Positions 1-31,229 of a stretch of 31,229 bases of DNA are shown piece after piece (the stretch's first letter is position 1; every line of letters begins with the position of its first letter). Source of the DNA: a virus; IMG/VR virus record IMGVR_UViG_3300032116_000893, positions 1 through 31,229 of that record; one strand, 5' to 3'. The position numbers were made by a program, and so were the translations under genes. Under the pieces are notes generated by a model. That model was not told where the DNA came from. It searched no databases and saw only the letters and a program-made list of their open reading frames with translations.

Positions 1-1
1 A

Positions 2-2323
2 AAACATATTGCAAAATCAGAACGTGATTTAGGCAAAGGCAAAAAGGAAGCAGAAAATATTGCATGGGCAACTGCTAATAAGCGTGGATACCTAGACAAT
101 AAGAATAAGAAAAAAGTTAAAGAAGAAAAATTTACTAGTAATGGAAAACCAATAAGCAAAGATCAGTACGATGCGCTTAGGATAGCTGCAGGAAAGACAC
201 CTAGTCCAGCTAATGTAAAAGAAGAACTAAAAGGCGGTCAAAAGAATCTTGATGTTGCTGAACCAAAAGGTAAATTAGACGCTAAAGATTTTGCAAAATT
301 AAGGGCTAAAAAAGATATGAAGAAAAAAGTTAAAGAAGGCATAAATTTTGCTGAGATGATGAAAGAAACACAAATGGGCATTGAAGAAATGCTTGAAGAA
401 TTACAGCAAGAAATAGCTGAATTCAAAGCTACCGGTCACATGGGTGACAATTTACGTGATGCATTAGATATTCATCGTTACAAAGGCAAAGACAAATTAA
501 TGGGTGAGGCTCCTATGATGCAAACAATGGTTGAAGAACCACTTGACGAAAATCCATTTACATACGCAGCTAGACAAGCTAAAGCATCGGGTGATGATAG
601 TTTTAAATTAGACGGCGAAACTTTCCCAGTTAAAGAAGCGATGAGTAGGCATGCTAAAGGCTATCAAAAGTATGGCTCTGGAATGAAAGTGTTAGCAAAG
701 TTAGGACGTGAAGGTGCAAGTGAAGAAGAAATGGATGCTGCTAGAAAAAAGTTTAACAAATATGATAATGATGAAAAGGTAGATGAAGACGGACCTGGCG
801 CAGCAAGATTATACAGCGATGAACCTAATTTACGGCGTATAGCAGATATTAGTCAAGCTCCAATGGCCTCTCCAGATGAAATTAGGGCTGCAAAAGGGGT
901 TTTTCAAGATATGCCTAAGTCACCTAAAGATGACACAGGGACAATGCAAAATATGCCAAAGAGACCTAAAGATGACATTGAATACACACCATTACGTAAA
1001 GAACCAGAATCTGACATCTTTGATCGTGAAAAACCATACAGAGATCCTAGAACAGGTAAGATGGTAACACCACCAAAAGGTCTAAGCATCAGTGAACCAT
1101 ATGGCAAAAAAGGGTATCCTGATGCAGTGGATTTAAATGCTCCTCCATCAAAGAGTAAAGAACGTAAATCAATGAAAGAAAATTTTGATTTCTCATTATG
1201 GGACAATCAACTTGAAAAAATGATTAACGAAAGTTTAACTGTTACTACAACTCAAGGTGATGATGAAAAAGATAATAGTGTGAGTATTACAGCTAGTGGT
1301 GAAAAAGCTGCTGAAATAATGGCATTATTACGTAATGCTGGCATGGATTCAACAGGTGCTCAGATGCCAAATGAACCTGTCGTAGTTGAACCTGAGCAAC
1401 TACTATCAGCATACGGTGTTCCAATGTCACAAGATGACAATTCAGGATCAGGTCATGACGATATCGTTTCATTGATGCAAAAACTTACTGGATTAGGTTC
1501 AGACGAAGGTGACTCGGAAGAAATGGAAATAGATGTCATTGAACCAGATCATGAAGAACATGATTCAGAAGATTACGAAGAAGAGGATAACGAAGATGAA
1601 GGCGAGGAAGAAGACCAGGCTGAAGAAGATTCTGATGAAGAAGATAGTTCAGATGAGGAAGAAAAAGTAGACGAAGCATACGGTCAAGCTGATGAGGGCA
1701 ATGCTTTTACAGAAAAGTTAAAACAAACTCAAAAAGGTGATGAATTTGAACTTGACGGTAAAAAGTACAAAGATACAAGCAGTTTAGAAGAAGGCATGTG
1801 CCAAGAGTGCGGAATGAATGAAGCTGAATGTGGACATAGTGACATGAATGAAGGTGTTAAGGCAATGGGCATGATAACACCAACAGATGATGGCGAAGAG
1901 TATCAAGCTTTTCCAGGATACAGAGTTCGAAGCACTTTTAATAAAGGACAAGATAAGCCAGAAACGACTTTTGTTAAGGACACAGAAAGACGTAATGTTG
2001 ATACAAGCAGAGCACCAGATCAAAGCCGACTACCGTTAACGCCTAATTCTGACGAAGATCGTGTATCCGGACCCCGACATCTTTCAACAGGTGAACGAAC
2101 AGGAACAGAAAACTACGATGACGACAAAGAAATATACGAAGAAGAACTAGCAAATGGCGCTGATGACGTAGCGATGCAGGATTTACAATATTTAATTAAG
2201 ACTATTGCAGGTGGACTTAATAAGGAAAAGCGTGATCAAACGACATTGCCTCATACTGCTGTCAAAGTTACAGAAAGTAGAGAAATGCTCAATGAATGGA
2301 AGAAACTAAGTGGTATAAAATAA
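2..2323 (+). CDS. Long acidic phage protein, 5' end cut by window edge
   Basis: Function not recognised. The frame is open from base 2, so the ATG at 317 is probably internal and the true start lies left of the window. About 773 codons are visible. The protein is lysine/glutamate-rich, with a very acidic low-complexity tract encoded at about 1495-1680. A motif with LDG at its core (SFKLDGETF near 600, EFELDGKKY near 1740) occurs twice. A possible zinc knuckle (CxxC, then C-x-H) is encoded at 1799-1837. A 42-base internal duplication lies at 911-977. It is the only gene before a strong terminator. The composition suits a prohead-core or DNA-mimicking protein of a T4-like phage, but that is inference. 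I have a memory of similar segments (VSITASGEKAAEIMALLRNA) in uncultured marine phage proteins, without a function. Confidence 0.8.
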   Translation, partial: KHIAKSERDLGKGKKEAENIAWATANKRGYLDNKNKKKVKEEKFTSNGKPISKDQYDALRIAAGKTPSPANVKEELKGGQKNLDVAEPKGKLDAKDFAKLRAKKDMKKKVKEGINFAEMMKETQMGIEEMLEELQQEIAEFKATGHMGDNLRDALDIHRYKGKDKLMGEAPMMQTMVEEPLDENPFTYAARQAKASGDDSFKLDGETFPVKEAMSRHAKGYQKYGSGMKVLAKLGREGASEEEMDAARKKFNKYDNDEKVDEDGPGAARLYSDEPNLRRIADISQAPMASPDEIRAAKGVFQDMPKSPKDDTGTMQNMPKRPKDDIEYTPLRKEPESDIFDREKPYRDPRTGKMVTPPKGLSISEPYGKKGYPDAVDLNAPPSKSKERKSMKENFDFSLWDNQLEKMINESLTVTTTQGDDEKDNSVSITASGEKAAEIMALLRNAGMDSTGAQMPNEPVVVEPEQLLSAYGVPMSQDDNSGSGHDDIVSLMQKLTGLGSDEGDSEEMEIDVIEPDHEEHDSEDYEEEDNEDEGEEEDQAEEDSDEEDSSDEEEKVDEAYGQADEGNAFTEKLKQTQKGDEFELDGKKYKDTSSLEEGMCQECGMNEAECGHSDMNEGVKAMGMITPTDDGEEYQAFPGYRVRSTFNKGQDKPETTFVKDTERRNVDTSRAPDQSRLPLTPNSDEDRVSGPRHLSTGERTGTENYDDDKEIYEEELANGADDVAMQDLQYLIKTIAGGLNKEKRDQTTLPHTAVKVTESREMLNEWKKLSGIK
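911..977 (+). repeat. Degenerate 42-base tandem duplication inside the acidic gene
   Basis: Bases 911-935 and 953-977 are near-copies 42 bases apart, encoding MPKSPKDD and MPKRPKDD. The offset is a multiple of three, so the frame is kept. It looks like a local in-frame duplication of a lysine/proline segment. Confidence 0.6.
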
Positions 2324-2339
2324 TAAAACCACACTTTGG

Positions 2340-2367
2340 ATAGCCCGGTTATACGGGCTATTTTTTT
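2340..2367 (+). terminator. Rho-independent terminator
   Basis: Perfect 8-bp stem: ATAGCCCG (2340-2347) pairs with CGGGCTAT (2354-2361) around a 6-base loop, followed by T2361-2367. It sits 17 bases after the stop of the acidic gene and 24 bases before a late promoter motif, so it separates two transcription units. Confidence 0.92.
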
Positions 2368-2390
2368 GGGCAGAAGCTTTGTAAAAATAC

Positions 2391-2398
2391 GATAAATA
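2391..2398 (+). promoter_or_regulatory. T4-type late promoter core GATAAATA
   Basis: GATAAATAC matches the NATAAATA late-promoter core known from T4-like phages (T4: TATAAATA). It lies between a terminator and the fibre gene, 23 bases before its ATG. The same motif recurs before most late-type blocks in the window. Confidence 0.8.
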
Positions 2399-2421
2399 CA
2401 CTATAAAGGTAGAAATTTAAA

Positions 2422-4515
2422 ATGGCTCAAGAAACAATTGACTTCGGTGCATATCCCAACGACCCAGATTCGGATGCTATACGTGTAGCATTTCAAAAAA
2501 CTCAGAACAATTTCAATGAGTTGTTCTCAATTCAGTATCAAACTGGAGTGTCACAGTTATTTGAAGGTCCGGGTATTTCGTTAAATCTCAATACCGGAAA
2601 TGTTACAGTAACTAACCGTATCTCAAACATCACTATACAAACTGATTCAAACTTCCGCATTGGTGTAACTACCGCAACAAGTAACACAGCAACTATTAAT
2701 TCAGGAACTACCCCGTTTGTATTGAATTTAGCCAATGCAATATCAACGGGAAATATAACAGCAACAGGAGGAATTCAGGGAGTTCTTTCAGCAAATTCAA
2801 ATAGTCAGCCTAATATAACTACAGTTGGTAATTTAGGTAACTTGTCTGTTGTTGGTACTTTAAGATCAAATGCTATCGTTAGTAACAATGTCAATGCTTT
2901 AAATTTTACTGCTACTTACATGACTTCACCAGGTAGTAATAATCAAATATTATTGAATTCATTAGGTAACATTGATGCAACTTCTAATTTAACTTTTAAT
3001 GGCAATTTACTTACTGTGACCGGTGCTGTTTCAGCAACTGGAAATATTGTCGCTCAAAATTTCATTAATTCAGGAAACGCAATTGTTACAGGTAATATTT
3101 CTTCTAATGCAAATATTACCTGTAATTTAAACATGAGTGCAACTGGTAATATAACTGCAGGAAATTTTATAGGACGTTTTGCTAATGGTACTTCTAATAT
3201 AAGAATTCCTAGTGCTAATGGAAATATAGCTATAAGTGTAGCCGGTGTTTCTAATGTACTGACAGTATCAACAACGACAGTGGATGTAAATGGAATATTA
3301 GATGTTTCAGGTAATGTAACTGTTGGTAACTTATCTACCGTTGCTTTAACTGCAACAGGAAATGCCAATGTAGGGAATTTATTTGCTACTCTAGCAGTTA
3401 GTGCTACAGGTAATGTTACAGGTAGCAACTTTTTAACAGGTGGATTAATCAGTGCAACCGGTAATATAACAGCAAACAATATTACTATAGGTAACACAGT
3501 AAGTGTAGTTGGTAACATATTAGGTACTAATATTGCAGCTACAGGCAATGTAAGTGCAACTGGTGATGTTACTGGAGGTAGTCTCTATACAGCAAATATT
3601 GTTTCAGCCTTAGGTAATATTACAGGTGGCAATTTAATTACATCTGGTTTAGTAAGTGCAAATGGCAATGTTCAAGCTTTGAATTTACGAACAACTGGTC
3701 GCATCAGTGCGCAAGGTAATTTAACAGCAAGTACTGCTAATTTAGGTAATTCAGTAACAGCTAACTTTTTTATTGGCAGTGGCAATAATTTAAGTAACAT
3801 CCAAGGCAGTAATGTACTAGGAGATGTTGTCTCTGCGAATGTAAGTTATTTTGCAAATGTGACCACTACTGCAAATGCTAATATACTTACATATTTGCCA
3901 TTTGTAAACACTACAACAGGTAATGCCAATTTAGTTGCCGACACTTTACTGACATATAATTCAAATTCTAAAGTTTTATCAGCTCCCGCACTTAGCATTA
4001 CAGGAAACATAGTCGCAGGTAATTTAAACGTACAAACTGGTACATTAACAGGTAGAAATCTTTCAACTGGAGCGAATACAAATCAAGGCAATATTACAGG
4101 AAATTGGGTACTGACGGCAGGTTCATTATTAAGTGCAACTTATGCTGACTTGGCTGAGTATTATGCAGCAGATAAAGATATTGCACCAGGTACAGTAGTA
4201 GAATTTGGTGGCATAGCTGAAATCAGACAATGTGACACTGCAATGAGTAGTAGAGTAGCAGGAATTGTTTCAACGAATCCAGCATACGTTATGAACAGTA
4301 TGATTGAAGCCGAATATCCAGTCGCAGTAGCATTGCAGGGAAGAGTACCAGTTAAGGTAATTGGTTTAATATCAAAGGGTGATATGTTAGTAAGCGCAGG
4401 TAATGGGTTCGCTACATCTAATTCAACCCCTATAATGGGATCAGTACTTGGTAAAGCATTAGAAGATTTTAGTGGAGTTGAAGGTGTGATAGAAGTTGCA
4501 GTTGGTAGATTATAA
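2422..4515 (+). CDS. Repetitive fibre/structural protein with C-terminal DLAEYY module
   Basis: A 697-aa virion protein, probably a fibre. The N-terminus (about residues 17-36, AIRVAFQKTQNNFNELF) resembles the short attachment motif in the 7341 gene. The centre (about 100-560) is a long series of SATGNITGxNF-type repeats every 15-20 residues, as expected of a beta-solenoid or trimeric shaft. The C-terminal ~120 residues change character: a DLAEYY motif, a PGTVVEFGG turn, then a compact domain ending in VEVAVGRL. I recognise this as a module common at the end of marine phage fibre proteins. It follows a late promoter. The distal position of the compact domain suggests receptor binding or a trimerisation cap, but no receptor can be inferred. 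Confidence 0.85.
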   Translation: MAQETIDFGAYPNDPDSDAIRVAFQKTQNNFNELFSIQYQTGVSQLFEGPGISLNLNTGNVTVTNRISNITIQTDSNFRIGVTTATSNTATINSGTTPFVLNLANAISTGNITATGGIQGVLSANSNSQPNITTVGNLGNLSVVGTLRSNAIVSNNVNALNFTATYMTSPGSNNQILLNSLGNIDATSNLTFNGNLLTVTGAVSATGNIVAQNFINSGNAIVTGNISSNANITCNLNMSATGNITAGNFIGRFANGTSNIRIPSANGNIAISVAGVSNVLTVSTTTVDVNGILDVSGNVTVGNLSTVALTATGNANVGNLFATLAVSATGNVTGSNFLTGGLISATGNITANNITIGNTVSVVGNILGTNIAATGNVSATGDVTGGSLYTANIVSALGNITGGNLITSGLVSANGNVQALNLRTTGRISAQGNLTASTANLGNSVTANFFIGSGNNLSNIQGSNVLGDVVSANVSYFANVTTTANANILTYLPFVNTTTGNANLVADTLLTYNSNSKVLSAPALSITGNIVAGNLNVQTGTLTGRNLSTGANTNQGNITGNWVLTAGSLLSATYADLAEYYAADKDIAPGTVVEFGGIAEIRQCDTAMSSRVAGIVSTNPAYVMNSMIEAEYPVAVALQGRVPVKVIGLISKGDMLVSAGNGFATSNSTPIMGSVLGKALEDFSGVEGVIEVAVGRL

Positions 4516-4525
4516 GGAAATTAAT

Positions 4526-5143
4526 ATGATAACATTAGAAGTTTTAAAACAAATATGTCCAAAAACAAAAGAAAGCGTATTGAAAAAATATGCTCTGTCA
4601 TTACATGAAACTGCTGAATATTATGACATGTATGTTAATAAGAAAAGAGCCGCCGCATTCATAGCACAAACTGCACATGAAAGTGGTGGATTTAATTTTG
4701 TAAAAGAAAATTTAAATTATAGTGCTAAAGGATTAATGGGAACATTTAAAAAATATTTTCCTACTGAAGCATTGGCAAAGCAATATGAAAGACAGCCAGA
4801 GAAGATTGCTAATCGTGTCTACGCTAACCGTATGAGCAATGGTGATGAAGCAAGCGGTGATGGATATAAGTTTTGCGGTCGTGGATTAATTCAATTAACT
4901 GGTCGTGCTAATTATACAAAATTTTCACAAGACTTAGGTATTAGCTTAGATGAAACTGTAAAATATCTTGAAACACCTGAAGGTGCTGTAAGCAGTGCTG
5001 GTTGGTTTTGGGATCAAAATAACTTAAATCAATGGTGTGACAAAGATGATTTTATAACTCTTACGAAAAGAATCAATGGCGGTACTATTGGCTTAGAAGA
5101 TCGTAAGCATCATTATGAAATAGCACTAAAAGCTTTAGGATAA
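4526..5143 (+). CDS. GH19 chitinase-like endolysin
   Basis: A 205-aa peptidoglycan-degrading endolysin of the glycoside hydrolase 19 fold. HESGGF at 51-56 carries the likely catalytic Glu52, and ENLNYS (Glu61) is the likely second acid. CGRGLIQLTGRANY at 117-130 is the GH19 signature. An upstream in-frame ATG at 4496 would overlap the fibre gene and add 10 residues, but the ATG at 4526 has an AAGGA Shine-Dalgarno (4514-4518) 7 bases before it and starts right after the previous stop, so 4526 is chosen. No signal peptide is visible, so export should depend on a holin; the candidate is at 14804, about 9.7 kb away. Its place among fibre genes means it could instead be a virion-associated lysin. 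Confidence 0.93.
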   Translation: MITLEVLKQICPKTKESVLKKYALSLHETAEYYDMYVNKKRAAAFIAQTAHESGGFNFVKENLNYSAKGLMGTFKKYFPTEALAKQYERQPEKIANRVYANRMSNGDEASGDGYKFCGRGLIQLTGRANYTKFSQDLGISLDETVKYLETPEGAVSSAGWFWDQNNLNQWCDKDDFITLTKRINGGTIGLEDRKHHYEIALKALG

Positions 5144-5144
5144 C

Positions 5145-7307
5145 ATGGCACAACCTATTTGGGAAACACCTGCAGGATTATTAGGAAGTTATTCTTCTAC
5201 TTTACCCTTCAATGTACCTGTAAGAGCATTACCTGTTAATCCAGCTCTTTTGTTAAGTTACAATTTACTTAATGGGGTGCTTCCCAATGGATTTAGAATT
5301 AATACTGTCAACAATAATTGTGTTATTTCAGGAATACCCGAAGGTGTTAATAAAAATACCACTTATACTTTTACAATACGTGTAAATGATGAATTAGGTA
5401 ATTTTGCTGATAGAACATTTTCAATTGAACTTTTAACTGCAGGATTTCCTAAATTTGTTATTAGTTCAGGAAATTTACTTACAGTATTTGATAGTGAGTT
5501 TTTAAGTTATGAACTTGAATACACAACTCCAATTGCTAACGATCAAGTAAAGTTTTTTGTTGCTTCAGGAGATTTACCAGAAGGATTATTTTTAGATGAA
5601 GATACTGGTATAATTTCAGGCTATCCAGTAGCACCTATAAACTTTAACGGTTCTCCTTCTTCAAAGAAAAGTGATTTCACAATAACGTTATCGAGTGTTT
5701 TAGGTAGTGCTTCTGCTGCATATAGCATCACAGTTAAAAACGTACAACTTGTAAATCCCACAGTAAGTCCTAGGAAACCAGTTATTTTAAATTACTTTCC
5801 AAGAAGAATTCCAATTGAAGAAACTGATCCGTTTTATGAATACTATCTGATAGGTCAAAATGAAATACCGTTATTGAAAAGTGGAGACTTTTTTTCTTAT
5901 AAAATTATAGGGTATGATTTTGATGGTGGAACATTGCAATACTTCTTTGCTAATCTTCCTCCTGGTTTAACAGGAGACCCAAATAGTGGATGGATTACTG
6001 GAACAATTAATATCAATACAGGCTTAAGCCAATATATATTTGAAGTTTCTGTTACAAAACCTAATGGATTATATAGTGAAACCTTTCAATTTGTCATAAC
6101 AGTTTCTAATGATGTTACTAACGACATAGTTTGGGAAACACCTTCATATTTAGGGACAATTAATAATAACACAGTAAGCACTTTAAAAATTGAGGCAACA
6201 TCAGATCAAAATTTAACATATAGATTAATTGATGGTGATTTACCATCACAGTTAACTTTAGACAGTGCAGGAGAATTAATAGGTCAAGTGTCATATCAAC
6301 CTACTAAAGAACTTTTAGATCAATTCACAACAACAACTTTTACTTTTACTGTCGAAGCTATTGCGTTAGCTTATCCTTTGGTAAAAAGCAAAAGAACTTT
6401 TACACTAGATGTATACCAATTATACAATTTGGTAACTGAAAATGTATATATGAAAGCATCTCCTAATTTGTCTCAAAGATCAATAGTAGATACATTATTA
6501 ACTGATACCAGTCTTATACCAACTGAATTTTTATATAGAGCAAACGATTATAACTTTGGTAAGGCAACAGACATATCTTTTGTACATGCATATGGCATTG
6601 ACGCTAGTAGTGCAGAAAGTTATATTGAAGCAATGAAAAAAAATCACTATTGGAGAACACTGACATTAGGTGAATTAAAAACAGCTATTGCGAGAGATGA
6701 AAATGGTGATATAGTTTATGAAGTAGTTTATAGTCAAATTGTAGATGACTTAATAAACGAGAAAGGACAAAGTGTCTCATCCGAAATTAAATGGCCAACA
6801 AGGGTGAGTTTAGAATTAGGACCATATCTAACAAGTGAAGATTTTTTATACACTAGCTTTTCTAATGTACAGAATAATCTTTTTTATACAAGTTTAACTC
6901 CAGGAAGTACAAATACTTTTTATCCTGCTAGCTTAGACAATATGGCAACACAACTTTCAAACGTTTTAGGCAATGATCCAAACAGTGGTCTATTACCAAA
7001 ATGGATGACAACGCAACAAGCAAATGGAAACGTTTTGGGATACACAAGAGCATGGGTAATTTGTTATACGATTTCAGGTAAATCAACTGATATATTAAAC
7101 AACATAAATAACAACTGGCCTTATAAATTAAATTCTATTGATTTCACTGTGGATAGATATTACATAGATAAAAGTAATACATACAATTGGAACGACAATT
7201 TGAGTATACCAAGTTGGAGTGAATTACCGAGCGCAACGCCCACTCCTAATCCTATAAATTCAAAAGATTTTGTTATATCTTTCCCGCAAAAAACAATAAC
7301 GCCATAA
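5145..7307 (+). CDS. Structural protein with putative Ig-like (He_PIG-type) repeats
   Basis: A 720-aa protein, probably virion-exposed. Four degenerate repeats with an LPxGL-x(n)-tG-x-IsG-like core lie near residues 46-65, 143-162, 270-290 and 365-385, the pattern of He_PIG/cadherin-like beta domains. WETPAGLLG at 6-14 is echoed by WETPSYLG at 330-337, suggesting a larger duplicated unit. The C-terminal third (about 425-720) lacks these repeats and is not recognised. The start lies one base after the endolysin stop, so it is probably co-transcribed with the fibre and endolysin. I recall longer relatives in T4-like cyanophages annotated as structural. Adhesion or baseplate/fibre assembly are both possible. 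Confidence 0.8.
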   Translation: MAQPIWETPAGLLGSYSSTLPFNVPVRALPVNPALLLSYNLLNGVLPNGFRINTVNNNCVISGIPEGVNKNTTYTFTIRVNDELGNFADRTFSIELLTAGFPKFVISSGNLLTVFDSEFLSYELEYTTPIANDQVKFFVASGDLPEGLFLDEDTGIISGYPVAPINFNGSPSSKKSDFTITLSSVLGSASAAYSITVKNVQLVNPTVSPRKPVILNYFPRRIPIEETDPFYEYYLIGQNEIPLLKSGDFFSYKIIGYDFDGGTLQYFFANLPPGLTGDPNSGWITGTININTGLSQYIFEVSVTKPNGLYSETFQFVITVSNDVTNDIVWETPSYLGTINNNTVSTLKIEATSDQNLTYRLIDGDLPSQLTLDSAGELIGQVSYQPTKELLDQFTTTTFTFTVEAIALAYPLVKSKRTFTLDVYQLYNLVTENVYMKASPNLSQRSIVDTLLTDTSLIPTEFLYRANDYNFGKATDISFVHAYGIDASSAESYIEAMKKNHYWRTLTLGELKTAIARDENGDIVYEVVYSQIVDDLINEKGQSVSSEIKWPTRVSLELGPYLTSEDFLYTSFSNVQNNLFYTSLTPGSTNTFYPASLDNMATQLSNVLGNDPNSGLLPKWMTTQQANGNVLGYTRAWVICYTISGKSTDILNNINNNWPYKLNSIDFTVDRYYIDKSNTYNWNDNLSIPSWSELPSATPTPNPINSKDFVISFPQKTITP

Positions 7308-7312
7308 CATGT

Positions 7313-7320
7313 AATAAATA
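7313..7320 (+). promoter_or_regulatory. T4-type late promoter core AATAAATA
   Basis: AATAAATA fits NATAAATA and lies 20 bases before the ATG of the 7341 gene, the same spacing class as the 2391 and 19116 motifs. Confidence 0.6.
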
Positions 7321-7340
7321 ACTGACGGAAGAATAAAAGT

Positions 7341-8366
7341 ATGAGTTCAATTAACACAAATAACATCAATCCAAATTACCCTGTAGCAGGCGTAAATAAT
7401 AGTACACAGGGATTTAGGGATAACTTTACGTCTATCAAAACTAACCTAAATACAGCTGGTACAGAAATATCAGACTTACAAGATAAAGTGGTATTAAAAT
7501 CGGCACTAGACGGTCAAAGTTTAAACAATGACATGGCAAACACTTTAATTAGTAATGCTACTACGAGATCATTTAGAGCAAGTACATATAATTTAGGAAA
7601 CAATGTTCAGGGTACGACCACAATAAATGTGAGTCAAGGTGATGTTCAATACGGAACAATCACTGCAAATACAACTTTGTCTTTTGGTGGCTGGGCCCCA
7701 GTCGGAACTCAAAGCAATGTAGAGTTAAATCTCACGATTGCAAACAGCAGTGCCTTCATAACTTTCCCCACAACAACTAACGACGGTAATAATGTACCTA
7801 GTGTTGGGATTTCTTATACAGCACTTCAATTAGAGAACTATACAAGCAACATCACACCTAGTGCTAGCAATACTCACACTAATCAGGTGTCTATACCAGC
7901 AGGTGTTACACAAGTAAATTATCTAGTTTCAACTACAAGCTGCGGCACATTGATGGATATTTATCCAGTTAATAGACCCAAAAAATCTACAGCAATTATT
8001 AATGGTACACCTGCAATAACAAACGCAGCAGCAACAAATACCATTACTGCTGCTACTAATAGTACAACAGTAACAGGTAGTAGTACTCTATTTTTGACAG
8101 AATTAGTAGCAGGAAGAGTGATATTAAATTCTTCCAATGTCGTAATTGGAACTGTAAGTTCAATAGCAAGCAATACTTCATTAACTCTTACTGCTAATGC
8201 TAATGTAGCAGTTTCAGGAGCAGCCTATCGTAGACAAATGCCAATTGGTAGTCTAGGAGATGTGACTGGAACTATTGAAACTGACGGCACATACATATAC
8301 CTATGCACCGGTAACTATGACGGTACTACTGCAATTTGGAAAAGAGTTACGCCTAGTTCCTACTAA
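7341..8366 (+). CDS. Virion fibre-like protein with shared N- and C-terminal modules
   Basis: A 341-aa protein. The N-terminus contains AGVNNSTQGFRDNFTSIKTN (about 17-36), a motif I associate with T4-like marine phage neck/fibre proteins and similar in layout to the start of the 2422 protein. The middle is Thr/Asn/Ser-rich beta structure without clear repeats. The C-terminus (YIYLCTGN...WKRVTPSSY) closely resembles the C-terminus of the 25569 protein (YIYVCTATNVWKRVALTSF), so the two share a terminal module. A purine-rich GGAAGAATAAAA stretch precedes the ATG, and a late motif is at 7313. Structural role likely; exact location in the virion unknown. Confidence 0.8.
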   Translation: MSSINTNNINPNYPVAGVNNSTQGFRDNFTSIKTNLNTAGTEISDLQDKVVLKSALDGQSLNNDMANTLISNATTRSFRASTYNLGNNVQGTTTINVSQGDVQYGTITANTTLSFGGWAPVGTQSNVELNLTIANSSAFITFPTTTNDGNNVPSVGISYTALQLENYTSNITPSASNTHTNQVSIPAGVTQVNYLVSTTSCGTLMDIYPVNRPKKSTAIINGTPAITNAAATNTITAATNSTTVTGSSTLFLTELVAGRVILNSSNVVIGTVSSIASNTSLTLTANANVAVSGAAYRRQMPIGSLGDVTGTIETDGTYIYLCTGNYDGTTAIWKRVTPSSY

Positions 8367-8378
8367 CTAAATAAATGA

Positions 8379-8615
8379 ATGCAACATCCATTCATTACAG
8401 ACTTGTCAGGTAAATCTTTGGAAGACCTTTCCAAAGCCATATCCGATCTTAATCAAAAACTTAACTTTGCTTATCGTATGCAAAATGGAGCATTAATCAA
8501 CCAATTAAATATGGCTATAGAAAGTTATAACGTAGAGTACAAGAGAAGAATGGATGAAATGTACAAGAAAAATAATTTAGAGAAGCAAATTAACGTATCT
8601 AGTGATAGAAAATGA
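8379..8615 (+). CDS. Small conserved phage protein, helical
   Basis: A 78-aa protein, function not known. The sequence (SLEDLSKAISDLNQKLNFAY, then INQLNMAIESY and EYKRRMDEMYKK) is strongly helical and amphipathic, suggesting a coiled coil. I recall close relatives in T4-like cyanophages as conserved hypotheticals. There is no clear Shine-Dalgarno; the ATG follows a weak late-like AATAAATG (8370-8377) that ends one base before it. Its stop overlaps the next start (ATGA at 8612), so the two genes are translationally coupled. Confidence 0.75.
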   Translation: MQHPFITDLSGKSLEDLSKAISDLNQKLNFAYRMQNGALINQLNMAIESYNVEYKRRMDEMYKKNNLEKQINVSSDRK

Positions 8616-9229
8616 CTGCACGAATAAAGAGAAATTTTTCATTTCAGGCTGGTGTTTACTTTAAAGACAACTTCTATCTTAATCTATACACAACATGCAT
8701 TTATTTTGACATTGAAACTATCTCTGCAATGGAGCAATTTGTTTCAATGGAAAGAATCAAACATTTTTTCTCTCAATGTTTAGAAAATTGTATTTTCGTT
8801 GATGAAAATCATACATCAGTAATAGAAAAATATGTAGAAGCGTCACTTAAAGTTTGTACTTTACCAACTGATCCGTTCGATCAAATACTCGCAATTATGC
8901 TAGTAAAGAAACTTAACTCTATCTTAGAGGGAAGAATGATTATAACTGATATATCAGTCACAAGCTTATACAGTGATGACATTCACCATTTACATTCTAT
9001 TGAGGAAAACTTTGGTCCATTTGATGAATCGGGTTGGTGGAATGACACCTCTCCAAAATATAATAACATAAATTCAATAAACTCATCTAAGTCAAAAAAA
9101 CTTGTAAAATTGGTTAAGCAATCAGTTTCTTGGGATGAATTAAGTTTGAGTTTTGATGTTAAAGATCCATTCGAAACATCCAAAAATTCTGAAATAGTTT
9201 TTGTTAATTTTGATAAACGAAACGGTTAA
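8612..9229 (+). CDS. Conserved phage protein of unknown function
   Basis: A 205-aa soluble-looking protein with no signal peptide or membrane segment. The centre contains PFDQILAIMLVKKLNSILEG and ITDISVTS, then HLHSIEENFGPFDESGWWND, which I recall as conserved in T4-like marine phage hypotheticals. The C-terminal ~60 residues are Ser/Lys-rich and end in a predicted beta strand. It overlaps the preceding 78-aa gene by 4 bases (ATGA). No domain could be assigned. Confidence 0.72.
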   Translation: MTARIKRNFSFQAGVYFKDNFYLNLYTTCIYFDIETISAMEQFVSMERIKHFFSQCLENCIFVDENHTSVIEKYVEASLKVCTLPTDPFDQILAIMLVKKLNSILEGRMIITDISVTSLYSDDIHHLHSIEENFGPFDESGWWNDTSPKYNNINSINSSKSKKLVKLVKQSVSWDELSLSFDVKDPFETSKNSEIVFVNFDKRNG

Positions 9230-9236
9230 AAACAGT

Positions 9237-9265
9237 TTGCAATTTATATTTTTCTATGTTATCAT
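9237..9265 (+). promoter_or_regulatory. Sigma70-like promoter TTGCAA-17-TATCAT
   Basis: TTGCAA at 9237-9242 and TATCAT at 9260-9265 are separated by 17 bases. A start site 7 bases downstream falls on the A of the ATG at 9272, predicting a leaderless mRNA. It is the only good promoter before the block 9272-11932 (DnaE-like, GroES-like, gp44), which would suit early or middle expression by host RNA polymerase. Confidence 0.5.
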
Positions 9266-9271
9266 AAGCAC

Positions 9272-9778
9272 ATGAAAAATAATGTATTTGGTCAACAGAT
9301 TCTAACAGAGGATGATGTTTGTGATTTTTATTTGTCCAATCCAGATAAAAATATTAAATCATTTCTAACTGAAGATACAATCACATTTCCAACGTCACTT
9401 GAGTTTTCTGATCTACCAAACATAATACATTATATTCAAGAAAATTTAGAGCAGCAAACATGGGATAGCATACAGCAACAAAAATGGTTTATGCCGGATG
9501 AATACAAAAGTTTGGATATTGCTGCGTTTGTCCTAAATAAATGCAAGAATGAAGAAGAATTACAAAGAGCAGGTCAAGAACTTATCTTATTTCAAGAAAA
9601 AGACCTTTTTCCCTTACTACAATATTTGAAATATTTGGTAGATGTAATGAGACAAAATAACATTGTTTGGGGTGTTGGTAGAGGATCAAGCGTAGCCAGC
9701 TTTGTATTGTATTTGATAGAAGTTCACAGAATAAATAGTCTGTATTACAATTTGTCTATGGACGAATTTTTAAAATAG
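9272..9778 (+). CDS. DnaE-like (Pol III alpha) fragment protein, non-catalytic
   Basis: A 168-aa stand-alone protein whose C-terminal half matches the region of C-family polymerases just before the active site. The sequence WGVGRGSSVASFVLYLI (133-149) corresponds to the vGPGRGSgAgSLvaY motif of DnaE, and NLSMDEFLK at the end corresponds to LLFERFLN. The protein stops where DnaE would continue into the PDxDxD catalytic motif, so it cannot be a polymerase by itself. The PHP domain is also absent. I recall near-full-length relatives in T4-like cyanophages, so this is probably a stable domain rather than a decayed gene. A role in binding a primer-template, clamp or host replisome is inference. 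It heads the sigma70-led block and has no clear Shine-Dalgarno. Confidence 0.8.
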   Translation: MKNNVFGQQILTEDDVCDFYLSNPDKNIKSFLTEDTITFPTSLEFSDLPNIIHYIQENLEQQTWDSIQQQKWFMPDEYKSLDIAAFVLNKCKNEEELQRAGQELILFQEKDLFPLLQYLKYLVDVMRQNNIVWGVGRGSSVASFVLYLIEVHRINSLYYNLSMDEFLK

Positions 9779-9787
9779 GAGTTTAAC

Positions 9788-10060
9788 ATGTCAAAATATA
9801 GAACAGCAATGGGTAGAACAGTAGATATGGGAGCAATGGCTACCCGTAACGAAAAAACACGTGCAGTAGGAAACATGAAATCAAACGCAAGGGGAGATTT
9901 ATTAGATGCACAGAATAGAATTATTCAAGACGCATCAAGTAGAGTGGCTGAGTCATATAACAAAACAGTAGTGAATGCTCCGAAGCCAGTTGTAAAAACT
10001 CCTCCAGTAATTAGGGATCAAATTAATTTAGCAGAACTAAATGATTTTGATGATGAGTAA
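9788..10060 (+). CDS. Small conserved phage protein
   Basis: A 90-aa protein, function not known. The N-terminal half (GRTVDMGAMATRNEKTRAVG, then NARGD) is a pattern I recall in T4-like marine phages next to the DnaE-like gene. A Pro/Val-rich linker follows, and the acidic end LAELNDFDDE resembles the short acidic C-terminal peptides used for protein docking. A good Shine-Dalgarno (AGGAG, 9777-9781) lies 6 bases before the ATG and overlaps the stop of the DnaE-like gene. Confidence 0.78.
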   Translation: MSKYRTAMGRTVDMGAMATRNEKTRAVGNMKSNARGDLLDAQNRIIQDASSRVAESYNKTVVNAPKPVVKTPPVIRDQINLAELNDFDDE

Positions 10061-10072
10061 AAAGGATTATAA

Positions 10073-10432
10073 ATGAAATTTCAGTATGAACCAAGCAAAA
10101 TCAATACATTAACTGCACTTCATGATACCATAATCGTAAGTGATATGTCTTTTGATGCTAGAATCACTAACAGCGGTATCATATTGCCAGGAGACGATAC
10201 TAAACTATCGGGCATCAGACCAAGATGGGCAAAAGTTTACGCTATAGGCCCAAAACAAAAATCAGTAAGTGTTGGTCAATATGTCCTAATCGCTCACGGT
10301 CGTTGGACCAGAGGTGTTAAAATTGAAGATCATGAGGGTGAAAAAACTATACGTAAGGTTGATCCAAATGAGATACTTATGGTAAGTGATGAGCCCGTAC
10401 AAGATGATACACTCAGCGATAAGGTGATTTGA
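10073..10432 (+). CDS. GroES-like co-chaperonin
   Basis: A 119-aa protein with the Cpn10 layout: TALHDTIIVSDM at the start of the barrel, a mobile-loop-like segment followed by SGIILPGDD, AKVYAIGPKQKSVSVGQYVL in the core, and a strand ending NEILMVSDE. In T4 the unrelated-in-sequence gp31 replaces GroES so that host GroEL can fold the capsid protein; this protein could do the same in the host cytoplasm. It is longer than bacterial GroES (~95 aa) by an N-terminal stretch and an acidic tail. An AAGGATT Shine-Dalgarno precedes the ATG. Its stop overlaps the next start (TGATG at 10430-10434). Confidence 0.82.
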   Translation: MKFQYEPSKINTLTALHDTIIVSDMSFDARITNSGIILPGDDTKLSGIRPRWAKVYAIGPKQKSVSVGQYVLIAHGRWTRGVKIEDHEGEKTIRKVDPNEILMVSDEPVQDDTLSDKVI

Positions 10433-10758
10433 TGAAATGGTTAAAGAAAAAATTTAAACAGTGGTCTATAGAAGCATGGAACAGCGCACAGGTAGAAAGA
10501 GATGAGGTTGAACCCCGATATGGGCAAGCTATTAGTAGCAGCAAAGTGTATAGCACAAGAAGTATTGAAACATCATCATTAAATTTTACATTGTACCCTG
10601 CAACAGGTGGTCATGTTTTAGAAATGACTATGAATGACTATAACCCTAGTTCACTTCAAGTTAACTATCCTAGAAAAGTTTTACATATTATACCTAGCGG
10701 AGAAGATTTAGGAGACGCATTAGGTAAAATTATTACATTGGAACTGTTGAAACAATGA
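10432..10758 (+). CDS. Small conserved phage protein
   Basis: A 108-aa protein, function not known. It has a basic amphipathic N-terminus (KWLKKKFKQW) and a beta-rich C-terminal half (HVLEMTMNDYN, then KVLHIIPSGEDLGDALGKII). The start at 10432 is preferred over an in-frame TTG at 10429, because the ATG overlaps the GroES-like stop (TGATG) with AAGGTG about 6 bases upstream. Its own stop overlaps the clamp loader start (ATGA). The basic helix could contact nucleic acid or membrane, but nothing else supports that. Confidence 0.75.
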   Translation: MKWLKKKFKQWSIEAWNSAQVERDEVEPRYGQAISSSKVYSTRSIETSSLNFTLYPATGGHVLEMTMNDYNPSSLQVNYPRKVLHIIPSGEDLGDALGKIITLELLKQ

Positions 10759-11678
10759 AAAATCAACTTTGGGTAGAAAAATATAGACCTAAATCTGTTG
10801 AAGATTATGTGTTTGTCAATGAAGCACAGAAACAACAAGTATTAGGTTGGATTAAAGAAGAATCTATTCCACATTTACTACTAAGTGGTGATCCAGGTAC
10901 AGGAAAAACTACGCTTGCTAAAGTTCTGATTAATGAACTAGAGGTAAGTGAGTACGATGTACTTGAAATAAATGCAAGTCGTGAGAATAGTGTAGATGTT
11001 GTACGAAATAAAATATTAGGTTTCGCACAAACTATGCCTTTCGGTAAATTTAAAGTTATTCTCTTAGACGAAGCAGATTACTTGACACCACAAGGTCAGG
11101 CCGCACTACGTAGTGATATGGAAACATATCATCAAACATGTAGATTCATATTAACATGTAACTACGAATACAGAATTATTCCTGCACTTAAAAGTCGCTG
11201 CCATCAAGTACATATAAGTAAAACTGATTTAGCTGAGTTTACTGCACGTGCAGCAACAGTATTGCTTAGTGAAGGTATCGATTTTGACATTGATATAATT
11301 GATACCTATGTTCGTGCTACTTATCCTGATTTGAGAAAATGTTTAAATCAGTTACAAGTTAATAGTAGTACAGGTAAACTTATTGGCATACAAGAAGTAG
11401 GTAACGCTGAAGATGATTTATTAATAAAAGCAACTACCTTGTTTAAACAGGGAAAGATTTTAGAAGGTCGTCAAGAACTAATGCAGTACTTAGATATGTA
11501 TCCAACTCGCTTAGAAGATATATATCGTTGGATGTACAACAATCTTGATTTATGGGGCAACACAAATGAATCACGTGATGCTGCTATCATTAAAATTAGA
11601 AATGGTCTAGTTAATTTGTCAATGGTGGGTATACCAGAAATTAATTTAGCAGCAACACTTGCGGAGTTAACAAATTGA
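10755..11678 (+). CDS. 44: Sliding-clamp loader ATPase subunit (gp44/RFC-like)
   Basis: A 307-aa AAA+ ATPase close in length to T4 gp44 (319 aa). It opens the ring clamp and loads it on primed DNA. Visible motifs are LWVEKYRPKSVEDYV at the N-terminus (RFC box), Walker A GDPGTGKT at 45-52, Walker B LLDEAD at 103-108, sensor-1 TCN at 134-136, and the SRC arginine-finger motif at 147-149. All key ATPase residues are intact. In T4 gene 62 follows gene 44; here the next gene is an unrelated-looking 85-aa protein, so the small clamp-loader subunit and clamp (gp62, gp45) must lie elsewhere or be absent. It is translationally coupled on both sides. Confidence 0.95.
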   Translation: MKNQLWVEKYRPKSVEDYVFVNEAQKQQVLGWIKEESIPHLLLSGDPGTGKTTLAKVLINELEVSEYDVLEINASRENSVDVVRNKILGFAQTMPFGKFKVILLDEADYLTPQGQAALRSDMETYHQTCRFILTCNYEYRIIPALKSRCHQVHISKTDLAEFTARAATVLLSEGIDFDIDIIDTYVRATYPDLRKCLNQLQVNSSTGKLIGIQEVGNAEDDLLIKATTLFKQGKILEGRQELMQYLDMYPTRLEDIYRWMYNNLDLWGNTNESRDAAIIKIRNGLVNLSMVGIPEINLAATLAELTN

Positions 11679-11932
11679 GATATTTTTTAGTTACATTTAA
11701 AAGAAAAGCAGGCGGTCAAATAGACGAAGAAGCCGCAGTAGTTAAAAACTTGCGTACATCTGACATTCAAACTTGTAATATTATTTTAGATTTTAAGGAA
11801 AACAGCGTAGATCGATGCATGATCGACGGCAAAAGAATGGACACAGATTGGGATACGATAGTTGAATACTATAAAAAAGTATACCCAACTTTTATTCAAA
11901 ATCTTGAAGATTTAAACAAAAAGGGGCAATAA
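11675..11932 (+). CDS. Conserved phage protein, TTG start
   Basis: An 85-aa protein, function not known. It begins with TTG inside TTGA, overlapping the clamp loader stop, with GGAG about 9 bases upstream. The sequence MRYFLVTFKRKAGGQIDE, then SDIQTCNIILDFKENSV, is a compact alpha/beta protein I recall as a conserved hypothetical in many T4-like phages. It has no sequence likeness to gp62 that I can see. Its TAA stop lies in the loop of the terminator hairpin. Confidence 0.72.
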   Translation: MRYFLVTFKRKAGGQIDEEAAVVKNLRTSDIQTCNIILDFKENSVDRCMIDGKRMDTDWDTIVEYYKKVYPTFIQNLEDLNKKGQ

Positions 11933-11943
11933 GCCCCTTTTTT
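11918..11943. terminator. Bidirectional terminator between convergent genes
   Basis: AAAAAGGGGC (11918-11927) pairs with GCCCCTTTTT (11933-11942) around the loop AATAA. T-runs leave the stem on both strands, so it can end both the block from 9272 and the opposing phoH transcript. The stop codon of the 85-aa gene lies within it and the phoH stop is adjacent. Confidence 0.9.
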
Positions 11944-12775
11944 ATTCGTACATCTTTAATATGTGTTCAATTAAGTGATGTCGTTGTACGTCTTTGTAAT
12001 TAAAATAACAGACTTCAATACCTTCAACTTTATTAGTTTCTAGTCTCTTTTGTAAATCTAAAAGACCGTTGTCTGGTTTTTTTCTATCTGTTTGTTCTAT
12101 ATCTCCTGTAATTGCCATTTTAGTTCCAACTCCAATTCTAGTCATTATCATTTTGAGTTGATTTGGAGTACAGTTTTGAGATTCGTCTAAAATTACAAAG
12201 CTATTTTTGAAATTTCTACCTCGACAAAAGGCTAGGGGTGCAATCTCTATGATTTGTTCATCTAGCATGTGGGTTATTTCCTTGGCCGTGTAAAATTCAC
12301 GTAATACATCAAATAAAGGTCTTGTCCAAGGTTCCATTTTTGCATTAATATCACCCGGTAAGAATCCGTGCTTTTCGTCCTCTACCCCTACTGCGGGACG
12401 AGTTAGTAGAATTTTGTCTATTTGCTGTAGCTTTAAGGCTTTTATTGCTGCAAGCATAGCTAAGTAGGTTTTACCTGTGCCTGCTGGTCCAGTCCCTATT
12501 ACAATATGAGTATCAGGGTTTAATAACTCTAGAATGTATTTTTCTTGATTTACTGATTTCGGGACTAGTTGTAGAACGTTTGATTTTTTTGGTCTGAGGG
12601 TGTCAAAATGTATTGTTTTAGATTCCTGTGTGTAGAAAGTTTGATCTGCGTATTTCTTGTTATTGGTCATCTTAGTTTCTGCTTTTCTTAAAGCTCCAGT
12701 CTTTCTCTTGCTCAAGTTGCCTCTCCTATGTTTAAAATGAGTATTACACTCAAGAATATTTACAGACGGGGTCAT
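11942..12775 (-). CDS. phoH: PhoH-like ATPase
   Basis: A 277-aa PhoH family P-loop ATPase, the only minus-strand gene. The N-terminal ~70 residues are basic and variable. The core starts near residue 75 with Walker A GTGPAGTGKT at 94-103, TRPAVG at 125-130, GFLPGD at 137-142, and Walker B VILDES at 194-199, followed by TGD at 223-225. PhoH is very common in marine phages and has been linked to phosphate starvation and RNA metabolism, but its phage role is unsettled. An in-frame TTG at 12781 would add two residues; no Shine-Dalgarno decides the start, and Met36 is another option. It is convergent with the clamp loader block and divergent from the 12883 gene. Confidence 0.93.
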   Translation of the reverse strand: MTPSVNILECNTHFKHRRGNLSKRKTGALRKAETKMTNNKKYADQTFYTQESKTIHFDTLRPKKSNVLQLVPKSVNQEKYILELLNPDTHIVIGTGPAGTGKTYLAMLAAIKALKLQQIDKILLTRPAVGVEDEKHGFLPGDINAKMEPWTRPLFDVLREFYTAKEITHMLDEQIIEIAPLAFCRGRNFKNSFVILDESQNCTPNQLKMIMTRIGVGTKMAITGDIEQTDRKKPDNGLLDLQKRLETNKVEGIEVCYFNYKDVQRHHLIEHILKMYE

Positions 12776-12802
12776 AGTCAAAGTTAGTAGACTTTTTGAG
12801 CT

Positions 12803-12832
12803 TTATATAATGATAAATATTAAGCTGTCCAG
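12803..12832 (-). promoter_or_regulatory. Possible sigma70-like promoter for phoH
   Basis: Read on the minus strand, TGGACA (12832-12827) and TATAAA (12808-12803) are separated by 18 bases, placing a start near 12796, about 20 bases before the phoH ATG. A TTGAAA further upstream is an alternative -35. The region overlaps a plus-strand late motif. Matches are imperfect in an AT-rich area. Confidence 0.35.
12813..12820 (+). promoter_or_regulatory. T4-type late promoter core GATAAATA (distal)
   Basis: GATAAATA 62 bases before the 12883 ATG, the first of two copies in the phoH/12883 divergent gap. It lies inside the predicted phoH promoter on the other strand. Confidence 0.5.
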
Positions 12833-12867
12833 TAAGTTTTCAATATCCAGAAACAAGTCCCTACCGT

Positions 12868-12875
12868 GATAAATA
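12868..12875 (+). promoter_or_regulatory. T4-type late promoter core GATAAATA (proximal)
   Basis: GATAAATAC ends 7 bases before the ATG at 12883. With T4 spacing (core at about -13 to -6) transcription would begin about two bases before the ATG, giving a leaderless message. No Shine-Dalgarno is visible. Confidence 0.68.
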
Positions 12876-12882
12876 CAATACT

Positions 12883-13500
12883 ATGAAAAAATTACCAGCA
12901 ACCGAATTTTTCAATGATATTGATTATGTCAGTATAATTGATACAATAAAGGGCATTTACACTAGTGACGGGTCAATGTCAACCCTTCTTGATTTTGAAC
13001 GTGTTTTAGATGAAGCAGACCTTTATGCTTTTAAAAATTGGGATTTAGGGGAACTTGTAGACGGCCCTGATATCAAAAAATATACAGTAACATGTATATT
13101 CATGTACCCAGAAAAACTGATGCCAGATCCTAGAGGTGGTAAAAGACTCATAGGAATAGGTTGCATGGTCCATTTTAAGAGAACAGAAATTGAAATACCC
13201 ATAAAAATAGAAGATCCTAATGATTTTCAAGCGGGTACACATTATCCAAAAATGATTAAGAGAAAAGTTTGGCTTGTTCGTATTGAGATGCCAAAGCAAC
13301 TTATGAATGAAATACGTGAAGGATCAATTGATCTTGCGGATCAGACAATTGATTTAGATGAATTAGACGAAGCATACGAACAGGATTATGATCAGGATGC
13401 AAAACAAGATGATCAGTTAAATCAGGATATGGGTGGCATGGGAGGACCTATGCCGGGAGCAGCTCCGATGCCTGGCCCAATGCCAGGAGCACCAGTATGA
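12883..13500 (+). CDS. Conserved phage protein with Met/Pro/Gly tail
   Basis: A 205-aa protein, function not known; I recall relatives in T4-like marine phages. Residues about 1-145 look like a compact alpha/beta domain (KYTVTCIFMYPEKLMPDPRG, then IEIPIKIEDPNDF). An acidic Asp/Gln-rich linker follows (about 150-182), then a low-complexity tail of Met, Pro, Gly and Ala (GGMGGPMPGAAPMPGPMPG). The tail is probably disordered. It is preceded by two late promoter motifs and its stop overlaps the next start (ATGA at 13497), so the pair is likely co-expressed late and may act together, possibly in virion assembly. Confidence 0.75.
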   Translation: MKKLPATEFFNDIDYVSIIDTIKGIYTSDGSMSTLLDFERVLDEADLYAFKNWDLGELVDGPDIKKYTVTCIFMYPEKLMPDPRGGKRLIGIGCMVHFKRTEIEIPIKIEDPNDFQAGTHYPKMIKRKVWLVRIEMPKQLMNEIREGSIDLADQTIDLDELDEAYEQDYDQDAKQDDQLNQDMGGMGGPMPGAAPMPGPMPGAPV

Positions 13501-14033
13501 ACCAATTAAACGAAGGTCTAGATTACAAAGATTTTGTGAGACAAATATTTCCTGTACTTTCTATCGATGAGTACGAAGCCAAAACAGGATCTGATGATGA
13601 AACTGTAACTCTCGCTTTTACTGTAAAGGGCAAACAAGCCAGTGAAGATTTGGCAAGTTGGTTTGAAAAAGGATATGATTTTGTAATAGATGCACAAGTC
13701 AGTAAGGGTGAAGTAAGAAGAGGAAAACATGTAGTGTTTGTTGAAATGGAGCGTAGATCAAAAGTTCCAGAAAGAATTATCGAAATTCTTGAAGATTTAG
13801 AAACACTTACGAATCTTGAAATGTCTGATTGGACAATCGAAGTTAATGACACCGAAATTGAAGCAGATATTGACCAATTAAAAGCAAACATTTTATTATC
13901 TCCACATTTATACAGAGAATCAAAAGAAACAGAACTAAATGAAATGCGTGAATTATCTGGAATAGAACCACATAAAATTTATAACGAACAAGACAAAGAA
14001 TTAAAGAATTTTAAAGCAATGGCAGGATTATAA
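13497..14033 (+). CDS. Conserved phage protein, probably virion or assembly related
   Basis: A 178-aa protein coupled by ATGA to the previous gene. It starts MNQLNEGLDYKDFVRQIFP, then has SIDEYEAKTG, a beta region (VTLAFTVKGKQASEDLASWF) and an EMERRSKVPERIIEILEDLE helix. I recall this family from T4-like marine phages as a conserved hypothetical. The beginning contains LNE followed by G, a weak match to a T4 gp21-type cleavage site. The C-terminus is charged and helical. Function unknown; the late promoters upstream favour a late role. Confidence 0.75.
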   Translation: MNQLNEGLDYKDFVRQIFPVLSIDEYEAKTGSDDETVTLAFTVKGKQASEDLASWFEKGYDFVIDAQVSKGEVRRGKHVVFVEMERRSKVPERIIEILEDLETLTNLEMSDWTIEVNDTEIEADIDQLKANILLSPHLYRESKETELNEMRELSGIEPHKIYNEQDKELKNFKAMAGL

Positions 14034-14042
14034 GGTATAATT

Positions 14043-14357
14043 ATGGACGCACAGTTTTTTAGAAAATATTTAGACATCCTCAGCGAAAGAGTTGTCGTAG
14101 GACCAGACGGTAAACCTCAGCCAAGAAAAGTTTCTGATGAGCCTGTTGAACCTGGAGTTCAACTTACAGGACCTGAACCTACTGATGATGAAATGGCAGA
14201 TGCTGAGGAGAAACAAAGAGCAGCACTTGGATTACCTAGTAAGAAAGCCGACGATGAAGCAACATATCAGCGTCAGTTAAAAGCCTATAAAGCAGGCGAC
14301 AATCGTGCTGCTGGTCCTTTTTTCAAACCAAGACCGGGCGACGAGATAAAAAAATGA
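14043..14357 (+). CDS. Small Pro/Glu/Asp-rich phage protein
   Basis: A 104-aa protein, function not known. The N-terminal 15 residues (MDAQFFRKYLDILSE) form a likely amphipathic helix ending in a leucine-x-glutamate, like the capsid-targeting peptides of T4 internal proteins. The rest (GPDGKPQPRKVSDEPVEPG onward) is charged, low in hydrophobics and probably disordered. It overlaps the next gene by 4 bases (ATGA). A purine-poor AAGGTATAATT precedes the ATG with AAGG as the Shine-Dalgarno. Confidence 0.7.
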   Translation: MDAQFFRKYLDILSERVVVGPDGKPQPRKVSDEPVEPGVQLTGPEPTDDEMADAEEKQRAALGLPSKKADDEATYQRQLKAYKAGDNRAAGPFFKPRPGDEIKK

Positions 14358-14773
14358 GAATACACGAATTCGTAACCGAAGCAGAAGATAAGCTTACACC
14401 TTATCCTAACATGCCAGACAAAGAAGAACCATGGAAAGGGTCAGATGAACCTAAAAAAACACTTAGGTCACCTGAAGAACTTGATGCAGCGATAAAGGAT
14501 CTTACACCAGATTTACTACCGGTGACTCCTGACGAGGGAGATGATAGACTTGTTGCTTATACTACACCAAAACAGGCACGAAATATTGCACAAAACCCTG
14601 ATGCTTACCGTTACGGCACCGACATAAGAAAAGATACTGAGTATAATCGTCCCCTTGTCAATCGTAAACAACCGTATCTAGCACCAAGAGGCTACAGTGA
14701 TTTTTCTAAACCTGAAGGAATGGATACTGATATTAATCGTATGCCTTCCTACCCAAAGAAATATGATATTTAG
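14354..14773 (+). CDS. Small charged phage protein with capsid-targeting-like N-terminus
   Basis: A 139-aa protein, function not known. It begins MRIHEFVTEAEDK, which closely resembles the T4 capsid-targeting sequence (MKTYQEFIAE, cut before A by the gp21 protease): the predicted cut would be FVTE|A. The remainder is rich in Pro, Asp, Lys and Tyr and looks disordered, as T4 internal proteins are small and charged. It is coupled to the preceding gene and lies in a block with late promoters and the holin. An internal (capsid-packaged) protein is a reasonable guess, not shown. Confidence 0.7.
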   Translation: MRIHEFVTEAEDKLTPYPNMPDKEEPWKGSDEPKKTLRSPEELDAAIKDLTPDLLPVTPDEGDDRLVAYTTPKQARNIAQNPDAYRYGTDIRKDTEYNRPLVNRKQPYLAPRGYSDFSKPEGMDTDINRMPSYPKKYDI

Positions 14774-14803
14774 TAATATAAAAAACAATTATAAGGAGCA
14801 AAC

Positions 14804-15334
14804 ATGGGAACAACACTATTAGCAAAAAAAGCGAACGGAGAAAATCCATTTGGAGCAAGTGATGATCATCACACATCAATGGCAAATGATCCAACAATAA
14901 GTCAAATACCTGCAGGAAGTAGCTTTGGTGCACCAGCACAATCTACCCCTGCATTTTCAAATACAGGAGCAAGTATGCCAAATAATAATAACGTACAGAT
15001 TGTACAAAATCAAGGTGAGTCACTAAAGAGTGGCGGTGGTGCGATGAGCGAAGGTGGCGAATCAACAGTAGCATTAGATAAAGATGCCACTGATTGGATT
15101 AACAAAAAATGGCGTCCAGTTATGGGTTGGGTATACATGATGACTTGTACCGCTGACTTTGTTGTGTTTCCAATTCTTTGGTCATTGTTACAAGCATTGA
15201 GTAATGGTCAAGTAACTAGTCAATGGCAACCATTAACATTGCAAGGTGCAGGTTTGTACCATATCGCAATGGGTGCAGTTCTTGGTATCGCAGCGTACGG
15301 TCGTACAAAAGAAAAAGTAGCTGGAGCAGCGTAA
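14804..15334 (+). CDS. Holin (3TM-type) with long N-terminal extension
   Basis: A 176-aa predicted inner-membrane protein. Residues 1-95 are a Gly/Ser/Asn-rich, probably disordered segment. From 98 the sequence WINKKWRPVMGWVYMMTC matches the start of the Holin_3TMs family (KWRPxxGW). A long hydrophobic stretch at about 106-132 and a second at 147-165 follow, then a short basic tail. Its job would be to form lesions that let the GH19 endolysin (4526) reach the wall. A strong Shine-Dalgarno (AAGGAG, 14793-14798) lies 5 bases before the ATG. The long N-terminal extension is unusual for a holin. Confidence 0.82.
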   Translation: MGTTLLAKKANGENPFGASDDHHTSMANDPTISQIPAGSSFGAPAQSTPAFSNTGASMPNNNNVQIVQNQGESLKSGGGAMSEGGESTVALDKDATDWINKKWRPVMGWVYMMTCTADFVVFPILWSLLQALSNGQVTSQWQPLTLQGAGLYHIAMGAVLGIAAYGRTKEKVAGAA

Positions 15335-15335
15335 C

Positions 15336-15343
15336 CATAAATA
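15336..15343 (+). promoter_or_regulatory. T4-type late promoter core CATAAATA
   Basis: CATAAATA fits NATAAATA and lies 34 bases before the dnaJ ATG, just upstream of a sigma70-like promoter. The two together could give dnaJ-clpA both early and late transcription. Confidence 0.45.
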
Positions 15344-15344
15344 T

Positions 15345-15372
15345 TTGATTATTAACAAAGGTATGTTATAAT
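15345..15372 (+). promoter_or_regulatory. Sigma70 promoter with extended -10 (TTGATT-16-TGTTATAAT)
   Basis: TTGATT (15345-15350) and a perfect TATAAT (15367-15372) are 16 bases apart, with TG at 15364-15365 making an extended -10. The predicted start falls at about 15379, on the dnaJ ATG (15378), so the mRNA would be leaderless or nearly so. This is the best sigma70 match in the window. Confidence 0.75.
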
Positions 15373-15377
15373 CAACT

Positions 15378-16181
15378 ATGGACCACTACAAAACATTAGG
15401 CGTTGACCGTAACGCATCACCCGACGAAATTCGTCAAGCGTATAAAAAACTAGCAAGTATTCATCACCCAGACAAGGGTGGTGATACTGCTAGATTTCAA
15501 GAAATTCAATCAGCATACGAGACATTAAGTGACCCTCAGAAAAAATCTGAGTACGATATACCAAAAGGCGGTTTCCCTGGCGGTGGCTTTTCATTTAATG
15601 GTTTCCCTGGTGGATTTAGTTTCCAAACTGGACCTATGAATATAGATGATATATTCGGTCAAATGTTTGGTGGACAAAGGCATCATCACACCCCAACTTA
15701 TAAAACAGTTGTAAATCTTACACTAGAACAAGTGTATAATGGTGATCAGCAAACACTAAATTTTGCAACAAATACAGGCCCAAATAGTGTCCGAATCGAT
15801 ATACCAAAAGGTATAGAAAACGGACAGCAATTACGATATGATAATCTTATTCCCAACGGAGTATTAATCGTTGAGTTTAGAATTTACGATCACCCTAAAT
15901 TCCAAAGAAACGGACTTAATTTGACAAGTGAAATTGAAGTTGACGTACTAGATTTAATTATAGGTACTACAATTGATTTTCAAACTATTTCTGGTAAAAC
16001 GTTTAATGTATCAATTAAACCAAAAACACAACCCAATACAACATTAAGAATTACAGGACAAGGTTTGACGAATGGACATTACAATGGAGACCAAATGTTA
16101 TTGATAAAACCCTTCGTTTCTGATAACATTGATAATGATGTGATTATTAGTATTCTAAAATCTAAAAATAAAGGAAATTAA
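15378..16181 (+). CDS. dnaJ: DnaJ-like co-chaperone (type II, no zinc finger)
   Basis: A 267-aa J-domain protein that would stimulate the ATPase of host DnaK. The J-domain fills residues 1-60, with HPD at 30-32. A Gly/Phe-rich linker (GGFPGGGFSFNGFPGGF) runs to about 85, with a DIF motif (DDIFGQMFGG) at about 89-98. The C-terminal half has the two beta-barrel client domains (VRIDIPKGIENGQQLRY is a clear signature). There is no CxxCxGxG zinc region, so it is DnaJB/CbpA-like. It lies directly before a ClpA-type gene (1-base gap), suggesting unfolding and degradation are linked. The ATG lies five bases after a perfect TATAAT. Confidence 0.95.
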   Translation: MDHYKTLGVDRNASPDEIRQAYKKLASIHHPDKGGDTARFQEIQSAYETLSDPQKKSEYDIPKGGFPGGGFSFNGFPGGFSFQTGPMNIDDIFGQMFGGQRHHHTPTYKTVVNLTLEQVYNGDQQTLNFATNTGPNSVRIDIPKGIENGQQLRYDNLIPNGVLIVEFRIYDHPKFQRNGLNLTSEIEVDVLDLIIGTTIDFQTISGKTFNVSIKPKTQPNTTLRITGQGLTNGHYNGDQMLLIKPFVSDNIDNDVIISILKSKNKGN

Positions 16182-16182
16182 A

Positions 16183-18456
16183 TTGAATAGTTCAGTAGAA
16201 ATTGAATCAATCATTGAGCAAGCTATTATTATAGCCAAAGATCGTTCTCACGAATATTGCACAGTGGAACATCTATTGCTTTCGTTGATGAAGCATACGC
16301 CATTCAAAAAATGCTCAGAGCAGTTTGGAATTGACGTTGAAAACTTAACCAAAGAGTTGATTGCGTATTTGGATAGTTTAAAATCTATTGTACTTAATGT
16401 AGATCAAGGGCAAGAAATTCATCCCAAAAAGACAAACAGCCTTGAACGTGTTATCAATCGTAGTGTAACTCAAGTATTGTTTACAGGTAGAAAAAATGTA
16501 ACTACCGTAGATTTGTATCTCAGTATTATGAGTGAAAATAATAGCCATGCTCATTATTTTCTGTTGAAATACGGTATGACTAAGAACGAATTTCTACCAC
16601 ATTGGCAAAAAACATATAAGGGTGCTGAGTACTCAGGTAACCTTACAGACAGTCAAGCAAATGAAATTCTTGATGAATACACAATCAATCTTACTAAAAT
16701 GGCTCAAGAAGGCAAACTTGAACCACTTATTGGTCGTACTACTGAACTCAATGATATCATCAATGTTCTTGCAAAAAGATTTAAATCAAATGTATTGATG
16801 GTAGGTGATCCTGGTGTAGGTAAGACTGCAATTGCAGAAGGTCTTGCTACTATGATTATTGAAGATGCAGTTCCTGAGTTTTTAAAGAATCATGAATTGT
16901 ATAGCCTTGAAGTTGGTATGTTACTAGCAGGATCAAAGTATCGCGGTGATTTTGAAGAAAAAATTAAGAACATCATTGATGCACTGAACACTAAGAAAAA
17001 AGCTATTCTATTCATTGATGAGGCACATACAATGAAAGGTAGTGGCAATACTAATAATGGTTCAATTGACTTTGCAAGTATGATTAAGCCTGCAATTACT
17101 AAAGGCACACTTAAGATTATTGCAAGCACTACTTGGGAAGAGTATTACGAAAGCTTTGAAAAGGATCGTGCATTGATGCGTAGATTCTATCGTGTTGGCA
17201 TTGATGAACCAAGCACAGATAGCACCATTCGTATTCTACGTGGACTAAGTGAGCGCCTAAATGATTTTCATAATGTAAAAATTACTGAAGAAGCTATTGA
17301 GGCTAGTGTAGATTGTTCGGCACGTTATATTCATGATAGGAAGAATCCTGATAAGTCAATTGATTTACTTGATGCAGCCTGTGCAAAACAACGTGTTTTG
17401 GAAAACAAAGAAGCAGAAATTACTAAAGAGTTAATCTATGAACAAGTTGAACGATTCACAGGCGTTCCTGCAGATAAACTCAGTAATGATTTTAGCGACA
17501 GAGTGAAGAACCTAGAACAAAATGTCAAAGACAAACTGTATGGTCAAGACGATGCAGTTAATAAGGTTCTTGAAAGAATTTATGTAAGCTTTGCTGGCAT
17601 TAACAATGAAACGAAACCAGTTGGTAGTTTCTTGTTCTTAGGACCTACAGGTACAGGTAAAACTGAACTTGCAAAATTGTTAAGCAAGAATCTTGATATG
17701 CCATTGCTCAAGTATGACATGAGTGAATATGGTGAGAAGCATAGTGTAGCAAAACTCATTGGAGCACCTCCCGGCTATGTAGGCTACGGAGAAGGTAACT
17801 TAGGTGGTGGTAAGTTGATTAATGATCTATCTAAAAATCCTTATTCAATTCTGTTATTTGATGAAGTAGAAAAAGCACACCCAGAAGTGTTTGACATATT
17901 CTTACAATTGCTTGATGAAGGTCGCATTACAGGTAGTAACAGTAAAGAAGCTAATGCTAAAAACTGTATCATTATTATGACAAGTAACTTGGGTGCAAGT
18001 GATAGTGAAAAGAACGCTATTGGATTTGGATCTCAGGAAAAAACAGGTGAAGATGAACGTGCTATGAAAGAGTTCTTCAAACCTGAATTTAGAAATAGGC
18101 TTGATTTAATTTGCAAATTCAATAAACTTGATAAGCTTGCTATTAAGAAGATTGTGGTTAAGTTTGTTGATGAACTTAAAAAATCACTTAAATCAGCACA
18201 TGATATTACTCTTAATTTGAGCGAGCCAGTTGTTGAGTATCTTGCAGAAGTTGGTTATGATAGTAAAATGGGAGCAAGACCATTGTCACGTAAAATTGAT
18301 GAGTTGATTAGAGTTCCATTGTCTAAGAAAATTGTATTTGAGAGTGTGAAAAATTCTAATGTATTTGCAGTGTTAAATGGTGAAGAAATAGAATTTAATA
18401 TTGCACCTAAAGTAACTGCATTTGTTGGATATGATGGAGTAATCACAGTTGAATAA
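16183..18456 (+). CDS. clpA: ClpA-type AAA+ unfoldase, TTG start
   Basis: A 757-aa two-ring Clp ATPase, almost exactly ClpA length. It unfolds proteins and passes them to ClpP. Visible parts: Clp N-domain (1-140, HEYCTVEHLLLSLM); Walker A1 GDPGVGKT 208-215, pore loop KYRG 252-255, Walker B1 LFIDEAH 276-282; Walker A2 GPTGTGKT 487-494, GYVGYGEG 531-538, Walker B2 LLFDEVEKAH 557-566, RNR 637-639 and GARP 697-700. There is no ClpB middle coiled coil. IGF at 613-615 sits where ClpA has its IGL ClpP-binding loop, so pairing with host ClpP is predicted; no clpP is in the window. The start is TTG at 16183, supported by AAGGAAAT 5 bases upstream and by family alignment of the N-domain. Confidence 0.95.
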   Translation: MNSSVEIESIIEQAIIIAKDRSHEYCTVEHLLLSLMKHTPFKKCSEQFGIDVENLTKELIAYLDSLKSIVLNVDQGQEIHPKKTNSLERVINRSVTQVLFTGRKNVTTVDLYLSIMSENNSHAHYFLLKYGMTKNEFLPHWQKTYKGAEYSGNLTDSQANEILDEYTINLTKMAQEGKLEPLIGRTTELNDIINVLAKRFKSNVLMVGDPGVGKTAIAEGLATMIIEDAVPEFLKNHELYSLEVGMLLAGSKYRGDFEEKIKNIIDALNTKKKAILFIDEAHTMKGSGNTNNGSIDFASMIKPAITKGTLKIIASTTWEEYYESFEKDRALMRRFYRVGIDEPSTDSTIRILRGLSERLNDFHNVKITEEAIEASVDCSARYIHDRKNPDKSIDLLDAACAKQRVLENKEAEITKELIYEQVERFTGVPADKLSNDFSDRVKNLEQNVKDKLYGQDDAVNKVLERIYVSFAGINNETKPVGSFLFLGPTGTGKTELAKLLSKNLDMPLLKYDMSEYGEKHSVAKLIGAPPGYVGYGEGNLGGGKLINDLSKNPYSILLFDEVEKAHPEVFDIFLQLLDEGRITGSNSKEANAKNCIIIMTSNLGASDSEKNAIGFGSQEKTGEDERAMKEFFKPEFRNRLDLICKFNKLDKLAIKKIVVKFVDELKKSLKSAHDITLNLSEPVVEYLAEVGYDSKMGARPLSRKIDELIRVPLSKKIVFESVKNSNVFAVLNGEEIEFNIAPKVTAFVGYDGVITVE

Positions 18457-19108
18457 CATCAAAGTTATTACTAAAAATAAGTTATACTATGGAAAGTATA
18501 AGTATAGAGCCTATTTATGTTATCCTGATATCTGTTTGATGCGTTATACAAAAACTGAGAAAGAGTTAGATAAAGCAATCGGCTTGCGTAAAACTTATAG
18601 TTTTGGAAGGATGATGTATGAAGATTCCATAAACAAAGAATTTTTACTTAAATTAATAAATTGGCGCAATAATATACCTAAAGAACGTGCAACAGTCAGA
18701 ATAGATTATTCTTGTATAAGTGTTTATAGCAATGATTTAGAAATTATTAAATCCTTAGAACCATTGGCACCTAGTTCAGTTCATTATTCAGAGATAAAAG
18801 TAGAGGGTGACGTGGGTATTCTTTTACGTAATAATCCTAAACATAAATTTAGGACGTATTTTAGGAGCAAAACAGTTCCCGACGGATTTCATGTGGAACT
18901 TGAGAACTTTTTGCAACAATATAGTAAATCAGCACATCCTACGGGAAGTTTGAAAAAGTGGCTTAAAACATCAGGTCCCGCTACATGGCGACTTCGCTAT
19001 TTGGACGCTTGTTTTTTCATAGATTACGACAGTGAAGCCTTTTTGTCCGTACTCGCATTGAATTTTAGTGAGTATTTGGGCAAAACTTATAAAGTAGAAC
19101 AGCGATAG
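18449..19108 (+). CDS. Conserved phage protein, likely TTG start
   Basis: A 219-aa protein, function not known. It likely starts at the TTG at 18449, overlapping the ClpA stop by 8 bases, with GGAG about 9 bases upstream; the next ATG in frame is ~29 residues in. The N-terminal VITKNKLYYGKYKYRA, then RATVRIDYSCISVYSNDLEI, suggest alternating alpha/beta elements. I recall relatives in marine T4-like phages as hypothetical. The C-terminal part is Trp/Arg/Tyr-rich (SLKKWLKTSGPATWRLRYLD). Coupling to clpA suggests co-expression, but no functional link is visible. Confidence 0.7.
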   Translation: MNNIKVITKNKLYYGKYKYRAYLCYPDICLMRYTKTEKELDKAIGLRKTYSFGRMMYEDSINKEFLLKLINWRNNIPKERATVRIDYSCISVYSNDLEIIKSLEPLAPSSVHYSEIKVEGDVGILLRNNPKHKFRTYFRSKTVPDGFHVELENFLQQYSKSAHPTGSLKKWLKTSGPATWRLRYLDACFFIDYDSEAFLSVLALNFSEYLGKTYKVEQR

Positions 19109-19115
19109 ATTTTTT

Positions 19116-19123
19116 GATAAATA
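19116..19123 (+). promoter_or_regulatory. T4-type late promoter core GATAAATA
   Basis: TTTTTTGATAAATACT here is identical over 16 bases to the sequence at 24318-24333. It lies 22 bases before the 55-aa gene and is the apparent promoter of the block that includes the nucleotidyltransferase cluster. Confidence 0.8.
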
Positions 19124-19145
19124 CTCTATTAATGGAGTGTTTACC

Positions 19146-19313
19146 ATGGCTAAAATCGTAGAAGATGTACTAGTTATAAAGTTAAGTAAAATTGTTAAGG
19201 ACAGTGACACAGATGAGTCAAAAATAGCTAGTCCTGAAGTTCAGGCAGCATTAGAACAAGTAGTACAAGAATTAGTTGGCAACTCTGTAGTTGTGGAAGT
19301 GATAGAAACATAA
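19146..19313 (+). CDS. Short conserved phage protein (55 aa)
   Basis: A 55-residue reading frame starting MAKIVEDVLVIKLSKIVKDS and ending VVVEVIET. It is behind a late promoter and its stop overlaps the next start (TAATG). I recall similar ~55-aa proteins in T4-like cyanophages next to small virion proteins. The composition is strand-helix-strand (beta at VLVIKLSKIV, helix PEVQAALEQVVQEL, beta SVVVEVIE), suiting a small structural or assembly subunit. Function unknown. Confidence 0.75.
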   Translation: MAKIVEDVLVIKLSKIVKDSDTDESKIASPEVQAALEQVVQELVGNSVVVEVIET

Positions 19314-19651
19314 TGTCACAAGCCACTACACTTATCCTGCTATCTCAAACTCCTTTTGGATCAGGTCCAAATATTACGGGCACCCGACAGCCCGCTGCTT
19401 CCTATTATTTAGGAAAAAGCGACTTACAAACACTTACTTGGAACTTTACTAATGTAACTGCTACAGTAGTTGTACAAGCAAGTTTGTCAGAGAATCCTAC
19501 AAATTCAGATTGGTTCAATGTTTACACGTTAAGCCCTAGTTCAACTACTGAGTTAGGATACTATAATCTTTCTGGTAATTTTGTTTGGCTAAGAGTTAAT
19601 ATTACTAACTTTACAACAGGTGTAATTCAATCAATAAAGGTCAGCTATTAA
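19313..19651 (+). CDS. Small virion-like beta protein
   Basis: A 112-aa protein, function not known. It is rich in Thr, Ser, Asn and aromatic residues (TWNFTNVTATVVVQASLSEN, then YYNLSGNFVWLRVNITNF), giving a jelly-roll or Ig-like beta sandwich pattern. It overlaps the 55-aa gene by one base (TAATG) and is followed immediately by the nucleotidyltransferase gene. The late promoter and composition favour a virion decoration or tail-tube-accessory protein. No membrane segment or signal peptide. Confidence 0.75.
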   Translation: MSQATTLILLSQTPFGSGPNITGTRQPAASYYLGKSDLQTLTWNFTNVTATVVVQASLSENPTNSDWFNVYTLSPSSTTELGYYNLSGNFVWLRVNITNFTTGVIQSIKVSY

Positions 19652-20395
19652 ATGACTACTAAAATGTTCTTTGAAGGTGGCAATGTAGTACCTGATGCCA
19701 AACCAATCACACGCAAAAATGTTCAGACTGTAGTTAAAAATCTACAAGGAATAATGCCTAAGGGTATTAATGTTTATCCTATAGGTAGTGCAGGTAAAAA
19801 AGATGTAAGCAGCGATATGGATGTTCTTATTGACGCAGCAGAATTAATGAAAATCTTTCCAGTAAAAGATTTAAAAACAGCAAGACAGGGTTTAGAGAAT
19901 TACTTCAAAGAAAATGGATACTTTGCTGCACGTACTGGAGTAAGTGTGCATGTTGGTATACCTACAGGTGAAGGCGGTGATGTAACACAAGTAGACATTA
20001 TGGCTGTAGAAAACGCAAGAGATGTAGTACCATTACATACACATGATTACAGCAAAGACGCTACTATGAAAGGTGGCACATTACATGGTATATGGGCTGA
20101 TTTAACTAACATGAGTTCATTACCAGAACATCCTAGCTTAATGATGAGTCCATACAAAGGATTAGTGGATCGTCAAACTAAAGAATTGATTACAAGCAAC
20201 AAAGACAAGATAGCAAAAATAATTATTGGACCTGAAGCAAGTGCTGAAGATATGGGTAGCGTACATTCTATTCTAGCAGCATTGAGAAGTAATCCAGAGA
20301 AATATAAAGCCATCAAAGATAAATGGGCACCTAACATTGAGATGAATGAAGATGTCCGTAGTTGGTTTAGATACACATTGAATTTATTAAAATGA
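19652..20395 (+). CDS. Pol-beta superfamily nucleotidyltransferase
   Basis: A 247-aa protein with the minimal nucleotidyltransferase signature: GS at 45-46, then SSDMDVLID with D55 and D57 as metal ligands, and the third acid D115 in QVDIM. Such enzymes transfer NMP to RNA, proteins, sugars or antibiotics; the substrate is not deducible. The N-terminus MTTKMFFEGGNVVPDA contains MFFE|G, resembling the hydrophobic-x-E cleavage site of T4 capsid-targeting peptides. The remainder (PLHTHDYSKDATMKGGTLHG) is a family-specific region. It shares a 4-base ATGA overlap with the next gene, itself a nucleotidyl-transfer enzyme, so the two are made together. Confidence 0.82.
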   Translation: MTTKMFFEGGNVVPDAKPITRKNVQTVVKNLQGIMPKGINVYPIGSAGKKDVSSDMDVLIDAAELMKIFPVKDLKTARQGLENYFKENGYFAARTGVSVHVGIPTGEGGDVTQVDIMAVENARDVVPLHTHDYSKDATMKGGTLHGIWADLTNMSSLPEHPSLMMSPYKGLVDRQTKELITSNKDKIAKIIIGPEASAEDMGSVHSILAALRSNPEKYKAIKDKWAPNIEMNEDVRSWFRYTLNLLK

Positions 20396-21519
20396 AAATA
20401 CAATCATTACTAGAAGCTGCAGGACAAGTAGGTCGCAAGTATCAACATGTTGAGGATCTAGTAATAGCCAACGGTAGCAATGGTGGATTACATGCAGTAG
20501 AACGTATGCGTGACATGGCACAAAATTATGGCACTATAGAATTAAAATGGGATGGTATGCCTGTTGTGTATTGGGGTCGTGATGATAATGGTACATTCTA
20601 TATGATACCTAAAAATGCATGGCAATATTTAAAATCAGGCACAATGCAAACTAAAGCAGGTGCATCTACACTAACTAAAAGTCCACAAGATGTAATGAAT
20701 TTTATATTAGGTACAGGCGGCGAAGCAGATGCTAGTCGTATGCAATTTGCAAAACAGTTTGCAAGTTTGTGGCCTTATTTTGAACAAATAAGTCCAGTAC
20801 GAGGTTTTATAGAAGGTGGATTACTTTTTTATCCTGGTGCACCACCAGTATTAAATCAAAAAACAAACACATATGATTTTAAACCTAACATAACAACTTT
20901 TCATGTACCTGCAGACAGTGAATTAGGTAAGCGTATTGCGAACGCTAAAGTTATGGTTGCTGCTACTGGATATTATGATCAAATTGGAAGTGCTGAGGAA
21001 AAAAGATATGAAGATGCAGATCAACTTTCAACACAAGAAGTAATTGTTCAAGGTACAACATATGCTGAATCAATGCCGGGAGTAGACACAACTGGATTAG
21101 ATAGACTTGAGCAATTCATAAGCACTAATGCACAAAAAATAGATAACTTTTTAGCACCAAAGCCAGGAATGAATAATCCAGGCGGAGAGTTATATAATTA
21201 TCTAAATCAACATTTAAGAACATCAGGTTTAGTTAGAGATTTTCCAAATTGGGCACAGAACAATTTGAGTGCAAAGAAAGCACAAACAATGCTATCAGAT
21301 AAAGCTGGTTACGAAGCAACATTGGGTGCAGTAGAAGCATTGACTAATGAAAAAATGAAAATAATACAGTCATTGAGTTTAGGATTGCATGGTGGTATAA
21401 TGCAAACTAAACCAGAAGGCTATGCACAAGCACATCCTGAAATTAATTTCAAGTATGCATTGCCCGGACAGTTTTTAAAATTAATAGACCAACTTAATTG
21501 GCAACCGAGAAAATTATGA
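20392..21519 (+). CDS. Ligase/nucleotidyltransferase-fold protein (DUF6267-like)
   Basis: A 375-aa protein. IELKWDGMPVVYWG at 49-62 resembles motif I (KxDG) of the ATP-dependent ligase/capping enzyme superfamily, with K52 as the would-be adenylated lysine. RGFIEGGLLFY at 137-147 resembles motif III/IIIa. Together these suggest adenylate or nucleotide transfer. I think it belongs to the phage family annotated DUF6267, but could not check. No OB-fold or DNA-binding domain is evident. The N-terminus MKIQSLLEAAGQV fits the capsid-targeting pattern (SLLE|A). It is coupled by ATGA to genes on both sides, both nucleotidyltransferases of other folds, implying one pathway. Confidence 0.72.
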   Translation: MKIQSLLEAAGQVGRKYQHVEDLVIANGSNGGLHAVERMRDMAQNYGTIELKWDGMPVVYWGRDDNGTFYMIPKNAWQYLKSGTMQTKAGASTLTKSPQDVMNFILGTGGEADASRMQFAKQFASLWPYFEQISPVRGFIEGGLLFYPGAPPVLNQKTNTYDFKPNITTFHVPADSELGKRIANAKVMVAATGYYDQIGSAEEKRYEDADQLSTQEVIVQGTTYAESMPGVDTTGLDRLEQFISTNAQKIDNFLAPKPGMNNPGGELYNYLNQHLRTSGLVRDFPNWAQNNLSAKKAQTMLSDKAGYEATLGAVEALTNEKMKIIQSLSLGLHGGIMQTKPEGYAQAHPEINFKYALPGQFLKLIDQLNWQPRKL

Positions 21520-23285
21520 CACAAAGAAATCAAGGCAAAACAGCAGTAGTGGGATGGGGTCGTGGTATGGGCCATAAAGGACATATGCTATTAGCCAGCG
21601 CAGTTATACATCAAGCAAAAGCCATTAATGCTACACCTATTTTTATTTTAAGTAGAACAAGTTTAATAGATCCTAGTACTGGAGATTTATGGGCTGATAC
21701 TAAAAAAGTCAGAGCAACAAAAGATGATCCATTGACACCACAAGAAAAACTAGCAATCTATCAAAAAACATTCCCTGATAATGCAAAAATATTTACAGTA
21801 GCAGATGGTGAATCTGGGTCATTAAATGACGCATTGGCTAATTTAGCCAAACAGGGTTTTAGTAATATTGTTTTAGTTGTTGGTGCAGATCAGAAAGCAG
21901 CATTTCAATATCTAGTCAATCCAAGCAAAGATGGTTCTATACCTTATCAACAAATGGGTCTACAAAATCTATCTGTAATGAGTAGACAAGAAACACAAGC
22001 ACCTGGTAGTGACATAGAGGGGCCAAGGGCAACTCCTATGCGTCAGGTTCTTTTAGATCCTAAAATTAGTAACGAACAAAAGTTTGCAGTATGGCGAGAT
22101 GCTATGCCAGACGCACTAAGTGATAAGGAAGTGTTAGGTTTGATGAGAAAAGCGCAGCAACGTTTGGGTAGGGCAGAACAGGTTGCACCACCTAAACAAC
22201 AAAAAATTAAAGAGTTTATACAACGTGTTCGCCCTATGCTGAAAGAAGCTAGTGTTGAAAAGAAATTAGAAGTTTTAAAATTTATTAAAGAAGCAATATC
22301 TACTAAAAACAAACCAAAAAAATATAAAGTTGAAGTAACTTTTGTAGATGGTAAAAAAGATTACGTAGAGATAGAACATACCGGTGAAGAACTTAGTTCT
22401 ATTGCAAAATTAGCAAGTACACACCAACTAGTAAAAGACAAATTTCCCGACAAAGAGATTCGTTCTATTATGGATCCTTCAATAGAAGAAGATAGGTTTG
22501 ATAATCAAAAAGAAACTGTGAGATTGCCTCCCGAAATGACCGGGCGTGATCCCTCAAAGCCATATGCAGATATAGGACCTTACACCATATCAATGCGAGG
22601 TGATGATGCCACCACACAACAAGATGCACGACATTTAGGTACAATTTTATCAAGTGTCCCTAATCCATTAACTAAAGCAGCTGGTATGGCCATGCGATAT
22701 GCTGGGCAATATGACAAACTACCCACAGGTGAAAAAGTTGCTAGGGCAATAGATAGTGCTGGAACTCCTGACGAAATTAGTAGATATCTAAAAAAGAAGG
22801 CAGTAAAAGAACAAGGCAAAAAAATGAATCCTTTAAATAAACGATTTGAGCCTGAGGTTCCAAATGATGCAGAACTTGATTATCAAGGGTCCGAACGCGG
22901 TCGCTTTCCGCACTACTACGAGATCAGAGACGACGGCGCGGCTTTTGAATTAGAATTAGAGAATGGCAAAAAATATACTGTAGAGCCCGGACATCCTGAA
23001 TGGGACACACTGTACAAACAACATTTTGATTTGCCAACTCCTAATGATGAAGTTGATTGGTATATTGGTAATAATCCCCTAGTTGAAATAGATGACCCAT
23101 ATAATTTACCTAATCGCCACAGCATGGACTATGGAATGCGCAAGACAATGATCCGACGTTTAGCTAAAGCTACAGATTATGATGTAAGTGATTTAAGTCT
23201 AGCAAGCGATGAGGAATTATCTGATTTATACAAAGAGGTATTCCCAGATGATTCAATAAACGAAGATTATCTAGACGAAAAATAA
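21516..23285 (+). CDS. Cytidylyltransferase-like protein with long C-terminal extension
   Basis: A 589-aa protein. The first ~215 residues are a nucleotidylyltransferase (HxGH superfamily) domain: VVGWGRGMGHKGH with HKGH at 20-23, LSRTS at 45-49, LTPQEKLAIYQKTFP at 73-87, VVGADQ at 121-126, and GPRATPMR at 169-176 in the place of the ISxTxxR motif. These enzymes join NTP to a phosphate (as in NMN or pantetheine adenylylation). The C-terminal ~370 residues are charged and unrecognised, with a small beta motif (YKVEVTFVDGKKDYVEIEH). The ATG at 21516, overlapping the previous stop (ATGA), is preferred to the in-frame TTG at 21498. The C-terminus is acidic. Confidence 0.82.
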   Translation: MTQRNQGKTAVVGWGRGMGHKGHMLLASAVIHQAKAINATPIFILSRTSLIDPSTGDLWADTKKVRATKDDPLTPQEKLAIYQKTFPDNAKIFTVADGESGSLNDALANLAKQGFSNIVLVVGADQKAAFQYLVNPSKDGSIPYQQMGLQNLSVMSRQETQAPGSDIEGPRATPMRQVLLDPKISNEQKFAVWRDAMPDALSDKEVLGLMRKAQQRLGRAEQVAPPKQQKIKEFIQRVRPMLKEASVEKKLEVLKFIKEAISTKNKPKKYKVEVTFVDGKKDYVEIEHTGEELSSIAKLASTHQLVKDKFPDKEIRSIMDPSIEEDRFDNQKETVRLPPEMTGRDPSKPYADIGPYTISMRGDDATTQQDARHLGTILSSVPNPLTKAAGMAMRYAGQYDKLPTGEKVARAIDSAGTPDEISRYLKKKAVKEQGKKMNPLNKRFEPEVPNDAELDYQGSERGRFPHYYEIRDDGAAFELELENGKKYTVEPGHPEWDTLYKQHFDLPTPNDEVDWYIGNNPLVEIDDPYNLPNRHSMDYGMRKTMIRRLAKATDYDVSDLSLASDEELSDLYKEVFPDDSINEDYLDEK

Positions 23286-23286
23286 T

Positions 23287-23316
23287 TTGCACCCCAAATC
23301 CTTATGTAAATAATAT
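23287..23316 (+). promoter_or_regulatory. Possible sigma70-like promoter TTGCAC-18-TAATAT
   Basis: TTGCAC (23287-23292) and TAATAT (23311-23316) are 18 bases apart in the 51-base gap before the glycosyltransferase. The start would fall near 23323, leaving a short leader with a good Shine-Dalgarno (GAGGAT, 23328-23333). The -35 resembles that at 9237. Confidence 0.4.
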
Positions 23317-23336
23317 TACATTTTCATGAGGATAAA

Positions 23337-24266
23337 ATGGCTAAGAAAAAACAAACACAAGAAGAAGCTACTATACCTGTAGAACAGGTCGTAGAAGCAA
23401 TTCAAGAAATTCAAGAACAAGACGCTCCTGCAGCGCCTGCTCAAAATCAAGTACAAGTCAATGTAGACTTCTTAAAAACTACCCGTGTACACATAGCTAT
23501 GCCATGCTATGGTGGTATGTTAACAGAGTCTACATTTATGAGTTTCATCAAATGGGCTAATACCGCACGTCAATTAGGAATTGATTGGACATTGGAAACA
23601 ATGGTCAATGAAAGTCTAATCAGCCGCGCACGTAACACACTAACTGCTAAATTTCTAGACCAAGCAGAATCAACACACTTATTCTTTGTTGATGCTGATA
23701 TTGGTTGGGAGCCATGGCATCTATTGGTATTGTTAAACCGTGACAAAGACGTTATTGGTGGACTTTATCCCATGAAGACTATGCCAATCAAGTGGGTAGT
23801 TAATGGATTTGAGGGTGCTGAAGAAGGTCCAGATGGACTACAAGAAGTTAGTAAAGCAGGTACGGGTTTCTTACTAATGAAGAAGCATGTATTTGAAAAG
23901 CTTAATGTTCACCCTGCAGTCAAGCAGTACAAGAACGATATCGGACTTGATCCAAAATATGATAAGTATCTAAAGACTTACTTTGATACCGCAGTTCGTC
24001 AAAATCGTTACTACAGCGAGGATTGGACTTTCTGTGAAAACTGGCGTGATCTAGGTGGTAAAGTTTACGTTGACAAACGTGTTCTACTACGTCACAGTGG
24101 TGCATATGTATTCTGTATGGAAAATCAACAGCACTTGTTGAACACAATTGGACCTATGTATGTACAAGAGCAGCAAGCACAAGCAGCACAACAAGCTGCC
24201 CAACAAGCAGCTCCAGTAGATGTTGGTCAACCTAAAACTGCAAAGAAAAGTAAAAAGACAGCATAA
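23337..24266 (+). CDS. GT-A fold glycosyltransferase
   Basis: A 309-aa predicted cytoplasmic sugar transferase. After a charged, Gln/Glu-rich N-terminus (1-45), RVHIAMPCYGG (50-60) begins the Rossmann-like half. SLISRARNTL (93-102), HLFFVDADIGW with the metal-binding DAD at 119-121, and VIGGLYPMK (139-147) follow. YSEDWTFCENW with ED at 228-229 likely supplies the catalytic base. A Gln/Ala-rich tail (about 264-295) and a basic end close the protein. The donor and acceptor are unknown; phage glycosyltransferases modify phage DNA bases, virion proteins or host surface sugars. A GAGGAT Shine-Dalgarno precedes the ATG and a terminator follows it. Confidence 0.85.
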   Translation: MAKKKQTQEEATIPVEQVVEAIQEIQEQDAPAAPAQNQVQVNVDFLKTTRVHIAMPCYGGMLTESTFMSFIKWANTARQLGIDWTLETMVNESLISRARNTLTAKFLDQAESTHLFFVDADIGWEPWHLLVLLNRDKDVIGGLYPMKTMPIKWVVNGFEGAEEGPDGLQEVSKAGTGFLLMKKHVFEKLNVHPAVKQYKNDIGLDPKYDKYLKTYFDTAVRQNRYYSEDWTFCENWRDLGGKVYVDKRVLLRHSGAYVFCMENQQHLLNTIGPMYVQEQQAQAAQQAAQQAAPVDVGQPKTAKKSKKTA

Positions 24267-24289
24267 ATTACACTGTCATTAAACACCAA

Positions 24290-24323
24290 GGGCTATAGCA
24301 GAACTCTGTTATAGCCCTTTTTT
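24290..24323 (+). terminator. Rho-independent terminator
   Basis: GGGCTATAGCAGA (24290-24302) pairs with TCTGTTATAGCCC (24305-24317), with one G-U and the top of the stem opened into a loop, followed by T24318-24323. It ends the block containing the nucleotidyltransferase cluster and glycosyltransferase. Its T-run abuts a late promoter. Confidence 0.95.
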
Positions 24324-24331
24324 GATAAATA
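24324..24331 (+). promoter_or_regulatory. T4-type late promoter core GATAAATA
   Basis: GATAAATACTG starts at the base after the terminator T-run and ends only 4 bases before the ATG at 24336. With T4 spacing, transcription would start on or one base past that ATG, which is in tension with using it as start (see the gene entry). Confidence 0.72.
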
Positions 24332-24335
24332 CTGT

Positions 24336-25550
24336 ATGAACCTCAAGGAACTAGCTAGTTTTAAACTGCATGATGCAGTGTTTTTTCATGACCAATTAAA
24401 TCAAAAGATTTTTTTGGGGGATAAGATGCGCCCTGAAGTAAAAAATCAACTACTAATAATAGCAGAAGATTTTATAGATCATTTAGGGATTCCTCATTTA
24501 GAGATAGAAGATGTTACACTGTCTGGCTCAAATGCAGCGTATACATATACCAAACATAGTGATATAGACTTACATATTTTAGTAGATATGAGTAAATTAA
24601 ATGACGATCTAATTTATAGAGAATTATTTGATGCCAAAAAAACAATTTATAATGACACACATAATATAAAAATTGGCGGGTATGACGTTGAATTATATGT
24701 TCAGGACTCAAATCAACCAGTAGTTAGCTTAGGTGAATATTCTGTAGTCAATGATAATTGGCTACGACTACCTAAAAAGCATCGTAGTAATTTAGATCAA
24801 TCAGCAACCAAATTAAAATTTAATAAATTAGCTCATTTAGCAGAATTAGCAGTAAAGCATGAGGATGAAAAAAGAATAAAAACTCTGCTTAAAACAATTA
24901 AGAAATATAGACAAGCTGGACTTGACATACATGGTGAATTTGGGCCTGAAAATCTAGCGTTTAAAGCATTAAGATCAAAGGGTATCATTGGAAAATTATA
25001 TGATAAGCTTAATCAACTGCACAGCGAGAAATTAAGTTTACCTGAGAATAATACTTACATTACTGACGAAGATTATGATCCAAATGGGCCTCCACCAGGA
25101 CCAGAGTTTAAGCCTACAATGCCAAAGGGCACTGTTAAAGTAGACGTAAGTGATGTGTACGATTGGTATAAGTTAGGTCAACATATTAGCAATCTTGATG
25201 GATTAGGTAAGCATGACTTCGGTAAAGGTCCACCTAGCACTATTTTTTCATTTGGTAGTGAAGAAGCGGAACACAAGTATATAAAGAATTTAGAAAAGAC
25301 TGGATTGACCACAACGGACATTGATCCAGTTGATCCTAATCAACCTAAGGGTATGAAACGTCAGAAAACTGACCCAACATACAATGTAAATGAAGTTAGT
25401 GGATATATTCCCAGCAAAAAAGAAAAGAACGACCCTAGATTTAAAACAGCCTTAACTGTGGATATTACTCCTAATAGTATTAAGGACAATGCTAGGAAAT
25501 TAGGAAGTAAAGTAAGTAGGGCAGGCATACCTCCCCTTTTAAGACCATAA
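24336..25550 (+). CDS. Pol-beta superfamily nucleotidyltransferase with C-terminal module
   Basis: A 404-aa protein. The nucleotidyltransferase core has SGSNAAYTYTKHSDIDLHIL at 63-82, with metal ligands D76 and D78, and YDVELYVQD at 116-124 with E119 as the third acid. A helical middle part (about 135-240) follows. The C-terminal part contains VSDVYDWYKLGQHISNL, GKGPPSTIFSFGSEEAE, and a terminal RAGIPPLLRP, a module I recall on several marine phage proteins. The start is uncertain: the ATG at 24336 is almost on the promoter; the ATG at 24426 (Met31) has GGGGGA 5 bases upstream. I keep 24336 because LNQKIFLGDKMRPEV looks like conserved family sequence. Substrate unknown. Confidence 0.8.
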   Translation: MNLKELASFKLHDAVFFHDQLNQKIFLGDKMRPEVKNQLLIIAEDFIDHLGIPHLEIEDVTLSGSNAAYTYTKHSDIDLHILVDMSKLNDDLIYRELFDAKKTIYNDTHNIKIGGYDVELYVQDSNQPVVSLGEYSVVNDNWLRLPKKHRSNLDQSATKLKFNKLAHLAELAVKHEDEKRIKTLLKTIKKYRQAGLDIHGEFGPENLAFKALRSKGIIGKLYDKLNQLHSEKLSLPENNTYITDEDYDPNGPPPGPEFKPTMPKGTVKVDVSDVYDWYKLGQHISNLDGLGKHDFGKGPPSTIFSFGSEEAEHKYIKNLEKTGLTTTDIDPVDPNQPKGMKRQKTDPTYNVNEVSGYIPSKKEKNDPRFKTALTVDITPNSIKDNARKLGSKVSRAGIPPLLRP

Positions 25551-25568
25551 TAATTATAAGGAACGATT

Positions 25569-26756
25569 ATGAGTAACATAATAACATCAGGAACAACATT
25601 TCAAAATGATTTGGATGCAGCAAATATTGCAGCTGCCACATCTCGCCAACAAGCAAATATTGCGACTGTAGCAGCACAAAGTGCTAATGCTTCTGCAAGT
25701 TTAGCTGGATCATTCGCACTTGCTGCTAATAGATCAGCAATTCAAGCTGGTAACTCAGCATCACTAGCTGCAGTTTACGCTAATACAGCTAGAACTGCAA
25801 ATACTATACAGCTAACAAGTGTTACTAATTCTCCTGCAGGAAGTAACGGATGGGTACAATTTAGGTCTGGTAATGTATTTAGCGGAAGCAGTACTTTTAC
25901 TTTTAATGCAAATACAAATGTATTAAGTGTACAGGGAAATGTTAACGCTACTAGTTTATTAACTACAGGAAATGCAGTCTTAAATTCAGTTACGATGGCT
26001 ACTTCAAATACATCAGGTATATTAAGAGCAGGTACATTGAGTACAACAGGAAATGTAATTGGGGTTGGGGCAAGTTTTTCAACGTTAAGCGTTTCAGGAG
26101 CAATAACAGGAAATGCATTAATAGGTTTTGCTAATATTAATAGCCCTACATTTACAGGAACTCCTTTAGCTCCAACTGCAGGATCAGGTACTAACAATAC
26201 TCAAATAGCTACAACTGCATTTGTTTCTCAGGCTATTGCGAATCTTACAGGAATAGTTGGTAGTTTTTCAATCACTGGAAATATAAACACATCTAATAAT
26301 GTTATAGCATCTGGTGTACTAACATCAGTAGGTAATGTTACTGGTGGTAATTTACGAACAACTGGTATTGTAACTGCTACAGGTAACATCACTACCGCAG
26401 GTAATTTAACTGTGGGAGGTACTGTCCAAAGTGCAGGAAACGTAACTGTCGCAAGATTGATATCAAATGGAAATATTTCAGGTTCAAATATGATTGCAAA
26501 TGGCAGTGTAACTATTTTTGGAAATGTATCCACTTTTGGAAATATTTTAGCAACAGGTATAACATCAAACAATGTCAATATGACAAATTCTAACGTTACA
26601 AATACGTTAAGTGTCGCAGGCGGAATAAAACAAAATCAATTTACAAAATTGGGTAGTTCAGCAGGACAACCTGGTCAAATAGTTTGGGATACAAACTACA
26701 TTTATGTTTGTACTGCAACAAATGTTTGGAAGCGTGTAGCATTAACATCATTTTAA
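25569..26756 (+). CDS. Tail-fibre-like protein
   Basis: A 395-aa fibre protein. The N-terminal ~75 residues are alanine-rich and helical (NIAAATSRQQANIATVAAQS), probably a trimeric coiled coil. Then comes a module with WVQF...FSGSSTFTFNANT...LSVQGN (about 95-125) shared with the next two genes. SPTFTGTPLAPT...TQIATTAFV (about 198-220) is the phage tail-fibre repeat family (Phage_fiber_2). SxTGNI-type repeats follow, and the end YIYVCTATNVWKRVALTSF is shared with the 7341 protein. An AAGGA Shine-Dalgarno precedes the ATG. Role: host adsorption or fibre assembly. Confidence 0.85.
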   Translation: MSNIITSGTTFQNDLDAANIAAATSRQQANIATVAAQSANASASLAGSFALAANRSAIQAGNSASLAAVYANTARTANTIQLTSVTNSPAGSNGWVQFRSGNVFSGSSTFTFNANTNVLSVQGNVNATSLLTTGNAVLNSVTMATSNTSGILRAGTLSTTGNVIGVGASFSTLSVSGAITGNALIGFANINSPTFTGTPLAPTAGSGTNNTQIATTAFVSQAIANLTGIVGSFSITGNINTSNNVIASGVLTSVGNVTGGNLRTTGIVTATGNITTAGNLTVGGTVQSAGNVTVARLISNGNISGSNMIANGSVTIFGNVSTFGNILATGITSNNVNMTNSNVTNTLSVAGGIKQNQFTKLGSSAGQPGQIVWDTNYIYVCTATNVWKRVALTSF

Positions 26757-26766
26757 TTAGTTAATT

Positions 26767-28119
26767 ATGTCAACAACAGCAAATACAGCAGCAAATATCG
26801 CAACTACCGCAGCAAACGTAGCCGTGCAGGCAGCAAACGTTGCGCAGACGGCAGCATCACAAGCGGCGGTTTCTGCTAGCAGAGGTTCAAATGTTACTAA
26901 CATAACAGTTATAAATCCTAATGCTGCAGGTATTCCAGGATCATTGCAATTTGCAAGCACCTCAAATCAATTATCAGCTAGTCGTAATTTAGTGTTTGAT
27001 CAGAATACTAGTAATTTAGAATTGCAAGGTAATTTAAAAATTAGGCAGGCACTTGAGGCACAAACTATTCAATTGCAAAGTGCTATCGCAAATGGAAACA
27101 TTCAAGCAGAAACTTTAATAGCATCAGGTATTAGATCACTGGCAAATCTGCAGGTAGCAAATAGGGTTACAGCTAACGTTGTTTCTGCTAATACTTTTGT
27201 TGGTGATGGTAGTAATTTAACTGGAATACTGAAACAAAACAATGCTACGTTGACAGGAAACGTTTCAATTCCAAATGTTAGTGTAAGCGGCCCTCTTTTT
27301 GCTCCAGTGCCCTTAAAATTACTGGTAGATCAACTTGCCTTAAAGGCAAATATTAATAGTCCTAACTTTACTGGTAATCCAACAGCACCTACATTAACAA
27401 ATGTTTCTAGTTCAAGTAATTCAATCGCTACAACAGCATTTGTACAATTAGTAGCAAATACTAAGGCTAATTTATCTAACGTTACACTAACAAATGTGAG
27501 TTTAGTTGGTAACGTCTTTGCACCTACTCAATTTGCAAATACAAGCAATACTACAGTAGCGACTACAAAGTTTGTACAAGATCAGAAGATTAATTTAAAT
27601 TTATCAGGATTACCCACTGCACCAATTCCAAATGCAAACGCAGCAGCTAATCAAATCGCTACTGTTAGTTTTGCACGTAGTTCGGGTGCGCCGAGTATTA
27701 TATTGAGCAGAAGAACAGGAACAGATGTTAATTTTTCAGTGGGTAGTTGGGTTACTATACCATTTGATACATTAGATAGAAATATTGCCGGTGCAATCAT
27801 TATTGGGAACAACTTTGATTTACTTGCAGGCACTTATGTTTACACCATAACAATACCTGTACATTGCATAGGTTCTGATACTATCAATAGTTTTTACACA
27901 CGATTCTTAAATGTTGATACAGGATTTGCCCTACAAAGTATCTCTGCGACTTCTATTGGTGATTGGTCTACTGCAACTATAACTGGCACAGGACAATTTA
28001 CATTATCCGGAACTACAACTATTGCATTACAAGGATTGCAAGGGGATAGTCCTACTGCAAGAATTGATGGTTTTGCTGGATATCAGTCAGGCGTGATACA
28101 ATTTTGGAAAATAGCATAA
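26767..28119 (+). CDS. Tail-fibre-like protein with C-terminal jelly-roll-like head
   Basis: A 450-aa fibre protein. The N-terminus (1-40) is an Ala/Thr coiled coil (TAANIATTAANVAVQAANVA). The G-x-LQF...LEL-x-GN module occupies about 58-92. Three degenerate copies of the tail-fibre repeat follow (SPNFTGNPTAPT...IATTAFV near 200-227, then TVATTKFV and QIATVSFA). The last ~140 residues differ: SRRTGTDVNFSVGSWVTIPF, LLAGTYVYTITIPV and FAGYQSGVIQFWKIA look like a C1q/TNF-like jelly roll, a common trimeric receptor-binding tip. No clear Shine-Dalgarno is seen; the start is 10 bases after the previous stop. Confidence 0.85.
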   Translation: MSTTANTAANIATTAANVAVQAANVAQTAASQAAVSASRGSNVTNITVINPNAAGIPGSLQFASTSNQLSASRNLVFDQNTSNLELQGNLKIRQALEAQTIQLQSAIANGNIQAETLIASGIRSLANLQVANRVTANVVSANTFVGDGSNLTGILKQNNATLTGNVSIPNVSVSGPLFAPVPLKLLVDQLALKANINSPNFTGNPTAPTLTNVSSSSNSIATTAFVQLVANTKANLSNVTLTNVSLVGNVFAPTQFANTSNTTVATTKFVQDQKINLNLSGLPTAPIPNANAAANQIATVSFARSSGAPSIILSRRTGTDVNFSVGSWVTIPFDTLDRNIAGAIIIGNNFDLLAGTYVYTITIPVHCIGSDTINSFYTRFLNVDTGFALQSISATSIGDWSTATITGTGQFTLSGTTTIALQGLQGDSPTARIDGFAGYQSGVIQFWKIA

Positions 28120-28140
28120 GAAGAATAATAAGGAAATAAA

Positions 28141-30204
28141 ATGGCAACAAAACCAAGTCCGTATACATTTATAAACGACACAGAAGGATTAGGCAATACA
28201 GCCAACGTGGTTTATACGCAACAAAATGCAAACAATACCAATACGCTTGTTGCCACTTATACACAAAATAATTTAGATAACAATCCACAGTTACAAATAT
28301 TAAACAGTGCTGGTGGTGCAAACGGTCAACTTCAATTTAACAATGCTCGTGGTTTTGGTGGCAGCAGTAATTTAACATATACTGAATCAACTTCACGTTT
28401 ACAACTACGTGGTAATTTATATGTTACTGGCAATCTATTTGCAAACATACAAACTAACTTAAACAATTTTCATTTAACTGGTGGTGCTAACGGACAAGTG
28501 CTTACAACAGATGGCACAGGAAATGTAACATGGATAGATCCAGATCCTAATGTTTCAGGTTCATTGTATAATGGTAATAGTAATGTTATAGTACATTCTA
28601 ATGGAAACATAACTTTTAGCAGTAATGGTGTTGCTAACGTAGTTACAATATCCAGTACACAAGTTAATTTAGGAAATGTATCAAAACTAAAAATAAGTGG
28701 TGGTAATGCAACAAATTATCTGACTACTGATGGTACAGGGAACTTATACTGGGCAGATGATGTTCCTATATACATAGGCAATTCTGAACCTAACTTACCA
28801 ATTGGTCACTTATGGTTTGATAGTGATGAAGGTCGTGCATACATCAACTACGATGGCAACAGTTGGGTAGACTTAAGTCCAGCAGTAATGCCTAACCCTG
28901 ACATGTTTGCTAACACAATTACTTTCCCTGATGGTAGTGTGCAAACTACCGCAGGTGGAGGTGGGCCAGGTAGTTATGGTAATAGTAATGTTGCTGCTTA
29001 CTTACCTACATATACAGGTAACGTAGGAGCCAATTTTGTAAATGTATCAAACACAACATACACATACAATATAAGTGCAACAGGATTAGCGTCATTGACT
29101 ACAGTAAGTGCAAGTGGAAATATCACTGGTGCTAATTTTATAGGTAATGGTCAAGCGTTAACCGGTTTAGCTGGAGCTAATGTCACCGGCACCGTAGCTA
29201 ATTCAACAAGAGCAGCAACAGTTACAACCAACGCTCAACCAAATATAACAAGTGTCGGTACATTAACTAGTTTAAGTGTAACTGGTAATGTAAATGCTTC
29301 AGCTAATATGCATGCCGCATTTTTTAAAGGTAATGGTAGTCAATTAACAGGAATAGCAACAGCTACAGCAGGAACGGTAACAACAAATGCTCAGCCTAAT
29401 ATTACAAGCACTGGTACTTTAACCAATCTAAGTGTAAGTGGAAATATAACTGCTAATGGCAATTTAATAATCAATTCAACTACTGATTCAACTGGTCCAA
29501 CATCAGGTTCAATACATACTGCTGGTGGTATTGGAGCACAAGGTAATATTGTAGGTAACAATCATTTATATATAGGACCAGGTGCAAGTTTAACTGCATT
29601 CGTTAACCCAGTATTCATCGGTAAACAAGTTGGTGAAGAATACATTCAATCCGCTATGGTTAATGCAAGTGATACTGGTTCAAGTGACTGGGTAGCGTAT
29701 GGTGATAACGGTACTGAATCAGGTGGATGGAGTGATTTTGGATTCACAAGTTCTGCATTTGATGACCCTGCATATACTGTCACAGGACCTAACGATGGTT
29801 ACTTCTTTGTTCAAGCACAAGCAGGAAGTTACGGTGGCAATTTAGTTATAGCCACTGGGGATAATGGAACAATCAATGATATAATCTTTGCTACAGGTGG
29901 ATTCCAAACAGCTAATATATTTGGTAGAATTAATCATGCTTTACAAACTTTTCAAATCTCAGCTAATACAAACTCATCAAATACTACTACAGGTGCATTA
30001 ACTATTGCAGGTGGAGTAGGCATTGGTGGAAATATACATATAGGTGGATTGACTTTTGTAAAATCATATACGGCATCAAATCTTACAGCAATAACAGGTT
30101 CGGTAGGTGCAGTAGCTTCAGTAAGTGACCAAAGCGGAAAATTAGCGTTTTGGGACACATCTAACTCACGTTGGAGTTACGTGTTTGACAACAGCGCGGT
30201 ATAA
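28141..30204 (+). CDS. Long tail-fibre-like protein, multi-module
   Basis: A 687-aa fibre protein. It opens with TKPSPYTFINDTEGLGNTAN, then the shared GQLQF...LQLRGN module (about 62-93). A LTTDGTGNVTW-type motif occurs twice (GQVLTTDGTGNVTWID and NYLTTDGTGNLYWAD). IGHLWFDSDEGRAYINYDG (about 222-240) is a short beta module. Two TNAQPNIT...GTLT-LSV repeats follow (29143-29452). TAGGIGAQGN and TIAGGVGIGGN flank a globular segment with SSDWVAYGDNGTESGGW and NDGYFFVQAQAG. A strong AAGGAAATAAA Shine-Dalgarno precedes the ATG. The modular make-up suggests recombination among fibre genes. Confidence 0.85.
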   Translation: MATKPSPYTFINDTEGLGNTANVVYTQQNANNTNTLVATYTQNNLDNNPQLQILNSAGGANGQLQFNNARGFGGSSNLTYTESTSRLQLRGNLYVTGNLFANIQTNLNNFHLTGGANGQVLTTDGTGNVTWIDPDPNVSGSLYNGNSNVIVHSNGNITFSSNGVANVVTISSTQVNLGNVSKLKISGGNATNYLTTDGTGNLYWADDVPIYIGNSEPNLPIGHLWFDSDEGRAYINYDGNSWVDLSPAVMPNPDMFANTITFPDGSVQTTAGGGGPGSYGNSNVAAYLPTYTGNVGANFVNVSNTTYTYNISATGLASLTTVSASGNITGANFIGNGQALTGLAGANVTGTVANSTRAATVTTNAQPNITSVGTLTSLSVTGNVNASANMHAAFFKGNGSQLTGIATATAGTVTTNAQPNITSTGTLTNLSVSGNITANGNLIINSTTDSTGPTSGSIHTAGGIGAQGNIVGNNHLYIGPGASLTAFVNPVFIGKQVGEEYIQSAMVNASDTGSSDWVAYGDNGTESGGWSDFGFTSSAFDDPAYTVTGPNDGYFFVQAQAGSYGGNLVIATGDNGTINDIIFATGGFQTANIFGRINHALQTFQISANTNSSNTTTGALTIAGGVGIGGNIHIGGLTFVKSYTASNLTAITGSVGAVASVSDQSGKLAFWDTSNSRWSYVFDNSAV
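29143..29452 (+). repeat. Two degenerate direct repeats within a fibre gene
   Basis: The unit encoding GNGQALTG...TTNAQPNITSVGTLTSLSVTGN recurs as GNGSQLTG...TTNAQPNITSTGTLTNLSVSGN. The TTNAQPNIT parts are 156 bases (52 codons) apart. A weaker relative (SNSQPNITTVGNLGNLSV) is in the 2422 gene. Confidence 0.75.
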
Positions 30205-30211
30205 GGGTTAC

Positions 30212-30219
30212 GATAAATA
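30212..30219 (+). promoter_or_regulatory. T4-type late promoter core GATAAATA
   Basis: GATAAATAT 17 bases before the ATG of the 70-aa gene, following the stop of the long fibre gene by 7 bases. An AAGG Shine-Dalgarno lies between it and the ATG. Confidence 0.75.
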
Positions 30220-30236
30220 TAAAATAAGGTACACAA

Positions 30237-30449
30237 ATGGCACTACAATTTCCGCAAAATCCAACAGTTGGTCAAATATTTACAGGGGACAATACAGTTA
30301 CCTATGTCTATACTGGTGATCGTTGGAGTTCCGCATTAGCTATGTATTTAGGTGCATATGAATTTGCCTACGAAGGTGGAAATGCTTACGCAGTGTATAA
30401 TCCATTACTAGATTTAATAATAGACGGCGGCGACGCTACAGGTAGTTAA
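30237..30449 (+). CDS. Small fibre-associated protein
   Basis: A 70-aa protein. LQFPQNPTVGQIFTGDNTVT followed by YVYTGDRWSSA fits a short beta module (FPxxPxxGQxYxxxxxxYxYxGxxW) often found at the start or end of phage fibre proteins. Here it is a separate small gene behind a late promoter. The end is acidic and Gly-rich (IIDGGDATGS). It may be an attachment or chaperone piece for the neighbouring fibres; this is inference. Confidence 0.75.
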   Translation: MALQFPQNPTVGQIFTGDNTVTYVYTGDRWSSALAMYLGAYEFAYEGGNAYAVYNPLLDLIIDGGDATGS

Positions 30450-30462
30450 CAGGAAAAATAAA

Positions 30463-31229
30463 ATGACAACAATAATCAAACTAAGACGAGATACAGCAGC
30501 TAACTGGACAAGTTCTAATCCAATATTAGCAGCCGGCGAACCAGGACTAGAAACAGATACGCTTAGAGTAAAATACGGTGATGGATCTAATACTTGGGCC
30601 AATCTAGCATATCAAGCAGTTGGTAATGCCACGTTTGCAACAAACGCCGGTACAGCCAATGTTGCAAATCTTGTAGCAGTTGCAAATGTTTCAGGAATAG
30701 GCAACATTGCTACAGTAAATCTTGATGGCAATACAAGTAACGCATTACGAGGTGATGGCTCATTTGGTCCTGTTGACAGTGCTGGTACTAATATAACAAA
30801 CGGCTTGACTGAAGTTAGCATTCCAACGGCAAACGGTAATGTTATAATTAATGTAAATGACGATTCAGCAGAATGGCAATTCACCTCAACTGGTGTGTTG
30901 AATTTACCTAATGGAGGTCAGATTGATAACACTGACAATAACATTGAATTACGTGCCGGCAATAACATAAACTTTGAAGCAACTGGAGTATTAAACATAT
31001 ACACCAACGATGGCAACTATCAATGGCAGTTTGGTGATGATGGTAATCTAACACTGCCAGGCAATACATTCGCAGTTAATTATGCAAATGGTAGTGCTGT
31101 GCCATTAGGTGGCGGTAATGCTACATTCTTAGGTTACAATTATACAATTGGTAATGCAGAAGTAGCAGGTGAATTTGTTATTAGTAATACTAATCCTGCA
31201 AATGTAGGTACATTTTCAATTAATCCAGT
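30463..31229 (+). CDS. Tail-fibre protein with Mtd-like N-terminus, 3' end cut by window edge
   Basis: About 255 codons are visible and the frame is open to the window end. The N-terminus (IIKLRRDTAANWTSSNPILA, then AGEPGLETDTLRVKYGDG and TWANL) matches the Mtd N-terminal type domain found at the start of many phage fibre and tropism proteins, a beta-prism that forms trimers and joins the fibre to the baseplate. Asn/Ala/Gly-rich repeats follow (NATFATNAGTANVANL, TGVLNLPNGGQID). An AGGAAAAATAAA Shine-Dalgarno precedes the ATG. No reverse transcriptase or template repeat is visible here, so this is not evidence for a diversity-generating element. Confidence 0.85.
   Translation, partial: MTTIIKLRRDTAANWTSSNPILAAGEPGLETDTLRVKYGDGSNTWANLAYQAVGNATFATNAGTANVANLVAVANVSGIGNIATVNLDGNTSNALRGDGSFGPVDSAGTNITNGLTEVSIPTANGNVIINVNDDSAEWQFTSTGVLNLPNGGQIDNTDNNIELRAGNNINFEATGVLNIYTNDGNYQWQFGDDGNLTLPGNTFAVNYANGSAVPLGGGNATFLGYNYTIGNAEVAGEFVISNTNPANVGTFSINP

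What the first reader, a model, noticed from the sequence alone, without database searches (positions are those of the whole stretch)
19652..21519. Nucleotidyl-transfer enzymes that may be packaged in the capsid and injected
Seen: the 19652 protein starts MTTKMFFE|GG and the 20392 protein starts MKIQSLLE|AA. Known: T4 internal head proteins carry ~10-residue capsid-targeting sequences (MKTYQEFIAE|A in IPs, MELITELFDE in Alt) cut by gp21 protease after hydrophobic-x-E; Alt is an ADP-ribosyltransferase injected with the DNA. Inference: this late-promoter-led block may encode injected enzymes that nucleotidylate host proteins, RNA or metabolites, a possible Alt analogue of different chemistry.
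Basis: partly seen in the sequence, partly recalled or inferred. Interest (0 to 1): 0.75.

Follow-up and report, generated by a model that had tools for sequence, protein, structure and literature searches.

The report
Capsid-tagged nucleotidyltransferase cassette in giant phage
A giant freshwater phage encodes a row of different nucleotide-transferring enzymes, at least one with the kind of detachable address tag that phage T4 uses to load proteins into its head and send them into the host with the DNA; related enzymes have been found in purified particles of related phages.

Summary
For P2 (DUF6267) the evidence supports a T4-type capsid-targeting leader. All leader-bearing P2 relatives keep L/I-x-E just before the domain while the leader varies. 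Most cyanophage P2s lack the leader and start at the domain. Where P1, P2 and P3 are fused, the targeting half is gone but hydrophobic-x-E|A/D remains at every junction. Near-complete relatives encode gp21 and gp23.

Independent support: the cyanophage P3 relative (cytidylyltransferase, T4-GC190) was found by mass spectrometry in S-SM1 and S-CREM2 virions and starts MKKFSAFLNE|A and MKNFSSFLTE|A. In all of S-CREM2, four genes carry the strict 10-residue leader; all four were in the virion. A relative of the window's second Pol-beta NTase (24336) was too.

P1 has a Pol-beta/X NTase fold, P2 ligase-type covalent NTase motifs, P3 an HxGH nucleotidylyltransferase domain.

Unproven: P1's leader is not CTS-like (F-F-E), and this phage's P3 has none. 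Cleavage, injection and substrates are untested. Virion cytidylyltransferases, and their possible injection, are already published; the capsid tag, the three-enzyme cassette and the fusions appear new.

The parts
19116..19123 (+). GATAAATA, late-promoter-like element heading the operon
   Evidence: ATAAATA found upstream of 8 of 29 gene starts vs 0.5 expected; T4 consensus TATAAATA itself is absent
19652..19675 (+). P1 leader codons 1-8, MTTKMFFE; E8-G9-G10-N11 invariant in 19 homologues; weak as a capsid tag
   Evidence: AF2 pLDDT under 50 exactly for residues 1-8
19652..20395 (+). P1: Pol-beta/X-type nucleotidyltransferase (G45-S46, D55xD57, D115)
   Evidence: Foldseek vs PDB: Pol mu/lambda/beta, E about 1e-5, prob 1.0; invariant residues; no Pfam match
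20392..20415 (+). P2 leader codons 1-8, MKIQSLLE, predicted capsid-targeting sequence with gp21-type site LLE|A
   Evidence: L/I-x-E kept in all leader-bearing P2 homologues while the rest of the leader varies; low pLDDT for residues 1-17
20392..21519 (+). P2: DUF6267, ligase-like covalent nucleotidyltransferase (K52 in KWDG)
   Evidence: PF19782 E=9e-16; invariant KWDG, PEGY/F and a C-terminal Lys; best structural matches mostly DNA/RNA ligases, Z 4-5
21516..23285 (+). P3: HxGH nucleotidylyltransferase domain (residues about 1-245) plus variable C-terminal region; no leader in this phage, leader present in other lineages
   Evidence: PHROG 3041 cytidyltransferase E=1.2e-13; leader-bearing homologues MRLRQLFE|N, MFLRNIFE|A; cyanophage relative is a virion protein
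24336..25550 (+). Second Pol-beta-type NTase (phrog_36119 family), just downstream
   Evidence: phrog_36119 E=2.4e-42; 34% identical to S-N03 NTase, which is 80.5% identical to S-CREM2 gp156, a virion protein
14354..14773 (+). Small protein starting MRIHEFVTE|AEDK, a further candidate tagged cargo protein
   Evidence: leader scan
13497..14033 (+). Head/packaging-type protein (phrog_13138) starting MNQLNE|GLDY; relatives MTRRIINE|GLDY, MKQILVE|GFDY

Best explanation
This is a late operon of nucleotidyl-transfer enzymes that a T4-related giant phage uses as head cargo. P2 (and, in other lineages, P3 or a P1-P2 fusion) carries a short N-terminal capsid-targeting leader of the T4 internal-protein kind. 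The leader should draw the protein into the prohead core; the gp21 protease then cuts after L/I-x-E, frees the enzyme, and it is ejected with the DNA. P1 and leaderless P3 would enter with P2 as partners, or in some lineages as parts of one polyprotein cut at the retained junction sites. Shown: leader and site conservation, fusions with retained sites, gp21/gp23 in close relatives, enzyme folds or motifs, and virion presence of P3-family and 24336-family relatives in other phages. Inferred: packaging, cleavage and ejection in this phage. Guessed: that the early action is on host RNA or protein, or on a nucleotide cofactor such as NAD.
For: Leader-bearing P2 homologues all have L/I-x-E followed by A, D or Q, though leaders range from MKIQSLLE to MKFSDILTE, MRLRQLFE, MKIRELIIE and MRAREFILKE. 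Most cyanophage P2s without a leader begin at the domain (MKNTHLEHLEDD, MPNKHLEHPED). Eight distinct fusion junctions all keep [LIV]-x-E|[AD], against 3.8% of random 12-mers. gp21 (E about 1e-29), gp23 and DUF6267 occur together in six near-complete relatives. S-SM1 and S-CREM2 cytidylyltransferases, both found in virions by MS, begin MKKFSAFLNE|A and MKNFSSFLTE|A. The strict 10-residue leader picks four S-CREM2 genes and all four are virion proteins; the looser M[KR] form gives 7 of 10 virion proteins vs 45 of 176 without it (P=0.0056). Folds: P1 Pol X, P2 ligase-like, P3.
Against: No virion data exist for this lineage. P1's leader is not CTS-like. P3 of this phage has no leader, and some isolate P2s lack one. 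The strict 10-mer was defined after seeing the S-CREM2 hits; the first pattern tried there, hydrophobic-x-E|A/G/S/T/N, showed no association (2 of 9, P=0.77). S-CREM2's authors note that CsCl carry-over could explain non-structural proteins in virions. The P2 fold match is weak (Z 5 or less).
Confidence: 0.66

Rival explanations
1. Ordinary late or middle enzymes made and used in the infected cell (nucleotide or NAD metabolism, nucleic-acid repair). The N-termini are unstructured extensions that resemble gp21 sites by chance.
For: The bare motif hydrophobic-x-E is common. P1's short leader and this phage's leaderless P3 fit it, and in cyanophages the genes lie among replication and nucleotide genes.
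Against: Site kept while the leader varies and across fusions. Relatives are found in virions and carry textbook leaders.
Confidence: 0.2
2. The proteins are structural or assembly proteins of the head or neck (a core/scaffold function), with degenerate enzyme domains, rather than injected enzymes.
For: T4 core proteins also carry gp21 sites (PMC9026906); the head/packaging-type gene 13497 lies in the same stretch with a similar start.
Against: Catalytic residues are invariant: P1 D55/D57/D115 and P2 KWDG plus PEG.
Confidence: 0.08
3. A narrower version of the best explanation: P2 (and P3 in other lineages) is tagged and packaged, but P1 is not itself tagged. P1's E|GGN belongs to the enzyme and its few variable first residues have no targeting role.
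For: E8-G9-G10-N11 is invariant in all 19 P1 homologues and the preceding 3-7 residues vary freely. P1 lacks L/I at the P3 position in this phage.
Against: In P1-P2 fusions P1 starts MFLRELFHRPQRPLLE|GGN, a CTS-like 16-mer. AF2 confidence is under 50 exactly up to E8.
Confidence: 0.45

Closest known systems
T4 internal head proteins IPI-III and Alt (capsid-targeting sequence, gp21 processing)
   Same: Short N-terminal leader ending in a gp21-type L/I-x-E site; gp21 and gp23 in close relatives; enzyme cargo as in Alt (PMC9026906)
   Different: Enzymes are Pol-X, ligase-like and HxGH nucleotidyltransferases, not an ADP-ribosyltransferase; leader is 8-9 residues in this lineage; packaging not demonstrated
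Cyanophage virion cytidylyltransferase T4-GC190 (S-SM1, S-CREM2)
   Same: Relative of P3, next to DUF6267 (T4-GC71) in several cyanophages, found in virions and starting with a CTS
   Different: The passages read do not mention the leader; in this window's phage P3 has no leader and P2 has one
DUF6267 (PF19782)
   Same: P2 is a member (E=9e-16)
   Different: Family has no assigned function; here it shows ligase-type NTase motifs and a capsid leader
phiKZ/SPN3US ejection proteins cut by a gp21-related protease
   Same: Large cargo of propeptide-bearing proteins in a giant phage head (PMC9026906, PMC5694885)
   Different: Different phage lineage and proteins; no homology tested

Membership tests
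T4-type CTS-bearing internal head protein (P2) | N-terminal leader of about 7-19 residues ending in L/I-x-E | tested here: met
   MKIQSLLE|A; L/I-x-E in all leader-bearing homologues
T4-type CTS-bearing internal head protein (P1) | N-terminal leader of about 7-19 residues ending in L/I-x-E | tested here: not met
   MTTKMFFE has F at the P3 position; homologous leaders shrink to 4-5 residues
T4-type CTS-bearing internal head protein (P3 of this window) | N-terminal leader | tested here: not met
   Starts MTQRNQGKTAVVGWG directly at the domain; leader present only in other lineages
T4-type CTS-bearing internal head protein | gp21-type prohead protease in the genome | tested here: met
   Met in six near-complete relatives with clamp loader 75-78% identical; the window's own record is a 31-kb fragment, so not testable there
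T4-type CTS-bearing internal head protein | Present in the virion | not testable with these tools
   No proteomics for this phage; P3-family and 24336-family relatives are virion proteins in S-SM1 and S-CREM2
T4-type CTS-bearing internal head protein | Cleaved after the leader and ejected into the host | not testable with these tools
   Needs N-terminal proteomics and an ejection assay
Pol-beta/X nucleotidyltransferase (P1) | NTase fold with G-S and three metal-binding Asp | tested here: met
Covalent nucleotidyltransferase / polynucleotide ligase superfamily (P2) | KxDG motif and further motifs III-V | tested here: met
   KWDG, EGGLL/QGDLL, PEGY/F and KLVD-type C-terminal Lys conserved to cyanophage homologues
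Covalent nucleotidyltransferase / polynucleotide ligase superfamily (P2) | Ligase NTase fold | tested here: inconclusive
   Ligases dominate the structural list but only at Z 4-5, Foldseek E about 1, no sequence match in PDB
HxGH nucleotidylyltransferase (P3) | HxGH signature and family match | tested here: met
   GHKGH; PHROG cytidyltransferase E=1.2e-13; aligned with T4-GC190; exact substrate class unresolved
Alt ADP-ribosyltransferase | ADP-ribosyltransferase domain | tested here: not met
   No such Pfam or PHROG match for P1-P3; P1 is a Pol-X fold

The most novel reading that the evidence does not exclude
T4-related giant phages load a ready-made nucleotidyl-transfer kit (Pol-X NTase, ligase-like NTase, HxGH nucleotidylyltransferase) into the head through exchangeable capsid tags, in some lineages as one polyprotein cut into separate enzymes by the prohead protease, and inject it to act before any phage gene is expressed.
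Probability: 0.4. Interest if true: 0.82.

Novelty: new variant of a known kind. Interest (0 to 1): 0.62.

Why it matters
It suggests a readable sequence rule (an M[KR]...hydrophobic-x-E leader) for which phage enzymes travel inside the head. In one phage with a published virion proteome the strict form of the rule picked only virion proteins. That makes the injected proteome of many uncultured T4-like phages predictable and testable, assigns a likely chemistry and location to DUF6267, and would explain why cytidylyltransferases keep turning up in cyanophage particles. If the fusions are cut by gp21, they would be a case of the prohead protease maturing an injected polyprotein of enzymes.

Tried and rejected
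TATAAATA late promoters: none in the window. gp21/gp23 in the fragments carrying the closest homologues: none, because they are partial; found in near-complete relatives instead. The bare hydrophobic-x-E motif as a genome-wide marker: only about 2-fold enriched and 5 of 72 families, too weak alone. Hydrophobic-x-E with A/G/S/T/N after the cut as a predictor of S-CREM2 virion proteins: no association (P=0.77); the M[KR] leader form did associate, and the strict 10-mer was written after seeing those hits, so its 4-of-4 is post hoc. Close DNA relatives among isolated phages: none. P1 homologues in isolated phages: none. Sequence match of DUF6267 to solved structures: none. Exact substrate of P3: only weak adenylyl/cytidylyltransferase matches for its cyanophage relatives. 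Literature on DUF6267: none held; the only held paper with both 'capsid targeting' and 'cyanophage' is the T4 head review.

Full report
What was checked. P1 (19652-20395), P2 (20392-21519) and P3 (21516-23285) overlap by stop/start codons and form one operon. ATAAATA/GATAAATA elements are enriched upstream of genes in the window, and one at 19116-19123 heads this block, so 'late-promoter-led' is plausible, although the T4 form TATAAATA is absent.

Chance. Five of 32 window genes have hydrophobic-x-E|A/G within residues 2-13 against 0.81 expected. The bare motif is weak in related genomes. The fuller leader shape M[KR]x(1-5)-two hydrophobics-(x)-E is enriched at starts over internal methionines (odds ratio 5.7, P=7e-8), and stays enriched when position 2 is fixed as K/R (P=1.7e-7).

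The phage group. The window's own record is a 31-kb fragment. Its clamp loader is 75-78% identical to those of near-complete contigs of 230-367 kb. Six of these carry gp21 (Peptidase_S77, E about 1e-29), gp23 and DUF6267. Their gp23 has a candidate site of the form LLAE|SS about 42 residues in; Melnitz has FLSE|AA and S-CREM2 LLTE|AP. The nearest isolates with P2/P3 are Kyanoviridae: Melnitz, HTVC008M and cyanophages.

Leaders across homologues. P2 leaders include MKIQSLLE, MRISALLE, MKILSLLE, MRITALLE, MKFSDILTE, MKPSDFLTE, MRLRQLFE, MKIRELIIE and MRAREFILKE. All end L/I-x-E, and the next residue is A in this lineage, with D or Q in some distant ones. Several isolate P2s have no leader and begin at the domain (DSL-LC02, P-SSM4, P-HM1). 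P3 has no leader in this window, but MRLRQLFE|N, MFLRNIFE|A or MRLRELLQE|D in other lineages. So the leader behaves as an exchangeable module. P1 is different: E|GGN is invariant, but what precedes it shrinks to MLNE or MKLFE and is F-F-E here. P1 is therefore not counted as a demonstrated CTS protein.

Fusions. P1 and P2 are one ORF in several independent contigs (L015, L016, L018, L019, L021/L022), P2 and P3 in L111, and all three in L137 (901 aa). The targeting half of the leader is gone at each junction, while HLQE|AAP, PLLE|AAP, QLQE|AGP, QINE|AAD, VLRE|DAG and VVNE|AKK remain (3.8% of random 12-mers have such a site). Fusion by loss of a stop codon would bring a leader along; the informative point is that only the cutting triad survives. 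The contigs are related, so these are perhaps three or four independent events.

Enzyme identity. P1: AF2 model (pLDDT 87) matches Pol mu/lambda/beta (E about 1e-5, prob 1.0), with invariant G45-S46, D55, D57 and D115. P2: DUF6267 with invariant KWDG and PEGY/F plus a C-terminal Lys; ligases dominate the structural matches at low Z. P3: HxGH (GHKGH) nucleotidylyltransferase, PHROG cytidyltransferase. A further Pol-beta NTase lies at 24336.

Virion evidence from other phages. Sullivan et al. (PMC3037559) found the putative citidylyltransferase T4-GC190 in purified S-SM1 virions; that protein begins MKKFSAFLNE|AERSF. In S-CREM2 (PMC10665884) the cytidylyltransferase gp154 (MKNFSSFLTE|A) is in the virion; so is gp156, a Pol-beta NTase 80.5% identical to the S-N03 protein that is 34% identical to the window's 24336 protein. 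A six-frame scan of S-CREM2 for the strict 10-residue leader gave four genes (SAM hydrolase gp6, gp13, APH-like kinase gp14, cytidylyltransferase gp154), all in the published virion list. This strict pattern was written after a looser one had been tried (7 of 10 leader-bearing proteins in virions vs 45 of 176 others, P=0.0056) and after one pattern had failed; it is strong but post hoc. The authors caution that CsCl carry-over is possible.

Mechanism. Most likely, P2 (or P3, or a fusion) enters the prohead core through its leader, gp21 cuts after L/I-x-E, and the enzymes leave with the DNA. Whether P1 and leaderless P3 ride along as partners is a guess. The substrate is unknown: nucleic-acid end repair (Pol-X plus ligase-like enzyme), modification of host RNA or protein, or replenishment of a nucleotide cofactor are all open.

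Verdict. The packaging inference is well supported for P2 and its family by conservation and by virion data on relatives, unproven in this phage, and doubtful for P1. The idea that virion cytidylyltransferases enter the host is already published; the capsid-tag link, the DUF6267 assignment and the tagged or fused three-enzyme cassette were not found in the held literature.

Noticed in passing
S-CREM2 gp12, record OR473000 7704-10313 minus (L218): A virion protein annotated as Cas9 has RFASFMAE|AAVDQ near its N-terminus, a CTS-like leader; its annotated start may lie too far upstream. A capsid-tagged nuclease in a cyanophage head deserves its own look.
   Followed up: partly
window 24336-25550: Second Pol-beta-type NTase; homologues start M-x-[LF]-x-E-L with E5 kept (MNLKEL, MDLKEL, MHFREL). 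S-CREM2 relative gp156 is a virion protein.
   Followed up: partly
window 13497-14033: Head/packaging-type family (phrog_13138) with a variable short start and kept x-E|G before LDY/FDY (MNQLNE|GLDY, MTRRIINE|GLDY, MKQILVE|GFDY).
   Followed up: partly
window, whole: TATAAATA is absent (0 vs 4.6 expected) while GATAAATA/ATAAATA is enriched upstream of genes, suggesting a modified late-promoter consensus.
   Followed up: partly
L036:2230-12809 and L039:6434-19367: Right after clpB, many unrelated genes in a row start with MKIxELFE/MRLRxLFE/MKIRELLE-type leaders, like a cargo cluster of the phage head.
   Followed up: partly
L018/L051, within the P1-P2 fusion: About 85 extra residues (LEENDFEQDPNFAKYSELMAKYDML...) are inserted between P1 and P2, and the junction still ends HLQE|AAP.
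   Followed up: no
window 22250-23285: The C-terminal 330 or so residues of P3 are variable between lineages, and two gp21-like sites (PMLKE|AS, KFIKE|AI) lie just after the enzyme domain.
   Followed up: no
Melnitz L055:12203-19275: Neighbours of its DUF6267 gene also carry leaders (MQGFKTFLSE|A, MKKFSELTSELIE|RK, MKKFSEIIE|A), so the cargo cluster may extend beyond the three enzymes.
   Followed up: no
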